DNA of 64,000 nt. It comes from Acidovorax sp. Leaf191 (GTDB taxonomy: Bacteria; Pseudomonadota; Gammaproteobacteria; Burkholderiales; Burkholderiaceae_C). The position numbers were made by a program, and so were the translations under genes. This document shows positions 1 to 64,000 of the stretch, one piece after another (within the stretch, counting starts at the first letter, position 1; every line of letters starts with the position of its first letter). Location: assembly GCF_001424425.1 (NCBI RefSeq), contig NZ_LMPT01000005.1:124001-188000 (forward strand), written 5' to 3'. The notes under the pieces were generated by a model, which had not been told where the DNA came from, did not search any database, and was given only the letters and a program-made list of their open reading frames with translations.

Positions 1-41
1 ACTTCGCGCTGCTCGACCACCTGGAGCTGGGCGCCGGATGA
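1..41 (+). CDS. C-terminal end of an unidentified CDS (partial)
   Basis: The third forward frame is open from the window edge to a TGA at 39-41 and reads FALLDHLELGAG. This amino-acid composition and the position just upstream of arsC on the same strand fit the last residues of a gene that starts outside the window. Twelve residues are too few to name a family, and chance cannot be excluded. Confidence 0.35.
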   Translation, partial: FALLDHLELGAG

Positions 42-144
42 CGTGCCGACAGCAAGGCGGCCCGCCGGTGTTCCGCTCGTGGCCCGCCCGCTCGTGGCCG
101 CGATACTCGCAACCCTTGTCCATCGATCCATGACCGACCACGCC

Positions 145-567
145 ATGTCCACCGTCACTATCTATCACAACCCGAAGTGCGGCACCTCCCGCAACACGCT
201 CGCCATGATCCGCAACAGCGGCATCGAGCCCGAGGTCATCGAATACCTGAAGACCCCGCCGGACCGCGCCACGCTGGTCGCGCTGATCGCCGCCACGGGT
301 GCCCCCGTGATCGACGCCGTGCGCACCAAGGAGGCGCTGTTCACCGAGCTGCACCTGAATGCGCCGGGCGTGACGGACGCGCAGCTCATCGACGCCATGC
401 TGGCCCACCCCATCCTCATCAACCGGCCGCTGGTGGTCACCCCGCTGGGCACCCGGCTGTGCCGGCCGTCGGAGTTGGTGCTCGACATCCTGCCCGCGCC
501 GCAGCAGGGCGCGTTCAGCAAGGAAGACGGGGAAGTGGTGGTCAACGCCCAGGGACAGCGGACCTGA
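145..567 (+). CDS. arsC: Arsenate reductase, glutaredoxin-dependent ArsC family
   Basis: The product (140 aa) reduces arsenate to arsenite in the cytoplasm using glutathione and glutaredoxin. The N-terminus carries the family signature YHNPKCGTSRNTL with the catalytic cysteine at residue 12. The three arginines that bind the oxyanion are at 60, 94 and 107, the same numbering as the well-studied plasmid R773 enzyme, which supports the ATG at 145. An in-frame ATG at 130 would add five residues (MTDHA); neither start has a strong ribosome binding site. Other ars genes are not visible, so this could be a stand-alone detoxification gene or, less likely, a Spx/ArsC-like protein of other function. 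Confidence 0.93.
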   Translation: MSTVTIYHNPKCGTSRNTLAMIRNSGIEPEVIEYLKTPPDRATLVALIAATGAPVIDAVRTKEALFTELHLNAPGVTDAQLIDAMLAHPILINRPLVVTPLGTRLCRPSELVLDILPAPQQGAFSKEDGEVVVNAQGQRT

Positions 568-601
568 GGTCTTGGCGCCCCGCCGCAGTCACCCTGCGGC
601 G

Positions 602-649
602 ATGGCTCAATGGCTCAATGGCTCAATGGCTCGGTGGCTCGGTGGCTCA
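602..649. repeat. Octanucleotide tandem repeat, six copies
   Basis: Six head-to-tail 8-bp units run from 602 to 649: ATGGCTCA three times, ATGGCTCG, GTGGCTCG and GTGGCTCA. The array lies between the convergent arsC and zinc-ribbon genes. The last unit contains the stop codon of the minus-strand zinc-ribbon gene (TGA at 649-647). Because the unit is not a multiple of three, copy-number changes would not keep a frame, but the array is downstream of both coding regions. Confidence 0.95.
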
Positions 650-1003
650 GTGGAAAAGGCACAGCATCACGCCCAGCGCCGTGGTCGTCCAGCCCACGCG
701 GTTCGCGGTCTGCGCTGTTGTGCGGTCGATGGGGATCAGCGCGCAGCGGCGCCACATCCACACATTGCCGATGCAGGCCACCAGCACGGCGGCCACCGCC
801 AACACCACCGAGCCGAGTACGAAGGCCAGACCCAAGCCGCCAAGCAGCGTCACCCAGGTGAACATGGCGATCGCGCCAGAGGTGCTGGCCAGCACGTGCG
901 ACAGGCCGCCGCAATAGCTGCACTGCGCGGGGTTCTCGCGCGCGGACCAGCGGACCGCCGGGTCGCGGACGCCCGGCTTCTGGCAGTGGGGACAGGCATG
1001 CAT
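647..1003 (-). CDS. Small zinc-ribbon membrane protein
   Basis: A 118-residue protein of unknown function. It opens with a two-knuckle zinc ribbon (Cys4, Cys7, Cys28, Cys31 in CPHC and CSYC). Two adjacent hydrophobic segments follow at about 42-63 and 65-85, and there is a third hydrophobic stretch near the C-terminus (104-117). The start at 1003 is favoured over an upstream in-frame ATG at 1057 because it has a GGAG Shine-Dalgarno nine bases upstream and starts directly before the first cysteine knuckle. It is convergent with arsC. The domain order resembles other small zinc-ribbon membrane proteins of proteobacteria, but I cannot assign a role. Confidence 0.75.
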   Translation of the reverse strand: MHACPHCQKPGVRDPAVRWSARENPAQCSYCGGLSHVLASTSGAIAMFTWVTLLGGLGLAFVLGSVVLAVAAVLVACIGNVWMWRRCALIPIDRTTAQTANRVGWTTTALGVMLCLFH

Positions 1004-1073
1004 GGTGCGCAGCTCCGAAAGGGTGACCTGCACCACTATAGCCACTGATGCGGCCACCCGCCAATGGGTGGGG

Positions 1074-1721
1074 CTAGGGCAGCGTGAACGCCGCCCGCGC
1101 CTGCAGCGCCCGGTCGCGCGAATGGCAGCCTTCGATGTGGTCGTTCACCAGCCCCATCGCCTGCATGAAGGCGTACACGGTGGTGGGGCCCACAAAGGTC
1201 CAGCCGCGCCTCTTGAGGTCCTTGGACATGGCCACCGAGGCGGGCGATGTGGACAGCGCGCGCGCTGCCTCGCGCGTGAGGCGTGCGGGCCGGTCGGCGG
1301 CGGCGGGCTCGTAGCGCCAGGCGTAGTGGGCGAGCGAGCCGAACTCGCGGCGCAGCTCCAGCACGCGGCGCGCATTGTTGATGGTGGAGACGATCTTGCC
1401 GCGGTGGCGCACGATGGCCGCGTCCTGCACCAGGCGCTCGATGTCGGCCTCGCCATAGGCGGCGACCTTCTCGGCGTCGAAATGGTCGAACGCGGCGCGA
1501 AAGCCCTCGCGCTTGTTCAGGATGGTGAGCCAGCTCAGGCCGGACTGAAAGCCCTCCAGGCAGAGCTTTTCGAACAGGCGCCTGTCGTCATCCACCGGAA
1601 AGCCCCACTCGGTGTCGTGGTAGTGGCGGTACAGCGGCGTGGCCTGGCACCAGGTGCAGCGCGGGCAGCCGGCGTCGTCGGCGAACAGGCCTTCGGGCAG
1701 GGCGGTGGGGGCGTCGGTCAT
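1074..1721 (-). CDS. tag: DNA-3-methyladenine glycosylase I
   Basis: This base-excision repair enzyme removes 3-methyladenine from alkylated DNA. The 215-residue product shows the family features: the N-terminal WCQATPLYRHYHDTEWG block with Cys25, LEGFQSGLSWLTIL around the base-recognition glutamate (about residue 56), KRRGWTFVGPTTVYAFMQ, and the C-terminal DHIEGCH (His195, Cys199) that supplies zinc ligands in this family. It is about 25 residues longer than the E. coli enzyme because of an N-terminal extension. The same frame stays open to 2681, but the upstream part is only an antisense shadow of the peptidase gene, so the ATG at 1721 is taken. Confidence 0.95.
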   Translation of the reverse strand: MTDAPTALPEGLFADDAGCPRCTWCQATPLYRHYHDTEWGFPVDDDRRLFEKLCLEGFQSGLSWLTILNKREGFRAAFDHFDAEKVAAYGEADIERLVQDAAIVRHRGKIVSTINNARRVLELRREFGSLAHYAWRYEPAAADRPARLTREAARALSTSPASVAMSKDLKRRGWTFVGPTTVYAFMQAMGLVNDHIEGCHSRDRALQARAAFTLP

Positions 1722-1871
1722 GGTGGGGCATTCTAGGCAGGCACAGCGCAGGCCCCGGGCACACAGGCGTGCCGCACCGCGGTCCACCGGTTGCCCTAAA
1801 CTGACCGGCAGGCGCGCCCTGCCGCCCGCGCCCCCCGCCTTTTCACACCCTGTTCCGAGACGACTGCCTGC

Positions 1872-3029
1872 ATGCGCCTGCTTCCCGTACGCCCCCTGCT
1901 GTGGCTCGCCCTCGCCACCCCGTTCCTGCTGGCGGGTTGCGCCAGCACCACCGACTCGCTGGGCTACTACTGGCAGTCGGTGCGCGGCCACATGCAGCTG
2001 ATGCACGCGGCCGAGCCCATCGACCGCTGGATCGCGCGCAGCGACATCAAACCCGCGCTGCGCGAGCGGCTGCAGCTGGCGCAAAAAGCCCGCGCCTTTG
2101 CGGTGGCCGAGCTGGGCCTGCCGGACAACGCCAGCTACCGCCGCTATGCGGACCTCCAGCGCCCCGCCGCGGTGTGGAACGTGGTGGCCGCGCCGCCGTA
2201 TGCGCTGACGCTGCACACCTGGTGCTTTCCGGTCACGGGCTGCATCGGCTACCGCGGCTACTTCGCGCAGGCCGACGCCCAGGCCGAGGCCGACCAGCTC
2301 GCGGCGCAGGGGCTGGAGGTGGAGGTGTACGGCGTGCCCGCGTACTCCACGCTGGGCTACATGAACTGGGCAGGGGGCGACCCGCTGCTGTCCACCTTCA
2401 TCGGCTGGCCCGAGGGCGACTTCGTGCGCCTGCTGTTCCACGAGCTGGCGCACCAGGTGGTGTACGCCGAGGGCGACACGCTGTTCAACGAATCGTTCGC
2501 CACGGCGGTGGAACGCATCGGCGTGGCGCAGTGGCTGGCCACCCATTCCACACCTGCCGCGCGCGAGGCCTACGCCACCAGCGAGGCGCGCCGCGCCGCC
2601 TTCCGTGCGCTGACCCGTGCCACGCGCGCCCGGCTGGCGGCCACTTATGAGCAAAAAGAGGCTCCACCGCTGGATGGACAAGCGCTAGCCGCTATGAAAA
2701 CAGAAGCAATGCAGGATTTCCGCAGCCGCTACGACGCCTTGCGCGCGCAGTGGCTGGGCACCGCGCCGGGCTCCACGCCCCAGGTCACCACCGCCCAGGT
2801 GGCGGGCTACGACCGCTGGGTGGCCAAGGCCAACAACGCCAGCTTTGCAGCGCAGGCCGCCTACGACGAACTGGTGCCGGGCTTCGAGGCCCTGTTCGCG
2901 CAGCAGGGCCGCGACTGGAGCCGGTTCTATGATGCCGTACGACAACTGACCCGCCAGCCACTGCAGGAGCGCCAAGACGCCCTGCGCGCATTGGCGCCCA
3001 CGACCCCCAAGGAGACACCCGGTGCCTGA
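1872..3029 (+). CDS. Putative zinc aminopeptidase, lipoprotein
   Basis: A 385-residue predicted lipoprotein: the signal peptide ends in a lipobox LLAGC with the lipidated cysteine at 23. It carries the metallopeptidase motif HELAH at 190-194, and a downstream glutamate in NESFAT (Glu208) is the probable third zinc ligand. This matches the putative aminopeptidase family Pfam PF10023, known in betaproteobacteria but not well characterised. It would act in the periplasm or at the outer membrane. Residues about 260-280 are encoded by a copy of a dispersed genomic repeat. The stop overlaps the start of the next gene by eight bases, indicating translational coupling. Confidence 0.85.
   Translation: MRLLPVRPLLWLALATPFLLAGCASTTDSLGYYWQSVRGHMQLMHAAEPIDRWIARSDIKPALRERLQLAQKARAFAVAELGLPDNASYRRYADLQRPAAVWNVVAAPPYALTLHTWCFPVTGCIGYRGYFAQADAQAEADQLAAQGLEVEVYGVPAYSTLGYMNWAGGDPLLSTFIGWPEGDFVRLLFHELAHQVVYAEGDTLFNESFATAVERIGVAQWLATHSTPAAREAYATSEARRAAFRALTRATRARLAATYEQKEAPPLDGQALAAMKTEAMQDFRSRYDALRAQWLGTAPGSTPQVTTAQVAGYDRWVAKANNASFAAQAAYDELVPGFEALFAQQGRDWSRFYDAVRQLTRQPLQERQDALRALAPTTPKETPGA
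2650..2708 (-). repeat. Dispersed ~50-bp repeat, copy 1 (intragenic)
   Basis: Read on the minus strand, this copy runs TTTTCATAGCGGCTAGCG, then CTTGTCCATCCAGCGG, then GGAGCCTC and a T-rich end. The same order (A/T-rich TGATAGCTG, AGCGCTTG, short spacer, CAAGCGCTA/GGTA, GGCCT) recurs at six other places in the window. Here it lies inside the peptidase coding sequence and is translated in frame as part of the protein. Confidence 0.85.
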
Positions 3030-3459
3030 CATCCACATCCATCGCGAACACCAACTGGGCCTGAAAGAGGCCCGCAAGATTGCTTTCTCGTGGGCCGAAA
3101 AAGCCGAGGAAAAATTCGACATGGAATGTGTCTACGAAGAGGGCGACACCGAAGACACGCTCACCTTCAGCCGCTCGGGCGTGAAGGGCACGCTGCTGGT
3201 GGACGCCACGCAGTTCGAGATGAAGGCGCAGCTGGGCTTTTTGTTCGGCGCATTCAAGGACCGCATCGAGTCCGAGATCGGCGACCAGCTCGACGCCCTG
3301 CTGAACGGCAAGCCGGCCAAGGCGGCGGGCAAGAAGGCGGCGGCGGATGCAGAAGAGCCCAAGAAGGACAAGGCCCCCGCCAAGGCAGCCCCCAAGGCAG
3401 CCCCCAAGGCCGCTGCCAAGACGCCCGCCAAAACCGCGGCCAAGCCCAAGAAGGCCTGA
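3022..3459 (+). CDS. Polyhydroxyalkanoic acid system family protein
   Basis: A 145-residue cytoplasmic protein. The first ~95 residues match the PHA-granule-region family (TIGR02610/PF09650), with HIHREHQLGLKEARK at the start and a central KGTLLVDATQFEMKAQLGFL block. The C-terminal 45 residues are almost entirely Lys, Ala and Pro in repeated KAAPKAAPK/KTPAK units, like the basic tails of histone-H1-like and phasin-related proteins, so it may bind DNA or granule surfaces. The start is GTG, overlapping the previous stop by eight bases, with AAGGAGA seven bases upstream. The function of the family is not firmly known. Confidence 0.85.
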   Translation: MPDIHIHREHQLGLKEARKIAFSWAEKAEEKFDMECVYEEGDTEDTLTFSRSGVKGTLLVDATQFEMKAQLGFLFGAFKDRIESEIGDQLDALLNGKPAKAAGKKAAADAEEPKKDKAPAKAAPKAAPKAAAKTPAKTAAKPKKA

Positions 3460-3474
3460 GGCCCACAGCCCGCC

Positions 3475-4203
3475 ATGGCCGCCCCGGCACCCACCACCCC
3501 CACAGGCACTGCTGCAGCGCCGGCCACCGAGGCCACGGCGTTCGACACGCTGTCGGCCCTGCTGCACACCCGCTACAGCTGCCGCGCCTACCAGCCAGAG
3601 CCCCTGCCGCGCGCCACCATCGAACAGATCCTGGTGACGGCGCAGCGCACCGCGTCGTGGTGCAACGCACAGCCCTGGCAGGTGCACATCGCCAGCGGCG
3701 CCACTCTCGCGCGCCTGCGCGACGCGTTCGCCGCCGTGCTGCCGACCACGCCCGCCGCACCAGACCTGCCCTGGCCGCGCGAGTACCGCGGCGTGTACCA
3801 GGAGCGCCGCCGCGAATGCGGCTGGGGGTTGTACGAGGCCCTGGGCATTGCCAAGGGCGACCGCGAAGCCTCGGCCCGCCAGGCGGCGCAGAACTTCACG
3901 ATGTTCGGCGCGCCGCACGTGGCCATCGTCACCAGCGACGAGGCGCTGGGCACCTACGGCGCGGTGGACTGCGGCGCGTACGTGGCCCACTTCATGCTGG
4001 CCGCGCACAGCCTGGGCGTGGGCTCCATTGCGCAGGCCGCGCTCGCGTCGTACCCCGCCGTGCTGCGCGATGTGCTGGGCATTGGCGATGACCGCACCAT
4101 CGTCTGCGGCATCTCGTTCGGCATGGCGGACCTGGCGCACCCGGCCAACCACTTTCGCGCCACGCGGGCCGATGCGGCCGACAGCGTGGTGTGGCGCGAC
4201 TGA
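3475..4203 (+). CDS. Nitroreductase family flavoprotein
   Basis: A 242-residue FMN-dependent NAD(P)H oxidoreductase of the nitroreductase superfamily. Visible family signatures are the N-terminal RYSCRAYQPEPLP substrate/FMN segment, the TASWCNAQPWQVHI block that binds FMN phosphate and flanks the active site, and the C-terminal GVGSIAQAALASYP plus VCGISFG segments. The first 20 residues are a low-complexity Ala/Pro/Thr stretch. It starts 15 bases after the PHA-system gene, so it may share the transcript that begins with the peptidase gene. Natural substrate unknown (quinones, enones or nitro compounds are typical). Confidence 0.88.
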   Translation: MAAPAPTTPTGTAAAPATEATAFDTLSALLHTRYSCRAYQPEPLPRATIEQILVTAQRTASWCNAQPWQVHIASGATLARLRDAFAAVLPTTPAAPDLPWPREYRGVYQERRRECGWGLYEALGIAKGDREASARQAAQNFTMFGAPHVAIVTSDEALGTYGAVDCGAYVAHFMLAAHSLGVGSIAQAALASYPAVLRDVLGIGDDRTIVCGISFGMADLAHPANHFRATRADAADSVVWRD

Positions 4204-4215
4204 CGGGGCCTTCGG

Positions 4216-5313
4216 TCACGCCGCTGCGCGCAGCAAGGGGCTGCTGCGCGCCTGCAGCACGCCGAACAGATTCTTCGGGTCGGCCAGCGCGGGGATCAGC
4301 TCGATGCGCTCGCCCACACCCAGCACCTGCGCCGCATCGCGCAGAAAGCGCAGGGCCGAGAAGTCCTCCAGCGCAAAGCCCACGGAATCGAAGACGGTGA
4401 CCGCGGCATCGCCGCTGCGGCCTGCGCGCCGGCCGGCCAGCACCTCCCACAGCTCGGTCACCGCGAAATCGGCGGGCAGCTGCTGTATGTCGCCTTCGAT
4501 GCGGGTCTGCGGCGCGTATTCCACAAACACCTGCGCCGCACGCAGCACATCGGCATGCAGCTCGGTCTTGCCAGGGCAGTCGCCGCCCACCGCGTTGATG
4601 TGCATGCCGGGCGCCAGCATGTCGGGCGTGAGGATGGTGGCGTTGGTCTTGTCGGCCGTCACCGTGGTCACGATGTCGGCCCCGCGCACTGCGTCGGCCG
4701 TGCTGGCGCAGGCAACGGTAGCGATGCCCGTGCCCTGCAGGTTGGCCTGCAGCTTGGCGGTGGCGGCCGGGTCGGTGTCGAACAGCCGCAGCGTGGTGAT
4801 GCCCAGCAGGTGGTGAAACGCCAGCGCCTGGAACTCGCTTTGCGCGCCGTTGCCGATGAGCGCCATGGTGCGGCTGCCGGGCCGCGCCAGTGCCCGCGCG
4901 GCCACGGCCGACATGGCGGCGGTGCGCAGTGCGGTGGTGAGCGTGAGCTCACTCAGCAGCACCGGCGCGCCTGTGGCCACATCGGCCAGCACGCCGAACG
5001 CCATCACCGTCGACAGGCCATGGCGCGTGTTGCGCGGGTGGCCGTTGACGTACTTGAAGGCGTAGGTTGCATCGTCGGCAATCGGCATGAGCTCGATCAC
5101 GCCGTCCTGCGAATGGCTGGCCACGCGCGCCGACTTGTCGAACGACTCCCAGCGCAGGAAGTCGGCCTCGATGTTGTCGGCGATGCCGTGCAGGCAGGCT
5201 TCGATGCCTTTGCGCCGCACGAGGGCAATGACGTCCGGCGCACTGAGGTACAGGGTGGAGAAGGTGGTGGGGGTGGCTTGCGATGCGGTGGGTGTCAGGT
5301 TCTGCGTGACCAT
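4216..5313 (-). CDS. ocd: Ornithine cyclodeaminase
   Basis: This enzyme converts L-ornithine to L-proline and ammonia with bound NAD+, feeding arginine/ornithine catabolism. The 365-residue product follows the characterised Pseudomonas putida enzyme closely as I recall it: DKSARVASHSQDGVIELMP, YAFKYVNGHP, the Rossmann motif ALIGNGAQSEFQ, and NAVGGDCPGKTELHADVL, whose aspartate is the catalytic acid. The start ATG at 5313 is preceded by GGAG ten bases upstream; that Shine-Dalgarno lies within a 9-bp inverted repeat (5317-5342). It is convergent with the nitroreductase gene and followed upstream by an IclR regulator on the same strand, whose own target appears to be the HMG-CoA lyase side. Confidence 0.93.
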   Translation of the reverse strand: MVTQNLTPTASQATPTTFSTLYLSAPDVIALVRRKGIEACLHGIADNIEADFLRWESFDKSARVASHSQDGVIELMPIADDATYAFKYVNGHPRNTRHGLSTVMAFGVLADVATGAPVLLSELTLTTALRTAAMSAVAARALARPGSRTMALIGNGAQSEFQALAFHHLLGITTLRLFDTDPAATAKLQANLQGTGIATVACASTADAVRGADIVTTVTADKTNATILTPDMLAPGMHINAVGGDCPGKTELHADVLRAAQVFVEYAPQTRIEGDIQQLPADFAVTELWEVLAGRRAGRSGDAAVTVFDSVGFALEDFSALRFLRDAAQVLGVGERIELIPALADPKNLFGVLQARSSPLLRAAA

Positions 5314-5316
5314 GGT

Positions 5317-5342
5317 CTTGTCTCCAAAGGGATGGAGACAAG
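5317..5342 (-). promoter_or_regulatory. ocd: Inverted repeat over the ocd ribosome binding site
   Basis: CTTGTCTCC (5317-5325) and GGAGACAAG (5334-5342) form a perfect 9-bp inverted repeat with an 8-base loop just before the ocd start at 5313. In the mRNA one arm contains the GGAG Shine-Dalgarno, so the hairpin could mask translation initiation; as DNA it could equally be a repressor operator. Confidence 0.6.
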
Positions 5343-5461
5343 TTTCCGCCGGGCAGATGGCAATGGGAATCGCCAGAACTGCCGCATATTGCGCACCGCC
5401 CTGGCGAACTGGCAGCCGAAACTGGCCTTCTGACCAGTCCGCGCAACGCTCAGTCTGCGCC

Positions 5462-6202
5462 TCAGACCTGCCCGCTCAACCGGCGCGCCGCCTCCAGCAC
5501 GGCCTTGACGTACCGCTCTTCATAGCGGTGCGCCGGCATGGTCAGCGTGACAGCGGCGGCCAGGCTGCCGTCGGCATGGAACACGGGCGCCGAGATGCCC
5601 GCCACCTCGTGCAGCCGGTCGCCCGCGCCGGCCATGTAGCCGTCCGCGCGGATGCGGGCGTAGAGCGCACGGTCCTTCTGGCCCAGCGTGCGGCTGAGCG
5701 CCGGGTCGAACGCCACCAGCACCCGCCCGCCAGTGCCGCGCCCGAGCGGCAGCACATCGCCCGCGCGGATGTGGTCGCGCACGGGGTGCGGCGAATCCAC
5801 ACGGAACTGGCACAGCCGCACCGCGTCAGCGCCCTGCCCCTGGCGCACGTGGTAGGCCGCGCTCTCGCCCGTGGCGGCCACCAGGTCGCGCAGCACGGGC
5901 AGCACCACCCGGTCGAGCGAGAACGATGCCGCGTACAGCGCATGCAGCCGCGCCACTTCAGCGCCCAGTGCGTAACGCCCGTCCGCCAGGCGCTGCACCC
6001 AGCGCGCATGCTCCAGCGACGCCAGCAGGCGCAGCGCGGTGCTCTTGTGCAGTTGTGTGCGGGCGGCCAGTTCGGCCAGTGTGAGAGCGCCTTCCCCCGC
6101 GCGAAAGGCGGCCACCAGCGTGAGGGCGCGGTCCACGGCCGCCACACCGCCGGGCGCTGCGTGGGCGTCGGCCAGGGATTCGTGCGCGGATTTGCGGGGC
6201 AT
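5462..6202 (-). CDS. IclR family transcriptional regulator
   Basis: A 246-residue regulator. An N-terminal winged helix-turn-helix (about 38-90, LAELAARTQLHKSTALRLLASL) is followed by the IclR effector domain, with the family pattern LPLGRGTGGRVLVAF and ISAPVFHADGSLAAAVTLTMP. The start at 6202 (MPRKSAHES) is preferred to an in-frame ATG at 6271, which would add a non-conserved 23 residues and reach into the likely operator. It is divergent from the HMG-CoA lyase/CoA-transferase operon, so it probably controls that operon and itself; the ligand would be the acid handled there. Confidence 0.9.
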   Translation of the reverse strand: MPRKSAHESLADAHAAPGGVAAVDRALTLVAAFRAGEGALTLAELAARTQLHKSTALRLLASLEHARWVQRLADGRYALGAEVARLHALYAASFSLDRVVLPVLRDLVAATGESAAYHVRQGQGADAVRLCQFRVDSPHPVRDHIRAGDVLPLGRGTGGRVLVAFDPALSRTLGQKDRALYARIRADGYMAGAGDRLHEVAGISAPVFHADGSLAAAVTLTMPAHRYEERYVKAVLEAARRLSGQV

Positions 6203-6281
6203 GACAGGGACCGTTGGCGAACGAAGGGCTTGGCTGCGGGGGTTGACGTGATGGCGCAAAAAGCCAATCATTCCATAAGAA

Positions 6282-6305
6282 AGAATACCGTTCTATCTAT
6301 TAGAA
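6282..6305. promoter_or_regulatory. Candidate IclR operator
   Basis: In the 161-bp divergent region an AT-rich island carries overlapping inverted repeats: AGAA-N5-TTCT (6282-6294) and the perfect TTCTA-N5-TAGAA (6291-6305). The surrounding DNA is GC-rich. Position between the regulator and its presumed target operon suggests the regulator binding site and promoter. Confidence 0.55.
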
Positions 6306-6363
6306 CAACGCACCGCGGCAGCGTCAAGCCTTTGCAGCCGCCCTGCACTGCACCAAGGACCCC

Positions 6364-7296
6364 ATGGCAACCCCCGATATCCTCATCAGCGAAGTAGGCC
6401 CGCGCGATGGCCTGCAGTCCGTGAAGGCCACCATGCCCACGGCGCACAAGCTGCGCTGGATCGACGCGCTCGTCGCCGCAGGCCTGCGCGAGATCGAAGT
6501 CGGCTCGTTCGTGCCCGCACGCCTGCTGCCCCAGATGGCCGACGTGGCCGAGGTGGTGCGCCACGCGCTCACCCACCCCGGCATCACCGTGATGGCCCTG
6601 GTGCCCAACCTGCGCGGCGCCGAGTCCGCGCTGGCCAGCGGCGTGCACAAGATCACGCTGCCCGTGTCGGCCAGCGCGGCGCATTCACAGGCCAATGTGC
6701 GCAAGACCCCCGACGAGATGGTGCAGGAGCTGCGCGCCATCACCCGCCTGCGCGCCGAGACCGGGCCCCGGGTGCTGGTGGAGGTGGGCATCTCCACCGC
6801 CTTTGGCTGCACGCTGCAGGGCGAGGTGCCCGAGGACGACGTGATCCGCCTGGCCGCCGCCTGCGTGGCGGCGGGCGTGGACGAGGTGGGCCTGTCGGAC
6901 ACCACCGGCATGGCCAACCCCGCCCAGGTGCGCCGCCTGTTCACCCGGCTGCGCAGCGAGATCGGCCCGCACGCGGGCGCGGCCCACATGCACAACACCC
7001 GCGGCCTGGGCCTGGCCAACTGCCTGGCCGCGTACGACGTGGGCGTGCGCACCTTCGACGCATCGCTGGGCGGCCTGGGCGGCTGCCCCTATGCACCGGG
7101 TGCGTCGGGCAATGTGGTCACCGAAGACCTGGTGTTCATGTTCGAAGCCATGGGCCTGACCACCGGCGTGGACCTGGCCCGGCTGTTCGCCGCGCGCATC
7201 CCCCTGCAGGCCGGGCTGCCCGACGAACCGGTGTACGGCATGACGCCCGAGGCGGGGCTGCCCAAGGGCTGGACCCAGGAGACCACACATGCTTGA
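6364..7296 (+). CDS. Hydroxymethylglutaryl-CoA lyase family protein
   Basis: A 310-residue TIM-barrel lyase of the HMG-CoA lyase/DRE-TIM family, which cleaves (S)-HMG-CoA to acetyl-CoA and acetoacetate. Visible motifs are VGPRDGLQ (Arg14, Asp15) at the N-terminus, the metal-binding HMHN segment, and GGLGGCPYAPGASGNV with the conserved active-site cysteine. AAGGA precedes the ATG by six bases. It overlaps the CoA-transferase gene by eight bases, so the two are translationally coupled. The pairing suggests that a free acid is first thioesterified and then cleaved; related lyases acting on citramalyl-CoA-type substrates remain possible. Confidence 0.9.
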   Translation: MATPDILISEVGPRDGLQSVKATMPTAHKLRWIDALVAAGLREIEVGSFVPARLLPQMADVAEVVRHALTHPGITVMALVPNLRGAESALASGVHKITLPVSASAAHSQANVRKTPDEMVQELRAITRLRAETGPRVLVEVGISTAFGCTLQGEVPEDDVIRLAAACVAAGVDEVGLSDTTGMANPAQVRRLFTRLRSEIGPHAGAAHMHNTRGLGLANCLAAYDVGVRTFDASLGGLGGCPYAPGASGNVVTEDLVFMFEAMGLTTGVDLARLFAARIPLQAGLPDEPVYGMTPEAGLPKGWTQETTHA

Positions 7297-8518
7297 GAAG
7301 GACGAGGGGGCCCCGGGCCAGGGCCGCACCAACCTGCCCTACGCCGGCATCCGCGTGGTGGAGTTCACCCACATGGTCATGGGCCCCACCTGCGGCCTGG
7401 TGCTGGCCGACCTGGGGGCCGAGGTCATCAAGGTCGAGCCCATCGGCCACGGCCGCGAGGGCGATGCCACGCGCAAGCTGCGCGGGTCGGGGGCGGGCTT
7501 CTTCCCGCTGTTCAACCGCAACAAGAAAAGCCTGGCGCTGGACCTGGAAACCCCCGAGGGCAAGGAGGCCGTCCTGCGCCTGATCGCCACGGCCGACATC
7601 GTGAGCGAGAACTTCAAGCCCGGCACCATGCACAAGCTGGGCCTGGACTACGCCAGCCTGAAGGCCCTGAACCCGCGCCTCATCTACGTGAGCCACAAGG
7701 GCTTTCTGCCCGGCCCGTACGACCACCGCACTGCGCTCGACGAGGTGGTGCAGATGATGGGCGGCCTGGCCTACATGACCGGCCGGCCCGGCGACCCGCT
7801 GCGCGCGGGCACCAGCGTGAACGACATCATGGGCGGCATGTTCGGCGCCATCGGCGCGATGGCCGCGCTGGCCCAGCGCGAGAAGACGGGGCGCGGGCAA
7901 GAGGTGCAGAGCGCACTGTTCGAGAACAACGTGTTCCTCGTCGCGCAGCACATCATGCAGTTCGCCGTCACGGGCCAGCCCGCGGCGCCCATGCCTGCGC
8001 GCATCTCGGCCTGGGCGATCTACGACGTGTTCCAGGTGAAGGATGGCGAGCAGATCTTCCTGGCCGTGGTGAGCGACGGCGCCTGGGCGGTGTTCTGCGA
8101 CGCCTTCGGCTTTGCGGACCTGAAGGCCGACCCGCGCCTGGCCAGCAACAACGACCGCGTGCGCGAACGCGCGTGGATGATGCCGCTGCTGCGCGAGCGG
8201 CTTGCGCCCTTCAGCGCCGCGCACCTGGCCGACGTGTTCGAGCGCCACGCCCTGCCCTTTGCGCCCATCACGCGGCCCGAGGACCTGCTGACCGACCCGC
8301 ACCTGAACGCCACCGGCGCCCTCGCCCCCATGACCCTGCCCGACGGCCGCGCCACCCAGACGGTGCTGCTGCCCCTGGCCATGGACGGCCAGCGCCCCGG
8401 CGTGCGGCTGTCGCCACCCCGTGTGGGTGAGCACAATGCAGAGCTCCTGGCCGAGCTGGGTTACGATGCTATGAAAATTGAAGCGCTTGGCGCTTATCCA
8501 GCCAGCGGTAGGGCCTGA
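7289..8518 (+). CDS. CaiB/BaiF family (class III) CoA-transferase
   Basis: A 409-residue class III CoA-transferase that moves CoA between carboxylic acids through an aspartyl-CoA intermediate. The N-terminal block GIRVVEFTHMVMGPTCG, the VIKVEPIGHGREGDATR region and the catalytic aspartate in SVNDIMGG (Asp179) are present. The ATG overlaps the lyase stop by eight bases. The last ~16 residues (from AMKIEALGAY) are encoded by a copy of the dispersed repeat, so the native C-terminus has been replaced or extended. With the HMG-CoA lyase partner, a succinyl-CoA:3-hydroxy-3-methylglutarate transferase like human SUGCT is an attractive but unproven assignment. Confidence 0.88.
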   Translation: MLEKDEGAPGQGRTNLPYAGIRVVEFTHMVMGPTCGLVLADLGAEVIKVEPIGHGREGDATRKLRGSGAGFFPLFNRNKKSLALDLETPEGKEAVLRLIATADIVSENFKPGTMHKLGLDYASLKALNPRLIYVSHKGFLPGPYDHRTALDEVVQMMGGLAYMTGRPGDPLRAGTSVNDIMGGMFGAIGAMAALAQREKTGRGQEVQSALFENNVFLVAQHIMQFAVTGQPAAPMPARISAWAIYDVFQVKDGEQIFLAVVSDGAWAVFCDAFGFADLKADPRLASNNDRVRERAWMMPLLRERLAPFSAAHLADVFERHALPFAPITRPEDLLTDPHLNATGALAPMTLPDGRATQTVLLPLAMDGQRPGVRLSPPRVGEHNAELLAELGYDAMKIEALGAYPASGRA

Positions 8519-8523
8519 TTTTT
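8468..8523 (+). repeat. Dispersed ~50-bp repeat, copy 2 (gene 3' end)
   Basis: Plus-strand copy with the order AAAATTGAAGCGCTTGGCG, CTTATCCAGCCAGCGGTAGG, GCCTGATTTTT. It overlaps the 3' end of the CoA-transferase gene and supplies its stop codon (TGA 8516-8518). Confidence 0.85.
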
Positions 8524-8597
8524 CTCAGATGGTGTTTGATGGCCAATGACCTCGGTCTTCACATGCCCTCATCTCCACCTCTCCAGCCCTCCGCCAC

Positions 8598-8670
8598 CGT
8601 TCGGGCTGAGCCCGTCGAAGCCAAGGCGTGCCCCGCGCGCGCAAGGCTTCGACAAGCTCAGCCCGAACGG
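8598..8670. repeat. REP-like palindromic element, copy 1
   Basis: Two arms, CCGTTCGGGCTGAGCC..GTCGAAGCC (8598-8623) and AAGGCTTCGAC..GCTCAGCCCGAACGG (8643-8670), form a long imperfect hairpin in the convergent gap after the CoA-transferase gene. Related copies are at 27104-27163 (complete), 47535-47561 (half) and 62525-62563 (degenerate). Confidence 0.85.
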
Positions 8671-8753
8671 ATGGAGGATCGGATTGGGGTCTCCGAGGCG
8701 AGTGGCCCACCAGGCTGATTGATCTCCAGCGCAGAGTGACGCCCCCCAGAAAA

Positions 8754-8781
8754 AGCAAAAGCGGCCTGGGCCGCTTTTGCT
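8754..8781 (-). terminator. Intrinsic terminator of the acyl-CoA-binding protein gene
   Basis: AGCAAAAGCGGCC and GGCCGCTTTTGCT form a perfect 13-bp inverted repeat around two bases. On the minus strand it is followed by TTTTTC, giving a classical hairpin plus U-tract 17 bases after the acyl-CoA-binding protein stop. The A-rich flank also allows some function on the plus strand. Confidence 0.9.
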
Positions 8782-8797
8782 GTAGGGGACCGACTGC

Positions 8798-9052
8798 TTA
8801 CTGCAGCGATGTGATCAGGTCGACGTACTGCTGCTTGGCGGCATCGGCCTCGGTGCCCTTGAGCTTTTCCCACGCGTCCCACTTGGCACGGCCCACCATG
8901 TCGGAGAAGCTGGGCTTCTTCTCGGCGTTGTCGCCGGCCGTGGCCTGCTTGTACAGCGCGTAGATCTTGAGCAGCGTGGCGTTGTCGGGGCGCTCGCTGA
9001 GGTTCTTGGAATTGGCGACGGCGGCTTCGAAAGTCTCGTTCAGATCGGCCAT
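8798..9052 (-). CDS. Acyl-CoA-binding protein
   Basis: An 84-residue four-helix protein of the ACBP family that binds long-chain acyl-CoA esters in the cytosol. The hallmark KIYALYKQATAGDN and the SFSDMVGRAKWDAWEKLKG segment, with the conserved Lys, Trp and Tyr residues that hold the CoA, are present. AGGAG lies eight bases upstream of the ATG at 9052, and a strong terminator follows. It is divergent from the wax ester synthase/DGAT gene, fitting a shared role in acyl-CoA supply for storage lipid. Confidence 0.95.
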   Translation of the reverse strand: MADLNETFEAAVANSKNLSERPDNATLLKIYALYKQATAGDNAEKKPSFSDMVGRAKWDAWEKLKGTEADAAKQQYVDLITSLQ

Positions 9053-9202
9053 GGGAGTTGCTCCTGGGTGAATTCTTGAGGGGGAGGGAAAGAACGGTAT
9101 TGGCAAGAGATTGCTGCGTTGTATCTTACGGGCTGCGCATGGTGAGAGGCCGTGCCATCCATAGAGGCAAGCCCCCAAAAACGAACAACAGGTGTACATC
9201 CG

Positions 9203-10840
9203 ATGGTGACCCGCATTTCTGCCCCCAGCGCCACGGCCACCGAAGGCGCCGCCAGTCCCTTGCGCAAGGCCCGCGCCCAGGCCCCCGCCGTGGCCCGCCG
9301 TGCGGCCCAGGCGCTGCCGCCTGCGGCGCGCAAGGCCGCGGGCGTGGTGCAAAAGAACGTGCGCCGCGCAGCCACCGGCATGCTGGGGCTGTCCGGCGAG
9401 CGCATGAGCAAGGTCGACACCGCCTGGCTGCGCATGGACTCGGCCAGCAACCTGATGATGATCAACGGCGTGTGGACGCTGTCGCCCGGCATCGGGTGGG
9501 AGGCCCTGTGCGAGCGCGTGCAGCAGCGCCTGCTGCAGTACCCGCGCTTTCGCCAGCGGGTGGTGGAAGACGCGGCGGGTGCCACCTGGGTGGAAGACCG
9601 GCAGTTCGACATCGCGGCCCACGTGCTGCGTGAAAAGCTCACAGCCCCGAAAGGCGAGAAAAGCATGCAGCGCGCGCTGCAGGACCGCGTGGGCGAGCTG
9701 GCCATGCAGCCGCTGGACCCGCGCCGCCCGCTGTGGCAGATGCACCTGATCGAGGACTTCGTGGGTGACGACGGCCAACCCGGCAGCGCGCTCATCGTGC
9801 GCATCCACCACTGCATCGCCGACGGCATCGCTCTGATCTCGGTCACGATGTCCATCGTGGACGGCGGCGCCGAGCCACCCAAGCGCACCCGCAAAGAGCG
9901 CGAGCAGGCCGCCACGGCCGAGGACTGGATCGCAGAGACGCTGATCAAGCCCTTCACCGGCATGACGGTGAAGGCGCTGGACCTGGCGGGCGACGGCGCC
10001 GCCAAGTCGCTGCAGATGCTGGGCGACCCCGAAAAGACCATGCACAGCGGCCTGTCGGGCACGATGGACATGGCGCGCGTGGCCTACCAGCTGGTGAGCG
10101 ACGCCGCCGCCCTGGCGCTGATGCCCGACGACTCGCCCACGCGCCTGAAGGGCCAGCCCGGCAGCGCCAAGCGCGTGGCCTGGTGCCCGCCGATCCCGCT
10201 GGAGGAAGTCAAGGCCATCGGCAAAGCGCTCAACTGCTCCATCAACGACGTGCTGCTGTCGTGCGTGGCCGGCGCCATCGGCGGCTACCTGCGCAGCGAG
10301 GGCGACGACCCCACGGGCCATGAGATCCGCGCGATGATCCCCGTCAACCTGCGCCCCATGGAAGACGCCTGGAAGCTGGGCAACCGCTTCGGCCTGGTGC
10401 CGCTGGTGCTGCCCATCGGCATGGCCAACCCGGTCGAGCGGGTGTACGAGGTGCGCCGGCGCATGAATGCCCTGAAGGGCAGCACCCAACCCATCCTGGC
10501 GTTTGCGATGCTGGCCGTGGCGGGCCTGATGATCAAGCCCGCGCAGGACGCGCTGCTCAACCTCTTTGGCCGCAAGACCACGGCCGTGATGACCAACGTG
10601 CCCGGCCCCAAGGAGCAGCTCACGCTGTGCGGGGCGCGCGTCACGCAGTGCATGTTCTGGGTGCCGCAGTCGGGCGACATTGGCCTGGGGGTCTCCATCC
10701 TGAGCTACGGCGGCGGCGTGCAGTTCGGCGTGATCACCGACACCGCGCTGTGCCCCGAGCCGCAGCGCATCATCGACGCGTTCGCGCCGGAGTTCGCGCA
10801 GCTGTCGCTGCTCACGCTTATGCTGCCCTGGGGCGAATGA
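9203..10840 (+). CDS. Wax ester synthase/diacylglycerol acyltransferase (WS/DGAT) family
   Basis: The family transfers acyl groups from acyl-CoA to long-chain alcohols or diacylglycerol, forming neutral storage lipid at the membrane. The catalytic motif HHCIADG is at 202-208 counted from the ATG at 9203; the RRPLWQM motif is just before it (175-181), and NVPGPKEQLTLCGA marks the C-terminal domain. About 65 Ala/Arg-rich residues precede the usual family start near MSKVDTAWLRMDS. A GTG at 9152 in the same frame would extend it by 17 more residues; neither start has a strong ribosome binding site. Its stop overlaps the next gene's ATG (ATGA). Confidence 0.9.
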   Translation: MVTRISAPSATATEGAASPLRKARAQAPAVARRAAQALPPAARKAAGVVQKNVRRAATGMLGLSGERMSKVDTAWLRMDSASNLMMINGVWTLSPGIGWEALCERVQQRLLQYPRFRQRVVEDAAGATWVEDRQFDIAAHVLREKLTAPKGEKSMQRALQDRVGELAMQPLDPRRPLWQMHLIEDFVGDDGQPGSALIVRIHHCIADGIALISVTMSIVDGGAEPPKRTRKEREQAATAEDWIAETLIKPFTGMTVKALDLAGDGAAKSLQMLGDPEKTMHSGLSGTMDMARVAYQLVSDAAALALMPDDSPTRLKGQPGSAKRVAWCPPIPLEEVKAIGKALNCSINDVLLSCVAGAIGGYLRSEGDDPTGHEIRAMIPVNLRPMEDAWKLGNRFGLVPLVLPIGMANPVERVYEVRRRMNALKGSTQPILAFAMLAVAGLMIKPAQDALLNLFGRKTTAVMTNVPGPKEQLTLCGARVTQCMFWVPQSGDIGLGVSILSYGGGVQFGVITDTALCPEPQRIIDAFAPEFAQLSLLTLMLPWGE

Positions 10841-11421
10841 GGCAGCCCCCTGCGGTGAAAGCCGTCGCCCTGTTCCTGGCACCGTGGGCCGCTGCGGCGG
10901 CCAGCTGCGCGCAGGCCGCGGTGATCGAGGAGCATGCCGAGCGCCCGTACGCGGTGTACGCGCAGCCGGCCGACACGCTGCGCCAGGCGCTCAATGCGGC
11001 CACGCCCATCACCGTGGACGGCCAGCGCTTTCACGGCCATGCGCACTGGGACGTGCGCTGGACCTTCCGCTGGTCGCGCGACGCCTCGGGCCGCTGCCGC
11101 ATCACCGAAGTCACCACGCGGCTGCGCAGCGAGGTGCAACTGCCCGAACTGCGGCGCGCCACGCCCGACCAGCGCGCGCTGTTCGACCGCTACCTGCCCG
11201 CCCTGTCCCGGCACGAACAAGGCCACGTGCAGTTCGGCCGCGATGCGGCGCGCGCCATCGACCAAGGCATTGCGCAGTTGCCCGCCGCGCCCGACTGCGC
11301 CACGCTGGAGCGCCAAGCCAACGCCCTGGGCCACCGCCTGCTGCGCGAGCACACCGAGCGCGAACGGCAGTACGACCGCGACACGCGCCACGGCGCGTCG
11401 CAGGGCGCCAAGCTCGATTGA
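10837..11421 (+). CDS. DUF922 family secreted putative zinc protease
   Basis: A 194-residue protein with an N-terminal signal peptide (about 1-28, ending SCAQA). The body matches DUF922 (PF06037), a family predicted to be zinc-dependent proteases. The HEXXH motif is visible as HEQGH at 126-130, followed by FGRDAARAID and a Cys pair (87, 151 region). It would act in the periplasm. The ATG overlaps the wax ester synthase stop (ATGA), so the two genes are translationally coupled although a functional link is not obvious. Confidence 0.82.
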   Translation: MRQPPAVKAVALFLAPWAAAAASCAQAAVIEEHAERPYAVYAQPADTLRQALNAATPITVDGQRFHGHAHWDVRWTFRWSRDASGRCRITEVTTRLRSEVQLPELRRATPDQRALFDRYLPALSRHEQGHVQFGRDAARAIDQGIAQLPAAPDCATLERQANALGHRLLREHTERERQYDRDTRHGASQGAKLD

Positions 11422-11457
11422 AGCCACCTGCCTACCTGCCGAAACGCAGCGCGCTGT

Positions 11458-12417
11458 TCAGCCGCCTCCGTCCGCCGCCAGCGACGCGGACAGCTCCCAC
11501 ACCGCCTCGGCCATGGGCGACATCTCGGCGCGCTGGCGGTACAGGCGGATCTGCACCGGCAGGCTCCAGTCGCTGCCGCCCGCGGCGACCAACGTGCCGG
11601 CCTTGAGCTCATCGGCGATCAAACTCTCGGGCAGCCAGGCCACGCCACGGCCTTCGAGCGCCATGGTCTTGAGCAGCACCGCATGGTGCGCGGTGAACAC
11701 CACCGCTACGCCCTGCGGCATCGCGGCGTCCGGCCCTTCGCTGAACAGGTGGCGCATGCGCGACCGCATGATGCGGCCCAGCCCCGACGCCTCGCTGTAG
11801 GCCAGCACGGGCACCGCGTCCTGCTGCACGATGGCGTGCAGCGGCTGGCCGGGCGATGCCGGGGCGGGCGCGCTCACCGGCAGCAGCACATCGCCGGACA
11901 GGCGCAGCACCGGGTACTGCGCCTCGTCCAGCCGGCCGGGCACGTCCGGGTGGCCGTGGCACAGCACGAACTGCACGCGCCGCTGCAGCATCAGGTCCTC
12001 ACAGGCGTGCGAGCTGTCGGACATGGTCTGGATGGGGCCCATCTGCAGCCGGGTTTCGACGCCCACCAGCCAGCGCGGAAAGAACGTGAGCGACAGCACG
12101 TGCGTGGCCGCAAAGCGCAGGCTGGCCGCGGCCACGTCGTGCGCGGCGCGGGCCTTGATGCGGGCGGCCTCCAGGTTGGCCAGGATGGCTTCGAGCAACG
12201 GCAGGAACCGCTGGCCGGCCGGCGTGAGCGCAGCCGGGTGCGCGCTGCGGTCGAACAGCTCGACCCCCACCCAGTCCTCCAGCGCCCGGATGTGGCGGCT
12301 GAACGCGGGCTGGGCAATCGAGCGCGCCTCGGCCGCGCGCGAGAAATTGCCGGTCTCGGCCAGGGCCAGGAAGTCCTCCAGCCACTCCAGATCCAGCGGT
12401 CGGTTGCCAGGGCCCAT
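11458..12417 (-). CDS. LysR family regulator of the tartrate operon
   Basis: A 319-residue LysR-type regulator with a winged helix-turn-helix at about 9-70 (LEDFLALAETGNFSRAAEA, QPAFSRHIRALEDW) and a periplasmic-binding-fold effector domain behind it. It is divergent from the operon for a DapA-like aldolase, Bug receptor, SDR and D-tartrate dehydratase across a 116-bp AT-richer gap, so it most likely activates that operon in response to its substrate. No other target is near. An ATG at 12417 places the HTH at the usual position. Confidence 0.9.
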   Translation of the reverse strand: MGPGNRPLDLEWLEDFLALAETGNFSRAAEARSIAQPAFSRHIRALEDWVGVELFDRSAHPAALTPAGQRFLPLLEAILANLEAARIKARAAHDVAAASLRFAATHVLSLTFFPRWLVGVETRLQMGPIQTMSDSSHACEDLMLQRRVQFVLCHGHPDVPGRLDEAQYPVLRLSGDVLLPVSAPAPASPGQPLHAIVQQDAVPVLAYSEASGLGRIMRSRMRHLFSEGPDAAMPQGVAVVFTAHHAVLLKTMALEGRGVAWLPESLIADELKAGTLVAAGGSDWSLPVQIRLYRQRAEMSPMAEAVWELSASLAADGGG

Positions 12418-12533
12418 GGGTGCGTTCCTGCCTTGCGATAGTTGTATGCGATTGAAGTATTGGACCGCTGGCGCGCCACGGGAAATGATCCACCCCGTCG
12501 TTCACCCGCTTTCCCCTACGGAGACAAAAAAGC

Positions 12534-13481
12534 ATGCCTGCCATCTCGAATTATCGCGGGATCATTCCCGCCATCTCGTGCCCCTTCACCCCGGACCACC
12601 GCATCGACGAGCCCGCGCTGCGCAAGCTCGCCGCCTGGCTGGCGGGCCACGAAGGCGTGGTCGCCATCATGACCAACGGGCACACGGGCGAGGTGTTTTC
12701 GCTGACACCGGCCGAGCGCGCCCAGGTCACCCGCATCGTGGCCGACGAGCTCAAGGGCCTGGCACGGCCCGTGCCCGTGATCTCCTCCATCGTCTGCGAA
12801 GGCCTGAAGGATGCGGCCGACCATGCCCGCGCCGCCGTCGAGGCCGGCGCCGTGGCGCTCGACGTGATGCCCCCGCACCACTGGCTGCGCTTCGGCTTCA
12901 CGCCCGGCCACGCGCTGCAGTACTTCGAGGCCATCCACCAGGCCGCACCCAGTGCCGACCTGGTCTGCCACGTCTACCCCGCCTGGACGCGCGCCTCGTA
13001 CTCGTCGCAGCTGCTGGCCGACCTGGCCCGGCTGCCCTATCTGCAGGCCTTCAAGGTGGGCCAGCGCGACATGAACAAGTACGCCCGCGACATCCAGGCG
13101 ATCCGCGAGGCCGACGCCTCCAAGGCCATCCTGACCTGCCACGATGAGTACCTGCTGGCCTCGATGGTGCAGGGCGTGGACGGCGCGCTGGTGGGCTTTG
13201 CCACCTTCATCCCGCAGCTCATCATCGATTTGTGGAACGCAGTGAAGGCCGGTGATTTGAAGAAGGCCATGGCCGTGCAGGCCGTCATCACGCCGCTGAA
13301 GGATGCCGTGTACGGCGGCGGCGAACCCACCGGCGAGGCCCACGCCCGCATGAAGGGCGGCATGTACCTGGCCGGCGTGCTGGACGACGCCACCGTGCGC
13401 CCACCGACCGAGGCGCCCAACGCGCAGGAAGTCGAAGCCCTGCGCGCGGCGGTGAAGCAGGCGGGTCTGCTCAAGCGCTGA
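12534..13481 (+). CDS. Dihydrodipicolinate synthase (DapA) family aldolase/dehydratase
   Basis: A 315-residue TIM-barrel lyase of the N-acetylneuraminate lyase/DapA family. The Schiff-base lysine lies in LQAFKVGQRD (about residue 176) and the family tyrosine in CHVYPAWTR (about 145); the phosphate-binding-like loop NGHTGEVFSL occupies the expected GTTGE position near residue 47. Such paralogues in catabolic operons are usually not lysine biosynthetic but act on 2-oxo acids such as 5-dehydro-4-deoxyglucarate. ACGGAGAC precedes the ATG. First gene of the presumed tartrate operon; the exact substrate is unknown. Confidence 0.87.
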   Translation: MPAISNYRGIIPAISCPFTPDHRIDEPALRKLAAWLAGHEGVVAIMTNGHTGEVFSLTPAERAQVTRIVADELKGLARPVPVISSIVCEGLKDAADHARAAVEAGAVALDVMPPHHWLRFGFTPGHALQYFEAIHQAAPSADLVCHVYPAWTRASYSSQLLADLARLPYLQAFKVGQRDMNKYARDIQAIREADASKAILTCHDEYLLASMVQGVDGALVGFATFIPQLIIDLWNAVKAGDLKKAMAVQAVITPLKDAVYGGGEPTGEAHARMKGGMYLAGVLDDATVRPPTEAPNAQEVEALRAAVKQAGLLKR

Positions 13482-13495
13482 GTGAGGAGATGTGG

Positions 13496-13518
13496 GCGGG
13501 GGATTTTGAGTCCCCCGC
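13496..13518 (+). other. Intercistronic hairpin before the Bug receptor gene
   Basis: GCGGGGGA (13496-13503) and TCCCCCGC (13511-13518) form an 8-bp stem with a 7-base loop in the 77-bp gap between the DapA-like and Bug genes. No U-tract follows, so it is more likely an mRNA stabiliser or partial attenuator than a terminator; such hairpins often set unequal expression of binding-protein genes. Confidence 0.65.
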
Positions 13519-13558
13519 GTTGGTAGTTCTCGAACAAAAAGACCGGAGACAAGACACC

Positions 13559-14533
13559 ATGCAACGCAATCGATTCCTTCGAACACTCCTGCGCACCGCT
13601 TTGGGCGCCGCCACGCTCGCAGTGGCGGCCAGCAGCTTTGCGCAGGCCTACCCCACCAAGCCGGTGCGGGTGGTCATCCCCTTCCCGCCGGGCGGCACGC
13701 TCGACACCGTGGGCCGCCAGCTGGCGCAAAAGCTCGGCGAGCAGATGGGCCAGAACTTCATCGTGGAGAACAAGCCCGGCGGCAACGGCGTGATCGGCGG
13801 CGACGTGGTGGCCAAGGCCCCGGCCGACGGCTACACGCTGCTGTTCAACGCGTCCACCTTCACCACCGCGCCCATGACTATGAAGTCCGTGCCCTACGGC
13901 GTGGTCAAGGACTTCACGCCCGTGGCGCTGGTGGCCAAGGCGCCGCTGTCGGTGGCCATCAACAAGAACCTGCCGGTCACCGACATCAAGTCGCTGATGG
14001 CGTACGCCAAGGCCAACCCCGGCAAGATGACCTTTGCCGTGGGCTCCATCGGATCGGCCGGGCACCTGTCGACCGAGCTGCTCAAGCGCGCCGGCCAGCT
14101 CGACTACCTGATCGTGCCGTACAAGGGCACGGCGCCTGCGTTCCAGGACCTGATCGGCGGGCAGATCGACGGCTTCATCGACCCCATCCTCGGATCGCTG
14201 CAGTACCACAAGAGCGGCATGCTGCGCGTGGTGGCCGTCACCTCCGCGCAGCGCGCAGCCAGCCTGCCCGACGTGCCCACGGTGGGCGAGACGATTCCGG
14301 GCTACGAGTTCTACAGCTGGTACGGCCTGTGGGGCCCGGCCAGGCTGCCGGCCGACATCACCCAGCGGCTGAACACCGAGGTGAACAAGGCCCTGGCCGA
14401 GATGACGCCCAAGCTGCGCGAGCAGGGTTTGCTGACCACGCCGGGCAGCGTGGAGGACTTCGCCAAGTTCCAGCGCAGCGACATGGAGCGGTCCCAGAAG
14501 ATCGTCACCGAAGGGAACATCCGTGTCGAGTAA
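13559..14533 (+). CDS. Tripartite tricarboxylate transporter substrate-binding protein (Bug)
   Basis: A 324-residue periplasmic receptor of the Bug/TctC family. A signal peptide (1-26, ending SSFAQA) is followed by the signature YPTKPVRVVIPFPPGGTLDTVGR and, later, DGYTLLFN and IVPYKGTAPAFQDLIGG, which line the carboxylate site. The start at 13559 has CCGGAGAC upstream; the frame is open to 13490 but the added residues are not a signal sequence. There are no TctA/TctB membrane genes beside it, as is typical of the many orphan Bug proteins in betaproteobacteria. Operon context suggests a C4 hydroxy-dicarboxylate such as tartrate as ligand. Confidence 0.93.
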   Translation: MQRNRFLRTLLRTALGAATLAVAASSFAQAYPTKPVRVVIPFPPGGTLDTVGRQLAQKLGEQMGQNFIVENKPGGNGVIGGDVVAKAPADGYTLLFNASTFTTAPMTMKSVPYGVVKDFTPVALVAKAPLSVAINKNLPVTDIKSLMAYAKANPGKMTFAVGSIGSAGHLSTELLKRAGQLDYLIVPYKGTAPAFQDLIGGQIDGFIDPILGSLQYHKSGMLRVVAVTSAQRAASLPDVPTVGETIPGYEFYSWYGLWGPARLPADITQRLNTEVNKALAEMTPKLREQGLLTTPGSVEDFAKFQRSDMERSQKIVTEGNIRVE

Positions 14534-15221
14534 CGCCCGCCACGCCGTCGTCACCGGCGCCAGCAGCGGCATAGGCCGCAGCATCGCCGAGTCGCTGCTG
14601 GCAAACGGCTGGCGCGTGACAGGCCTTGACGTGGCCCAGGCGACGGTCGTCCATCCCTCGTTCACCCACACGCCCGTCAACCTGGCCGATGGCGCCGCCA
14701 TCGCCCGCGTGGCCGCTGCGATGCCGGGCGTGGACGCGCTGGTCCATGCGGCCGGCGTGCTGCGCGTGGGGCCGCTGGGCCAGCTCGACCATGCCGGCGG
14801 CGAGCTGATGTGGCGCCTGCATGTGGACGCCGCCACCCGCCTGGCCGACGCCATCGTGCCCGGCATGGCGCAGCGCGGCCGGGGGCGCGTGGTGTTCATC
14901 GGCAGCCGTGTGGCACAGGGCATGGCCGGGCGCGGGCAGTACGCCGCGACCAAGGCTGCGCTGATCGCGCTGGCGCGCAGCTGGGCGGCCGAGGTGGCCG
15001 CGCAGGGCGTGACGGTGAACGTCGTCTCGCCCGCGGCCACGGCCACCGGCATGTTGAACGACCCGGCGCGTGCCGGGAGCGCGCCGCGCCTGCCGCCCAT
15101 CGGCCGGCTGATCGAGCCGGCCGAGATCGCCGCGCTGGTGGGATTTCTGCTCTCCGACCCTGCCGCCGCCATCACGGGGCAGGACATCGCGATCTGCGGA
15201 GGCTCGTCGCTCGCCCGCTGA
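14523..15221 (+). CDS. SDR family oxidoreductase
   Basis: A 232-residue short-chain dehydrogenase/reductase. It has the Rossmann motif VVTGASSGIGRSIAES at the N-terminus, VHAAGV in place of the usual NNAG, and the YAATK catalytic Tyr/Lys pair (about 140-144) preceded by a serine in FIGSRVAQG. The start is a GTG at 14523, overlapping the Bug stop by 11 bases, with GAAGGGA upstream. The position between the Bug receptor and D-tartrate dehydratase suggests it oxidises or reduces a hydroxy-acid intermediate of the same pathway. Confidence 0.88.
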   Translation: MSSNARHAVVTGASSGIGRSIAESLLANGWRVTGLDVAQATVVHPSFTHTPVNLADGAAIARVAAAMPGVDALVHAAGVLRVGPLGQLDHAGGELMWRLHVDAATRLADAIVPGMAQRGRGRVVFIGSRVAQGMAGRGQYAATKAALIALARSWAAEVAAQGVTVNVVSPAATATGMLNDPARAGSAPRLPPIGRLIEPAEIAALVGFLLSDPAAAITGQDIAICGGSSLAR

Positions 15222-15273
15222 TCGCTTGTTTCGTCACCCTTCCTTTTTTGTTTCATCCACCACCACGACCACC

Positions 15274-16440
15274 ATGAAGATCGTCAACATCCTCGAATCG
15301 ACCCGTCCCATCAAGTCGGACATCCGCAACGCCTACATCGACTTCTCGAAGATGACGCTCAGCCTCGTGGCCGTGGTCACCGATGTGATCCGCGACGGCA
15401 AGCCGGTGATCGGCTACGGCTTCAACTCCAACGGCCGCTACGGCCAGGGCGCGCTGATGCGTGACCGCTTCATCCCGCGCGTGCTGGAGGCCGAGCCCGC
15501 CAGCCTGCTCGACGCCACCGGCGAGAACATCGACCCGCACAAGGTCTGGGCCCGCATGATGATCAACGAGAAGCCCGGCGGCCACGGCGAGCGCTCGGTG
15601 GCCGTGGGCACCATCGACATGGCGGTGTGGGACGCCACGGCAAAAATAGCGGGCAAGCCGCTGTTCCAGCTGCTGGCCGAGCGCTACGGCAACGGCACGC
15701 CCAACCCGCGCGTGTTCGTCTACGCGGCGGGCGGCTACTACTACCCCGGCAAGGGGCTCGAAGCGCTGCAGCGTGAAATGGAAAGCTACCTGGCGCGCGG
15801 CTACTCGGTGGTCAAGATGAAGATCGGCGGCGCCACGCTGGCCGAGGACTGCGAGCGCATCGAGTCGGTGCTCAAGATCCTGGGCCCGGGCCAGCAGCTG
15901 GCGGTGGACGCCAACGGCCGGTTCGACCTGGCCACCGCCATCGACTACGGCAAGGCCCTGTCGCAGTACCCGCTGTTCTGGTACGAGGAAGCCGGCGACC
16001 CGCTGGACTACGAGCTGCAAGCCAAGCTGGGCGAGGTCTACCAGGGCCCGATGGCCACGGGCGAGAACCTGTTCTCCATGCAGGACGCGCGCAACCTGAT
16101 CCGCCACGGCGGCATGCACAAGGACCGCGACTGGCTGCAGTTCGACTGCGCACTGAGCTACGGCCTGGTGGAGTACCTGCGCACGCTGGACATGCTCAAG
16201 GAGCACGGCTGGTCCCCCAGCCGCTGCATCCCGCACGGCGGCCACCAGATGTCGCTGGCCATTGCCGCGGGCCTGGGCCTGGGCGGCAACGAGAGCTATC
16301 CGGACCTGTTCCAGCCCTACGGCGGCTTCCCGGACGGCGTGAAGGTCGAGAACGGCTACGTCACGCTGCCGCCGCTGCCGGGCATCGGCTTCGAGGGCAA
16401 GTCGGACCTGATCGCGGAGATGCGCGCGCTGGCGTCTTGA
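15274..16440 (+). CDS. tarD: D-tartrate dehydratase (enolase superfamily)
   Basis: A 388-residue enolase-superfamily dehydratase that converts D-tartrate to oxaloacetate. It closely matches my memory of the characterised Bradyrhizobium TarD, including the KMK pair (Lys181, Lys183), metal ligands Asp212, Glu238/239 and Glu264, and the catalytic His321 in PHGGHQ; the long identical stretches around SNGRYGQG, NEKPGGHGERSVAVG and GGNESYPDLFQPYGG are specific to this subgroup. The ATG at 15274 is chosen because the upstream in-frame extension (from 15226) lies in the intergenic segment. Last gene of the operon controlled by the divergent LysR. Confidence 0.93.
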   Translation: MKIVNILESTRPIKSDIRNAYIDFSKMTLSLVAVVTDVIRDGKPVIGYGFNSNGRYGQGALMRDRFIPRVLEAEPASLLDATGENIDPHKVWARMMINEKPGGHGERSVAVGTIDMAVWDATAKIAGKPLFQLLAERYGNGTPNPRVFVYAAGGYYYPGKGLEALQREMESYLARGYSVVKMKIGGATLAEDCERIESVLKILGPGQQLAVDANGRFDLATAIDYGKALSQYPLFWYEEAGDPLDYELQAKLGEVYQGPMATGENLFSMQDARNLIRHGGMHKDRDWLQFDCALSYGLVEYLRTLDMLKEHGWSPSRCIPHGGHQMSLAIAAGLGLGGNESYPDLFQPYGGFPDGVKVENGYVTLPPLPGIGFEGKSDLIAEMRALAS

Positions 16441-16450
16441 CAGTGCAATG

Positions 16451-16497
16451 AGGCCCTAGCGCTCGTCCAGCAAGCGCTGGCAGCTATGAAATTTGAA
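16451..16497 (-). repeat. Dispersed ~50-bp repeat, copy 3 (intergenic)
   Basis: Minus-strand reading CTTCAAATTTCATAGCTGCC, AGCGCTTGCTGGACGAGCGC, TAGGGCCTC. It is the clearest copy of the family and lies in the convergent gap between tarD and mesD, starting 11 bases after the tarD stop. Confidence 0.9.
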
Positions 16498-16580
16498 GTG
16501 GCCGCGTGGGCGGCCACTTCAGTTCCCGACCTCTGGCGGCGTCACCCAGCGGGCGCAGCACCAAGCCAGCCCGGCTGGCG

Positions 16581-17606
16581 TTACGCCGCGGCGAGCCGTT
16601 CCTTGGCCAGCTTTGTGCCTTCTGCCAGCGCTTTCAGCTTGCGCCAGGCGACGTCCCGCCCCATGGGCGCCAGGCCGCAATTCGTGCAAGGGAACAGCCG
16701 CTCCTTGGGCACGAACTCCAGTGCCCGGGCGATGGTGTCCGCCACTTCCTCGGGGGTCTCGACCACGTCGCTCGCCACATCGATCACGCCGACCATCACG
16801 TCCTTGCCGGCCAGCAGCTTCATCAGGTCGGGCGGCACATGGGAATGGATGCATTCCAGGCTCACCTGGTCGATGCTGCTCTTGGCCAGCGCGGGGAACA
16901 CTGCCTCGTACTGGCGCCATTCGTCGCCCAGGGTGCTCTTCCAGTCGGTGTTGGCCTTGATGCCGTAGCCGTAGCAGATGTGCACCGCCGTCGTGCAGGT
17001 CAGGCCCTGCGCTGCGCGCTCCAGCGCCTGCACGCCCCAGTCGGCGGCGTCTTTCATGTAGACGTTGAAGGCGGGTTCGTCGAACTGGATGATGTCCACG
17101 CCATCGGCCTGCAGCGCCAGCGCTTCCTGGTTGAGCAGCTCCGCAAACGCGAAGGCCATCTTGACCTTGTCACCGTAGAAGCGGTCTGCCACGGTGTCGA
17201 CGATGGTCATCGGGCCGGGCAGGGTGAACTTCAGTTTTTTGCTGGTGTGCGCGCGGGCGAGCTGTGCCTCGAAGGCATGCACACGGCCCTTCAGGCGCAG
17301 GGCCGAGACCACCTGAGGCACCATCGCGTCGTAGCGGTTGTCGCGGATGCCCATCTTCACCTTGTGCTCGAAGTCGATGCCTTCGACCTGCTCGAGGAAG
17401 CCGTGAACGAAGTGCTGGCGCGATTGCTCGCCGTCGCCCACGATGTCCAGGCCCGCGTCTTCCTGGGCCTTGATCCACAGCAAGGTGGCGTCGGCCTTGG
17501 CCTGGCGCAGCGCATCGCCCTCGGCCATCCACTGGGGCCAGAGCTTGTTGGTTTCAGCCAGCCAGGCGGGTTTGGGCAGGCTGCCTGCGATGGAGGTTTC
17601 AAACAT
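16581..17606 (-). CDS. mesD: Folate-independent methionine synthase MesD
   Basis: A 341-residue protein equivalent to the catalytic C-terminal half of MetE, lacking the folate-binding N-terminal half. The zinc/homocysteine site is intact: His209 and Cys211 in TAVHICYGYG, Glu251 in SLECIHSH, and Cys307 or Cys310 in FPCTNCGL. The core MetE-like proteins that sit beside DUF1852 are known as MesD, one of the folate-independent methionine synthase families, reported to need MesX and oxygen. The methyl donor is not established. AAAGGAA precedes the ATG at 17606. It is the third gene of a minus-strand unit with mesX and an FMN reductase. Confidence 0.9.
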   Translation of the reverse strand: MFETSIAGSLPKPAWLAETNKLWPQWMAEGDALRQAKADATLLWIKAQEDAGLDIVGDGEQSRQHFVHGFLEQVEGIDFEHKVKMGIRDNRYDAMVPQVVSALRLKGRVHAFEAQLARAHTSKKLKFTLPGPMTIVDTVADRFYGDKVKMAFAFAELLNQEALALQADGVDIIQFDEPAFNVYMKDAADWGVQALERAAQGLTCTTAVHICYGYGIKANTDWKSTLGDEWRQYEAVFPALAKSSIDQVSLECIHSHVPPDLMKLLAGKDVMVGVIDVASDVVETPEEVADTIARALEFVPKERLFPCTNCGLAPMGRDVAWRKLKALAEGTKLAKERLAAA

Positions 17607-17683
17607 CTGACAATTCCTTTGAAGCAAAAGAGGGGTGGGTGAGCATATTCCGGGACTTTGGCCCAGTGAGGGAAGCCGAGTAT

Positions 17684-18685
17684 TCAGTGGGCGTGGGCTT
17701 GGGCAACTGCAGCAGCACCAGTCCATTGCTCCAGGACCTTCTTGTACGGCCGGATGAAGTGCTCCTGCGCAAACTTGCCCTGCTTGACCGCCAGTTGGCT
17801 GCGCTCTTCCCGGTCATACACGATCTGCGTCAACGAATAGTCCTCGTTCTTCAGGCTCGGTTGGTAGAGTTGCCCTGCCGCTGAATTGGCGTTGTAGATC
17901 TCGGGGCGGTAGATCTTCTGAAAGGTTTCCATCGTGCTGATGGTGCCGATCAACTCCAGGCTCGTGTAGTCGCCCAGCAGGTCTCCCTGAAAGTAGAAAG
18001 CCAGCGGCGCAACGCCATTCGCGGGCATGAAGAAGCGGACCTGCATCCCCATTTTTGCGAAGTATTGGTCGGTTGAGGACAGCCCACTCTGTTGGTATTC
18101 GATGCCCAGTACCGGGTGCTGATTGCCGGTGCGTCGATAGGTCTTGCTGGTCGAAGCGCTGATGCAGATGACGGGCGGCTTGCCGAAGCGCTCCTTGTAG
18201 ATGCGCGAGTTGGCGAACTGCTGGAACAGCTTTCCATGCAGGTCGCCAAAATCATCGGGCGTGCTGAATTGCGCGCGGTGGGCGTTGTACTCAGGAAGCA
18301 GCACGCTGAAGTCGTAGTCGCGCACGTAGGAGGAGAAATTGTTCCCTGCAATGCCAGGGATGCGTTGGTTCGACTTCTTGTCGAGGATGCAGGTTTTCAG
18401 TATCTCGATCAGCGGAAAGGCAGCATTTCCACCCTTGGCATTCATGCTCATCTCGACCGAGATGATCTCGAGTTCGACGCAGTAGCGGTCCCCCGTCGGG
18501 TTGTCCCAATGCGCCAGGTCGTTGAAGCGGTTGTCAATCATCTTCAGCGTGTTGCGCAGGTTCTGTTGCCGACTGGCTCCCCGGGCCAGGTTGGCAAAGT
18601 TGGTGGTCATGCGTGTGCTGTCCGATGGCTCATAGTTTTCATCGAAACATATGCTTTTGAGGCTGAAGCTGAGTTCGTCGTTCAT
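17684..18685 (-). CDS. mesX: MesX (DUF1852), partner of methionine synthase MesD
   Basis: A 333-residue protein of the DUF1852 family, recognised by MTTNFANLARGASRQQNLRN, MIDNRFNDLAHWDNP and VELEIISVEM in the first 90 residues. This family is known from fitness data as MesX, required together with MesD for methionine synthesis; its biochemical role is unknown and the requirement for oxygen suggests an oxygenase-like step. No signal peptide or membrane segment. The gene lies 77 bases upstream of mesD and 48 bases downstream of an FMN reductase gene on the same strand. Confidence 0.9.
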   Translation of the reverse strand: MNDELSFSLKSICFDENYEPSDSTRMTTNFANLARGASRQQNLRNTLKMIDNRFNDLAHWDNPTGDRYCVELEIISVEMSMNAKGGNAAFPLIEILKTCILDKKSNQRIPGIAGNNFSSYVRDYDFSVLLPEYNAHRAQFSTPDDFGDLHGKLFQQFANSRIYKERFGKPPVICISASTSKTYRRTGNQHPVLGIEYQQSGLSSTDQYFAKMGMQVRFFMPANGVAPLAFYFQGDLLGDYTSLELIGTISTMETFQKIYRPEIYNANSAAGQLYQPSLKNEDYSLTQIVYDREERSQLAVKQGKFAQEHFIRPYKKVLEQWTGAAAVAQAHAH

Positions 18686-18733
18686 GGCGGTCCGGTGGCT
18701 TGAATGGATGGAGGGGAAGGGCCGGTGCTTGCC

Positions 18734-19327
18734 TCAGGCCAGCGCCACTTCGTCGGCCGGCGAGGGCTGGGCGTGGCGCGCCAACGGCATGAGCGGCAGT
18801 GCCCGCTGGACGGCCAGTCTGGCCCGGTCGATCAGGGCCTGGCTTTGCAACTGGTAGTCCACGAAATCCTTGTCGGTCGCATACACGCCCAGCGGCAACG
18901 TGCGCGCCTGGAAGAAGCTGAACAGCGGCCGCAGCTGGTGGTCGATCACCAGCGCATGGCGCTCGCTGCCGCCGGTGGCGGCCAGCAGCACCGGCGTGTC
19001 GATCAAGGCGTCCTGGTGAACGAAGTCGAAGAAGTGCTTGAACAGCCCCGCATAAGAGCCGCGGTACACCGGTGTCGCCACCACCAGGATGTCGGCCTGC
19101 TCGACCGCCGCCAATTCCCGCTCTACAGCGCTGGGCAGTTGATCGCGCCTGACCGCGCCAGCGAACATCGGTGCGAGCTGACCCAGGTCGACCAGGCGCT
19201 GTTCGCAGGGACGCTCATCGGCGATGAGCTCCAGCAGGTGCTCTGCCAGGGCCGCGGACCTGGAGGGGCGCTGCAGCCCGCCGGAGACTGCGACGATGCG
19301 CAGGGGATGTGCTGTAGGTGCGTTCAT
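18734..19327 (-). CDS. NADPH-dependent FMN reductase (MsuE/SsuE-like)
   Basis: A 197-residue flavodoxin-fold FMN reductase of the SsuE/MsuE group. The N-terminal phosphate loop is VAVSGGLQRPSRS, and the TPVYRGSYAGLFKHFFDFV flavin-binding segment lies near residues 85-105. Proteins of this group supply reduced FMN to two-component monooxygenases. As first gene of the mesX-mesD unit and facing the MetR-like regulator, it probably delivers reduced flavin to the oxygen-dependent step of MesD/MesX (inference from gene order). Confidence 0.9.
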   Translation of the reverse strand: MNAPTAHPLRIVAVSGGLQRPSRSAALAEHLLELIADERPCEQRLVDLGQLAPMFAGAVRRDQLPSAVERELAAVEQADILVVATPVYRGSYAGLFKHFFDFVHQDALIDTPVLLAATGGSERHALVIDHQLRPLFSFFQARTLPLGVYATDKDFVDYQLQSQALIDRARLAVQRALPLMPLARHAQPSPADEVALA

Positions 19328-19386
19328 GGGAAGGGATGCTAGTGGCTGTGAACCATGAAGTAAAATGGTCTTATTTCATCACTCCA

Positions 19387-19399
19387 TGAAATCGGTTCA
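19387..19399. promoter_or_regulatory. MetR-type binding site
   Basis: TGAAATCGGTTCA is an exact match to the MetR consensus TGAA-N5-TTCA and lies in the 78-bp gap between the FMN reductase start (19327) and the LysR/MetR start (19406). A second palindrome, TTTCAT-N6-ATGAAA, overlaps it on the left (19374-19391), and a further half site TGAA occurs at about 19349. The arrangement suggests cooperative binding that drives the reductase-mesX-mesD operon. Confidence 0.8.
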
Positions 19400-19405
19400 T
19401 TAAAA

Positions 19406-20308
19406 ATGCTCGAACGCATTCACCTCAGCATCGTTCAGCAGGTTGAGAAGCAAGGGTCGTTGACGGCCGCGGCGGGCGTGTTGAACCTCACCCAGTCGGC
19501 CCTGAGCCACAGCATGAAGAAGCTGGAGCAGCAACTGGGCACCGACGTGTGGTTGCGCGAAGGTCGAAGCCTGCGCCTCACGCAGGCCGGCCAGTACCTG
19601 CTGGCAGTGGCCAACCGCGTGCTGCCGCAGCTGGACCTGGCCGAAGAGCGCCTGGGCCAGTTTGCACAGGGCGAACGCGGTGCACTGCGCATCGGCATGG
19701 AATGCCACCCTTGCTACCAGTGGCTGCTCAAGGTGGTGTCCCCTTATCTGGCCGCATGGCCCGACGTGGACGTGGACGTCAAGCAGAAGTTTCAGTTCGG
19801 CGGGATCGGCGCGCTCTTCGGCTTCGAGATCGACCTGCTGGTCACGCCCGACCCGTTGTTCAAGCCAGGGCTGAAGTTCGAACCGGTGTTCGACTACGAG
19901 CAGGTGCTCGTCGTGGCCAAGGGCCATGCCCTGGCTTCGGCGGCCTATGTGAAGCCCCAGCAGCTGACACAGGAAGTGCTCATCAGCTACCCCGTCGACA
20001 TCGAGCGCCTGGACATCTACAGCCAGTTCCTGCTACCGGCCGGTGTCACGCCCAAGCGCCACAAGGCCATCGAGACCACCGACATCATGCTGCAGATGGT
20101 GGCCAGCGGCCGGGGGGTGGCCGCCCTGCCGCGCTGGCTGGTGCAAGAGTACGCGGCCAAGATGGATGTGGTGCCTGTCCGGCTGGGCGCGCGCGGCATC
20201 GCCAAGCAGATCTTCCTCGGGGCACGCGAGACGGATACCGCCATTGACTACGTGCGGGCCTTCATCGAACTGGCCCGCACTGCAGTGCCTACGTCGCAGA
20301 GCAGGTGA
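19406..20308 (+). CDS. MetR-like LysR family regulator
   Basis: A 300-residue LysR regulator whose whole length resembles MetR: HTH at about 18-40 (GSLTAAAGVLNLTQSALSHSMKKLEQQLG), RIGMECHPCYQWLLKV at the start of the effector domain, and a C-terminus ending with TDTAIDYVRAFIELA. MetR proteins activate methionine genes with homocysteine as co-inducer. The divergent target here is the FMN reductase-mesX-mesD unit, with an exact MetR box between them. The ATG at 19406 has no clear ribosome binding site. The 3' end overlaps the convergent tannase gene by 20 bases. Confidence 0.9.
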   Translation: MLERIHLSIVQQVEKQGSLTAAAGVLNLTQSALSHSMKKLEQQLGTDVWLREGRSLRLTQAGQYLLAVANRVLPQLDLAEERLGQFAQGERGALRIGMECHPCYQWLLKVVSPYLAAWPDVDVDVKQKFQFGGIGALFGFEIDLLVTPDPLFKPGLKFEPVFDYEQVLVVAKGHALASAAYVKPQQLTQEVLISYPVDIERLDIYSQFLLPAGVTPKRHKAIETTDIMLQMVASGRGVAALPRWLVQEYAAKMDVVPVRLGARGIAKQIFLGARETDTAIDYVRAFIELARTAVPTSQSR

Positions 20309-21926
20309 AGCTCTCGGCCTTGGCCGGGTCGCCCGTGCCGTTGTAGCGCGGGAATTTCGGGTACTCGCACACCGGGCGCTGCGCCACGGGGGTGCTGGTG
20401 CCCGGTGCGAACTTGGTGGCCACCAGCTTGTCGGGCGCCGTGCTCTTTTCCACCCAGGCATCCATGGCCGCCAGCAGGTCGATGGAGCGCGGCTCGGTGC
20501 CCGCGCCGTCCAGGTCATGCCCGTTGGAGGGCGAGATGACCATGCGCGCAAAGCCCTGCACCTTGCTGGCGCCCAGGCGCTGCTTGACCGACTCGAAGTA
20601 GTCCGCCGTGCGGTACACCGACACGCAGGTGTCGCCCAGGCCATACCAGATCAGCAGCTTGCCGCCGTTGTCGGCAAAGGCGGAGATGTCGGGGTCCGTG
20701 CCATCGATCATCCCGGCCAGCCGCGCGTACTGCGCCTGGTACTGCGTGGGGTCGTGCGTCAGGATGTTGGCGTTGGGGTTGCCCTCCACCAGCCGCGCGG
20801 CTTCCGTCACGGCCATGTGGTTGAACGAATCGGGCGCGTCGAAGCTGGTGCCGAACATGTAGGACTGCCAGTCCGAGGTGGACGCCCCGCCCCGGCCGTA
20901 GCGCGGATAGCCCACCGCGCCGCGCGACAGGGTCACGGGCGTCTTGTGGTCGCTGTAGATGAGGCGGATCGATTCGATCTGCCCGGCCGTCAGGCAGGTG
21001 TCGCTGTCGGCCCCCTTGCACAGCAGGTCGGTGGGCACATAGCTGCAGGCTTCGACGTTGCCGATGATGCCGTCCTTCAGGCCGTCCAGGCCGTCGCAGG
21101 CGGCGGTTTCGGCCTTGGCGTAGAGCGCGATCTTGGCGGCGCTGAGCCAGTTGTCGCGGCTCTTGAAGATGTGCCGCAGCACCGTGGGGCCCAGGTTGAC
21201 CTGGTGCGCCTGCTGGCTGATGGCCGGCTCCATGGCGACCACGCCGTCGTAGTCCTTGGGGTACTTCTGCGTGGCGATGAGGCCCGAACGCCCGCCGTTG
21301 GAATGGCCCATGTGGTAGCGCCGCGCGGGGCGCTTGCCGTAGAACTCGGTGGCGATCGCCGTGCCGACCTCGAGCACGAAATGGTTGGCGTCGAACGCAT
21401 GGTTGCGCAGCGCGACATCGCTCTTGCCCCAGGCGAAGCCGCGAATCTGGTGGCCCGAGTCGGAGCTGATCTTCACGTAGGCGTGGGCGGACGGCCCCAC
21501 GAGTTGCTGGTACCACGGGTCGTCGGTGGGGATGAACCCGTCGAAGCCCCCGCCGCCGATGGTCAGCGTCTTGCCGTTCCACTGCGCGAGCGTGGGCAGC
21601 TCCACCGCCCAGTTGATGGTGGACTCGGGCGACGAGACGATCTCGCCGCGCACGATGCAGGCGTCGGGCAGCGTGCTGTCGGCCTTGCGCAGCTCGGTGC
21701 GTGTGACCTTGGCACCATGGGGCAGCGCGGCCGAGGTGTAGGCGGCGCAGGCTTCGGCCAGGGGCTTGGCGGCCAGGGATGGGGCGTCGCTGCCGCCACC
21801 GCCGCAGGCCGCCAGCGCCAGGGCCGCGCTGGCGCCCAGGGTTCGGGCGGCCCATCGCCCTGCGTGTACAGGGCCGGGGATGCTGCGGCGGTGCGCCTCG
21901 GTGGCGCGGGATGTGCTCGGGAACAT
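20289..21926 (-). CDS. Tannase/feruloyl esterase family lipoprotein
   Basis: A 545-residue alpha/beta hydrolase of the tannase/feruloyl esterase family, which hydrolyses gallate, ferulate or terephthalate-type esters. A lipoprotein signal ends ALAAC (Cys41) followed by a GGGGS linker, so it should be anchored in the outer membrane or periplasm. The nucleophile is Ser209 in GHSNGGRSG; the conserved cysteine pairs of the family (e.g. CSYV, CKGADSDTC) are present, and the catalytic Asp/His lie in the GDTCVSVYRT and NGHD segments. AGGAG precedes the ATG at 21926. A LuxR-type regulator gene follows upstream on the same strand. Confidence 0.9.
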   Translation of the reverse strand: MFPSTSRATEAHRRSIPGPVHAGRWAARTLGASAALALAACGGGGSDAPSLAAKPLAEACAAYTSAALPHGAKVTRTELRKADSTLPDACIVRGEIVSSPESTINWAVELPTLAQWNGKTLTIGGGGFDGFIPTDDPWYQQLVGPSAHAYVKISSDSGHQIRGFAWGKSDVALRNHAFDANHFVLEVGTAIATEFYGKRPARRYHMGHSNGGRSGLIATQKYPKDYDGVVAMEPAISQQAHQVNLGPTVLRHIFKSRDNWLSAAKIALYAKAETAACDGLDGLKDGIIGNVEACSYVPTDLLCKGADSDTCLTAGQIESIRLIYSDHKTPVTLSRGAVGYPRYGRGGASTSDWQSYMFGTSFDAPDSFNHMAVTEAARLVEGNPNANILTHDPTQYQAQYARLAGMIDGTDPDISAFADNGGKLLIWYGLGDTCVSVYRTADYFESVKQRLGASKVQGFARMVISPSNGHDLDGAGTEPRSIDLLAAMDAWVEKSTAPDKLVATKFAPGTSTPVAQRPVCEYPKFPRYNGTGDPAKAESFTCSAT

Positions 21927-22151
21927 GGGATGCGTCTCCTGTGATGATGTTTCTTCAGGAACCGCAAGGGCTGTGCGCGGCAGCACCGCCACCGCAGCCC
22001 TTGCGGCTCCGGTGCGGACGATAGGAAAAGAAGGCGCTGCTGCAGCCTCTGCAAATGCAGAGGGCCCGGGAAACTACCGAGCGCCGGGATCGACCCGCAC
22101 GGCCACCAACACCCGGCAGGAAGACCGAGGTACCACGTGTGCTGAACGCCC

Positions 22152-23159
22152 TCAGGCGGTGCGCAGCGCCGCCACCAGCTCCAGCTTGTTGCTCACCCCC
22201 AGCGCCGCATAGGCGGTGCGCAGGTACGTGCGCACGGTGGCGGGCGTGAGCCCGAGCGTGGCGGCGATGTCCTTGTGCGAGCGCCCCTGCGCATAGAGCA
22301 TGGCCGCGCTCAGTTCGCGCGGCGCCAGCGGCGACTTCGGGTGGCGCGATGCGATGCTGATGGCCACCAGCGAACCGCAGGGCTCCATCCGCAGGCGGCA
22401 GGCCTTACCCACGGCCACGGTGCACGGCGCGCGCGCGAGGCCTTGCACCACCGCCGTCGGCAGCCGCGTGCCGGCCCAGCCGGGGTGGGCCTCGCCCAGC
22501 GCCAGGCTGATGCGCAGCCCCGCGAACAGCAGATCGCCCGAAGGCCCTGCGAGCGCAAAGCTGTCCCACGGGCGGCTGGGCGAATCGCTTTGCAGCGCCT
22601 GCAGCCGGTGGTGCCAGTGCTGCAGCAGGTGCACGACAAACTCGCCGAACAGCACGGTCTCCTGGTCGGTGAATTCGGTGCGGGTCTGCGGGCGGTACAC
22701 CGAGACGAAGAACAGCAGGCCGCTGTGCGGCAGCTCGGCCGTGAGCGCCATGCAGTGGTACAGGCCATGGCGCTCGCTGAACGCCAGCACCTCGGCGTGT
22801 TCGGCGATGTCGCCGGTCACGTCGCGTTCGCGGATCACCACGCCGAGCCGGCTCATGGACTGGCGCGCGAACTCGTCCACCGCAGACAGTTCATTCCATT
22901 CCTGCGCAAAGCTCTGGCTCAGGCCCATGCTGCCATGCAGCCAGTTGCGGGGGCTGCTGTGCACATCGCCTGCCGACATTTCGCCCCACCAGGCCGAGTC
23001 GAACGGCACCAGCGCCTGCAGCGTCTGCAGGGCCTGGTGCAGCATGTCCTGGGGTTGCGTGTGCCGCGCCAGCTGCCCCAGCGCGAGCAGGCTGCGGCTG
23101 AGCGCCCGCACGGCATCGGGGTGCGGGCCTGCGCCGGGCTGGGGGGCCGGAACGCTCAT
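22152..23159 (-). CDS. LuxR family transcriptional regulator
   Basis: A 335-residue protein with a C-terminal LuxR helix-turn-helix (about 270-330: LSAAMLYAQGRSHKDIAATLGLTPATVRTYLRTAYAALGV) and a long N-terminal region without an obvious receiver or autoinducer-domain signature; it looks like a GAF/PAS-type sensor. The ATG at 23159 is chosen, as the 51 residues further upstream are Arg-rich shadow sequence. It precedes the tannase gene on the same strand by 225 bp, in which I see no other gene; it may regulate that esterase, but this is only inferred from position. Confidence 0.83.
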   Translation of the reverse strand: MSVPAPQPGAGPHPDAVRALSRSLLALGQLARHTQPQDMLHQALQTLQALVPFDSAWWGEMSAGDVHSSPRNWLHGSMGLSQSFAQEWNELSAVDEFARQSMSRLGVVIRERDVTGDIAEHAEVLAFSERHGLYHCMALTAELPHSGLLFFVSVYRPQTRTEFTDQETVLFGEFVVHLLQHWHHRLQALQSDSPSRPWDSFALAGPSGDLLFAGLRISLALGEAHPGWAGTRLPTAVVQGLARAPCTVAVGKACRLRMEPCGSLVAISIASRHPKSPLAPRELSAAMLYAQGRSHKDIAATLGLTPATVRTYLRTAYAALGVSNKLELVAALRTA

Positions 23160-23329
23160 CGGAGCGGGCGCTGCGCCGCGCGCAGCGAGGTAGGGGCAAA
23201 GGCCATGGCGCGGTCTCCTGGGTTTGGCGCGATGGTAGCCGCCGCGCGCACGACGCCAGCGCCCCCGGCCCGCCCAGAGCGTGCACCCGCACCGCCCTGC
23301 GCCACGGCGCACAGGGCCTCAAGCCCCAA

Positions 23330-23390
23330 AATGACTATGTTTTTTGTAGCACCTTGCGTTTGCCAGGCAAGCGCTGGAGGCCGATGAAAC
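23330..23390 (+). repeat. Dispersed ~50-bp repeat, copy 4 (intergenic)
   Basis: Plus-strand copy: TTTTTTGTAGCACCTTGCG, TTTGCCAGGCAAGCGCTGG, AGGCC. It ends immediately before the stop codon of the DUF2817 gene (23395) in the gap to the LuxR gene. The remaining gap (23160-23330) shows nothing else recognisable. Confidence 0.8.
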
Positions 23391-23394
23391 CCAA

Positions 23395-24492
23395 CTACCG
23401 GGCCAGGCCGTCGACCGCCTGGAACATCGACTGGCGCGCCTGGCTCACGATCTGGCCCTTCCACACATCGGTGTCGGTGTAGAACGCTGCCAGCATCTGC
23501 GCCTTGATCTGGGCATGCTGCTCGGCCGGTGCCTCGGGGTGCAGGTTGAGCCACTGCTCGGCGCGGATCGCGTCCATCACCTCCAGCACCGGCACGGTGC
23601 CGTATTCCATCGCGATGCCCGTGGTTTCCGCATGGGGGCACTCGTCGTACACGGAGTTCCACATCAGCCCGGTGAGGAAAGCCGACGTCGAGGAGCCGTC
23701 GTAGATGGACGTGACCGGCGTGGCGCCGCCACCGTCCCACCAGGCCCGGGCGCGCGCCACGGAGTCGGCATCGTCTTTGCCGGCGTAGATGCGCTCACCA
23801 TGGCCGCTGGGGCCCAGGCCCGTGTGCAGGTCGATCCAGGCGATGCGCGATGCGTTGGCGCCGTGCTGGCGCAGCACCTGGCGCAGCGTGCGGTTGCTCC
23901 AGGTGGGCTCGGTGCCGCCGAAGAACACGCCCTGCGGAAACTCATGCTGGCCCTGCGAGATGGCGGCCTGCCAGGCGGCTTCGCCGTGCGTGTCGATGTA
24001 CTGCTGCCGGGCGGCGGCATTCTCGGCCGAGGGCGGCCACTGCTCGGGCAGCAACAGGGGCTGCACCTCGCGGTAGGCCTTGTTCACCGGCAGGGGCTGG
24101 GAGAAGTCCTGGAAGTTGCGGTTCAGGTCCACGTTCTCGTGCGTGAAGCGGCGCACGTGCGAGAAGCCATACGGGTTGAGCGCATGGATGTACAGCGTGG
24201 CCACGCCGGCGGCGCGTGCCTTGTCGCGCCACTCTTGGTCGTGCAGCGCGAACACCTGCACGCCGCTGCCGCAGTAGCCCTCCACGCCGTGGCAGGCGCT
24301 GCTCACGATGAGCAGCTTTTTCGCATCGGCCGGGCCGTCCAGCACCACGTCCATCGCCAGGTCCTCGCCGTCACGGCCTTTGAGCGGGTGGGCGTGCGAC
24401 TCGATGGGCAGGCCGGCCGCGGCGGCGGCTTCGAGGAGCTTGGTGCGGGCCTCTGCGTAGCTGGAGGAAAAGGCGCTGGGGATGCCGATCAT
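23395..24492 (-). CDS. DUF2817 (M14-like) putative zinc carboxypeptidase
   Basis: A 365-residue protein of the DUF2817 family (PF10994), related to M14 zinc carboxypeptidases and aspartoacylases. The zinc-binding H-x-x-E is in SACHGVEGYCGS (about 68-71), followed by the substrate/arginine element ENVDLNRNF and a downstream histidine in IDLHTGLGPSGHG. No signal peptide, so a cytoplasmic amidase or peptidase is likely. The ATG at 24492 starts the conserved part; upstream in-frame codons are proline-rich shadow. It lies 114 bases downstream of the HipO-like gene and may be co-transcribed. Confidence 0.85.
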   Translation of the reverse strand: MIGIPSAFSSSYAEARTKLLEAAAAAGLPIESHAHPLKGRDGEDLAMDVVLDGPADAKKLLIVSSACHGVEGYCGSGVQVFALHDQEWRDKARAAGVATLYIHALNPYGFSHVRRFTHENVDLNRNFQDFSQPLPVNKAYREVQPLLLPEQWPPSAENAAARQQYIDTHGEAAWQAAISQGQHEFPQGVFFGGTEPTWSNRTLRQVLRQHGANASRIAWIDLHTGLGPSGHGERIYAGKDDADSVARARAWWDGGGATPVTSIYDGSSTSAFLTGLMWNSVYDECPHAETTGIAMEYGTVPVLEVMDAIRAEQWLNLHPEAPAEQHAQIKAQMLAAFYTDTDVWKGQIVSQARQSMFQAVDGLAR

Positions 24493-24606
24493 GGGCGGGG
24501 CTTTCAGGGGTCGGGGGGGGAGGGGGACAAAAGAAAACCCGGGGCACACGGGGCGCCCAGGGTTTCAAGGCAGAACGAGAAATCAGCGGCGGCGGAGCGG
24601 TGGCGT

Positions 24607-25818
24607 TCAGGCCGTCGCCGTGGGCTGGGCCAGCCACTGCTCGGCCAGCTTGACCCAGTAGGTGGCGCCCAGCGGGATCAGGTCGTCGTTGAAGTCGTAG
24701 CTCGGGTTGTGCAGCATGCAGGGGCCGCCGCCATGGCCCATCTCCCGGTGCGCGCCGTCGCCATTGGCGATGAAGCAGTACGCGCCGGGCTTGGCCTGCA
24801 ACATGTAGGCAAAGTCTTCGGCGCCCATGGTGGGCTCCTGGGGCAGCACATGTTCAGCGCCGACGATCTCGGTCATGACCTTGCGCGCGAACTCGGCCTC
24901 GGCGGGCGAGTTGACGGTGGGCGGGTAGTTGCGCACGAACGCGAATTCGCAGGTGGCGTCGTGCGCCGCGCAGGTGTGTTCGGCGATCTGGCGCATGCGC
25001 TTTTCGATCAGCTCCAGCACCTCGACGGTGAAGGTGCGCACGGTGCCCTGCAGCTCGACGCTGTCGGGCACCACGTTGGTGGCCTCGCCCGCGTTGATCA
25101 TGGTGACCGAGATCACGCCCGCATCCACCGGCTTCTTGTTGCGGCTGATGATGGTCTGGAAGGTCTGCACCATCTGGCAGGCGATCGGCACCGGGTCGAT
25201 GCCGGTGTGCGGCAGCGCTGCATGGCCGCCCTTGCCGCGGATCACGATCTTGAATTCGCTGGTCGACGCCATCACCGGGCCGGGGCTCACGGCAAACGTG
25301 CCCACCGGCATGCCGGGCCAGTTGTGCATGCCGTACACGGCCTGCATGGGGAACTGCTCGAACAGGCCGTCCTCGATCATCACGCGGGCACCACCGCCGC
25401 CCTCTTCCGCGGGCTGGAAGATCAGGTACACGGTGCCGTCGAAATTGCGGTGCTTGGCAAAGTGCTGCGCCGCGGCCAGCAGCATGGCCACGTGGCCGTC
25501 GTGGCCGCAGGCGTGCATCTTGCCCTGGTGCTTGCTGGCGTGGGCGAAGGTGTTGAACTCCTGCATGGGCAGGGCGTCCATGTCGGCACGCAGGCCGATG
25601 GCCCGGCCGCTGGCGCCGCCGTCGCGGCCCTTGACGATGCCCACCACGCCCGTCTTGCCCAGGCCGCGGTGGATCGGAATCCCCCATTCGGTGAGCTTTT
25701 GGGCCACCACGTCAGCGGTGCGCACCTCTTCGAAGCACAGCTCGGGATGCGCGTGAATGTCCTTGCGCACCGCGGCAATGCTGGCCGCCTGCGTGACGAT
25801 GGAATCAATTACGTTCAT
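24607..25818 (-). CDS. M20 family amidohydrolase (hippurate hydrolase type)
   Basis: A 403-residue cytoplasmic zinc amidohydrolase of the M20D group, which removes acyl groups from N-acyl amino acids. Metal-binding and catalytic segments are visible: GLRADMDALPM, MHACGHDGHVAMLL (metal-bridging Cys/His), FQPAEEGGGGA (catalytic Glu), the dimerisation-domain GKGGHAALPHTG, and the late MGAEDFAYML. It diverges from argE across 78 bp. The group includes hippurate hydrolase, indole-amino-acid hydrolases and N-acetyldiaminopimelate deacetylase; substrate not decidable from sequence. Confidence 0.92.
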   Translation of the reverse strand: MNVIDSIVTQAASIAAVRKDIHAHPELCFEEVRTADVVAQKLTEWGIPIHRGLGKTGVVGIVKGRDGGASGRAIGLRADMDALPMQEFNTFAHASKHQGKMHACGHDGHVAMLLAAAQHFAKHRNFDGTVYLIFQPAEEGGGGARVMIEDGLFEQFPMQAVYGMHNWPGMPVGTFAVSPGPVMASTSEFKIVIRGKGGHAALPHTGIDPVPIACQMVQTFQTIISRNKKPVDAGVISVTMINAGEATNVVPDSVELQGTVRTFTVEVLELIEKRMRQIAEHTCAAHDATCEFAFVRNYPPTVNSPAEAEFARKVMTEIVGAEHVLPQEPTMGAEDFAYMLQAKPGAYCFIANGDGAHREMGHGGGPCMLHNPSYDFNDDLIPLGATYWVKLAEQWLAQPTATA

Positions 25819-25896
25819 GATATGTATCCTTACGATCTCACAGTCTAGCCCGTCAGCAAGCCACGTGCCAACCCGGGTTTATCACCAGTCCACACC

Positions 25897-27066
25897 ATGA
25901 TTTCGCCCCACGCCCTCGAACTTGCGCAAACCCTGGTGCGCATGAACACCGTCAGCCACAACTCCAATCTGGAGCTGATCCACTTCATCCGCGACCACCT
26001 GGCCAGGCTGGGAGTGAAGAGCCGCCTGACCTTCAACGACGACAAGACCAAGGCCAACCTGTTCGCCACGCTGGGCGAGGGCAAACCGGCCGGTATCATC
26101 CTGTCGGGCCACACCGACACCGTGCCGTGGGACGGCCAGGACTGGACCATGGACCCGCTGAGCGCGCTGATCAAGGACGGTCCCGAAGGCCCGAGCCTGT
26201 ATGGCCGTGGCAGCGCCGACATGAAGGCGTTCATCGGCATCGCCGTGTCGCAGGCCGAGCAGTTCTTGAACAGCAACGCACCCTTTGCCGTGCACCTGGC
26301 CTTCAGCTACGAGGAAGAGATCGGCTGCTTTGGCGTGAAGGAGCTCATCGCCGACCTGCGCGACGCGAACATCCGGCCCCTGGCCTGCATCGTGGGCGAG
26401 CCCACCAGCATGGTGCCCGCCATCGCCCACAAGGGCGTGTACCGCTACAAGTGCTGCGTGCGCGGTAAGGAGGCGCACTCATCGCTCACGCCCCACTCGG
26501 TGAACGCCATCGAGATGGCGGCCCGCGTGGTCAGCCGCCTGCGCGACATGGGTGAGGGCTTCGAGCGCGAGGAGCCCCGCTTCGAAGGCTTCGATGTGCC
26601 GTTCTCGACCACCAGCGTGGGGCAGTTCCACGGCGGCATCGCCGACAACGTGGTGCCGCGCGACGCCGAGTTCCGCTACGAATTCCGCGACCTGCCTACG
26701 GCCAATGCCGCGCAGATGCAGTCCGAGGTGGTGGCCTATGCCAAGTCGCTGGAGCCGCGCATGAAACAGGTGGCGCCCGCGGCCGGCTTCTCGTTTGAAA
26801 CCATCTGCGAGATCCCGAGCTTCCTGGGCAGCAAGGACGACCCCGTCACGCGCCTGGCGCAGACCCTGTCGGGCGAGAAGAGCACCACCCTCGTGGCCTT
26901 CGGCACCGAGGCCGGCCTGTTCAAGAACGCCGGCATCTCCACCGTGGTCTGCGGCCCCGGCAGCATCCAGCAGGCGCACCAGCCCGACGAGTACGTGAGC
27001 CTCGAACAGCTCGGCCGCTGCGAGGCCTTCATGCAAGGGCTGGCGCGCACCACGTCGATCGACTAA
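25897..27066 (+). CDS. argE: Acetylornithine deacetylase
   Basis: A 389-residue M20A zinc deacetylase that releases ornithine from N-acetylornithine in arginine synthesis. It has SGHTDTVPWDG, YGRGSADMKAFIG, the EEEIGCFG catalytic-glutamate segment, CIVGEPTSM and KGKEAHSS-type dimerisation motif (here RGKEAHSSL), and a C-terminal GPGSIQQAHQPDEYV with a metal histidine, all in the ArgE order. In betaproteobacteria ArgJ usually performs this step, so ArgE may be a salvage or catabolic deacetylase; the divergent HipO-like gene and nearby DUF2817 gene suggest an acyl-amino-acid module. Confidence 0.92.
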   Translation: MISPHALELAQTLVRMNTVSHNSNLELIHFIRDHLARLGVKSRLTFNDDKTKANLFATLGEGKPAGIILSGHTDTVPWDGQDWTMDPLSALIKDGPEGPSLYGRGSADMKAFIGIAVSQAEQFLNSNAPFAVHLAFSYEEEIGCFGVKELIADLRDANIRPLACIVGEPTSMVPAIAHKGVYRYKCCVRGKEAHSSLTPHSVNAIEMAARVVSRLRDMGEGFEREEPRFEGFDVPFSTTSVGQFHGGIADNVVPRDAEFRYEFRDLPTANAAQMQSEVVAYAKSLEPRMKQVAPAAGFSFETICEIPSFLGSKDDPVTRLAQTLSGEKSTTLVAFGTEAGLFKNAGISTVVCGPGSIQQAHQPDEYVSLEQLGRCEAFMQGLARTTSID

Positions 27067-27103
27067 TTAAATCCCGTGAAGCCTTACTTTCAAAAATACA
27101 CAA

Positions 27104-27163
27104 CCGTTCACGCTGAGCCTGTCGAAGCGCCGCGCAAGGCTTCGACAGGCTCAGCCCGAACGG
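27104..27163. repeat. REP-like palindromic element, copy 2 (complete)
   Basis: GCTGAGCCTGTCGAAGC (27112-27128) and its exact reverse complement (27139-27155) form a 17-bp stem with a 10-base loop, flanked by CCGTTC and GAACGG. It occupies the convergent gap between argE and the ABC receptor gene and could serve as a bidirectional terminator. Confidence 0.92.
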
Positions 27164-27208
27164 TTCTGGGTATTGAATGATGGGGCGCGAACCCGCGTCC
27201 ATCCGGGC

Positions 27209-28360
27209 TCAAGTCCTCACACGTCCGTCGCCGGTCAGCATCGACATCTCCACGAACTTCGACGCCGCATGGCTGGTGGCGCTGAAGGCCACCGGAAAGC
27301 CCGAGATCGTCTGGTTGCCGATGGCTTCGGTGCCGGTGATGAAGCTCTCGCGCGTGAGGCCCTTGCCGCCGGCCTGCGCCTGGCGCAGGCCTTCGGAGAA
27401 CACGCGGGCCGCCAGGTAGCCCTCCATGCTGGAGTAGTTGGCCTGCACCTTGTCGCCGCCCTTCTTGATCGCCTCCAGGAACTCGCGCGTGATCTGGCGC
27501 GAGGGCTGGTAGGGCGAAGGCACGACCTGCGAGACGACCACGCCAGCGCCGTCCTTGCCCAGCTCGTCGGCCAGGGCCTGCGTGCCCACGAACGACACGT
27601 TGTAGAACGTGCCGCCGAACCCCGCCTTGCGCGCCGAGCGCACGAAGGCCGCGCTGCCCGCATAGGCCGCGATCTGCACCACGGCGTCGGGCTTGGCGGC
27701 CATGAGCTTGTCGGTGGCGGCTTTGACCTCCACCGAGTTGCGCTCCACCGTGGCCGTGGCGACGGGGGCCAGCTTCAGATCAGCCAGCGCGCGGGTCACG
27801 CCGTCGAGCCCCGCCTTGCCGTAGGCATCGTTCTGGTAGAACACCGCGATCTTCTTGAGGCCCAGGTTGGTGAGCTGGCGCACGATGAGCGCGGTCTCGT
27901 CGTAGTACGAGGCGCGCACATGGAAGATGAGCCGGTTGAACGGCTGGCGCAGCGCCTCGGCCCCGGTGAACGGGCCGAAGAACGGCAGCCTGGCCTGCGT
28001 GAACAGCGGCAGCGCGGCCAGGCTGGTGGGCGTGCCGATGTAGCCGAACAGCGCGAACACGTCGTCGGCGATGAACTTCTTCGTGTTCTCCGCGCAGCGC
28101 TCGGGCTCATAGCCGTCGTCCAGCGTGCGAATCTCGACCAGCCGCTTGCCCACCCCACCCTGGGCATTGAACTGGTCGAAAAAGAGCTTGGCGCCCTGGT
28201 TGAACTGCACGCCCAGCTGCGCGGCCGGGCCGGTGAATGCGGCCGACTGACCCAGTACGATGCGGGCTTCGCCCTGGGCCTGCGCGGTGTGGAAACCGCC
28301 GAGCGCGACCGCGCCCAGACCGATGGAAAACTGTCTGCGCCCCAATGCCTTTGGCTTCAT
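27209..28360 (-). CDS. ABC transporter substrate-binding protein, LivJ/branched-chain type
   Basis: A 383-residue periplasmic receptor of the type I fold (Leu/Ile/Val or aromatic-acid ABC importers). The signal peptide carries a twin-arginine pattern (LGRRQFSIGLG, residues 7-17) and ends HTAQAQG, so export by Tat is plausible. Domain landmarks are IVLGQSAAFTGPAAQLG, FALFGYIGTPTS and IAVFYQNDAYGKAGLDG. GAGGGA precedes the ATG at 28360. No permease or ATPase genes are adjacent, so it is an orphan receptor; related orphan receptors serve as inputs to other systems or share permeases. Divergent from the molybdopterin gene across 166 bp. Confidence 0.9.
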   Translation of the reverse strand: MKPKALGRRQFSIGLGAVALGGFHTAQAQGEARIVLGQSAAFTGPAAQLGVQFNQGAKLFFDQFNAQGGVGKRLVEIRTLDDGYEPERCAENTKKFIADDVFALFGYIGTPTSLAALPLFTQARLPFFGPFTGAEALRQPFNRLIFHVRASYYDETALIVRQLTNLGLKKIAVFYQNDAYGKAGLDGVTRALADLKLAPVATATVERNSVEVKAATDKLMAAKPDAVVQIAAYAGSAAFVRSARKAGFGGTFYNVSFVGTQALADELGKDGAGVVVSQVVPSPYQPSRQITREFLEAIKKGGDKVQANYSSMEGYLAARVFSEGLRQAQAGGKGLTRESFITGTEAIGNQTISGFPVAFSATSHAASKFVEMSMLTGDGRVRT

Positions 28361-28526
28361 GGTGAAATCCCTCTTCCTGTCAACACAACGAGGTTGACAC
28401 CTCGGCGCTGCCGGCAAGAACCTGCGCACAGGTCCCCGGCAGTCTGCGGTGAAGCGGCGGGCTTTTTGTTGGATATTGGTTCGATATGCACGCCGCTTCC
28501 TACGAAGTTTAACGATCGCCCCACCC

Positions 28527-30647
28527 ATGTCCACGCCTTCTGCCGCCATTTCCCTCCCTTCTGGCCCGATCCAGGTGCGCGGTGCCTGCCCGCACGACTG
28601 TCCGGATACCTGCGCCCTGATCACCACCGTGGACGACAACGGCGTGGCCACCCGCGTGCAGGGCAACCCCGACCACCCGCACACCGACGGCGTGCTCTGC
28701 GCCAAGGTGAGCAAGTACACCGAACGCAGCTACCACCCCGAGCGCGTGCTCACACCGCTCAAGCGCACGGGCCCCAAAGGCCCGGGCGGCAGCGGCCAGT
28801 TCGCACCCGTCAGCTGGGACGAGGCCCTGGACGACATCGCGCAGCGCCTGCAGTCCATCGCCGCCCGCGCGCCCGAGGCCATCCTGCCCTACAGCTACGC
28901 CGGCACCATGGGCATGGTGCAGGGCGAGAGCATGGACCGGCGCTTCTTCCACCAGCTGGGGGCATCGCTGCTGGACCGCACCATCTGCGCATCGGCGGGC
29001 GCTGAGGCGCTGACGCAGACCCTGGGCGGCAAGGTGGGCATGAAGGTGGAGTTCTTCGCCGAATCACAGCTCATCCTGATCTGGGGCAGCAACTCCATCG
29101 GCAGCAACCTGCATTTTTGGCGCTACGCGCAGCAGGCCAAGAGGAATGGCGCCCGGCTGGTGTGCATCGACCCGCGCAAGAGCGAGACGGCCGACAAGTG
29201 CCACGAGCACATCGCCCTGCGCCCGGGCACCGATGCCGCGCTGGCCCTGGCGCTGATGCACGAGCTGATCGCCCACGACTGGCTGGACCACGACTACATC
29301 GCGCGCCACACGCTGGGCTGGGACCCGCTGCGCGAGCGCGCCCTGCAGTGGCCGCCCGAGCGCGCGGCCGAAGTCTGCGGCATTCCGGTCGAGCAGATCC
29401 GCCAGCTGGCCCGCGACTACGGCACCACCCAGCCCGCCGCCATCCGCCTGAACTACGGCATGCAGCGCGTGCGCGGCGGCGGCAACGCCGTGCGCGCCGT
29501 GGCCTGCCTGCCCGCCCTCACCGGCGCCTGGCGCCACCGCGCTGGCGGCTTGCTGCTGTCGAGCTCGGGCCAGTTCCCGGCGCAGCGCGCGGTGCTGCAG
29601 CGGCCCGACCTGATGCCCCAGGCGGCCGCAGGGCGCGTGCCGCGCACCATCAACATGACGACCATCGGCGACGACCTGCTGCGCGAGGCATCGCCCGCCT
29701 TCGGCCCGAAGGTCGAGGCCGTGGTGGTCTACAACAGCAACCCCGTGGCCGTGGCCCCGGACTCGGGCAAGGTGGTGCGCGGGTTTGCGCGCGAAGACCT
29801 TTTCACCGTGGTGCTGGAGCACTTCCAGACCGACACCGCCGACTACGCGGACTACATCCTGCCCGCCACCACGCAGCTCGAACACTGGGACGTGCACCTG
29901 TCCTACGGCCACACCGACGTGGTGCTCAACCGCCCCGCGATTGCGCCGCTGGGCGAAGCCCGCAGCAACGCCCAGATCTTCCGCGACCTGGCCGCGCGCA
30001 TGGGCTTTGCCGACCCCTGCTTTGCCGACACCGACGAGGCGCTGTGCCGCCAGGCCTTCGGCGATGCGGTGGACTACGCGCTGCTCGAATCCCAGGGCTT
30101 TGCCACGGTGGCCATTCCCGATGCGCTGTTTGCCGAAGGCAACTTCCCGTCACCGTCAGGCAAGTGCGAGTTCTACAGCGCCCGCCTGGCCGCGCAGGGC
30201 CTGGACGGCCTGCCCGACCACCTGCCCAACTACGAGCTGCAGGGCACCGACGCACGCTACCCCCTGGCCATGATCTCGCCGCCCGCGCGCAACTTCTTGA
30301 ATTCCACCTTCGTGAACGTGACGAGCCTGCGCAACATCGAAGGCCGCCCGATCCTGGAGATCCACCCCGACGACGCCGAAGCCCGCGGCATCGCCAACGA
30401 CGCCGTGGTGCGCGTGTTCAACGACCGCGGCAGCTACCAGTGCCACGCCACCGTCTCGCGCCGCGCCCGCCCCGGCGTGGTCAACGGCCTGGGCATCTGG
30501 TGGCGCAAGCTGGGGCTCGATGGGACGAACGTGAACGAGGTGACGAGCCAGGCGCTGACGGACCTGGGGCGGGCGCCGACGTTTTATGACTGCCTGGTGG
30601 AGGTGGAGGCTTGCGCTGCAGCAGCGGCAGCCGAATCAGTTGCGTGA
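28527..30647 (+). CDS. Molybdopterin oxidoreductase family protein with 4Fe-4S site
   Basis: A 706-residue member of the DMSO reductase superfamily. An N-terminal 4Fe-4S motif is complete: Cys21, Cys25, Cys29 (CPHDCPDTC) and Cys58 (DGVLCAKVSK). The MGD-binding regions follow (LIWGSNSIGSNLHFWR, CIDPRKSETADKC; C-terminal MISPPARNFLNSTFVNV). No Tat signal, so it is cytoplasmic, and no electron-transfer or membrane subunit genes adjoin. The ATG at 28527 is used; an upstream in-frame ATG at 28449 would add 26 poorly supported residues. The subgroup is common in soil proteobacteria but without assigned substrate. Confidence 0.9.
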   Translation: MSTPSAAISLPSGPIQVRGACPHDCPDTCALITTVDDNGVATRVQGNPDHPHTDGVLCAKVSKYTERSYHPERVLTPLKRTGPKGPGGSGQFAPVSWDEALDDIAQRLQSIAARAPEAILPYSYAGTMGMVQGESMDRRFFHQLGASLLDRTICASAGAEALTQTLGGKVGMKVEFFAESQLILIWGSNSIGSNLHFWRYAQQAKRNGARLVCIDPRKSETADKCHEHIALRPGTDAALALALMHELIAHDWLDHDYIARHTLGWDPLRERALQWPPERAAEVCGIPVEQIRQLARDYGTTQPAAIRLNYGMQRVRGGGNAVRAVACLPALTGAWRHRAGGLLLSSSGQFPAQRAVLQRPDLMPQAAAGRVPRTINMTTIGDDLLREASPAFGPKVEAVVVYNSNPVAVAPDSGKVVRGFAREDLFTVVLEHFQTDTADYADYILPATTQLEHWDVHLSYGHTDVVLNRPAIAPLGEARSNAQIFRDLAARMGFADPCFADTDEALCRQAFGDAVDYALLESQGFATVAIPDALFAEGNFPSPSGKCEFYSARLAAQGLDGLPDHLPNYELQGTDARYPLAMISPPARNFLNSTFVNVTSLRNIEGRPILEIHPDDAEARGIANDAVVRVFNDRGSYQCHATVSRRARPGVVNGLGIWWRKLGLDGTNVNEVTSQALTDLGRAPTFYDCLVEVEACAAAAAAESVA

Positions 30648-30664
30648 TCGACTGAACTCCCCAG

Positions 30665-30877
30665 CTACTGCTCCGATCCGTCGCGTGAAGGCGGCAAACG
30701 CACAATTTGCCCTCCACGGGCCACGATCAAATCCGTGCCCGTTTGCTGGGCCACTTGGCGGGCCCGCTGCGCCGCCCGGCGAATAGCCACCTGAGCGCCT
30801 TTGAAGTCCGCCTGCACATCACGCCCGTTTGTGGTATAGGCCGGGACGGGCTCATTCACAGCATGTGGCTTCGTCAT
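30665..30877 (-). CDS. Small partner (possible antitoxin) of the zeta-toxin-like ATPase
   Basis: A 70-residue protein translated from an ATG that overlaps the zeta-like gene's stop (ATGA, 30877-30874). The sequence has a charged helical centre (AIRRAAQRARQVAQQTGTD) and a short C-terminal strand LIVARGGQIVRL. I recall short proteins with a similar A-R-x-x-A-x-x-T-G-T-x-x-V-x-R pattern next to zeta-toxin-like ATPases in other proteobacteria, where they are presumed antitoxins. The order here (toxin first) is unusual for classical type II pairs. The frame could start at 30892, five residues earlier. Confidence 0.7.
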   Translation of the reverse strand: MTKPHAVNEPVPAYTTNGRDVQADFKGAQVAIRRAAQRARQVAQQTGTDLIVARGGQIVRLPPSRDGSEQ

Positions 30878-31404
30878 GGCTTTCCACTCCAATCCATCAA
30901 TTGGGGCTCATCCCCCGAGTTGTCATACACCGACCACTGGTCCACCAGCGGCTGGTACACGGTGCGCAGCAAAAGAAGTCCTGCCGCAAACCGACGGTGA
31001 ACCGTCGCTTCAGGAATGTGATGGCCACCCTGGCGCACCCGTTCTGCCACACGTTGTACCGCCATGCCCGCGTGGGGCAGACTCAAAAAAAATAATTCCA
31101 CAAAATAACCTGCCCGCCGCCACTGCGGAATCTGCCTGGCATACGCCCGACCCGACAGCGTTTCAAACGCGAAACTTTCTCGCCGGTCCACATGTTGGGC
31201 AATCGCTTGCAGCATCAGGCGCCCCGCTTGAAGAGCAGCCAGCTCTGGCGCGAAGGGCGACAAGCCCGCAGCGATCAAATCTGCATTCACAAACACTGGA
31301 CAGGCCGCCTCATTGGGCAAAAACTCCCGCGCGAATGTGGTCTTGCCCGCTCCATTCGGTCCGGCAATGATGATGATCCTGGGCACGGTCTCGGGTGCTG
31401 TCAT
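30874..31404 (-). CDS. Zeta-toxin-like P-loop ATPase
   Basis: A 176-residue P-loop protein of the zeta toxin/COG4185 group. It has a Walker A GPNGAGKTTFAREFLP at about 15-30, NADLIAAGLSPFAPE (the Asp/Asn substrate-lid element), FAFETLSGRAYARQI (the zeta-type acceptor segment) and the ELFFLSLPHAGMAVQRVAERVRQGGHHIPE strand-helix with a conserved arginine. True zeta toxins phosphorylate UDP-N-acetylglucosamine; this shorter group is less well characterised. ATG at 31404 is chosen over 31422. Coupled by ATGA to a 70-residue partner. The 195-bp upstream gap to the MFS gene shows no further gene. Confidence 0.83.
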   Translation of the reverse strand: MTAPETVPRIIIIAGPNGAGKTTFAREFLPNEAACPVFVNADLIAAGLSPFAPELAALQAGRLMLQAIAQHVDRRESFAFETLSGRAYARQIPQWRRAGYFVELFFLSLPHAGMAVQRVAERVRQGGHHIPEATVHRRFAAGLLLLRTVYQPLVDQWSVYDNSGDEPQLMDWSGKP

Positions 31405-31599
31405 GGCACATTGCACCCCCACAAGCCATATCCCGCAAGCTCTGAGTGCAGAAGGGTGAGGCGGGCTTGGTATGGGTCAGTGGGGTGGGCAGGCAAAGCA
31501 GTCTCGTCACAGGTAGCACTGCATTATGAAACTCCTGGGCGAATAGCTGCGTGCGCTTGTCCACCAGGCTCTGGCAGTAAATTTTGTTTAGCGCCTGCC

Positions 31600-33291
31600 T
31601 CAGTGCGCCGGTGCGGAATGTGCAGGATCTGCATCCGCACTCTCCCCCGGCACTAACGCCAGAAAGTGATGCACCACCGGCCGCCCAGGCCCCTGGTGAA
31701 ACCGCAGCGCCTCCGCCTGCAGGTCCGCATCCGCCTTGGACACGCGGTGGTGCTGGCGCAAATGCTCGGCCCAGGACTCGACCAGGAACCACTCGATCAC
31801 GCGGCCCGGCTCGCCGGTGTGTTCGGCCACGCCCCAGGCGTAGGCGCCGTCGCGGCGGCGCTCCTGGGACAGGTGCTGCATGGCCTGCAGGAAGGCGGGC
31901 AGGTCGGGCTTGGCGATGCGGTACTCGATCTGCACCATCACCGGGCCCCGGTCGTGCGCGACGGGCTGGGCCATCAGGGGCTCGGGCCAGTGGTTGGAGG
32001 GCTGCAGGTCGGCCTCGCCGGTGGGCAGCTTCACGCGGTGAAAGATGAGCGACGCCACCACCAGCCCGGCCGCGCCCAGCAGCAGCGTGACCGGCAAGCC
32101 GGCCTGCCCCGCGATGAGGCCCCAGCCCAGGCTGCCGGCGGCCATCGCGCCGTTGAAGACCATGAGGTAGATGGCCAGGCCGCGGCCGCGCACCCAGTTG
32201 GGCAGCACGGCCTGGGCCACGCCGTTGAGGGTGGTCAGCGCGATGATCCAGCCCAGGCCCAGCACCAGCATCAGCGCCACGGCGGCCCACTGGGGCGGGG
32301 CCACGGTCAGCACGCCCATGACGGCGGCGGTGAGCAGGGATGCCAGCAACACCAGGCCGTCGGTGTCGAGCCGCTGGCGCAAGCGGGGCAGCAGCACGGC
32401 GCCCAGGATGGCGCCTGCGCCCACGGCGCCCAGCATCACGCCGTAAAAGCCTGCCGAGCCGCCCAGCATGCGGCGCGCCACCAGCGGCAGCAGCGCCCAG
32501 ACGGAGCTGGCAAACAGGAAGAACACGGCGGCGCGCAGCAGCACCACATGCAGCTCGCGGCTGGCGCGGGCGTAGCGCACGCCGGCGCGGAAGGCGCCGA
32601 AGAACTGCTCGTTCAGGCCTGACGCCTCGGCCTTCGGGCGCTTCCACCACAGCAGCGCGGCGATCACGAACACATAGCTCAGCACGTCCAGGCCGTAGGC
32701 CATGGCCGCGCCGAAGCTCGCCAGCAGCAGGCCACCCGCCGCAGGGCCGATGGCGCGTGCGATGTTGATGCCCAGCGAGTTGAGCGCCACAGCGCTCTTG
32801 AGCTCGCTGCGCGGCACCAGCTCGGGCACGATGGACTGCCAGGTGGGACCCATGAGCGCGGCACCGATGCCGCCCACGAAGGTCAGCGCCACCAGCCACT
32901 CCACCGTCAGCATGTGGGTGTTGGCCAGGATGAGCAGCGTGCCGCTGACGGCCGCCAGCAACACCTGCACGCCGATGAGGAAGCGGCGGCGGTCCAGGAT
33001 GTCCGACAGCACGCCCGCAGGGATGGCGAGCAGAAAGACGGGCAGCGTGGCGGCGGTCTGGATCAGCGCGACCGCGGTGGGGCTGGACGAGAGCTCGGTC
33101 ACCATCCAGGCGCTGGCGACGTCGCGCATGAAGCTGCCGATGTTGCCCAGCACGGTGGCGGCCCAGAGCACCGCGAAGACGGGGATGGCCAGGGGAGCGA
33201 AGCTGCCGGATGCCGCGGGCGCTGTGGATGCCGTGGGCGCTGCAGCAGCGGGGGTGTGGTGGTGGTGATGATCGTGTTGGTTATTCGGCAT
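31600..33291 (-). CDS. MFS exporter with C-terminal cytosolic extension (MFS_3/TES family)
   Basis: A 563-residue major facilitator protein of the EntS-like MFS_3 family (PF05977). The N-terminus has a histidine cluster (HDHHHHHT, residues 5-12) and an Ala/Pro-rich linker before the first of about twelve membrane segments (35 onward; GVLSDILDRRRFLIG is the MFS loop 2-3 motif). After the last segment, about 130 residues form a soluble tail (VQIEYRIAKPDLPAFLQAM.., FLVESWAEHLRQHHRV) resembling antibiotic-biosynthesis-monooxygenase ferredoxin folds and usual for this family. It overlaps the DoxX gene by 11 bases as last gene of a coupled operon. Efflux substrate unknown. Confidence 0.88.
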   Translation of the reverse strand: MPNNQHDHHHHHTPAAAAPTASTAPAASGSFAPLAIPVFAVLWAATVLGNIGSFMRDVASAWMVTELSSSPTAVALIQTAATLPVFLLAIPAGVLSDILDRRRFLIGVQVLLAAVSGTLLILANTHMLTVEWLVALTFVGGIGAALMGPTWQSIVPELVPRSELKSAVALNSLGINIARAIGPAAGGLLLASFGAAMAYGLDVLSYVFVIAALLWWKRPKAEASGLNEQFFGAFRAGVRYARASRELHVVLLRAAVFFLFASSVWALLPLVARRMLGGSAGFYGVMLGAVGAGAILGAVLLPRLRQRLDTDGLVLLASLLTAAVMGVLTVAPPQWAAVALMLVLGLGWIIALTTLNGVAQAVLPNWVRGRGLAIYLMVFNGAMAAGSLGWGLIAGQAGLPVTLLLGAAGLVVASLIFHRVKLPTGEADLQPSNHWPEPLMAQPVAHDRGPVMVQIEYRIAKPDLPAFLQAMQHLSQERRRDGAYAWGVAEHTGEPGRVIEWFLVESWAEHLRQHHRVSKADADLQAEALRFHQGPGRPVVHHFLALVPGESADADPAHSAPAH

Positions 33292-33697
33292 GGCGGCCTC
33301 CGAGGTCGTGCCAGGCGACGAGCAGCATGCCGCCCACCAGGCCCCAGTGTTCAAAAAATGCGTTGGCGCTGCGCTGCCGATCGGCGGGCGGCGCGGCCCA
33401 GAAGCGGTCTGCCAGCAAGGCGGCCAGCACGGTAAAGCCCGCCAGGGCCAGCGCCCCGATCCAGCGGTACCAGCCCGACAGGATGAGCGCCGAGGCCGAA
33501 AGCTGCAGCACCAGCGTGGCAGCAGCGATGGGCGCGGCGGGCGCCAGACCGAGCGAGCGCACCTCGGCCACGGCGCCGGCAAAGTTGCGGGCCTTGCCGA
33601 TGCCGCCCTGCAGGTAGGCGGCGCACAGGCACAGCAGCGCCAGCGTCTGCACCCAGGGCGCGGTGGCGGCAGTTTGCAATGCGTGCTGCACCGTCAC
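33281..33697 (-). CDS. DoxX family membrane protein
   Basis: A 138-residue protein with four hydrophobic segments and the DoxX hallmarks: YLQGGIGKARNFAG near residue 30, LQLSASALILSGWYRWIGALALAGFTVLAALLADRFW in the middle, and AFFEHWGLVGGMLLVAWHD at the end. The start is a GTG at 33697 that overlaps the amidohydrolase stop (GTGA), and the gene ends within the MFS gene start, so all three are translationally coupled. DoxX proteins are small quinone- or thiol-associated inner-membrane proteins, often near oxidative-stress genes. Confidence 0.87.
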   Translation of the reverse strand: MTVQHALQTAATAPWVQTLALLCLCAAYLQGGIGKARNFAGAVAEVRSLGLAPAAPIAAATLVLQLSASALILSGWYRWIGALALAGFTVLAALLADRFWAAPPADRQRSANAFFEHWGLVGGMLLVAWHDLGGRHAE

Positions 33698-35604
33698 ACC
33701 GCCCAGCAGGCGCAGCCCAGCGCACCCCAAAAGCCCTGCAGGTCGGACACCGGCAGCTTGCTGCTCCAGGCCGTGGCGTGGGCGTGGCCGTGCAGGTTGC
33801 AGTTGCTGGCGCAACCGCAGTTCGCGGCCGCGTTGCGCAGCACGGCCTGCAGTGGCGCGCCGTCCGGCCCTCCCTGGGCGCCCCAGGCGCCCCAGGCGCC
33901 GTAGCCGCCGAAGGTGCGCACGGGCGACCAGTCGGGCATGGCGGGCGGCGGGGCCGCGTCGTCGAAGCGCGCGAAGTCGCCCACTCCATAGACCACCTTG
34001 CCGCCCACCACGGTGAGCAGGGCCGTGGTGTCGGCGATGTCGGACTCGGGGCAGGCAAAGAAGTCGCGGTCGGGCACGACCAAGTCGGCCAGCTGGCCCG
34101 CTTCGATGCGGCCCTTCTTGCCCTGCTCGTTGCTGAACCAGGTGACGTTCTCGGTCCACATGCGCAGGGCCTGGTCGCGGGTGAGGCAGTTGCGCTGCGG
34201 GGTGAGCTGCAGGCCGCCCACCGTCTTGCCGGTCACGAGCCAGGACAGCGACACCCAGGGGTTGTAGCTGGCCACGCGGGTGGCGTCGGTGCCGGCGGAC
34301 ACGTGGACGCCCTTCTCCAGCATGCGCTTGACCGGGGGCGTGGCCTCGGCCGCCGCGGCGCCGTAGCGCTCCACGAAGTATTCGCCCTGGTAGGCCATGC
34401 GGTGCTGCACGGCCACCCCGCCGCCCAGGGCGGCGATGCGGTCGATGGACTTTTCCGAGATGGTCTCGGCGTGGTCGAAGAACCAGTTCAGGCCGGCCAG
34501 CGGTGTGTCCTGGTTGACCTTTTCGAACACGTTGAGCGCGCGCTCGATGGTCTCGTCATACGTGGCGTGCATGCGCCAGGGCCAGCGGTTCTGCGCGAGG
34601 ATGCGCACCACCTCTTCCAGCTCGCCTTCCATGCCGGGCGCGAGCTCGGGCTGGGGCTGGCGGAAGTCCTCGAAGTCGGCGGCGGAGAACACGAGCATCT
34701 CGCCCGCGCCGTTGTGGCGGAAGTAGTCCGTGCCCTGCTTGTACTGCGAGGTGGCCGTCCAGTTCAGGAAGTCTTCCTTCTCGTGCTGGGGCTTTTGCGT
34801 GAACAGGTTGTAGGCCAGGCGGATGGTGAGCTGGTCGGCATCGGCCAGCTCCTGGATCACGTCGTAGTCATCCGGGTAGTTCTGCATGCCGCCGCCCGCG
34901 TCGATGGCGCCGGTCACGCCCAGGCGGTTGAGCTCGCGCATGAAGTGGCGCGTGGAGTTGACCTGGTAGTCGTGCGGCAGCTTGGGGCCCTTGGCCAGCG
35001 TGGCATACAGGATGGCCGCATTGGGCTTGGCCAGCAGCAGGCCCGTGGGGTTGCCCGCGCTGTCGCGCACGATCTCGCCACCGGGCGGTGCGGGCGTGTC
35101 CTTGCCGTAGCCCACGGCGCGCAGCGCGGCGCCGTTGAGCAGCGCGCGGTCGTACAGGTGCAGGATGAACACGGGCGTGTCGGGCGCCACGGCGTTCAGC
35201 TCGGCCAGCGTGGGCAGGCGCTTTTCCGCAAACTGGTGTTCGGTGAAGCCGCCCACCACGCGCACCCACTGCGGGGCGGGCGTCACCGCCACCTGGGCTT
35301 TGAGCATGGCCATGGCATCGGCCAGGCTCTTCACCCCGTCCCACCGCAGCTCCATGTTGAAGTTGAGGCCGCCGCGGATGATGTGCAGGTGGTTGTCGAT
35401 GAGCCCCGGCAGCACGCTGCGCCCGCCCAGGTCGATGACCCGCGTGCCCGCACCGGCCAGGGCCATCACCTCGCGGTCGTCACCCACCTTGGTGAAGCGC
35501 CCTTGCGCAATGGCGACCGCGCTGGCCGTGGGGTTGGCGCGGTCCAGCGTGGTGAAGCGCCCGTTGCGCAGGATGAGGTCGGGAGCGGTGGCAGGTTGGT
35601 TCAT
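33694..35604 (-). CDS. YtcJ-like metal-dependent amidohydrolase with Cys/His-rich C-terminus
   Basis: A 636-residue amidohydrolase of the COG1574/YtcJ group: GLIDNHLHIIRGG holds the HxH metal pair (near residue 74), WRMHATYDE and FDHAETIS provide further histidines, and SAGTDATR the late aspartate. Beyond the usual ~550-residue barrel there is an ~80-residue tail that is Gly/Trp-rich, then CGCASNCNLHGHAHA and a final FWGALGCACWAV, which looks like a metal- or thiol-binding appendage. The ATG at 35604 is preceded by GAGCC. First gene of the coupled amidohydrolase-DoxX-MFS operon. Substrate unknown. Confidence 0.88.
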   Translation of the reverse strand: MNQPATAPDLILRNGRFTTLDRANPTASAVAIAQGRFTKVGDDREVMALAGAGTRVIDLGGRSVLPGLIDNHLHIIRGGLNFNMELRWDGVKSLADAMAMLKAQVAVTPAPQWVRVVGGFTEHQFAEKRLPTLAELNAVAPDTPVFILHLYDRALLNGAALRAVGYGKDTPAPPGGEIVRDSAGNPTGLLLAKPNAAILYATLAKGPKLPHDYQVNSTRHFMRELNRLGVTGAIDAGGGMQNYPDDYDVIQELADADQLTIRLAYNLFTQKPQHEKEDFLNWTATSQYKQGTDYFRHNGAGEMLVFSAADFEDFRQPQPELAPGMEGELEEVVRILAQNRWPWRMHATYDETIERALNVFEKVNQDTPLAGLNWFFDHAETISEKSIDRIAALGGGVAVQHRMAYQGEYFVERYGAAAAEATPPVKRMLEKGVHVSAGTDATRVASYNPWVSLSWLVTGKTVGGLQLTPQRNCLTRDQALRMWTENVTWFSNEQGKKGRIEAGQLADLVVPDRDFFACPESDIADTTALLTVVGGKVVYGVGDFARFDDAAPPPAMPDWSPVRTFGGYGAWGAWGAQGGPDGAPLQAVLRNAAANCGCASNCNLHGHAHATAWSSKLPVSDLQGFWGALGCACWAV

Positions 35605-35642
35605 GTCTTGGGGCTCAGAGAATTTCAGCAATGGCAGAGCGC

Positions 35643-35765
35643 AAAAAGGGTGCAGTGGCCGTAGCAAGCGGCCCTGGCCTGCACCGAGGACCGCAGCCGT
35701 ACAAGCGTACGGCGAGAACCGCAGGTGCGGGATCGGGTCGCGCAGTAGGCTGATGCGCCCTTTTT
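35643..35765. mobile_element. MITE-like palindromic element A
   Basis: A 123-bp element with 12-bp terminal inverted repeats: AAAAAGGGTGCA (35643-35654) and TGCGCCCTTTTT (35754-35765), 11 of 12 matching. Inside is GCCGTAC-AAGC-GTACGGC (35696-35713) flanked by CGCA and GAG, the same arrangement as in element B at 38416-38585. The right end overlaps the stop codon (35766-35764) of the hydrolase gene. It fills most of the 159-bp gap between that gene and the amidohydrolase. Confidence 0.65.
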
Positions 35766-36465
35766 AACCTTCGTGGGCGTTGAACATGGTCTTGGCGTAG
35801 GTGATGCCCAGGCCATAGCCCCCGCCGAACTTCTTGGCGATGCCCGTCGTCATGTCGTACGTCTCGCCCCGTGCCCAGTCGCGCTGCAGCTCCAGCAGGT
35901 ACTGCAGCGCCGTAATGGGCCGCGCGCCGGCCTGCACCATGCGCTCCATGGCGCGGTTGTGGGCTTCGGCCGAGATGTCGCCGCTGGCGTCGGCGATCAC
36001 ATACACCTCGAAGCCCTGGTCCAACGCCGACAGCGCCGGGCCCACGATGCACACGCTGGTCCACAGGCCGGCCAGCACGATGCGCGGCTTGCCGATGGCG
36101 TTGACACGGGCGATCACGGCCTCGTCTTCCCAGGTGTTCATGGAGGTGCGGTCCAGCAGCGCCTGGTCGGGGAACGGTGCGGTCACTTCCTCGAACATGG
36201 GGCCGCTGAAGCTCTTCTCAGACACCGTGGTGAGGATGGTGTCCACCCCAAACCCGGCGGCTGCACTGGCCACCAGGCCGGCGTTGGAGCGCAGCGTGAT
36301 CGCGTCGATGGAGTGCGTGGCAAAGGCCATCTGCGACTGGAAGTCGATCATGACCAGGGTGTGGTCGTCGGCGTTCAGCAGCGTGGCGCCGGGCTTGGCG
36401 TAGGCGACGGGGCGGGCGGCGTTGGCGCTGGCAGTCGTGGTCGTGGTCGTGTTGGCGTGGGTCAT
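35764..36465 (-). CDS. Isochorismatase-fold cysteine hydrolase (YcaC-like)
   Basis: A 233-residue cysteine hydrolase of the isochorismatase superfamily, closest in pattern to YcaC. The catalytic triad is visible as Asp41 (LVMIDFQSQMAF), Lys84 (TVSEKSFSG) and Cys139 (GLWTSVCIVG). The first ~25 residues are Thr/Ala-rich. GGGAG precedes the ATG at 36465; upstream in-frame codons are not conserved. It lies 137 bases downstream of the pirin gene on the same strand, and such hydrolase-pirin pairs under a LysR regulator recur in proteobacteria. Substrate unknown. Confidence 0.9.
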   Translation of the reverse strand: MTHANTTTTTTASANAARPVAYAKPGATLLNADDHTLVMIDFQSQMAFATHSIDAITLRSNAGLVASAAAGFGVDTILTTVSEKSFSGPMFEEVTAPFPDQALLDRTSMNTWEDEAVIARVNAIGKPRIVLAGLWTSVCIVGPALSALDQGFEVYVIADASGDISAEAHNRAMERMVQAGARPITALQYLLELQRDWARGETYDMTTGIAKKFGGGYGLGITYAKTMFNAHEG

Positions 36466-36602
36466 GGTGAACTCCCTGGAAATTGAAGATGGAGGTGCGT
36501 CGAGAAGAACAAACAAAAAAACGAGACAAGGCAATGCGGCGGCCCGGGGCGCAAGGGATGGGCGGCATCGCCCACCCCGCTCCTCAGCGGCGCCCCATCC
36601 GC

Positions 36603-37331
36603 TCAGTGCGGCATCGTGGGCAGCTCGTTGGGCCGCAGGTCGAACACCAGCACCTCGGCGCCTTCGCCGTTAGCGAAGCGCAGGGCCCCGGCGTCGCGGA
36701 TGCGGGCGCCGTCGCCTTCGGACAGCCGCTCGCCGTTCACCTCCAGGCTGCCCCGGGCCACGTGCACATACACGTTGCGGCCTGGGCCCACGTCCAGATC
36801 GGCCGACTCATCGCTGCCGTCGAACAAGCCAGCATAGACCCGGGCGTCCTGGTGCACGGCCAGCGATCCGTCGGCCCCTTCGGGCGAGATGATCTGGCGC
36901 AGGCGGCCGCGCTTGTCGTCTTCGCTGAAGTGCACCTGCTGGTAGCGGGGTGCGGCGCCGCGGGCACCGGGCACGATCCAGATCTGCAGGAAGTGCACGG
37001 GCTCAACGCCCGAGTGGTTGAACTCGCTGTGGCGCACGCCGGTGCCAGCGCTCATCATCTGCACGTCGCCGGGGCGGATGACCGAGCCGGTGCCCATGGA
37101 GTCCTTGTGCTCCAGCGCGCCTTCCAGCACGTACGAGAAGATTTCCATGTCGCGGTGCGGGTGGGTGCCGAAGCCCTTGCCGGGAGCCACGCGGTCGTCG
37201 TTGATGACCAGCAGGTCGGAGAAGCCTTGCTGATTGGCGTCGTGGTAGTGGCCGAACGAGAAGGTGTGGCGCGAATGGAGCCAGCCGTGGTTGGCGTTGC
37301 CGCGGTGTTGGGCTTTGCGGATGTCGAGCAT
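36603..37331 (-). CDS. Pirin family protein (YhhW-like bicupin)
   Basis: A 242-residue bicupin of the pirin family, with the N-terminal metal site intact: His57 and His59 in GTHPHRDMEIF, His101 and Glu103 in GVRHSEFNHS, the same numbering as E. coli YhhW, which has quercetin 2,3-dioxygenase activity in vitro. The C-terminal cupin (about 150-242) has lost the metal ligands, as usual. It is divergent from a LysR regulator across 185 bp with a clear palindromic operator and precedes the YcaC-like hydrolase gene. Confidence 0.93.
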   Translation of the reverse strand: MLDIRKAQHRGNANHGWLHSRHTFSFGHYHDANQQGFSDLLVINDDRVAPGKGFGTHPHRDMEIFSYVLEGALEHKDSMGTGSVIRPGDVQMMSAGTGVRHSEFNHSGVEPVHFLQIWIVPGARGAAPRYQQVHFSEDDKRGRLRQIISPEGADGSLAVHQDARVYAGLFDGSDESADLDVGPGRNVYVHVARGSLEVNGERLSEGDGARIRDAGALRFANGEGAEVLVFDLRPNELPTMPH

Positions 37332-37474
37332 GGTGTCTTCCTTTCAATGTCTGTCGATGAATTTCACACTGGGTGTCCGGTTTGAAATCTGCTGGCTTTC
37401 ATTGGGCATCAGTGCTGCGATGGATGAAGTATCCGGCGCATGGCAGGGCATCAGGTTGAAAGGTTTGGCCATCC

Positions 37475-37495
37475 ATCATCGATAATTTCGATGAT
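37475..37495. promoter_or_regulatory. LysR-type operator upstream of pirin/LysR pair
   Basis: ATCATCGA-TAATT-TCGATGAT is a perfect 8-5-8 palindrome located 21 bases before the LysR start (37517) and about 144 bases before the pirin start. Being in the divergent gap and adjacent to the regulator, it is the likely autoregulatory and activation site. Confidence 0.75.
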
Positions 37496-37516
37496 TGAAA
37501 TTCCGGGCCTGTTGCC

Positions 37517-38419
37517 ATGCTGAAACTCTCCCTCGAAGCCATCGAACTGGTGGATGCGATTGCCCGCTACGGCTCGTTCGCGGGCGCCTCGGAGCGGCTG
37601 CACAAGGTGCCGTCCACCATCTCCTACGCAGTGGGCAAGCTCGAGGAGCAACTGGGCCTGGCCCTGTTCACCCGCAACGGCCCGCGCGTGACGCTCACGC
37701 CCGCGGGGCACGAGCTGCTCAAGGAGGGCCGCTGGCTGCTGGCCTCGGCGCGGCAGCTCGAATCGCGCCTGCGGCAGATAGCCACCGGGTTCGAGTCCGA
37801 GCTGCGGCTGGTGCACGACTCGCTGATACCCACCAGCGCATTCAACGACGACATCGCGGCCTTTGAGGGGCTGAACTGCGGCACGCGCCTGCGCATCGGC
37901 TGCGAGGCGCTCACAGGCACCTGGGAGGCGCTGCGCGACGGGCGCGCCGACATCATCGTGGCGGCGGGCGAAGGCCCGGCCGGCGGCGGCTACAAGGCCG
38001 TGGCGGTGGGCAGCCTGGACTTCGTGTTCTGCGTGACCGCGTCGCACCCGCTGGCGCGCCTGGGCCGGCCGCTCACGCGCAGCGACCTGCTGGAGCACAC
38101 GGCCGTGGTGGTGGGCGACGGGGCGCGCACGCTGTCGGACCGCACGGTGGGCCTGCTGTCGGGCCAGCGGCGCATCACCGTGCCGTCGATGCAGGCCAAG
38201 ATCGCCTGCCAGGCCGCCGGGCTGGGCCACGGCTTCGTGCCGCGCGCCTGCGTGCGGGTGGAGCTGGAAAACGGCATCCTGGTGGAGGTGCCGGTGGAGG
38301 AGCCCCGGGCCGATGAGACCTTCTGGCTGGCCTGGAAGCCCGAGCACCGGGGCGAGGCGCTCAAGTGGTGGTGCGAGCGGCTGGCCCGGCCGCTGCTGCC
38401 CGGAATCCTGCCGTACTAG
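37517..38419 (+). CDS. LysR family regulator divergent from pirin
   Basis: A 300-residue LysR-type regulator. The winged HTH is at 4-62 (ELVDAIARYGSFAGASERL, VPSTISYAVGKLEEQLG) and the effector domain contains LRIGCEALTGTWEAL and IACQAAGLGHGFVPRACV. The pirin and hydrolase genes diverge from it, with a perfect palindrome in between, so they are its probable targets. Its TAG stop lies within the terminal repeat of MITE-like element B, which therefore inserted at, or created, the 3' end. Confidence 0.92.
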   Translation: MLKLSLEAIELVDAIARYGSFAGASERLHKVPSTISYAVGKLEEQLGLALFTRNGPRVTLTPAGHELLKEGRWLLASARQLESRLRQIATGFESELRLVHDSLIPTSAFNDDIAAFEGLNCGTRLRIGCEALTGTWEALRDGRADIIVAAGEGPAGGGYKAVAVGSLDFVFCVTASHPLARLGRPLTRSDLLEHTAVVVGDGARTLSDRTVGLLSGQRRITVPSMQAKIACQAAGLGHGFVPRACVRVELENGILVEVPVEEPRADETFWLAWKPEHRGEALKWWCERLARPLLPGILPY

Positions 38420-38585
38420 GGATCCGCTGCACGAATCGAGCTGCCAAGTGTGCGCTGCGGATCGGGATGGAGTGCAAGGCGCAAAACGCAGCAATAGCCG
38501 TAGCTATTGCGAGTATTTGCAACGTCGCAGGCCGCCCGAGACCGCAGATGCACACGGCGCGATGATTCGTGCAGAGGATCCCTAG
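38416..38585. mobile_element. MITE-like palindromic element B
   Basis: A 170-bp element with 22-bp terminal inverted repeats (38416-38437 and 38564-38585, 21 of 22 matching; core GGATCC-N-CTGCACGAATC). The inner arms are also related (TGTGC..CTGCGG..C.GGG). In the centre is GCAATAGC-CGTA-GCTATTGC (38491-38510), flanked by CGCA and GAG as in element A. No coding capacity. The left repeat includes the LysR stop codon. I do not see a target-site duplication. Confidence 0.75.
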
Positions 38586-38610
38586 GGGCCCGGCGGAAGT
38601 ATTCACTACA

Positions 38611-38671
38611 CTTTTGATAGCTGCTTGCGCTTACCAGGCAAGCGGTAGGCAGCTTTTCTATCTCAAAACAT
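38611..38671 (+). repeat. Dispersed ~50-bp repeat, copy 5 (intergenic)
   Basis: Plus-strand copy: CTTTTGATAGCTGCTTGCGC, TTACCAGGCAAGCGGTAGGC, AGCTTTT. It ends just before the stop of the alpha/beta hydrolase gene (38677), 25 bases after MITE-like element B. Confidence 0.88.
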
Positions 38672-38676
38672 CAGGC

Positions 38677-39750
38677 TCAGCGCCACTGCTGCGCGAAGAA
38701 CTGCACCACCTGCGCCTCCAGCACCGCGTGGTAGGCCACGCGGTCGAAGCCCGCCGGGTTGGCGGCGGCGTCGCCCGCGTCGGACGGCAGGCTCTGGCTG
38801 GGCTGGGCCATGAAGGCGAAGTGGCCGGCACCCGGCACGGTGTCCGCCCGCGCGGTGGCCAGATTCGCGGCCACCAGCCCGCCGTGGTACTTGCCCGTCA
38901 GCACGGCATCCTGCTCGGCCACCCGCAGCAGCACCGGCACGGTCACGGCTTTGAGGCTCTCGGGGGTGAACACCACGGCCATGGGCGCCAGGGCGACGAC
39001 GGCGCGGATGCGTGGGTCGGGCACGGAGACCAGGGCGCCGTCCGGCACCACGTTGGCGGGCGTGGCCGTGTTGGCAGCGACGACCGGCTGCGGCGTCTTG
39101 GGGCCCTGGGCCAGGCCGCAGAAGCCGGGGTCGTCCTGCACGCTGCGGCAGTGCTGGGCGGCGCGGGCGGGCTCGGCCTGCGCGCCGGCCAGGGCCAGCA
39201 CGGTGTAGCCGCCGGCCGAGTGGCCCAGTGCGCCGATGCGGCCGGCGGGGATGCGGGGCCCCCACTCGGGGCTGGCCAGCAGCGCGTCGAGCACGCGGCT
39301 GACCTGGCGCGGGCGCTCGCCGAAGTAGCGGCCCGAGGTGATCATGGAGCGGTCCTGCCAGTTGTCGCCCGGGTGGCGCACGGCGGCCACGAGGTAGCCC
39401 TCGGCCGCCAGGCGCGTGGCCAGGTTGTGGTGCGCGAGTTCATTGCCGCCCGTGCCGTGCGACACCAGGATCAGCCCCTTGAGCGGCTCGGCCGACACGG
39501 GCGCGCCCAGGCCGACCACCGGGCGCCAGGGGCCCAGCTGCACCACGCCCGCGCTGCGCACGGTGGGGTAGAACAGCGCGACGTTGATCGGCTCGTCACC
39601 GGGCACGACCAGGGTGCGCAGGCCGGCGTGCTGGGCCGATGCGGGAGCTGCCAGTGCGGCCAGCGCCACGAACGCGGTGGCCGCCACCGGCCGGATGTGC
39701 CGCGCTGCCCACCGCAGGGCGAGGGAAAGAAGAACAAGGAGGAGGATCAC
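38677..39750 (-). CDS. Secreted alpha/beta hydrolase (dienelactone hydrolase-like)
   Basis: A 357-residue alpha/beta hydrolase with an N-terminal signal or anchor (hydrophobic 1-14 and 22-39, ending APASAQ). The oxyanion region is LILVSHGTGGNE and the nucleophile Ser178 is in ALGHSAGGYTVL; the histidine is probably in PGAGHFAFM near the C-terminus. A cysteine pair (HCRSVQDDPGFC) may be disulfide-bonded, consistent with a periplasmic location. Family members are annotated as predicted dienelactone hydrolases or platelet-activating-factor acetylhydrolase-like esterases. The gene stands alone; the gap to the next gene (39751-39989) shows nothing recognisable. Confidence 0.85.
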   Translation of the reverse strand: MILLLVLLSLALRWAARHIRPVAATAFVALAALAAPASAQHAGLRTLVVPGDEPINVALFYPTVRSAGVVQLGPWRPVVGLGAPVSAEPLKGLILVSHGTGGNELAHHNLATRLAAEGYLVAAVRHPGDNWQDRSMITSGRYFGERPRQVSRVLDALLASPEWGPRIPAGRIGALGHSAGGYTVLALAGAQAEPARAAQHCRSVQDDPGFCGLAQGPKTPQPVVAANTATPANVVPDGALVSVPDPRIRAVVALAPMAVVFTPESLKAVTVPVLLRVAEQDAVLTGKYHGGLVAANLATARADTVPGAGHFAFMAQPSQSLPSDAGDAAANPAGFDRVAYHAVLEAQVVQFFAQQWR

Positions 39751-39989
39751 GGTGCGCCTTTCGTCTTGGAGTGCCAGGGGCCGCGACCGTGGAGTGACGG
39801 TCGGTGCGGCATGGCGGCACTGTAGGCACCGCGGGCCGGCAGCGGCAGCGGCATGCGACGAAATGCAAGGGCGCTGCGCGAAACGGCAGGCGAGGGGCGC
39901 GAGCCGTGCGCGAACCGGGCGTTAACGCGCGCTGGGTGGGCGGGTGGTGGCCCGTGCGGGTGGCCGGCCTGCCAGCCGCCCGGTGGGCA

Positions 39990-40670
39990 TCAACCCAGCG
40001 CTTTGAGCAGCGCCTGCGCCGCCGGCTCCGACGACGCCGGGTTCTGCCCGGTGATCAGCAGCCCGTCGGTGACGACGTGCGGCTGCCAGTCGGCCTGCTT
40101 GGTGTACAGGCCGCCGTGCGACATGAGCATGTTCTCCACCAGGAAGGGCACGACGTCCGTCAGGCCCGCAGCGGCCTCCTCGCCGTTGGTGAAGCCCGTC
40201 ACGTTCTTGCCGCGCACCAGGGGCGTGCCGTCTGCCGCCTTGACGCCGCGCAGCACGCCGGGCGCGTGGCACACGGCCGCCAGGGGCTTGCCGGCGGCCA
40301 GGGTGGCCTCGATGAGAGCGATGGACTGCGTGTCGTACGCCAGGTCCCACAGCGGGCCGTGGCCGCCGGGGTAGAACACGGCGTCGAACCGGGCCGCGTT
40401 CACTTCGGACAGCTTCAGGGTGCTGGCCAGGTGCGCCTGGGCGGCGGCATCGCCCTTGAAGCGGCGCGTGGCATCGGTCTGCGCATCGGGGGCATCGCTC
40501 TTGGGGTCCAGCGGGGGCTGGCCGCCCTGGGGCGATGCCAGGGTCACCTCGGCCCCCGCATCCTTGAAAACGTAGTACGGGGCGGCGAACTCTTCCAGCC
40601 AGAAGCCGGTTTTCTTGCCGGTGTCGCCCAACTCGCTGTGGGACGTGAGAACCATGAGGATGTGGGCCAT
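39990..40670 (-). CDS. DJ-1/PfpI family glyoxalase III / Hsp31-like protein
   Basis: A 226-residue class I glutamine-amidotransferase-like protein of the DJ-1/PfpI superfamily. The catalytic cysteine is Cys134 with His135 in LAAVCHAPGVL, and a conserved glutamate (Glu26/27, TGFWLEEFA) completes the site; GGHGPLWDL is the family oxyanion segment. This subgroup includes the glutathione-independent glyoxalases of the Hsp31 type, which convert methylglyoxal to lactate. It follows yqhD on the same strand by 99 bp; both act on reactive aldehydes, so the two probably form one detoxification unit. Confidence 0.9.
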   Translation of the reverse strand: MAHILMVLTSHSELGDTGKKTGFWLEEFAAPYYVFKDAGAEVTLASPQGGQPPLDPKSDAPDAQTDATRRFKGDAAAQAHLASTLKLSEVNAARFDAVFYPGGHGPLWDLAYDTQSIALIEATLAAGKPLAAVCHAPGVLRGVKAADGTPLVRGKNVTGFTNGEEAAAGLTDVVPFLVENMLMSHGGLYTKQADWQPHVVTDGLLITGQNPASSEPAAQALLKALG

Positions 40671-40769
40671 TGCGATCCCTTTCTGGGGGTGAGGTGAAAC
40701 GTCAAGCCGCCCACCGTACCCGCAATCCGCGCAGATACGCCCTGGCGCGGCGCAGGTTGCGGCGTTGGC

Positions 40770-41933
40770 TTACAGCGCCGCTTCGAGAATGCGCCGGCTC
40801 ACGGCGGGCGTGATCTCGCGCTGCTCGCCCAGCGTGAGCATGCCGTGCGCCTCCAGCTGCGCCACCACGGCGCCCACGGTGTCGGCGCCCAGGCCGTAGC
40901 CCGACAGGCGCGTGGCGATGCCCATGCTTTCAAAGAAGCCGCGCGTGCGGTCGATGGCGGCGGTGATGCGCTCGTCGTCGGTGCCGGTGGTGATGCCCCA
41001 CACGCGCTCGCCGTACTGCAGCAGTTTGGCGCGCTTAGCACCCCGGCGCTCGTGCAGCAGCGCGGGCAGCACGATGGCCAGCGTGCGCGCGTGGTCGATG
41101 CCATGCAGCGCGGTGAGCTCGTGGCCGATCATGTGCGTGGCCCAGTCCTGCGGCACGCCCGCGCCGATCAGGCCGTTGAGCGCCATGGTGGCCGCCCACA
41201 TGAGGTTGGCGCGGTCGTCGTACACGGGCTCGGGGGCAGCCAGCAGGCGCGGGCCGATCTCGATCAGCGTCTGCAAAATGCCCTCGGCAAAACGGTCCTG
41301 CACGGGCGCGTTGACCGGGTAGGTGAGGTACTGCTCCACCGTGTGCACAAACGCATCGACCACGCCGTTGGCCAACTGCTGGGGCGGCAGGGTGTAGGTC
41401 TTGGTGGGGTCGAGCACCGAGAACACGGGGTAGGTGTGATTGCTGCCAAAGGCCAGCTTGGCGCCTTTGGCACGGTGGGAGATGACGCCGCCGTTGTTCA
41501 TCTCGGAGCCCGTGGCGGGCAGCGTGAGCACGGCGCCGAAGGGCAGCGCGGCGGTGACGTTGCGGCCGTGCTTTTCCAGAATGGCCCAGGGGTCGCCGCC
41601 TTCGAACTTGACGGCCGCGGCGATGAACTTCACGGCATCGATCACCGAGCCTCCGCCCACCGCAAGCAGAAAGTCGAACCCGCCGCCCTGGATCTGCGCC
41701 ACGGCCTTCATCGAGGTTTCGTAGCTGGGGTTGGGTTCGATGCCGCTGAAGGTGGCGTGCTGGCGGCTGGCCAGCGCCGTGCGCACCTCGGCCAACGTGC
41801 CGGTCTTCTCGGCACTGGCGCCGCCCACGAGGATGAGCACCTTGGCCGCGGCGGGCACGAGCTTGTCCAGGTCGGCGATGCGGCCCTGGCCGAAGGCGAT
41901 GTGGGTGGGGTTGTGGAAGTCGAAGTTCAGCAT
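40770..41933 (-). CDS. yqhD: NADPH-dependent aldehyde reductase / iron-containing alcohol dehydrogenase YqhD
   Basis: A 387-residue group III alcohol dehydrogenase, the same length as E. coli YqhD and very similar along its whole length as I recall it (LLAVGGGSVIDAVKFIAAA, LTLPATGSEMN, LANGVVDAFVHTVEQYLTYPV, LNGLIGAGVPQDWATHMIGHELTA). It reduces short-chain and lipid-peroxidation aldehydes with NADPH and a divalent metal; the metal ligands lie in the D-A-F-V-H and MIGHELTALHGIDHA segments. The ATG at 41933 gives the family length. Followed by a DJ-1/PfpI gene. No YqhC-type regulator is adjacent; the gap 41934-42138 shows nothing recognisable. Confidence 0.94.
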   Translation of the reverse strand: MLNFDFHNPTHIAFGQGRIADLDKLVPAAAKVLILVGGASAEKTGTLAEVRTALASRQHATFSGIEPNPSYETSMKAVAQIQGGGFDFLLAVGGGSVIDAVKFIAAAVKFEGGDPWAILEKHGRNVTAALPFGAVLTLPATGSEMNNGGVISHRAKGAKLAFGSNHTYPVFSVLDPTKTYTLPPQQLANGVVDAFVHTVEQYLTYPVNAPVQDRFAEGILQTLIEIGPRLLAAPEPVYDDRANLMWAATMALNGLIGAGVPQDWATHMIGHELTALHGIDHARTLAIVLPALLHERRGAKRAKLLQYGERVWGITTGTDDERITAAIDRTRGFFESMGIATRLSGYGLGADTVGAVVAQLEAHGMLTLGEQREITPAVSRRILEAAL

Positions 41934-42138
41934 GGCAATCCTGGCAGTCCTTGGGTGGGGGGTGCATTGTGTCGCTGGCGTGCCCGGCTTGCCGGTCGCC
42001 TTGGCAACAACACGGACAGGCCCGGGGGCACTTCGGGACGGGCCTGCGATGGTGCGCGCGCTGTGGTTACCGCCACAAACCACCAACCGCCAACCACCCA
42101 GCGCTCAAGCCCCGCCCTGCCCCGCCCACCCTGACGAC

Positions 42139-42492
42139 CTATCGCACCACCACCAGCACCACGAACCCCACCAGCAACAAGATCGCCAGGGCCACCACGC
42201 CTGCGGTGCCTGCCGTCAGCACCTTGACGAGCCAGGCCCAACCGCCGCCCTGCGCGCCATGGCGGCGCAGGGCGCTCCAGCCCCGCAGCAGCAGGACCAG
42301 CGTGACGCACAGGGTGCACAGCAGCATGCCGAAAGCCATCGCCACGCAGCCCAGGCCGAACGTGCCGCAGGCCATGGACTGCCCAAAACCGCTGGCCATG
42401 GCCACCGAGGCACCCAGCCCTACGGCCAGCACGCCCCACCCGGCCCAGACCGCGCCGGGTACGCGAAACGCTGAAGGGGTGACAGGTGCCAT
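42139..42492 (-). CDS. Small membrane protein of unknown function
   Basis: A 117-residue protein with three hydrophobic segments (about 15-32, 40-65 and 90-115), the last ending LLLVGFVVLVVVR. The middle segment contains several cysteines. It starts 4 bases after the stop of the upstream 109-residue gene, so the two are an operon. The ATG at 42492 is used; the frame upstream is shadow. I do not recognise a family. Confidence 0.6.
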   Translation of the reverse strand: MAPVTPSAFRVPGAVWAGWGVLAVGLGASVAMASGFGQSMACGTFGLGCVAMAFGMLLCTLCVTLVLLLRGWSALRRHGAQGGGWAWLVKVLTAGTAGVVALAILLLVGFVVLVVVR

Positions 42493-42496
42493 GGGG

Positions 42497-42826
42497 TCAG
42501 TCCCTGGCCGGCTGCCAGGGCAGCGCAGGGTCGGTGAAGGCGGGCTGCCACAGGTCGGCATAGACCGGGAACGCCTGCCTGCGGGTCTCGTCGGACTCCA
42601 GCTCGACCGATGCATCGTCGAGCCCGCGCAGGCTCCAGTCGGCCAGCACCGCGTAGCGGCGCTGCGCGGTGTCGATCAGCACCGTGTGCAGGGCGTGGGT
42701 CGTGCAGCCCACATAACGCCCGCCGGGGCTCACCAGGAAGTAGTCCACATCGCCGGGCTGCAGGGCGGCCAGCGGCAGGGCGCGGCGCAATGCGTCGGTC
42801 CATTCGGGTGGGACGGGTACGGACAT
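42497..42826 (-). CDS. Conserved hypothetical protein
   Basis: A 109-residue soluble protein without a recognised domain. It opens MSVPVPPEWTDALRRALPLA and contains VDYFLVSPGGRYVGCTTHALHTVLIDTAQRRYAVLADW, an alpha/beta-like pattern. The ATG at 42826 fits the start of this composition; a longer frame reaches 42943. It is followed closely by a small membrane protein gene. The 200-bp gap to the LysR gene upstream shows no further features. Confidence 0.6.
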   Translation of the reverse strand: MSVPVPPEWTDALRRALPLAALQPGDVDYFLVSPGGRYVGCTTHALHTVLIDTAQRRYAVLADWSLRGLDDASVELESDETRRQAFPVYADLWQPAFTDPALPWQPARD

Positions 42827-43026
42827 GAAAGCGGCGGGTTCCTGGTGGGCGGTGGACTTGTCGCGCGGCACAGGGGGCCCGGCGGTGACCGACTGTAGCG
42901 GCAAGCGTACGAACATTGCACAAACACCGCACGGCCACCGCACGGAAGGCGCCGGATGCGGCCTTGTGCGCTGGGCACCGGCGCTGCCATGGCACCTGCG
43001 GCCAGGGTGGGGGCAGCCGTCTGTAC

Positions 43027-43959
43027 TTACCCTACCCGTGCAGGGCCCGGCGCCGCACTGGCCAGCGACTGCAGCCGCTCGGCCATGAAGTCCCGCAGCG
43101 CACGCACCAGCGGCGTGATCTGGTGGCGGCTGGGCGCCACCAGGTACAGCGGCACGGCTTCGGTCTCAAAGCCCGGGCACAGCGGCACCAGGCGTCCGGC
43201 GGCCAGGTCGTCGGCCACGTCGAAGTACGACTTGTAGGCAATGCCCCGGCCCAGCACGGCCCAGCGGCGCACGGCGTCGCCGTCGTTGGCCACGTTGCGG
43301 CTGCGCACGCGCACCAGCACCTCCTGGCCCGCCGCGTCCCAGAAGCGCCAGCGGTCGTGCACGTCGCTGCCGAGCATGAAGCACAGGCAGGCGTGGTCGG
43401 CCAGCGCCTGCGGCGCGTCCGGCGCGCCGTGGGCCTGCACATAGGCCGGCGCGGCGCACAGCACGCGCCGGTGGTCGGGCGCCAGGGGCAGCGCCACCAG
43501 GCCGGAGTCCTGCGGCTTGCCGTAGCGAAAGGCTGCGTCCACGGGCTCGCTGTAGACATTGGCCACGCGGTCGGACAGCTGCAGACGGATGTCGACGCCC
43601 GGGTGCTCCGCCTGGAATGCGTCCAGCCAGGGCAGCAGCACGTTGCGCCCCAGGTCGGACGGCGCCGCCAGTTGCAGCGTGCCTTCGAATGCACTGGCGC
43701 GCCCACCCTGCAGTTGGCCGCGCACCTGGTGCAGCGCGGCCAGTGCGGGGCGGCAGTGCTCGAGGAACAGCGCGCCCTGCTGCGTGAGCCGCAGGCTGCG
43801 GGTGGACCGCACGAAGAGCGCCACGCCCAGCTCCGCCTCCAGGCGCTTGAGGGCGGCGCTGGCCGCTGCGGGCGTGAGGTCGAGCGCCCGCGCGGTGGCC
43901 GACAGGCTGCCGCTGTCCACGGTGCGCACGAAGATGTCGAGGTCTTGCAGGCTTTTCAT
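43027..43959 (-). CDS. LysR family regulator divergent from the quinone oxidoreductase
   Basis: A 310-residue LysR regulator of the large group that controls oxidoreductases: HTH at 2-60 (LDIFVRTVDSGSLSATARAL, TPAAASAALKRLEAELG) and an effector domain with LQLAAPSDLGRNVLLPWLDAF and the late GRGIAYKSYFDVADDLAAGRL. MKSLQD at 43959 is the standard start; the frame extends 12 residues further. The zinc-type alcohol dehydrogenase gene diverges from it across 160 AT-rich bases carrying a palindrome at 44015-44032. Confidence 0.92.
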   Translation of the reverse strand: MKSLQDLDIFVRTVDSGSLSATARALDLTPAAASAALKRLEAELGVALFVRSTRSLRLTQQGALFLEHCRPALAALHQVRGQLQGGRASAFEGTLQLAAPSDLGRNVLLPWLDAFQAEHPGVDIRLQLSDRVANVYSEPVDAAFRYGKPQDSGLVALPLAPDHRRVLCAAPAYVQAHGAPDAPQALADHACLCFMLGSDVHDRWRFWDAAGQEVLVRVRSRNVANDGDAVRRWAVLGRGIAYKSYFDVADDLAAGRLVPLCPGFETEAVPLYLVAPSRHQITPLVRALRDFMAERLQSLASAAPGPARVG

Positions 43960-44014
43960 GGGGTCTTGTCTGAGAGGTGGCGGGAGCGACGGCAACCGGT
44001 ATTTTCAAATTTTC

Positions 44015-44032
44015 ATTGAATATGAATTCAAT
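44015..44032. promoter_or_regulatory. LysR-type operator upstream of the oxidoreductase
   Basis: ATTGAA-N6-TTCAAT is a perfect palindrome in an AT-rich island within the divergent gap, about 55 bases from the LysR start and 88 bases from the oxidoreductase start. It has the T-N11-A form typical of LysR sites. Confidence 0.7.
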
Positions 44033-44119
44033 TGCCTGCCTATTTGCAAACATGCCCACAAACCCGACCATTGCTTCACTCGCTTCACCCCATTGTTTGA
44101 CCACCCCGGAGTCCTCCCC

Positions 44120-45142
44120 ATGAAAGCCATCGGCTACACCCACCCAGGCCCCATCGACCGCCCCGACGCCCTGCTCGACATCACCCTGCCCGACCCCGTG
44201 GCCACCGGCCGCGACCTGCTGGTGGAGGTGCATGCGGTGTCGGTCAACCCCGTGGACACCAAGGTGCGCAACAGCAGCGCACGCAGCGGCGACGGCCCCG
44301 ACCACAAGGTGCTGGGCTGGGACGCCAGCGGCATCGTGCGCGCGGTGGGCCCGGACGTGACGCTCTTTGCGCCCGGCGACCGCGTCTGGTACGCCGGCTC
44401 CATTGCCCGCCCCGGCACCAACAGCCAACTGCACCTGGTGGACGAGCGCATCGTCGGCCACGCCCCGAAGTCGCTGGACTTTGCCGAGGCCGCCGCACTG
44501 CCGCTAACCACCATCACCGCGTGGGAGCTGCTGTTCGACCGCCTGGGCGTGGCGCCTGGCAAGCAGCCCACCCACAAGACCCTGCTCATCATCGGCGCAA
44601 GCGGCGGCGTGGGCTCCATCCTCACGCAGCTGGCGGCGCGGCTGACGAGCCTCACGGTGATCGGCACCGCATCGCGCCCCGAGACGCAGGCCTGGGTGCG
44701 CGACCTGGGCGCCCACCACGTCATCGACCACAGCAAGCCCCTGACGCAGGAGCTGGCGCGCATCGGCCACCCCGCGGTGGACATCATCGTGAGCCTCACG
44801 CAGACCGACGCGCATTTCGACCAGATCGTGGAGGCCATCGCGCCGCAGGGCCAGTTCGCGCTGATCGACGACCCGGTGTCGCTCGACGTGACGAAATTCA
44901 AACGCAAGTCGGTGTCGGTGCACTGGGAGCTGATGTTCACGCGCGCGCTGTTCGGCACCGACGACATGGTCGGCCAGCACCGGCTGCTGACCGAGGTGGC
45001 GCAGCTGGTGGACGCAGGCTTGATCCGCACGACGCTGGACCAGCGCTTCGGCACCATCAACGCCGAGAACCTCCAGCGCGCGCACGCGCTGATCGAAAGC
45101 GGCAAGGCCCGCGGCAAGCTGGTGCTGGAGGGGTGGAACTGA
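44120..45142 (+). CDS. Zinc-type alcohol dehydrogenase-like quinone oxidoreductase (TIGR02817 type)
   Basis: A 340-residue medium-chain dehydrogenase/reductase. VNPVDTKVRNSS and VLGWDASGIVRAVG mark the GroES-like domain, LLIIGASGGVGSILTQLAA is the Rossmann nucleotide-binding motif, and the structural zinc cysteines are absent, so it is a zinc-free quinone-oxidoreductase-like enzyme using NADPH. The same frame is open upstream to 43559 but that part is antisense to the LysR gene; the ATG at 44120 is the first after the divergent promoter. Likely induced by the divergent LysR in response to a quinone or enal. Confidence 0.92.
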   Translation: MKAIGYTHPGPIDRPDALLDITLPDPVATGRDLLVEVHAVSVNPVDTKVRNSSARSGDGPDHKVLGWDASGIVRAVGPDVTLFAPGDRVWYAGSIARPGTNSQLHLVDERIVGHAPKSLDFAEAAALPLTTITAWELLFDRLGVAPGKQPTHKTLLIIGASGGVGSILTQLAARLTSLTVIGTASRPETQAWVRDLGAHHVIDHSKPLTQELARIGHPAVDIIVSLTQTDAHFDQIVEAIAPQGQFALIDDPVSLDVTKFKRKSVSVHWELMFTRALFGTDDMVGQHRLLTEVAQLVDAGLIRTTLDQRFGTINAENLQRAHALIESGKARGKLVLEGWN

Positions 45143-45203
45143 CGGGACCTGGCCCGGCAGCGACGGGAGGCTGCGCCACCGGACGGGGCGTTTTGATGCT
45201 TGC

Positions 45204-45235
45204 CACCGACACTGTATTTAAATACAGTGTCGGTG
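45204..45235. promoter_or_regulatory. LexA/SOS-box-like perfect palindrome
   Basis: A perfect 32-bp palindrome whose centre is CTGT-ATTTAAAT-ACAG, an exact match to the LexA consensus CTGT-N8-ACAG of beta/gammaproteobacteria, extended on both sides by CACCGACA/TGTCGGTG. It lies 52 bases before the VOC gene ATG at 45288 and after the oxidoreductase stop at 45142. No T-tract follows, so it is not an intrinsic terminator. Confidence 0.75.
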
Positions 45236-45287
45236 ATGCATGAAGAGAACCGAGACATGCACGCCCTACCCCCAAAGGAGCACTCCC

Positions 45288-45701
45288 ATGATCGACCATA
45301 TGACCTTCCGCGTGACCGACATCGCGCGCGCCAAACAGTTCTACAGCGCCGCCATGGCACCCCTGGGCTACAGCCTGTCCTTTGAGGGCAACTACGGCTC
45401 GAACATGCTGGGCTTTGCCTACCCCGATGCGTCCGAGCCCGACGGCAAGAAGGCCGACGTGTGGTTCATCGACGGCCCCTCGCCCTACGGCGGCGCACCG
45501 GCCACGACGGGCTGCCACCTGGCGTGGCGCGCGCCCAACCGGGCGCAGGTGGACGCCTTCTACGCCGCGGCCATCGCCGCGGGCGGCAAAGACAACGGAG
45601 CCCCTGGCTTGCGCACCGACTACCACGAGCACTACTACGGCGCTTTCGTCATCGACCCCGAAGGCAACAACGTGGAAGCGGTGTGCCACCTGCCGGAGTA
45701 G
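45288..45701 (+). CDS. VOC (glyoxalase/bleomycin-resistance) family protein
   Basis: A 137-residue vicinal-oxygen-chelate protein formed of two beta-alpha-beta-beta-beta units. MIDHMTFRVTDIARAKQFYSAAMAPLGY gives the first metal-site histidine (His4), DYHEHYYGAFVIDPEGNNVEAVCH the second unit with a histidine and the terminal glutamate. AAAGGAG eight bases upstream fixes the ATG at 45288 (an in-frame ATG at 45240 exists). A perfect LexA-type palindrome precedes it, so it may be part of the SOS response; the substrate is unknown. Confidence 0.9.
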   Translation: MIDHMTFRVTDIARAKQFYSAAMAPLGYSLSFEGNYGSNMLGFAYPDASEPDGKKADVWFIDGPSPYGGAPATTGCHLAWRAPNRAQVDAFYAAAIAAGGKDNGAPGLRTDYHEHYYGAFVIDPEGNNVEAVCHLPE

Positions 45702-45758
45702 GCAGGCACAGGGCAAAATCGCGGCGCGAACGGCACCCGCCGCCAGAAGCATCCGCCC

Positions 45759-46316
45759 ATGAACCCCGACGAGAGAACCGCAGCAAGGCGCCCGCGCAGG
45801 AAGGAGCCGCTCTACCGCAAGGTGAACACCACCGCGCACCGCGTGCACCACGGCCGGGGCGGGGACTTCAGCGATGACCGGAATGCGCGCGCCACCCAGG
45901 GCGATGAGCCGGTGCGCAGCCCCATGCACGGGCGGCGCCAGCTAGGGCTCGACTACACCCCGCTGTTCAGGTTTTTGATCTCGAAGGTGGGCGCACCGTG
46001 GGACGGCGTGTACAGCGAGGCCCTGGCGCGGCTGGACCGCCCCGACCCGATCTTCTGGCTGGTGGCGCGCCGCCCGAACGAGCGGCGCCGGTATGTGCTG
46101 GTCGGTGAATCGAGTTACTACAACGGCCTGTACGTGGATGATGCAGGGACGCTGCAGTTGGTCGACCAGGTGGTCGGCCCGTCCAGCCTGGTGCCCCGGT
46201 GCCGGTGCTGCACCCACACCTTCAATGGCACGCCGTTCACCCGACCCTTCGCGGGCTTTTATGCACCGCTGGACCCGGATGCGGAAGCAAGCGAAGCGCC
46301 CGAGACGGAAGGTTGA
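45759..46316 (+). CDS. Conserved hypothetical protein with CxCC motif
   Basis: A 185-residue soluble protein that I do not recognise. The N-terminal 60 residues are rich in Arg and His (RRPRRKEPLYRKVN, HRVHHGRGGDF), the middle contains an FWLVARRPNERRRYVLVGES strand pair, and near the C-terminus three cysteines lie in PRCRCCTHTF (148, 150, 151). Codon use matches its neighbours. It begins 57 bases after the VOC gene, and the two could be co-transcribed. Convergent with the Bug receptor gene. Confidence 0.65.
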   Translation: MNPDERTAARRPRRKEPLYRKVNTTAHRVHHGRGGDFSDDRNARATQGDEPVRSPMHGRRQLGLDYTPLFRFLISKVGAPWDGVYSEALARLDRPDPIFWLVARRPNERRRYVLVGESSYYNGLYVDDAGTLQLVDQVVGPSSLVPRCRCCTHTFNGTPFTRPFAGFYAPLDPDAEASEAPETEG

Positions 46317-46415
46317 AGGCACATGGCGTGGCAGCCCCCGCCACGCGCTGTCTTGCCCCTGGGGCGATGGCACGCAGACCGGGGGCGGCCCCCCCGGTCT
46401 GCGCGACCAGTCCGG

Positions 46416-47396
46416 TCAGTCCAGCTTCACCCCGGCGGCCTTGATGATCTCGCCCCAGCGCTTGGACTCGGCACGTGCCATGGCGCGGAACTGCTCGGGC
46501 GTGCCGGGCAGGGCTTCCATGCCGAAGTCGTTCATGCGCTTGACCACGGCGGGGTTGAGCAGGGCCTTGTTCAGGTCGCCGTTGAGGCGCGCCGTGATGG
46601 CCGCGGGCAAACCGGCGGGCGCCAGGATGCCCTGGAAGGCGAATACCTCGGTGTTGGGCACACCGGCTTCGGCCAGCGTGGGCACGTCTGGCAGCGCAGC
46701 CACGCGCTTGGCCGAGCCGATGGCCAGCGCACGCACCTTGCCCGAGGTGATCACGGGCAGGCCGGCGGCCAGGTCCAGGAACATGCAGGGCACCTGCCCG
46801 CCCATCACGTCCTGCAGCGCAGGCGCGGCGCCCCGGTAGGGGATGTGGGTGAGGAAGGTCTTGGTGCGGTTCTTGAACATCTCCATCGCCAGGTGGTGCG
46901 GCGAGCCGTTGCCGGGCGATGCGTAGTTGAGCTTGCCGGGGTTGGCGCGCGCGTAGGCCAGGAATTCCTTCACCGTCTTGGCTTCGAACGCGGGGTTGAC
47001 CACGAGCGCCAGCGGAAAGCGGCTGATGCCGCCCACGTAGGTGAAGTCTTTCTCGGGGTTGAACGGCAGCTTGGTGAACAGGTGCTCGTTGAAAGCCAGC
47101 ACGGCGTTGTCGGCCGACATGAAGGTGTTGCCGTCGGGCTTGGCCGTGGCCACCATCTGCGCGCCGATGTTGGTGGACGCGCCGGGGCGGTTGTCCACGA
47201 TGATCTGCTGGCCCAGCGTCTGGCGCATGGCCTCGGCCACGGTGCGCGCCAGCACGTCGGTGCCGCCGCCGGCCGGGTACGGCACGACCCAGCGCAGGGG
47301 CTGGTCGGGCCACGCGGACTGCTGGGCTGCGGCCCAGGGAGCGGCGGAGGTGGCGCCTGCGGCGGCCAGGGCGGACAAGAGGGTTCTGCGTTGCAT
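46416..47396 (-). CDS. Tripartite tricarboxylate transporter substrate-binding protein (Bug), second copy
   Basis: A 326-residue periplasmic Bug/TctC receptor with a signal peptide (1-25, LLSALAAAGATSAAPWAAAQ). PDQPLRWVVPYPAGGGTDVLAR and DNRPGASTNIGAQMVA are the carboxylate-site signatures, with LTHIPYRGAAPALQDVMGGQV in the second lobe. No TctA/TctB partner is adjacent. It is 374 bp downstream of an FAA-hydrolase gene on the same strand, divergent in turn from an IclR regulator, so it may bind the acid degraded by that enzyme. Confidence 0.92.
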   Translation of the reverse strand: MQRRTLLSALAAAGATSAAPWAAAQQSAWPDQPLRWVVPYPAGGGTDVLARTVAEAMRQTLGQQIIVDNRPGASTNIGAQMVATAKPDGNTFMSADNAVLAFNEHLFTKLPFNPEKDFTYVGGISRFPLALVVNPAFEAKTVKEFLAYARANPGKLNYASPGNGSPHHLAMEMFKNRTKTFLTHIPYRGAAPALQDVMGGQVPCMFLDLAAGLPVITSGKVRALAIGSAKRVAALPDVPTLAEAGVPNTEVFAFQGILAPAGLPAAITARLNGDLNKALLNPAVVKRMNDFGMEALPGTPEQFRAMARAESKRWGEIIKAAGVKLD

Positions 47397-47418
47397 GGGG
47401 TTGTCTCCTTGTGGTTAC

Positions 47419-47473
47419 TATTGATTTGATAGCTGCCAACGCTTGACTGTCAAGCGGTAGGGCCTGTTTTTAT
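47419..47473 (+). repeat. Dispersed ~50-bp repeat, copy 6 (intergenic)
   Basis: Plus-strand copy: ATTGATTTGATAGCTGCCAA, CGCTTGACTGTCAAGCGG, TAGGGCCTGTTTTT. It lies 22 bases upstream of the Bug gene start, where it could influence that gene's leader or promoter. Confidence 0.9.
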
Positions 47474-47534
47474 GGGCACTTTGCACCGACTGCGGGAGCC
47501 TGGGGCTGAACACGGGATTCGATTGATCGGCCCT

Positions 47535-47619
47535 GGCTTCGACTGGCTCAGCCCGAACGGGTGGGAGGTGGGCTGGCAGGCGCATCCCGAACGGGTGGGA
47601 GGTGGGCTGGCAGGCGCAT
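47535..47619. repeat. REP-like half element plus 34-bp tandem duplication
   Basis: GGCTTCGACTGGCTCAGCCC (47535-47554) followed by GAACGGG is one arm of the REP-like element. From 47552 a 34-bp unit beginning CCCGAACGGGTGGGAGG is repeated twice exactly (47552-47585, 47586-47619), with a third start CCCGAAGG. The rest of the 374-bp gap to 47770 holds CCGCTACC- and GCAGTG-type simple repeats (about 47675-47755) and no gene. Confidence 0.9.
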
Positions 47620-47770
47620 CCCGAAGGACGCGCGGTGCGCACGGTGCGCCCTGCTGGGCAAGGCCGCTGCACATGCGCCGCTACCGCTGCCGCTACGGAT
47701 ACCGCTACCGATACCAGCAGCCACTGGCTGCGGCGATGGTTGCAGTGGCAGTGGCAGTGGCCGTCGCGGC

Positions 47771-48784
47771 TCAGGCTTCAGGCGCTGCGACCGTCTGGTC
47801 GATGGCGCCGAAGATGCTCGCGCCGTCCTTGCCCTTGACCTCGATGCGGATGGTGTCGCCGAACTTCATGAAGTCGGTGCTGGGCTTGCCGTCCTGGATG
47901 GTCTCGATGCAGCGCTTTTCGGCGATGCAGCTGTAGCCCTTGGGCCATTCGGTGCGGCCGCTGGCGTCGGTAACGCCCTTGTTGCTCACGGTGCCGCTGC
48001 CGATGATGGAGCCGGCGCGCAGGTTGCGCGTCTTGGCGACGTGGGCGATGAGCTGGCCGAAGTGGAAGGTCATCTCGGGGCCGGCGTCGCACATGCCGAC
48101 CTTGCGGCCGTTCCAGGTGGACTGCACGGTCAGGTGCACGCGGCCGTGGTCCCAGGCGTCGCCCAGCTCGTCCAGCGTGACGGCCACGGGGCCGAAGGCG
48201 GTGGCGGGCTTGCTCTGGAAGAAGCCGAAGCCCTTGGCCAGTTCGGCCGGGATGAGGTTGCGCAGGCTCACGTCGTTGGCGATCATCACCAGGCGGATGC
48301 CGTCCAGCGCCTGGTCGGCGTTGGTGCCCATCTTCACGTCGCCGGTGATGACGGCGATCTCGGCCTCGAAGTCGATGCCCATGGCTTCGCTCGGAACCAC
48401 CACGTCGTCACGCGGGCCGATGAAGTCGTCGCTGCCGCCCTGGTACATCAGCGGGTCGGTGTAGAAGCTCTCCGGCACTTCGGAGTTGCGCGCTTTTCGC
48501 ACCAGTTCGACGTGGTTGATGTACGCCGAGCCGTCAGCCCACTGGTACGCACGCGGCAGCGGGGCCATGCACTGGGCGGGGTCGAAGGGGAAGGCGTGGC
48601 GCGCGCGGCCGCTGTTGAGCTGGTCGTACAGGTCCTGCAGCTGGGGCGAGAGGAAGCCCCAGTCGTCCAGCACCTGCTGCAGCTTGCTGGCAATGCCGGT
48701 CGCATAATGGGCCGTGCCCAGATCGCGGGAGACAACGACCAGTTGGCCGTCGCGCGAGCCGTCTTTGTAGGTAGCAAGTTTCAT
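47771..48784 (-). CDS. Fumarylacetoacetate hydrolase (FAH) family protein
   Basis: A 337-residue enzyme of the FAH family, which hydrolyses C-C bonds in 2,4-dioxo acids with a bound divalent metal. Metal-ligand segments visible are GIDFEAEIAVITGDVKMG and IRLVMIANDVSLRN, plus RAGSIIGSGTVSNKG and TEWPKGYSCIAEKR later in the core. The first 90 residues match the N-terminal domain of the fumarylacetoacetase-like long subgroup. It is divergent from an IclR regulator, pointing to a role in an inducible aromatic- or sugar-acid pathway. No other tyrosine/homogentisate genes are nearby. Confidence 0.92.
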   Translation of the reverse strand: MKLATYKDGSRDGQLVVVSRDLGTAHYATGIASKLQQVLDDWGFLSPQLQDLYDQLNSGRARHAFPFDPAQCMAPLPRAYQWADGSAYINHVELVRKARNSEVPESFYTDPLMYQGGSDDFIGPRDDVVVPSEAMGIDFEAEIAVITGDVKMGTNADQALDGIRLVMIANDVSLRNLIPAELAKGFGFFQSKPATAFGPVAVTLDELGDAWDHGRVHLTVQSTWNGRKVGMCDAGPEMTFHFGQLIAHVAKTRNLRAGSIIGSGTVSNKGVTDASGRTEWPKGYSCIAEKRCIETIQDGKPSTDFMKFGDTIRIEVKGKDGASIFGAIDQTVAAPEA

Positions 48785-48844
48785 GGTGGCAGGACCTTTG
48801 TCTCAGGGTGGTGGAAGGGTACCCTTAGCGAAATTACGCTTGGG

Positions 48845-48856
48845 TAAATTGATTTA
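48845..48856. promoter_or_regulatory. Candidate IclR operator between FAH and IclR genes
   Basis: In the 102-bp AT-rich divergent gap, TAAAT-TG-ATTTA forms a perfect palindrome; on its two sides TAGCGAAATT (about 48828) and TAGCGAATTTT (about 48870) form a direct repeat. The site is well placed to bind the IclR protein and overlap both promoters. Confidence 0.5.
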
Positions 48857-48886
48857 ACTAAACAAAACTAGCGAATTTTAGTGCAC

Positions 48887-49669
48887 ATGGACAAAGAACG
48901 TGCAGGTATTCAGTCCGTGGAGGTCGGTTTTGCCTTGCTGGAGGGGCTGACCCGCTCGCGCGGGCCGCTGATGCTCAAGGATGTGGCGGCCTCGGCCGGC
49001 ATGAGCGCGGCCAAGGCGCACCGGTACCTGGTGAGCTTTCAGCGCCTGGGCCTGGTCACGCAGGACAGCCGCACCGCCCGCTACGACCTGGGCCCCGCGG
49101 CGCTCAAGCTGGGCCTGGCATCGCTGGCGCGGCTCGACGCGGTGCGGCTGGCGCGCGAACGCATGCCCGCGCTGATGGAAGGCATCGGCCACACGCTGGC
49201 GCTGGCGGTGTGGGGCAACCACGGCCCGACCATCGTGCACTGGGAGGAATCCTCCCAGGCCGTGACTGCCAACCTGCGCCTGGGCGACGTGATGCCGCTG
49301 CTCTCGTCCGCCACCGGCCGCTGCTTTGCCGCCCACATGGCGCCCGAGGTGGTGGCGCCGCTGCTCAAGGACGAGCTGGCCCGCGCAGTCAAGCTGCGCC
49401 GCGCCGACCTGCCCGCCACCATGGGCGAGGTGAACGCCCTGCTGGCCGACGTGCGCCAGCGTGGCGTGGCCCGCGTGGTCGACACCCTGCTGCCCGGCAT
49501 CGTGGCGTTCTGCGCGCCAGTGTTCGACGCCGACGGCCACCTGGAGCTGGGCATCACCACGCTCGGCTCCATCGCCACCTTCGACCCCGAGTGGGGCGGC
49601 GCCATCGACGCGCCCCTGCGCGCGGCCGCAGCCCAGCTGTCGAGCGACCTGGGCGCGGGCAGCGCCTGA
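48887..49669 (+). CDS. IclR family transcriptional regulator, second
   Basis: A 260-residue IclR-type regulator. Winged HTH at about 7-65 (SVEVGFALLEGLTRSRGPLML, AGMSAAKAHRYLVSFQRLGLV) and the effector domain with LPLLSSATGRCFAAH-type loop (MPLLSSATGRCFA) and CAPVFDADGHLELGITTLG. ATG at 48887 is used; a GTG at 48881 would add two residues, and no ribosome binding site is visible for either. It diverges from the FAH gene, its likely target. Confidence 0.92.
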   Translation: MDKERAGIQSVEVGFALLEGLTRSRGPLMLKDVAASAGMSAAKAHRYLVSFQRLGLVTQDSRTARYDLGPAALKLGLASLARLDAVRLARERMPALMEGIGHTLALAVWGNHGPTIVHWEESSQAVTANLRLGDVMPLLSSATGRCFAAHMAPEVVAPLLKDELARAVKLRRADLPATMGEVNALLADVRQRGVARVVDTLLPGIVAFCAPVFDADGHLELGITTLGSIATFDPEWGGAIDAPLRAAAAQLSSDLGAGSA

Positions 49670-49695
49670 CACCCCCCGGCTTCGCAACGCCCTGC

Positions 49696-50883
49696 ATGCC
49701 CCGGCGCGCCCTGGTCCTCATCACCGCCCTGGTACTGGCCCTGCACTGGCTGGTGCTGCACGGCGTGCCCCTGGCGTGGGACAGCCCCCAGCCGCCAGCG
49801 GCGGGGCATGTCTTCAGCACCCGCAGCGTGCCGGCGCCGCCGCCCGCACCGGCCGCTGCCCCTGAGCCCACGCCCGTCGCAGCAGCAGCCCCCATGGCCC
49901 CCGCCGCGCCCCCGCCCAAGCCCCCGGCGCGCGCCAAGAAACCCGCACAGCCAGCCCCCGCCTCCCCCGCCTCCCCCGCGGAAGACTCGCTGGCAGTGGC
50001 GCCCGAGGCACCCGTGCAGGTGGCGGCCGCCGATGCCGGCGCGCCTGCACCCACGTCAGAGCCGCCTGCGGCCAGCACCGCAGCGCCAGACCCTGCGCCC
50101 GCTGCGTCGGCGCCCCAGGCCGAAGCCCCCGCGCCCGTGGCCTCGGCACCGCTCGCCGAAGCACCCAACCCCACCGCTGCCGGGACCGAGATTGCGCCCC
50201 CTGGCTCCGGCACGGGGCGCGAGGCCGCGACACCGCCGCCGCCCGTGCGCATTCCGGCCCCCACCCGGCTGGCCTTCGACGTGAGCGGGCAGGCCAAGAA
50301 GTTCGCGTACAGCGCCCGCGCCGAGCTGCTGTGGCAGCACGACGGCAGCCGCTACGAGGCGCGCCAGGAGGTCAGCGCCTTCCTGGTGGGCAGCCGCACG
50401 CAGCGCAGCGTGGGCGCCATCACCGCCCAGGGCCTGCTGCCCGAGAAGTTTTCCGACAAGTCCCGCAGCGAACAGGCCGCGCATTTCGACCATGCCAAGG
50501 GCCGCGTGACCTTCAGCGCCAACACGCCCGAGGCCGCCGTGGGCCCGGGCGCGCAGGACCGGCTGAGCCTGTTCATCCAGCTGGGCGCCATGCTGGCGGC
50601 CGACCCGGGCCGGTTCACGCCCGGCACGCAGGTCACGCTCACCACGGTGAGCGCCCGCACCGCCGACCGCTGGACCTTCACGGTCGAAGGTCCCGAAACC
50701 CTGGACCTGCCCGCCGGCCCTACCCCCGCACTGAAGCTGCTGCGCCTGCCCCGCAAGGACTACGACCAGAAAGCCGAGCTGTGGGTGGCGCCCGGCCTCA
50801 ACTACCTGCCGGTGCGCATCAAGCTGACCCAGGCGAACGGCGACTTCGCCGACCTGCTGCTGCGCAGCAGCAGCGCGCCCTGA
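49696..50883 (+). CDS. DUF3108 family protein with proline-rich periplasmic linker
   Basis: A 395-residue protein. A single N-terminal membrane anchor (6-26) is followed by about 160 residues of Ala/Pro-rich low complexity (about 35-195) like TonB or VacJ-type spacers, and a C-terminal beta-rich DUF3108 domain (about 197-395) containing LAFDVSGQAKKFAYSARAEL and ARTADRWTFTVEGPETL. It would span the periplasm. The frame is open further upstream to 49210, but that overlaps the IclR gene. DUF3108 proteins are widespread in betaproteobacteria with unknown function; it begins 26 bases after the IclR stop. Confidence 0.83.
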   Translation: MPRRALVLITALVLALHWLVLHGVPLAWDSPQPPAAGHVFSTRSVPAPPPAPAAAPEPTPVAAAAPMAPAAPPPKPPARAKKPAQPAPASPASPAEDSLAVAPEAPVQVAAADAGAPAPTSEPPAASTAAPDPAPAASAPQAEAPAPVASAPLAEAPNPTAAGTEIAPPGSGTGREAATPPPPVRIPAPTRLAFDVSGQAKKFAYSARAELLWQHDGSRYEARQEVSAFLVGSRTQRSVGAITAQGLLPEKFSDKSRSEQAAHFDHAKGRVTFSANTPEAAVGPGAQDRLSLFIQLGAMLAADPGRFTPGTQVTLTTVSARTADRWTFTVEGPETLDLPAGPTPALKLLRLPRKDYDQKAELWVAPGLNYLPVRIKLTQANGDFADLLLRSSSAP

Positions 50884-51248
50884 CGAGACCCGTCCCAGCG
50901 CGCCCCACGCACAGCGGGCCGCCATGGGCCACAGGCGGCCGCACAGGCGCCCCGCATGCCTGCCCATCCACCCACCGCCAGCGTCCGCCCCGGCCTACGC
51001 GCCAAAGGTGTTGCGTCCTCGCGCCACTGGCCGGGCGGGGCGGTAAAAAAGACCCACCAGCCCGGAGAGGCCGGTTTTTCGTGAAATACTGGACCGCAGT
51101 TCAGGTGCGATACCGGGGCGGGCTTCCCCTGATAACCGGGGCGCTGGCAAGGCGTTACAAGCTTGCCAGCGCTCCACCGAAGCCGCCCTGGGCCTTGAAC
51201 TCTGCGAACCCGCTGTCATCTGACTTTTATATCGACAAGGGGAACACG
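50884..51248 (+). other. 365-bp gene-free region with structured leader upstream of DUF3567
   Basis: No ORF of quality lies here. A weak hairpin plus T-run (CCCGGAGAGGCCGG then TTTTT, about 51060-51078) may terminate the DUF3108 transcript. Further down, CCGGGGCG occurs twice, and a perfect 11-bp stem GCGCTGGCAAG/CTTGCCAGCGC (51141-51151, 51162-51172, 10-base loop) stands 76 bases before the DUF3567 ATG. The segment from about 51100 to 51248 could be a folded 5' leader or a small RNA; I do not recognise a known riboswitch class. Confidence 0.5.
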
Positions 51249-51548
51249 ATGCACATGCTCTACGACTCAGAATCCTTCGTGGTGGTCCACATGCTGCCCG
51301 ACGCCGTGGAGAAAAGCACCGGCCCGGTGCTCAACGACACTGCACCCGCCCTTCCCCAGCTCGCCCGCCACGGTTTCGAGATCGTGGACAAGCGGTCCGG
51401 CAAAGAGGTGTACCTGGACGGCTCGTGGGCCGAAATGTTCCAGGAACAGATCCTGGCGTGGCAGCGCGACACCCCCACCCAGGAAGAAGTGGAAGACGCG
51501 CTCGACCGCTATGCGGGCCTGGCGCAAAACCCGGTGGTGGTGCACTAG
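51249..51548 (+). CDS. DUF3567 family protein (BTH_I0359-like)
   Basis: A 99-residue protein recognised by its start HMLYDSESFVVVHM, the GFEIVDKRSGKEVYLDGSWAEMFQ middle and the EEVEDALDRYAGLAQNPVVVH end. DUF3567 is a small conserved protein largely restricted to betaproteobacteria, with no known function; its conservation and strong AAGGGG ribosome binding site suggest a highly expressed housekeeping role. No membrane segment. Preceded by an unusually long leader with a strong hairpin. Confidence 0.92.
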   Translation: MHMLYDSESFVVVHMLPDAVEKSTGPVLNDTAPALPQLARHGFEIVDKRSGKEVYLDGSWAEMFQEQILAWQRDTPTQEEVEDALDRYAGLAQNPVVVH

Positions 51549-51647
51549 CTCCCCCTGAGGCGCTGCGCGCCTTCTCCCGGAGGGGACGCACCCGGTGGCC
51601 CGGCAAAGCCGGTTCCACGGATACGCTGGCGTTGGGGCAGCGCGCGC

Positions 51648-52769
51648 TCAAAGCTTGGTCGGCTTCTCCTCGGACGGATAGATCCGCCGATACAGCGGGT
51701 CCACCAGCATCAGCACCGCGATCAGCCGGCACACCTGGAACGCAGTCACCACCGGCACACCGAGCTGCAGCACCTTGGCCGTGATGGCCATTTCGGTGAT
51801 GCCCCCGGGCGATGAGCCCAGCAGCAGCGTGACCCATGGCAGCCCGGTCGCCCAGGCCAGCACCCCGGCAAAGAGGGCGCACACCCCCATCAGCACCAGC
51901 GTGCCCAGCGCCACCGACACCATCCACCGCGGCGCGGTGCGCAAGAAGTCGGCCCGAAAGCGCACCCCCAGGCTGACCCCGATCACCAGCTGCGCGGCGT
52001 TCACCATCACCTGCGGCACGGCCGACAGGCTGATGCCCGCCATCGTGATACCCATCGACACCAGCATGGCGCCCATGAACCAGGGGTTGGCCCGACCGAG
52101 CTTGTCCATCAACAACGCGCCCACGCCCGTGAGCGCAGCCAGCAGCGCCAGGCCGGGCAGGTCGACCACGCGCGCCACCGTGGGCGGCAGCACGTCCAGG
52201 CCGTGCAGGCCGCTCCACTGCAGCGCAAACGGAATCGTGACGGTGACGATGAGCAGGCGCAGGCTGTGGCTGGCCGCCACCAGGTCGGTGCGGGCGTTCT
52301 CGCGCTCGGCCAGCAGCGTCATCTCCGACGCGGCGCCGATGGCCCCAGCGAAGTAGCTGGTGGCGCGCATCATCGGTGCCGGCACGCCATGCATGCGCGG
52401 TGCATGCACCCGGTACAGCCAGGCCCCGAACAGCCAGCCCAGGAACAGCGCCCACACGATGCCCAGCGCAATGGCCCACCACAGCCCGCCGATCAGCGCC
52501 ACCACCTGCGGCGTGAAGTACAGGCCCAGCGCCGCGCCGATGGTCCACTGCCCGGCATTGCGCAGCGGCCCCCAGCTCTCCGTCGGCCCGCCGACGATGG
52601 ACACCACCGACGTGGCCAGCAGCGGGCCGATCATCCAGGGCAGCGGGGTGCGCAGGGCGACGCAGGCGGCGGCCGCGGCCCAGGCCAGCAGCAGCGTGCC
52701 CAGCACGCGGGCGGCGAATTTCAAGCGGGGATTAAGGGGGGACAAAGGGGACAGGGGTGATGACGACAC
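51648..52769 (-). CDS. AbrB family integral membrane protein (PF05145)
   Basis: A 373-residue membrane protein with about ten hydrophobic segments arranged as two repeats of the AbrB-duplication domain; the repeat signature appears as TPLPWMIGPLLATSVVSI and, in the second half, ANPWFMGAMLVSMG, with a late LPWVTLLLGSSPGGITEMAI. The family was once called putative ammonia monooxygenase and includes AbrB regulators of aidB in E. coli; a transporter function is more likely. It is co-directional with, but 120 bp after, the MocR-type regulator gene. Confidence 0.87.
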   Translation of the reverse strand: MSSSPLSPLSPLNPRLKFAARVLGTLLLAWAAAAACVALRTPLPWMIGPLLATSVVSIVGGPTESWGPLRNAGQWTIGAALGLYFTPQVVALIGGLWWAIALGIVWALFLGWLFGAWLYRVHAPRMHGVPAPMMRATSYFAGAIGAASEMTLLAERENARTDLVAASHSLRLLIVTVTIPFALQWSGLHGLDVLPPTVARVVDLPGLALLAALTGVGALLMDKLGRANPWFMGAMLVSMGITMAGISLSAVPQVMVNAAQLVIGVSLGVRFRADFLRTAPRWMVSVALGTLVLMGVCALFAGVLAWATGLPWVTLLLGSSPGGITEMAITAKVLQLGVPVVTAFQVCRLIAVLMLVDPLYRRIYPSEEKPTKL

Positions 52770-52889
52770 AGTGACGGCACGCGCAAAAAGGCAACGCCGA
52801 GTATCGCGCCCCGCCCGCCACCCCAGGTCGCCAGGCCTTACCCGCCCGGCATGGCAGGCATCGCCAAAGACAGGGCGCAGGGACCGGAC

Positions 52890-54437
52890 CTAGGTCGTGG
52901 CGGCCTGCGCCAGCAGCGACAACCGCTGCACCAGGGGCTCGAACAGTTCCACCGGCGTGTTGCCGTAGCCCAGCACCAGGCCGTTGTCCTGCGGCTGCGG
53001 CCGCATCGCAAAGCCCGACAGCGGCGACGGCGCCATGCCGTGGCTGCGCGCCGCGGCGGCGATGGCCTGGTCCGGGCAGTTGGCCGGCAGGCGCACCAGC
53101 AGGTGCATGCCGCAGTGCCCGCCCTCGGTCTGGTGGGGCAGCGCCAGGTGCTGCGCCAGCGCGGCCCGCAGCGCCTGCTGGCGCTCGCGGTACAGGCGGC
53201 GCATGCGGCCCAGATGGCGGCTGAACTGGCCGCTGTCCATGAAATGCGCCATGGCCAGTTGCGCGTGCCGCTGGCCGCCACGCAGCATCTCGGCCAGGGG
53301 CACGCGCACAGCGTCCAGCACGGCCGCGGGCAGCACCACGAAGCCCAGGCGCAGCGACGGGAACATCGTCTTGCTGAAGGTGCCCACGTACAGCACCGGC
53401 GCGCCGTCCACCAGCCCCTGCATGGCGCCGATGGGCTCGCCCGCGTGCCGGAACTCGCTGTCGTAGTCGTCCTCGATGATCCACGCGCCGTGGCGCCGCG
53501 CCTGCTCGATGAGCGCCAGCCGCCGCGCCACCGACATCACCGCACCGCCTGGGTACTGGTGCGATGGCGAGGTGTAGACCAAGCGCGGCGTGCGCAGCAC
53601 CCAGTCGGACTCGCTCGCCACCAGCCCCTGCGCATCCACCCGCAGCGGCACGGTGCGCAGGTCGCCCGCCTGCAGGGCGGACTTGGCGCCCCGGTAGCCG
53701 GGGTCTTCCACCCAGGCCACGTCGCCAGGGTTCGACAGCAGGCGCACGCACAGCGACAGCGCCTCCTGCGCGCCTTCGGTGATGACCACCTGCTCGGCCG
53801 CACAGCGCACGCCGCGCGCCACGGCCAGGTGCCGCGCGATGGCCGTGCGCAGCGCCATCTCGCCCAGCGGATCGCCATAGCCCAGCGCTGTGGGGCCGCC
53901 ACCGAGCACCGCATGATCGAGCGCACGGCGCCAGGCCGCCAGCGGAAACTGCGAGAGTGCCGGCATGCCCGGGCTCAGTGCCAAGGGGGTCGCCCCGGTG
54001 CGTGGCGCGCGCGGCTGGATGAGCGCGAGGCGCGCGGCCATCGCCGGAACTTCCGGCACCGCCGGCGCCGGGTGCCGGGCGGCCGAAGCACCCGCAGGAC
54101 GCTGCGCCAGCGCCGCCACCCGCGTGCCCTGCCGGTCCGACACCACATAGCCCTCGGCCACCAGTTGCTCGTAGGCCGCGGTCACCGTGTTGCGCGACAG
54201 GGCCAGGCCCTCGGCCAGCGCACGCGACCCTGGCAGCGCGCTGCCGGCCACCAACCGCCCGTCGAAGATCGCCTGGCGCAGCCGCTGGAACAGCTGCCGC
54301 CGCAATGGCTCTGCGCCAGGCCCGTGGTCCAGCGCGCTTTCGAGCAGCGTCTGCGCGACCGGGGCCTGCGGGGTTGGCTGCGCCATCTGGGCCCCACGGG
54401 AAGGCGACGATGGACCGCCGGGCACAGTGCTGGACAT
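52890..54437 (-). CDS. MocR family regulator (GntR HTH fused to aminotransferase), PdxR-like
   Basis: A 515-residue fusion: a GntR-type winged HTH at about 25-110 (LRRQLFQRLRQAIFDGRLVAG, LALSRNTVTAAYEQLVAEGYV) and a class I aminotransferase domain from about 150, with the PLP lysine in LYVGTFSKTMFPSLRLGF. Such proteins sense PLP or amino-acid-PLP adducts and regulate vitamin B6 or amino-acid genes. AAGGTG eight bases upstream supports the ATG at 54437; the frame reaches 54470. It is divergent from the GNAT gene, a likely target besides itself. Confidence 0.9.
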   Translation of the reverse strand: MSSTVPGGPSSPSRGAQMAQPTPQAPVAQTLLESALDHGPGAEPLRRQLFQRLRQAIFDGRLVAGSALPGSRALAEGLALSRNTVTAAYEQLVAEGYVVSDRQGTRVAALAQRPAGASAARHPAPAVPEVPAMAARLALIQPRAPRTGATPLALSPGMPALSQFPLAAWRRALDHAVLGGGPTALGYGDPLGEMALRTAIARHLAVARGVRCAAEQVVITEGAQEALSLCVRLLSNPGDVAWVEDPGYRGAKSALQAGDLRTVPLRVDAQGLVASESDWVLRTPRLVYTSPSHQYPGGAVMSVARRLALIEQARRHGAWIIEDDYDSEFRHAGEPIGAMQGLVDGAPVLYVGTFSKTMFPSLRLGFVVLPAAVLDAVRVPLAEMLRGGQRHAQLAMAHFMDSGQFSRHLGRMRRLYRERQQALRAALAQHLALPHQTEGGHCGMHLLVRLPANCPDQAIAAAARSHGMAPSPLSGFAMRPQPQDNGLVLGYGNTPVELFEPLVQRLSLLAQAATT

Positions 54438-54564
54438 GCGTGGCACCTTAAAAATGCTGGATTCTGGCACTTTTCACCACACCACGCTGCAGCTAACTTC
54501 AGGGCGTCTTCAGCCGACACCTCTTTCTTTTTCTTTTCCCTATCTCTCTGCAAGGACCCCGCGC

Positions 54565-55296
54565 ATGCCATCTTCCGTTGTGAACGAATACCAGCAACCC
54601 GTGGGCGCACCGCTGCCCGGCTGGAGCCCCCGGCCGCGCCCGGCCCGCACCGTGCTCGAAGGCCACTACGGCCGACTGGAACCGCTGGACGCCGCCCGCC
54701 ATGCCAGCGACCTGTACGCCGCCTACGCGCAGGCGCCGGACGGCCGCGGCTGGACCTACATGGGCGTGGGGCCGTTCACCGACGCTGCCAGCTACCGCGC
54801 CCACTGCGAGCAGGCCGCCGCCAGCACCGACCCGCTGCACTACGCCGTGATCGACCGGCGCACCGGCCGCGCCGTGGGCACGCTGTCGCTGATGCGCATC
54901 GACCCGGCCCACGGCGTGGTCGAGGTGGGGCATGTGATGTTCTCGCCGCTGCTCCAGCGCACCCCGATCTCCACCGAGGCGCAGTACCTGCTGATGCAGT
55001 ATGTGTTCGCGGACCTGGGCTACCGCCGCTACGAGTGGAAGTGCGACAGCCTGAATGCGCCGTCCCGCGAGGCGGCCAAGCGCCTGGGCTTCCAGTTCGA
55101 AGGCATCTTTCGCCAGGCCCTCGTCTACAAGGGCCGCAGCCGCGACACGGCGTGGTTCTCGATCCTGGACAGTGAATGGCCCGCGTTGAAGGCAGGCTTC
55201 GAGCGCTGGCTCGCCCCGGGCAACTTCACCGAGGACGGCAGCCAGCGCGTGTCCCTGGCGGCACTGCGCGAGGGTACGGCAGCGCAAGCCGCCTGA
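54565..55296 (+). CDS. GNAT family N-acetyltransferase (RimJ/RimL type)
   Basis: A 243-residue acetyltransferase of the RimJ/RimL/SpeG-like subgroup. The core runs from EGHYGRLEPLDAARHASDLYAA to QFEGIFRQALVYKGRSRDTAWFSI; the acetyl-CoA loop is replaced by the subgroup's VGHVMFSPLLQRTPISTEA, followed by YEWKCDSLNAPSREAAKRLGF. The frame is open upstream to 54187 but the ATG at 54565 with CAAGGA upstream starts the conserved part. It is divergent from the MocR gene (127-bp gap) and probably regulated by it. Substrate unknown. Confidence 0.9.
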   Translation: MPSSVVNEYQQPVGAPLPGWSPRPRPARTVLEGHYGRLEPLDAARHASDLYAAYAQAPDGRGWTYMGVGPFTDAASYRAHCEQAAASTDPLHYAVIDRRTGRAVGTLSLMRIDPAHGVVEVGHVMFSPLLQRTPISTEAQYLLMQYVFADLGYRRYEWKCDSLNAPSREAAKRLGFQFEGIFRQALVYKGRSRDTAWFSILDSEWPALKAGFERWLAPGNFTEDGSQRVSLAALREGTAAQAA

Positions 55297-55341
55297 TCCG
55301 CCTGCCGATCCGCCACGCACCCCGCCATGCGCTGTCCTGCG

Positions 55342-55926
55342 CTACCCCTGCGGGCCCGGGCGCGCTGCCACCGGGGACTGCCGCCGGCCCGCCATCTCCA
55401 GGCCCATGGCCTGCAGCGTGGCGCCGGGCAGCAGACCGTGGGCCGCCGGGTAGGCCACCCGTTCCTCGTCCTCGATGTGGCGGGCATAGCGCTCGGCAAA
55501 GCGGTCCAGCACCGCGCAGTCGGCGGCGCTGAATGCACGAACTCGGCCCTCCACCAGCGCCCGCAGGGGCTGGCGCGCGGCGGCCCAGTCGGCCACCATG
55601 TCGCGGTGGTCCTGCAGCAGCCGCTGCACCAGCGCCACCACCTCGGCCGGCCCCTGGGCCAGCAGGGGCGGAAACACATGCAGCTCTTCATCCTCATGGT
55701 GCAGCGGCGCCGCGATGTCGAAGTAGCGCAGCACGTCGCGGGCCGCCTGGCGGGCAGGCTCGTCAGCGCCGTGGGTCTGCACGTGGCCGCGCAGCCGGCC
55801 CAGCAACGCCAGCGTGCGCTGCACGCGCTCGTGGCAGGCCTCCAGCATGGCAAAGGGCTGCTCGAACCCCACGCCCGGTGCGTTGAAACCCGGGATCTCG
55901 CGGGCAGAGGCAGGTGCGGTCGTCAT
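55342..55926 (-). CDS. Hemerythrin HHE domain protein
   Basis: A 194-residue hemerythrin-like four-helix protein. Iron-ligand positions are visible: His32/33 region (LEACHERVQRTLALL), HHEDEELHVFPPL, DHRDMVADW and ARHIEDEERVAYPAA. Such proteins bind oxygen or NO or store iron. It is the last gene of a minus-strand series nrdJ-nnrS-nitroreductase-(frameshifted gene)-hemerythrin with short gaps; the NnrS context favours a role in nitric oxide or low-oxygen response. The gene starts 12 bases after the intact-frame stop of the preceding gene. Confidence 0.9.
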   Translation of the reverse strand: MTTAPASAREIPGFNAPGVGFEQPFAMLEACHERVQRTLALLGRLRGHVQTHGADEPARQAARDVLRYFDIAAPLHHEDEELHVFPPLLAQGPAEVVALVQRLLQDHRDMVADWAAARQPLRALVEGRVRAFSAADCAVLDRFAERYARHIEDEERVAYPAAHGLLPGATLQAMGLEMAGRRQSPVAARPGPQG

Positions 55927-55938
55927 GCGGCCACTACC

Positions 55939-56351
55939 TCAGCCAAACCGCACGGGCTGGCCCTGGCGGTCAAACGGGATGTACGCACCGAGCGCACCTT
56001 GCTGGATCGCATCGACCATGCGCTGCGGCGGGGCCCCGGCCTCCGCGGGGGTGGACGCCTGTTCAAGGTGCCCGGCATCGCCGCGGCAAACACCATCGCC
56101 CAGTCGTGGCCCGGCGCGGTGAACTGGCGGGCGTCCTCCACCAGTGCAGCGAACGATGGCAGCTCCTGCGGCGTCTTGTCCACGCACATCAGCGGCACCG
56201 GGGCGCAGCCCTGCCCCGCCTCGAAGCGTGCATGCTGGGCAGTGGTGGCGTCATCGGGCAGATCCACCGCCGTGAACACGAACAGCAGGCGCTGCGGCTC
56301 GGGCTGCTGGCGCGCGGCCTGCAGCAGGTCATCGCAACTTGAAATATCCAT
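55939..56351 (-). pseudogene. Frameshifted small gene annotated elsewhere as ribonucleotide reductase alpha-related
   Basis: The ATG at 56351 starts a plausible protein (MDISSCDDLLQAARQQPEPQ, PLMCVDKTPQELPSFAALVEDARQF) that I recall as a ~125-residue protein beside nrdJ in Comamonadaceae, often labelled ribonucleotide reductase subunit alpha. After residue 95 the reading frame becomes Arg/Pro-rich nonsense, while the next frame continues sensibly (QASTPAEAGA, then RMVDAIQQGALGAYIPFD) to a TGA at 55939. A single-base deletion at about 56064-56067 explains this. Without it the product would be 137 residues. The loss could be real or a sequencing error. Confidence 0.75.
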
Positions 56352-56399
56352 GGGGCGGCAACGAAACGGTTGTAAGAGAAAAGACAGAGAAAAAGGAAA

Positions 56400-57089
56400 T
56401 CAGAACCCAGGCACCACGCCCCGCTGCGCATCCAGCGTGCTCACGTAGTTGCGCGCCGCAGGCCGCGACCGCGCCGACTTGCGCGACTGCACCGTGCCGA
56501 TGCTGATGAAGCACAGCGCCTGTTCGGAGTCCGCCAGCCTGAACAACGAACGCAAGCCCGGCTCCTTGAGCGCCTTGCCGCTGGTGAGTGCCGAGCCGTA
56601 GCCCTGCGCCGTGGCCATGAGCAGCATGTTCTGCACCGCGCAGCCGGCCGACACCAGGCGCTCGGCCAGGTCGATGCCGGGGTCGCCGCGCTGCGCGTCC
56701 ACCACGGCCAGCATGAGCACCGGCGCGCGGTGCGCCTTCTCGCGCGCCTGTGCGGACTGCTCGGGCGTGGCGGCGGGGTCGCGCTGCTGCAGCGCCTGGG
56801 CGAACACCTCGGCCAGTGCCGCACGTGCAGCCTCGGGCACCAGCACGAACCGCCAGGGCACCAGTTGCCCGTGGTCGGGCGCGTGGGCCGCGGCCTGGAG
56901 AATCTGCGCCAGTTCGTCGGTACCGGGCCCGGGGCCCGCCAAACGCTTGGGCAGGATGGTCTGGCGCGACTGGATGAGCGTGGCCGCGATGGCCGCCACG
57001 TCGTCGATGCCACTGGCAGGCACCGCAGGCGCGGCCGTGCGCTGCCGTGCGGCGCCGCGCGGGTTCAGGGGCCAGGGGATGACAGCCAT
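56400..57089 (-). CDS. Nitroreductase family protein (YdjA-like)
   Basis: A 229-residue flavoprotein of the nitroreductase superfamily, closest to the small YdjA type by its motifs: SRQTILPKRL near the N-terminus for FMN phosphate, HAPDHGQLVPWRFVLV, and the C-terminal CISIGT/LCFISIGTVQS segment. AAGGAA seven bases upstream fixes the ATG at 57089. It lies 28 bases after nnrS and 48 bases before the frameshifted gene in one operon, so it may deal with nitro or nitroso compounds. Confidence 0.88.
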   Translation of the reverse strand: MAVIPWPLNPRGAARQRTAAPAVPASGIDDVAAIAATLIQSRQTILPKRLAGPGPGTDELAQILQAAAHAPDHGQLVPWRFVLVPEAARAALAEVFAQALQQRDPAATPEQSAQAREKAHRAPVLMLAVVDAQRGDPGIDLAERLVSAGCAVQNMLLMATAQGYGSALTSGKALKEPGLRSLFRLADSEQALCFISIGTVQSRKSARSRPAARNYVSTLDAQRGVVPGF

Positions 57090-57117
57090 CGCGGTTCCTT
57101 GTCCAACAAACAGGGGC

Positions 57118-58437
57118 TCAGCCCGGACGGCCATCGGCCCGCAGGCGGCCATACCAGCCACTGAGCCGCACGCCCCAGACCCCCATGGTGGCCGCCCACA
57201 GCACGGCCGCCACCGGCAGCAGCCAGGCCCAGGCCACGCCGAATGCGCCCGGCATGGCCGCCGCAATGCGCAGCAGCGTGGCCGCCTGCAGCAACCAGAA
57301 CAGTGCCCAGACGATGCGGTCGGCCACGAGCGCGCGGCCGCTGTGGCCGCACGACACGCGCGTGACCATGGCCAGCATCAGCGATGCGGGGCACCCCATG
57401 GTGAGCGCATGCAGCGCACCCAGCCCCAGCGTGCCGATGCCAAAGGCCCAGGCCAGCCACGGCGACAGGCCGCCCAGCAAGAACGCCACGCCCAGCCACA
57501 CAAAGCCGATGTGCAGCATGGCCAGAAGCCGGTTCTTCAGGCTCTGCACCAGGCCCCACACGCAGGCCAGCCACACCAGCACGCCCCCCACCACCAGCTG
57601 CAGGGCGCCGTGCACCAGCATCCAGGCGGGCCCGGCGCGGCTGGCGGGTACACCCGCCCATTCCAGCCAGGTGGCCAGCACCTGCATGCCGGCCGCGGCC
57701 AGCATGAGCCACAGCACCCAGAACAGGCGCCAAGAGCGCACCGTGGGCATGGCGCTGGAGGTAAAGAACGGAATCATCCGGTGCGCCACCGTGACGTACA
57801 CCACGACCACGAAGCCCCACAGCCCCGTGTACACACAGGCCCGCGCCAGCGCATGCGTGCCCACCGCCAGGCTGAACCACAGCGCCACCAGGCTCATGCA
57901 GCCCACGCCGCAGGCCACGCCGATCACGCGGGCATGGAGCTGGTCTTCCGCGCGGCTGGCGCGCACACGCCCCCAGAACAGCGCCGTCATCCACAACAGG
58001 CCCGCGCCGGCCAGGGCCAGGCCGACCAGCACCGCGCCGATGCGCCAGTGCGCACCCACCAGCCACAGCAACCAGCCCAGCGCCTGCAATACCAGCGGCG
58101 CGCGCAGCGCCTGCGGCGGCAAGGGGGCCACCCCCAGCCACTTGGGCCCGGCCGTGAACAGAAAGCCCGAGAAGAACAGCGGAATGAAACCCAGCGCCAT
58201 CACCGCCGCATGCACGGTGGTGGGCGACATCGCGTAGTACATGCCCCACAAGCCGGTGGAGCGCGCCACCTGCACCAGCGCCCACCAGGCGCCCGAGGCC
58301 ACCAGCACCACCATCGCCAGGAAGAACCCCAGCCGGTGCGGCGCCAGCATCAGGTACTGCCAGCGCCAGCGCGGGTCCTGCTGCGCCACGGCCTGTGCCG
58401 ACGGCTTGCCAATCGCGACAGGAATGACTTTGCTCAT
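57118..58437 (-). CDS. nnrS: NnrS family haem- and copper-containing membrane protein
   Basis: A 439-residue polytopic membrane protein with about twelve hydrophobic segments, recognised as NnrS by the histidine-containing helices (MSPTTVHAAVMALGFIPLFFSGFLFTAGPKWL, VAHRMIPFFTSSA, LHALTMGCPASLMLAMVTRVSCGHSGR). NnrS proteins contain haem and copper and relieve nitrosative stress or support NO-dependent denitrification gene expression. It follows nrdJ by 46 bases and precedes the nitroreductase by 28. No NOR or NIR genes are in the window. Confidence 0.92.
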   Translation of the reverse strand: MSKVIPVAIGKPSAQAVAQQDPRWRWQYLMLAPHRLGFFLAMVVLVASGAWWALVQVARSTGLWGMYYAMSPTTVHAAVMALGFIPLFFSGFLFTAGPKWLGVAPLPPQALRAPLVLQALGWLLWLVGAHWRIGAVLVGLALAGAGLLWMTALFWGRVRASRAEDQLHARVIGVACGVGCMSLVALWFSLAVGTHALARACVYTGLWGFVVVVYVTVAHRMIPFFTSSAMPTVRSWRLFWVLWLMLAAAGMQVLATWLEWAGVPASRAGPAWMLVHGALQLVVGGVLVWLACVWGLVQSLKNRLLAMLHIGFVWLGVAFLLGGLSPWLAWAFGIGTLGLGALHALTMGCPASLMLAMVTRVSCGHSGRALVADRIVWALFWLLQAATLLRIAAAMPGAFGVAWAWLLPVAAVLWAATMGVWGVRLSGWYGRLRADGRPG

Positions 58438-58483
58438 GGCGTGTACCTACCCTGCGAAAGATTGCCGTGCACGGCGAACGCGC

Positions 58484-60940
58484 TCATCCGCAGCTGCCCA
58501 GGTGGCCGCACTGCGTGCAGTAGTCGCAGCCGTCCTTGCGGATCACCGCATGGGCGCCGCATTCGCTGCACTTCTTGCCCGCCATGGCCTGTGGCACGGC
58601 CGCGGGCGGCGGCGCGGGCTCGTCCAGCGGCAGCAGTTGCTGCACCGGGTCCGCCACGCGGCGCGACAGGATGTTCTGGATGGCATAGGCCATGGCCGCC
58701 ACTTCCGAGTCGTGCCACATCGGCACCAGCGTGCCGTCGTCCTTGCGGTGCTGCCCCAGGCGCACAGGGCCCCGGTCCCATGCCACCTTGCGCATGTCGG
58801 ACAGGGCCCGTTCCAGAAAACCGCCGCGCGCCGCCAGCGACAGCATGCGCATGCTGGAGGTGATCCACTGCTGCGACTCGCCGCTTTGCCCCACGGGCAT
58901 GAAGAACTCGATCGCACGGTCTACCGTGCGGCCACCCAAGCCCGTGGGCACGGGCAGAAAGGACACGATGAGGTACAGCGTCTTGTGGCCCTCCTGCGTC
59001 CAGTATTCGAGCTTTTCCGCCACGGCCGACAGGCCGCCCTGCGGCCGGCTCTCGATGACAGTGCGCATCGGGTCCACAGGCGCTGCGGCGGTAACAGCAG
59101 GCGAGGGCTTTGCCACTGCAGCAGCTTCGGGTGCGGGCTCTGCATGCGTTTCGAGCACCGAGCCCAGGATGCTATTGGGCCGGTAGGTGGCCAGCCCCTT
59201 GAGCCGCGCGCGCCAGGCCTGCAGGTACAGGTTCTTGAAGTCGTCGTAGGGGTAGTCCGCCGGGATGTTCACCGTCTTGGAGATGGCCGTGTCCACGAAG
59301 GGCTGCACGGTCTCCATCATCGCGATGTGGTCCTGCGCCGACATCGCCAGGGCCGAGACGAAATAGTCGGGCAGCGCATTCACATCGCCGCCCAGGTCGC
59401 GGTACAGCCGCCAGGCGTGGTCCTCCACCGCGTACTCCAGCGTGCTGCCATCGGACTCGCGCTTCTTGCGCTTGTACATCCACGAGAACGGCGGCTCGAT
59501 GCCGTTGGAAGCGTTGTCGGCAAACGCCAGGCTCACCGTGCCCGTGGGCGCGATGGACAGCAGATGGCTGTTGCGGATGCCGTGCTCGCGGATCGACGCC
59601 TGTATTGGCGCGGGCAGCCGGCTGGCAAAGGTGCCCTCGGCCAGGTAGCCCCGCGCATCGAACTTCGGGAACGCCCCTTTCTCGCGCGCCAGCTCCACCG
59701 ACGCCGCATAGGCCGCATCGCGCATGTGCTCGGCAATGCGCGCCGCCATGGTGCGGCCCTCGGGCCGGTCGTAGCGCAGGCACAGCATGGCCAGCGTGTT
59801 GCCCATGCCGGTAAAGCCCACGCCGATGCGCCGCTTGGCCATGGCCTCGTCGCGCTGCTGCGGCAGCGGCCAGAAGGTCACATCCAGCACGTTGTCGAGC
59901 GCCCGCACCTGCAGCGCCACCGCCTGGCCGAAGGCCTCGAAGTCGAACGCTGCCACACCACCAAAGCCGAAAGCGTGCCGCACGAAGCGGGTCAGGATGA
60001 CAGGGCCGAGGTCACAGCAGCCATACGACGGAAGCGGCTGCTCGCCGCACGGGTTGGTCGCCGCGATGTCCTCGCAGTAATGCAGGTTGTTGTCTTCGTT
60101 GATGCGGCCCAGGAACAGGATCCCAGGCTCGGCGAAGTCGTAGGCGGACTTCATGATCGTGTCCCACAACTGGCGCGCCCGCACGGTGGCGTAGACCCAC
60201 AGGCCATCGGCCCGCTGGCGGGCGCCTTGCGTCTGCAATGCGGCGCCGGGCGCGGCCTGGTGCACCAGCTCCCAGGGGGTGTCGTTCTGCACCGCGTCGA
60301 TGAAGGCGTCCGACACGCCCACCGACACGTTGAAATTGTTCCAGCGGCCCGGGGTGCGCTTGGCGGTGATGAACTCCTGCACATCGGGATGGTCGATGCG
60401 CAGCACGCCCATCTGTGCGCCCCGGCGCGCACCCGCGCTCTCCACGGTGGAGCAGGACTGGTCGAACACGTTCATGTAGCTGCACGGCCCCGAGGCCATG
60501 GAGGCCGTGCCCTTCACGTGTGCGCCCTTGGGGCGGATGCGCGAGAAGTCGTAGCCCACGCCGCCGCCACGGCGCATGGTCTCGGCCGCTTCGCGCAGCG
60601 CTTCGTAGATGCCCGGAAAGCCTTCGTCGTCCACGCCCTGGATGCAGTCGCCCACGGGCTGCACGAAGCAGTTGATCAGCGTGGCCTGGATGTCGGTGCC
60701 CGCCGCGCTCATGATGCGCCCCGCGCCGATGGCGCCAGCCTGGAGGTTGGCCAGGAACAGGGCTTCGTACTTCGCACGCAGATCGGGCGCCTCCACCGAA
60801 GCGAGCGCACGCGCCACGCGGGCGTACAGCTCGTCCACGGAGGTTTCGCCGGGCTTGAGGTACTTCTCGCGCAGCACATCCAGGCTGATGGGCTGCAGGG
60901 ACGAGGGGGTGGCCAGAGTGTGCTGTGGTTCGCGCTTCAT
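58484..60940 (-). CDS. nrdJ: Adenosylcobalamin-dependent ribonucleotide reductase (class II)
   Basis: An 818-residue class II ribonucleotide reductase that makes deoxynucleotides with or without oxygen, using vitamin B12. Active-site landmarks: TLINCFVQPVGD (redox cysteine), GGGVGYDFSRIRP, SCSTVESAGARRGAQMG, NPCGEQPLPSYG (radical cysteine), APTGTVSLAF. After a linker, the C-terminus has a thioredoxin-accessible zinc ribbon with CSEC..CDYCTQC and a final CGHLGSCG. The ATG at 60940 is the first consistent start. It heads the nrdJ-nnrS-nitroreductase-hemerythrin operon. I looked for a cobalamin riboswitch upstream and found none. Confidence 0.95.
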   Translation of the reverse strand: MKREPQHTLATPSSLQPISLDVLREKYLKPGETSVDELYARVARALASVEAPDLRAKYEALFLANLQAGAIGAGRIMSAAGTDIQATLINCFVQPVGDCIQGVDDEGFPGIYEALREAAETMRRGGGVGYDFSRIRPKGAHVKGTASMASGPCSYMNVFDQSCSTVESAGARRGAQMGVLRIDHPDVQEFITAKRTPGRWNNFNVSVGVSDAFIDAVQNDTPWELVHQAAPGAALQTQGARQRADGLWVYATVRARQLWDTIMKSAYDFAEPGILFLGRINEDNNLHYCEDIAATNPCGEQPLPSYGCCDLGPVILTRFVRHAFGFGGVAAFDFEAFGQAVALQVRALDNVLDVTFWPLPQQRDEAMAKRRIGVGFTGMGNTLAMLCLRYDRPEGRTMAARIAEHMRDAAYAASVELAREKGAFPKFDARGYLAEGTFASRLPAPIQASIREHGIRNSHLLSIAPTGTVSLAFADNASNGIEPPFSWMYKRKKRESDGSTLEYAVEDHAWRLYRDLGGDVNALPDYFVSALAMSAQDHIAMMETVQPFVDTAISKTVNIPADYPYDDFKNLYLQAWRARLKGLATYRPNSILGSVLETHAEPAPEAAAVAKPSPAVTAAAPVDPMRTVIESRPQGGLSAVAEKLEYWTQEGHKTLYLIVSFLPVPTGLGGRTVDRAIEFFMPVGQSGESQQWITSSMRMLSLAARGGFLERALSDMRKVAWDRGPVRLGQHRKDDGTLVPMWHDSEVAAMAYAIQNILSRRVADPVQQLLPLDEPAPPPAAVPQAMAGKKCSECGAHAVIRKDGCDYCTQCGHLGSCG

Positions 60941-60961
60941 GGGTACCGATGGTTGGGGGTT

Positions 60962-61403
60962 CACGACAGTAGGGGCTTGCGCTGGGTCAAGACGCACGCA
61001 GTGCCATTGCAGGGGCGCCATGCGGCGCGGGGTTCAGACGCAAACAGAGACGCACGCGTGCTGCGCGTGTGCATGTCGCGCCAGGCATCGTCGAGCCACA
61101 CTGGGCTGTCATGCTCGGCATGGGGGTGGGCACAAAGCCACCACTTCGGACGTCAAAGACATGGACTTCGCCCTCCTCGATCACATGGTGCCAGCCCTGC
61201 GGGCTGATTTGCCCCGACGGCACCCGACCGCGCACCATGGGTACTCCATGAGGCGCTCGAGCCGCAGCACCACCGGGCGCTGCTGCATGCAGCAAAGGAC
61301 CTCGGGCCCCGCCTGCGAGGGCAGCCAGCGTCTGGAAGGTTTTCCGGTACTGCGCAAAGGCATCGTCATGGAAACGGCGCAGCCGGTCAAGTAGCTCGTC
61401 GGG
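60962..61403 (-). pseudogene. Beta-class carbonic anhydrase remnant
   Basis: Fragments in three minus-strand frames together resemble a carbonic anhydrase. From about 61397: ELLDRLRRFHDDAFAQYRKT then FQTLAALAGG, like the N-terminal helix of beta-carbonic anhydrases. From 61260: RLERLMEYPW, then after a shift at 61235 VRGRVPSGQISPQGWHHVIE and EGEVHVFDVRSGGFVP, the usual C-terminal part. From about 61140: AHPHAEHDSPVWLDDAWRDM, ending TGA at 60962. The central zinc-binding core (CSDSR and HxxC) is missing, implying a large deletion plus two frameshifts. It fills most of the 560-bp gap upstream of nrdJ; the rest (61404-61500) shows no gene. Confidence 0.65.
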
Positions 61404-61500
61404 CTAGGGGCAGTGCTTGCGATTGGTGACAAGATTTACCCGCGCGCTGTGTCACTGCACCACCCCACAGCGTGAGCCCCGCCGCGCGTAGCATCACACC

Positions 61501-62427
61501 ATGCACACACCGCCATCGACCTTCTTCACATTCCGCCGCGCTGCACCTGGGCTCGCGGTGGCCAGCCTGGCGCTGCTGGGGGGCTGCACCGGCCTGGGCA
61601 TAGCCCCCACGGCCTCGTCACCCACCACGACCTCTGCCACCGCCGTCTCCACCGCCGCCTGGCCTGCGCGCCTGCAGGCCCTGCTGCCCGCCGACGTGCT
61701 GCTGCTGGGCGAAAAGCACGATGCCGCCGAGCACCAGCAATGGCAGCGCGACACCGTGCAGGCGCTGGCCGCCCGGGGCCAGCTGGCGGCCGTGGTGATG
61801 GAGATGGCCGAGCAGGGCCACAGCACCACCGGCCTGCCCCGCGATGCCACCGAGGCCCAGGTGCAGGCCGCCCTGCAGTGGAAGGACGCCGCCTGGCCCT
61901 GGAAGGCCTACGGCCCGGTGGTGATGGCCGCCGTGGCTGCGGGCGTGCCCGTGTGGGGCGGCAACCTGCCCCGCGCCCGCATGCGCGACGCCATGGCCGA
62001 CGCCGCGTGGGACCGGCACCTGCCCGCCCCCGCATTGCAGCGCCAGTACGAAGCGCTGCGCGAAGGCCACTGCGGCCTGCTGCCCGAGTCGCAGATCGCG
62101 CCCATGGCCCGCATCCAGATCGCCCGGGACGCCGCCATGGCCCGCACCGCGACCGAAGCGCGCGTGAGCGGCCAGACCGTGCTGCTGATCGCCGGTGGCG
62201 GGCATGTGCTGCGCAGCCTGGGCGTGCCCACGCACTTGCCTGCAGGTTTGACGTCCAAAGTGGCCATGGCGCAGGCAGGGCAAGCGCAAGCAGCTATCAA
62301 AAACGGAGCGATCGCCAATGTTGACGCGGATGCAGACGCCATCGTGGCCACCCCGGCCCTGCCCGCCAAGGACCACTGCGCGGAGCTGCGCGAGCAGTGG
62401 GGCAAGGGCGCAAGCCCGGCGCGGTGA
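61501..62427 (+). CDS. ChaN family lipoprotein
   Basis: A 308-residue lipoprotein: the signal peptide ends LALLGGC (Cys29). The ChaN domain follows, with VLLLGEKHDAAEHQQWQ (residues 65-81) as the haem-iron-uptake ChaN/EreA-like start and VVMEMAEQGH, VPVWGGNLPRARMRDAM, EGHCGLLP and VLLIAGGGHVLRSLGVP in order. ChaN of Campylobacter is a haem-binding outer-membrane lipoprotein. Residues about 258-270 are encoded by a copy of the dispersed repeat, after the conserved domain. An octanucleotide array begins nine bases after its stop. Confidence 0.88.
   Translation: MHTPPSTFFTFRRAAPGLAVASLALLGGCTGLGIAPTASSPTTTSATAVSTAAWPARLQALLPADVLLLGEKHDAAEHQQWQRDTVQALAARGQLAAVVMEMAEQGHSTTGLPRDATEAQVQAALQWKDAAWPWKAYGPVVMAAVAAGVPVWGGNLPRARMRDAMADAAWDRHLPAPALQRQYEALREGHCGLLPESQIAPMARIQIARDAAMARTATEARVSGQTVLLIAGGGHVLRSLGVPTHLPAGLTSKVAMAQAGQAQAAIKNGAIANVDADADAIVATPALPAKDHCAELREQWGKGASPAR
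62270..62310 (-). repeat. Dispersed ~50-bp repeat, copy 7 (intragenic)
   Basis: Minus-strand reading CTCCGTTTTTGATAGCTGC, TTGCGCTTGCCCTGCCTGCG. It lies in the 3' part of the ChaN-like gene and is translated there (QAGQAQAAIKNGA), beyond the conserved ChaN domain. Confidence 0.82.
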
Positions 62428-62436
62428 TGCCGGCGT

Positions 62437-62500
62437 GCATTCATGCATTCATGCATTCATGCATTCATGCGTTCATGCGTTCATGCGTTCATGCGTTCAT
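62437..62500. repeat. Octanucleotide tandem repeat, eight copies
   Basis: Eight exact 8-bp units: GCATTCAT four times (62437-62468) then GCGTTCAT four times (62469-62500), followed by GCGTGCGTTC. The array sits directly downstream of the ChaN gene, before a degenerate REP-like element at 62525-62563. Unit length is the same as in the array at 602-649. Confidence 0.97.
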
Positions 62501-62524
62501 GCGTGCGTTCAAAAAATTCCCCAT

Positions 62525-62563
62525 CCGTTCACGCTGGGCTTGTCGCAGGGCTCAGCCCGAACG
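62525..62563. repeat. REP-like palindromic element, copy 4 (degenerate)
   Basis: CCGTTCACGCTGGGCTTGTCG, then a short spacer, then GGGCTCAGCCCGAACG repeat the arms of the REP-like family with mismatches and a shortened loop. It lies in the convergent gap between the ChaN and GGDEF-EAL genes. Confidence 0.75.
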
Positions 62564-62634
62564 AGTGGGTCATCCAGCACTGATTCCGAAGTCAACGCGC
62601 TGGCGGCCCAGCGTCCGCCTGCTGTTTTTCCCCT

Positions 62635-64000
62635 TCAGCCCGCCCCGCTGCGCTCCCGCAGCAGCGCCGCAAACGCCGCCGCGGGCAGCGGCCGGCTGCA
62701 CAGGTAGCCCTGGTAGGCGTCGCACCCGCGCTCTTGCAAGAAGGCCAGTTGGCCTTCGTCCTCCACGCCCTCGGCCAGTACCGACAGGCCCATGCTGTGC
62801 CCCATGGCGATGATGGCCGCGCTGATGGCCATGTCGTCGCTGCTTTGCGGAATGTCGCGGATGAAGCCCTGGTCGATCTTGAGCACGTCGATCGGAAAGC
62901 GCTTGAGCTGCGCGAGCGACGAGTAGCCGGTGCCGAAGTCGTCCACCGCGATGCGCACGCCCAGGCTGCGCAGGCGCATCAGCACCAGGCGCGCCTCTTC
63001 GGTGCGCTCGGCCAGCGCGGATTCGGTGATCTCCAGCTCCAGCCACTCGCTCGGAAAGCCCGAGTCCGCGAGCGCCGCCGACGTGCAGCCCGCCAGGTCG
63101 GTCAGGTGGAACTGGCGCGGCGACACGTTGACGGCCAGCGTCAGGTCGGGCAGGCCTTCGGCGCGCCATTGCTGGCCCTGGCGGCAGACCTCGCGCAGCA
63201 CCCATTCGCCCAGCGGGCCGATCACGCCCGAGGTCTCGGCCACCGGGATGAAGCGCGCGGGCGATATCAGCCCCTCGTCGGGGTCGTTCCAGCGCACCAG
63301 CGCCTCGGCGCCCAGGATGCGGCCCGAGCGGATGTCCACCTGCGGCTGGTAGTACATCTGCAGGTGCCCGAGCGCCAGCGCCAGCCGCAGGCGGGATTCG
63401 AGCGCCAGCCGCTCGCGCGCGGCCTGGGTCATGGCCTCGTGGAAGAAGCACCACGCGCCCCGGCCCCGCGCCTTGGCGCCGTACACCGCCGCGTGGGCGC
63501 CCTGCAGCAGCAGCTCGGTGGTAGCGGCATGCTCGGGGAACATGCAGATGCCCACGCTCACGCCGGCCACCACCTCGAAGCCGTCGGGCGAGCGCCAGGG
63601 CTCGGCCACGGCGGCGATCAGGTGCCGCGCCACCGCCGCCGCGCCGTCGGCATGGCGCATGTGGCGCGCCACCACGGCCAGCTCGTCGCCGGCCAGGCGC
63701 CCCAGCACGTCGCCGGGCCGCAGGGCCGACTGCACCCGCCGCGCGATGTGCTTGAGCACCTCGTCGCCGGTGGTGTGGCCGTAGCTGTCGTTCACGTCCT
63801 TGAAGCGGTCCAGGTTGAGCAGCAGCACGGCGATGTGCTCGCCGCTGGCGCGCGCCTCCTGCACCACCTGCTCGACCTGGTGCCCGAACCAGGCGCGGTT
63901 GGACAGCCCCGTGAGCGCGTCGTTGTGCGCCAGGAATTCGAGCTGCCGCTGGTGCGCCTTTTCTTCGGAGATGTCGGTGAACATGCAGACGTAGTGCGTC
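62635..64000 (-). CDS. GGDEF-EAL protein, probable c-di-GMP phosphodiesterase (partial)
   Basis: The C-terminal 455 residues of a larger signalling protein whose N-terminus lies beyond the window. The first residues THYVCMFTDISEEK are the end of a PAS domain. The diguanylate cyclase domain follows (about 20-185), but the GGDEF motif is degenerate (AGDEL), so it is probably inactive or regulatory. The EAL domain is complete: EALVRWNDPDEG, NVSPRQF, LELEITESAL, DDFGTGYSSLAQLKRFPIDVLKID and LAEGVEDEGQ, keeping the metal and catalytic residues. It therefore likely degrades cyclic di-GMP in response to the PAS signal. Confidence 0.93.
   Translation of the reverse strand, partial: THYVCMFTDISEEKAHQRQLEFLAHNDALTGLSNRAWFGHQVEQVVQEARASGEHIAVLLLNLDRFKDVNDSYGHTTGDEVLKHIARRVQSALRPGDVLGRLAGDELAVVARHMRHADGAAAVARHLIAAVAEPWRSPDGFEVVAGVSVGICMFPEHAATTELLLQGAHAAVYGAKARGRGAWCFFHEAMTQAARERLALESRLRLALALGHLQMYYQPQVDIRSGRILGAEALVRWNDPDEGLISPARFIPVAETSGVIGPLGEWVLREVCRQGQQWRAEGLPDLTLAVNVSPRQFHLTDLAGCTSAALADSGFPSEWLELEITESALAERTEEARLVLMRLRSLGVRIAVDDFGTGYSSLAQLKRFPIDVLKIDQGFIRDIPQSSDDMAISAAIIAMGHSMGLSVLAEGVEDEGQLAFLQERGCDAYQGYLCSRPLPAAAFAALLRERSGAG

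What the first reader, a model, noticed from the sequence alone, without database searches (positions are those of the whole stretch)
30665..31404. Zeta-toxin-like ATPase coupled to a small downstream partner in reverse toxin-antitoxin order
The ATPase keeps the P-loop and zeta-type segments and its stop overlaps the start of a 70-residue charged protein (ATGA). Classical epsilon/zeta systems place the antitoxin first; here the putative antitoxin is second and unrelated to epsilon, suggesting a distinct pair.
Basis: partly seen in the sequence, partly recalled or inferred. Interest (0 to 1): 0.6.

Follow-up and report, generated by a model that had tools for sequence, protein, structure and literature searches.

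The report
Widespread toxin-first zeta-kinase gene pair
A bacterial kinase resembling a known self-poisoning enzyme is regularly followed by the same kind of tiny gene in many distantly related bacteria, which suggests a common but unnamed toxin-antitoxin pair; the kinase copy in this genome may be weakened.

Summary
On the minus strand a 176-residue zeta-type kinase (31404..30874) overlaps by ATGA a 70-residue gene (30877..30665). The pairing is not local: in 79 of 79 related genome loci with a readable kinase end, the small partner follows as a separate gene (77) or is fused to the kinase (2). A profile from 11 partners (the window's and ten from its family survey) finds it in that slot in 68 of 80 held-out loci and twice elsewhere. 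A Shine-Dalgarno core precedes the partner start in 63 of 76 overlapping pairs, against 255 of 3,800 control positions. In two surveys 19 of 42 partners sit beside a broken or missing kinase, while none of the 37 intact kinases read there lacks a partner: the pattern expected of toxin and antitoxin. Best reading: a type II toxin-antitoxin pair, toxin first, with an undescribed helix-plus-hairpin antitoxin family. Toxin-first order has a zeta-fold precedent (AvrRxo1:Arc1), so this is a new variant of a known kind. Toxicity, inhibition and substrate are untested. Here the kinase lacks one residue of a conserved motif and may be weakened.

The parts
30874..31404 (-). Zeta-type P-loop kinase, putative toxin, 176 aa (alternative GTG start at 31422)
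   Evidence: PF06414 37.4 bits, cut-off 22.3; model pLDDT 92.1, pTM 0.87; zeta toxin 1gvn_B Z 15.1, rmsd 2.5, 167 aligned
31336..31362 (-). Walker A / P-loop GPNGAGKTT (residues 15-23)
   Evidence: Translation; conserved in alignments
31279..31281 (-). Conserved Asp42 in NADLIA, candidate catalytic base
   Evidence: Invariant among 53 sequences; the match to zeta Asp67 is inferred from fold and position, role of Asp67 from PMC3062530
31156..31164 (-). E81-T82-L83: motif one residue shorter than E-[TS]-T-L in relatives
   Evidence: 89 of 94 kinase reads carry the longer motif; of the other five one is this copy, one reads ETTM and three are misses of the script's fixed search stretch
30874..30877 (-). 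ATGA stop/start overlap
   Evidence: the same offset in 72 of 92 separate partners
30887..30890 (-). GGAG Shine-Dalgarno-like core inside the kinase 3' end, 9 nt before the partner ATG
   Evidence: Such a core in 63 of 76 overlapping loci against 255 of 3,800 control positions
30665..30877 (-). Small partner, putative antitoxin, 70 aa
   Evidence: conserved core ALxRAAxRAR..A.QTGT..V..DG; partner profile at the downstream slot in 68 of 80 held-out loci at E<1e-3
30725..30787 (-). Conserved core of the partner (residues 31-51); the matching region of a natural fusion is modelled as a long helix followed by a hairpin
   Evidence: Alignment; secondary structure of L110 model residues 173-228
30612..31644 (.). 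Segment between flank matches that is only 154-195 bp in five genus relatives (pair plus flanks)
   Evidence: G+C of 30665-31404 is 0.603 against 0.689 for the window

Best explanation
This is a type II toxin-antitoxin pair in toxin-first order. The first gene makes a small-molecule kinase of the zeta/PezT fold that harms the cell when free, probably by phosphorylating a nucleotide-linked metabolite. The second gene makes a small protein (median 62 residues) with a conserved helix and a C-terminal beta-hairpin that binds and silences the kinase. Ribosomes that finish the kinase restart at the overlapping ATG, helped by a Shine-Dalgarno core inside the kinase's last codons, so each round of kinase synthesis also makes the inhibitor; this would offset the risk of putting the toxin first. 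Shown here by computation: fold class, constant linkage, overlap, Shine-Dalgarno enrichment, natural fusions, one-sided decay, insertion into an otherwise short gene junction. Inferred: toxicity, binding, the inhibitory step (most likely blocking the ATP site, as reported for epsilon), restart of ribosomes, and the substrate. In this genome the kinase may be attenuated.
For: Partner present in 79 of 79 genome-contig loci with a readable kinase end: 77 separate, 2 fused. Held-out test: 68 of 80 at E<1e-3, 5 weak, 7 none (one of these runs off its contig); 2 hits elsewhere among 8,657 six-frame segments. Natural fusions L095 and L110. One-sided decay: of 42 partner places in surveys of 200 and 369 genomes, 23 have an intact kinase and 19 a broken or absent one, including a transposase-like insertion, frameshifts and deletions. 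Intact kinases lacking the partner: 0 of 13 in the family survey and 0 of 25 in the class survey, there 23 at E<1e-3 and 2 weaker. Chance of 19 to 0 if decay only followed gene length is 0.0017. Shine-Dalgarno core 63 of 76 against 6.7%. Kinase and partner distances correlate over 86 pairs, Spearman 0.517, highest of 500 shuffles 0.177. Fold match to zeta, PezT and AvrRxo1.
Against: No toxicity, binding or inhibition data. The closest solved structures to the model are bacterial polynucleotide kinases (4gp7 Z 16.6), ahead of zeta (15.1), so the substrate could differ. The decay argument assumes independent events; 3 of the 19 (L144, L149, L152) show no kinase trace at all, so they may be unrelated genes with a similar core, and the partner matches in L149, L151 and L152 are partial. 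'Intact' means an open frame only: L005 is counted as intact although its P-loop reads GADK. The partners of seven held-out loci were not found by the independent profile and rest on the iterated one (six) or run off the contig (one). No promoter was found by consensus, and no DNA-binding domain was recognised in the partner.
Confidence: 0.77

Rival explanations
1. The pair is a housekeeping or metabolic kinase with an obligate small subunit or chaperone, not an addiction pair: the small protein activates or stabilises the kinase.
For: Best structural matches are polynucleotide kinases; tight coupling, Shine-Dalgarno signals and fusions fit a stable complex equally well.
Against: An activator should be lost as readily as the kinase once either breaks, yet 19 of 42 partners persist beside a broken or absent kinase and none of the intact kinases read in the surveys lacks its partner. 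Patchy distribution: kinase relatives at E<=1e-30 in 45 of 369 class genomes; the pair's segment is absent in five of five genus relatives where the junction could be read.
Confidence: 0.13
2. The kinase is an antitoxin-like or defence enzyme whose small partner is the harmful element (roles reversed).
For: Gene order would then be the classical antitoxin-first order; four of 123 flanking proteins scanned are type I restriction specificity subunits.
Against: Partner genes persist without an intact kinase in 19 of 42 places, which a toxin could not easily do. The kinase has the zeta fold with conserved catalytic positions.
Confidence: 0.04
3. In this particular genome the pair is a decaying relic: the kinase is inactive and the small gene remains only as a passenger (compatible with the best explanation for the family).
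For: One residue missing in a motif otherwise kept in 89 of 94 reads (three of the others are script misses). The residue presumed equivalent, Thr118 of zeta, contacts substrate, and its exchange in PezT gave a non-toxic variant (PMC3062530, passage). Broken kinases are common in relatives.
Against: Both frames are otherwise intact, and P-loop, Asp42, Arg118, Arg122 and the GGH motif remain. The shortened copy still models with high confidence, which does not test activity. Which of the two Thr is missing cannot be told, and the Thr118 equivalence was not aligned directly.
Confidence: 0.4

Closest known systems
epsilon/zeta and PezAT (1gvn, 3q8x, 2p5t)
   Same: Kinase fold (1gvn_B Z 15.1, 2p5t_B Z 14.5), Pfam PF06414, two-gene module.
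   Different: Order reversed; no sequence match of the partner to an epsilon family; kinase only 176 aa; sequence so distant that the family profile reaches PezT only at E 0.2.
AvrRxo1:Arc1 (Xanthomonas; zeta-fold toxin with its antitoxin gene downstream)
   Same: Zeta-like fold (Z 12.6) and toxin-first order, with Arc1 shown to be an antitoxin in E. coli (passages of PMC4938570).
   Different: AvrRxo1 is larger and type III-secreted; no Arc1 match to the partner profile in PDB sequences at E<=1.
Rv0367c-Rv0366c type (ParD-like antitoxin before a zeta-like toxin)
   Same: Zeta-like toxin paired with a non-epsilon antitoxin (passages of PMC6362051, PMC6504116).
   Different: Antitoxin upstream, predicted ribbon-helix-helix; the second zeta gene of this genome is of this kind (PF11903 46.1 bits).
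EzeT of E. coli
   Same: Toxin and antitoxin in one polypeptide, like L095 and L110 here (passage of PMC4826407).
   Different: Antitoxin domain N-terminal in EzeT, C-terminal here.
ng_zeta1 subfamily
   Same: Proteobacterial zeta kinases can differ in wiring and product (passages of PMC5923241).
   Different: Its partner is called ng_epsilon1, an epsilon-type antitoxin.
Synechocystis pSYSG sll8004-ssl8003 (SGL_RS01145-SGL_RS01140)
   Same: A close member: kinase 63% identical, 59-aa gene overlapping it, annotated 'zeta toxin family protein' and 'hypothetical protein'.
   Different: On a plasmid; listed with three other genes as 'related to TA modules' that did not meet that paper's criteria (PMC4963859, passage). 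The match of old to new locus tags is inferred from gene order.

Membership tests
Zeta toxin family (PF06414) | Profile score above the curated cut-off | tested here: met
   37.4 bits against 22.3; 42 of 42 members scanned match at E<=1e-3
Zeta toxin family (PF06414) | P-loop kinase fold of zeta/PezT | tested here: met
   1gvn_B Z 15.1 over 167 residues; polynucleotide kinases score higher, 16.3-16.6
Zeta toxin family (PF06414) | UDP-GlcNAc binding residues (E100, T118, R120, T121, T128 in zeta, per PMC4938570) | tested here: inconclusive
   A Thr at the presumed T118 place is kept in relatives, but the window copy is one residue short; no direct alignment to zeta was obtained
Zeta toxin family (PF06414) | Toxicity by kinase activity | not testable with these tools
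   Needs expression and enzyme assay
epsilon/zeta TA system | Antitoxin gene precedes toxin gene | tested here: not met
   Partner follows in the window and in 77 of 79 loci, the other 2 being fused with the partner at the C-terminal end
epsilon/zeta TA system | Epsilon-family antitoxin | tested here: not met
   No epsilon family among Pfam matches of P0002 (E<=1) or of 37 partners (E<=0.1); by sequence only
Type II toxin-antitoxin module in general | Two small co-directional, coupled genes that stay together | tested here: met
   Overlap at the same offset in 72 of 92; distance correlation 0.517 over 86 pairs
Type II toxin-antitoxin module in general | Antitoxin can exist without toxin but not the reverse | tested here: met
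   19 of 42 partners beside a broken or absent kinase; intact kinases without partner 0 of 13 and 0 of 25
Type II toxin-antitoxin module in general | Toxin poisons the cell and the protein antitoxin relieves it by binding | not testable with these tools
   Not tested
AvrRxo1:Arc1 | Partner homologous to Arc1 | tested here: inconclusive
   No Arc1 match with the 37-sequence partner profile in PDB sequences at E<=1; partner alone was not modelled

The most novel reading that the evidence does not exclude
A very widespread toxin-antitoxin family, spanning about a dozen bacterial phyla by record titles, in which a helix-plus-hairpin protein rather than epsilon shuts off a zeta-fold kinase, made toxin-first by translational coupling and sometimes fused into one self-silenced protein. 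The kinase acts on a substrate other than UDP-GlcNAc, and a related partner helix in a second kinase clade (profile match E 1.9e-5, probability 77.6, 27 columns) would make this a general antitoxin type for short zeta kinases outside Firmicutes.
Probability: 0.35. Interest if true: 0.68.

Novelty: new variant of a known kind. Interest (0 to 1): 0.52.

Why it matters
Zeta-type kinases are annotated in many genomes. If the partner neutralises them, one small family would supply the antitoxin for a large set of zeta genes whose neighbour is now only a 'hypothetical protein', give another well-sampled case of toxin-first order with a testable coupling mechanism, and offer natural fusions for structural work. 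The one-sided decay test used here could be applied to other unannotated pairs.

Tried and rejected
Family libraries and PDB sequence searches on the partner gave only chance-level matches. An alignment mixing fusions, kinases and partners misplaced the partners and was not used. The consensus promoter scan found nothing. Relatives are rare in viral collections: 4 loci from 92 pattern matches in IMG/VR and 4 distant records of 50,697 phages, so a phage-cargo reading was dropped. On plasmids, 478 of 72,556 records hold a kinase relative at E<=1e-5, only 4 of them at 60% identity or more, all Synechocystis; the window partner itself finds no plasmid record at E<=0.01. Flanking proteins (123 of 146 listed, itself at most one per side; 23 left out by me, mostly long ones) show no common neighbour beyond 4 type I specificity subunits and a few methylases, so a larger operon was rejected.

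Counts that go against a simple story: in the family survey many weaker hits (for example L025, L027, L029) are other zeta subfamilies without this partner. In the class survey 17 of 47 kinase places were not fetched and not examined; of the 30 fetched, L178 and L179 run off their contigs and L166, L183 and L184 have a broken kinase, which leaves 25. With the first partner profile 14 of the 25 had a strong match, one E 1e-5, two about 0.03 and eight none; with the iterated profile 23 are at E<1e-3, L171 at 0.0014 and L180 at 0.023, and L171 and L180 show no ATG start at the slot. The iterated profile also gave one other hit at E<=1 in five of the 25 loci. The decay test with only the first 6 broken cases was weak (P 0.13).

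Full report
WHAT IS THERE. On the minus strand, 31404..30874 encodes a 176-residue protein and 30877..30665 a 70-residue protein, overlapping by ATGA. The first passes the Pfam cut-off for Zeta_toxin and, narrowly, AAA_33. The second matches no described family. A molybdopterin-oxidoreductase-like gene (28449-30647, plus strand) and an MFS-like gene (31600-33582, minus strand) flank the pair; these two names are my reading of the translations, not a family scan.

IS THE PAIRING REAL? In 79 the kinase stop lies inside the locus. In 77 a separate small gene follows; in 2 (L095, L110) the partner core is fused to the kinase C-terminus; both are metagenome bins, so an assembly fault is not excluded. 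To limit circularity I built a profile from 11 partners (the window's and ten of the family survey) and searched all six frames of the 80 loci: 68 hits at the downstream slot at E<1e-3, 5 weaker, 7 without (L108 runs off its contig), and only 2 hits elsewhere in 8,657 segments, both extra partner-like copies. The remaining loci were assigned with an iterated profile, which is less independent. Over 92 separate partners (77 of the 80 loci, 14 family loci with the window, and the Synechocystis plasmid) the start lies at the same overlapping offset in 72; the median length is 62 residues, range 47-101. A Shine-Dalgarno core stands 5-15 nt before the partner start in 63 of 76 overlapping cases, against 255 of 3,800 in-phase control positions inside the kinase genes. 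Kinase and partner distances correlate over 86 pairs (Spearman 0.517; highest of 500 shuffles 0.177); shared descent contributes to this number. Record titles of the 80 loci name Pseudomonadota, Planctomycetota, Nitrospirota, Verrucomicrobiota with Lentisphaerae and Kiritimatiellia, Acidobacteria, Omnitrophota, Dehalococcoidia, Elusimicrobia, Latescibacterota, WOR-3 and a flavobacterium, and a cyanobacterial plasmid carries a close pair. Most are metagenome bins, so single labels may be wrong.

ONE-SIDED DECAY. If the kinase is toxic, its loss should be tolerated but loss of the partner should not. Partner searches in 200 family genomes (15 places) and 369 class genomes (28 places) give 42 distinct places (the window is in both). 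By script, 23 have an intact kinase directly upstream and 19 do not. The 19 include an internal deletion fused in frame to the partner (L033), a transposase-like insertion (L139/L183), frameshifts or stops (L046, L143, L148), large deletions (L045, L132, L140, L142, L151), places with only a short kinase tail seen by eye (L036, L039, L044, L154, L155) or no trace (L144, L149, L152), and L150 with only a short N-terminal piece. In the other direction, 13 close kinases with open frames in the family survey all have a partner (L005 among them has an altered P-loop), and so do 25 of the 30 fetched class loci that have an open kinase and enough downstream DNA: 23 at E<1e-3, L171 at 0.0014 and L180 at 0.023 with the iterated profile. 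The window is in both sets, so 37 are distinct. If decay simply followed gene length the 19-to-0 split would have probability 0.0017; with the first 6 cases alone it was 0.13. Events may not all be independent.

FOLD. The window kinase models well (pLDDT 92.1, pTM 0.87). The nearest solved folds are bacterial polynucleotide kinase 4gp7 (Z 16.6, rmsd 2.8, 156 aligned), zeta 1gvn_B (15.1, 2.5, 167), 3q8x_D bound to its substrate (15.0), PezT 2p5t_B (14.5) and AvrRxo1 (12.6). So it is a zeta/polynucleotide-kinase-type P-loop kinase; the substrate cannot be read from the fold. The natural fusion L110 (pLDDT 89.9, pTM 0.74) shows the partner region as one long helix (173-211) and a hairpin (214-219, 222-228); no interface confidence or coordinates were available, so docking is unknown. 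In epsilon/zeta the antitoxin blocks the ATP site (PMC3062530, passages) and Arc1 is predicted to do so on AvrRxo1 (PMC4938570, passages). By analogy I propose the same; this is inference.

THIS GENOME. The pair looks like a recent arrival. The oxidoreductase end is found in 37 of 40 genus genomes. Of 19 relatives whose loci I read, the MFS gene is within reach in 5, and there the two flank matches are 154-195 bp apart instead of 1,034; the other 14 were not resolved. The pair's G+C is 0.603 against 0.689 for the window. The two other genus members in the family survey had only distant kinase hits; the 40 genus genomes were not searched for the kinase. The kinase is one residue short in the motif that reads E-[TS]-T-L in relatives: 89 of 94 kinase reads have the longer form; of the other five, one is this copy, one reads ETTM, and three were missed by the script's fixed search stretch. 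In the class loci 28 of 30 have the four-residue form or a near variant, the exceptions being this copy again and the interrupted L183. In PezT, exchange of the Thr corresponding to zeta Thr118 gave a non-toxic protein. The equivalence is likely but was not aligned directly (PezT 93-144 pairs with profile 56-106 only at E 0.2). So this copy may be weakened; intact copies exist elsewhere.

CONTRAST IN THE SAME GENOME. A second zeta-type gene (C7, L002) is preceded by a ParD-like antitoxin gene (PF11903 46.1 bits, cut-off 23), the conventional order described for Rv0367c-Rv0366c. The two zeta genes of one genome thus have different kinds of partner and opposite orders. A further kinase clade (L016-L022 and L024, 38-46% identical to the window kinase) is also followed by a small gene whose helix resembles the partner's (E 1.9e-5, probability 77.6, 27 columns).

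LITERATURE. Searches showed me no description of this pair as a toxin-antitoxin system in the held library, which lacks most subscription papers; I looked at listings and at passages of seven papers only. The Synechocystis copy is mentioned once, among genes 'related to TA modules' that did not meet the authors' criteria (PMC4963859, passages). Toxin-first order with a zeta fold is known from AvrRxo1:Arc1, and zeta with non-epsilon antitoxin from mycobacteria.

VERDICT. It is a new variant of a known kind: a zeta-fold toxin with an undescribed, widespread antitoxin family placed second.

Noticed in passing
L002 (G000:C7:72414-75818): Second zeta-type gene of the same genome, preceded by a ParD-like antitoxin gene (PF11903), in conventional order.
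   Followed up: partly
L016-L022 and L024: A separate zeta clade also followed by a small helical gene with weak profile similarity to this partner.
   Followed up: partly
L074 1900-2240 and L101 2300-3500: Extra partner-like copies without their own kinase, upstream in L074 and about 1.7 kb downstream in L101.
   Followed up: partly
L127 (Synechocystis pSYSG 842-7345): The close plasmid pair sits between a nucleotidyltransferase/restriction-subunit stretch and a DUF4433 plus macro-domain gene pair that looks like DarTG (the name is recalled, not tested).
   Followed up: no
L183 (G225 contig 1): Kinase interrupted by about 820 bp with a transposase-like frame on the opposite strand, with the partner intact.
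   Followed up: partly
L005, kinase on the reversed strand: This family copy has an open kinase frame but its P-loop reads GADK instead of GAGK, perhaps another silenced kinase with an intact partner.
   Followed up: no
L033 and L152: The frame just upstream ends in the same peptide in both loci, suggesting a shared insertion site; the kinase is partly deleted in one and absent in the other.
   Followed up: no
L005 2260-2475 (reversed strand): Third downstream frame resembling a DUF2283-type protein next to the pair (name recalled).
   Followed up: no
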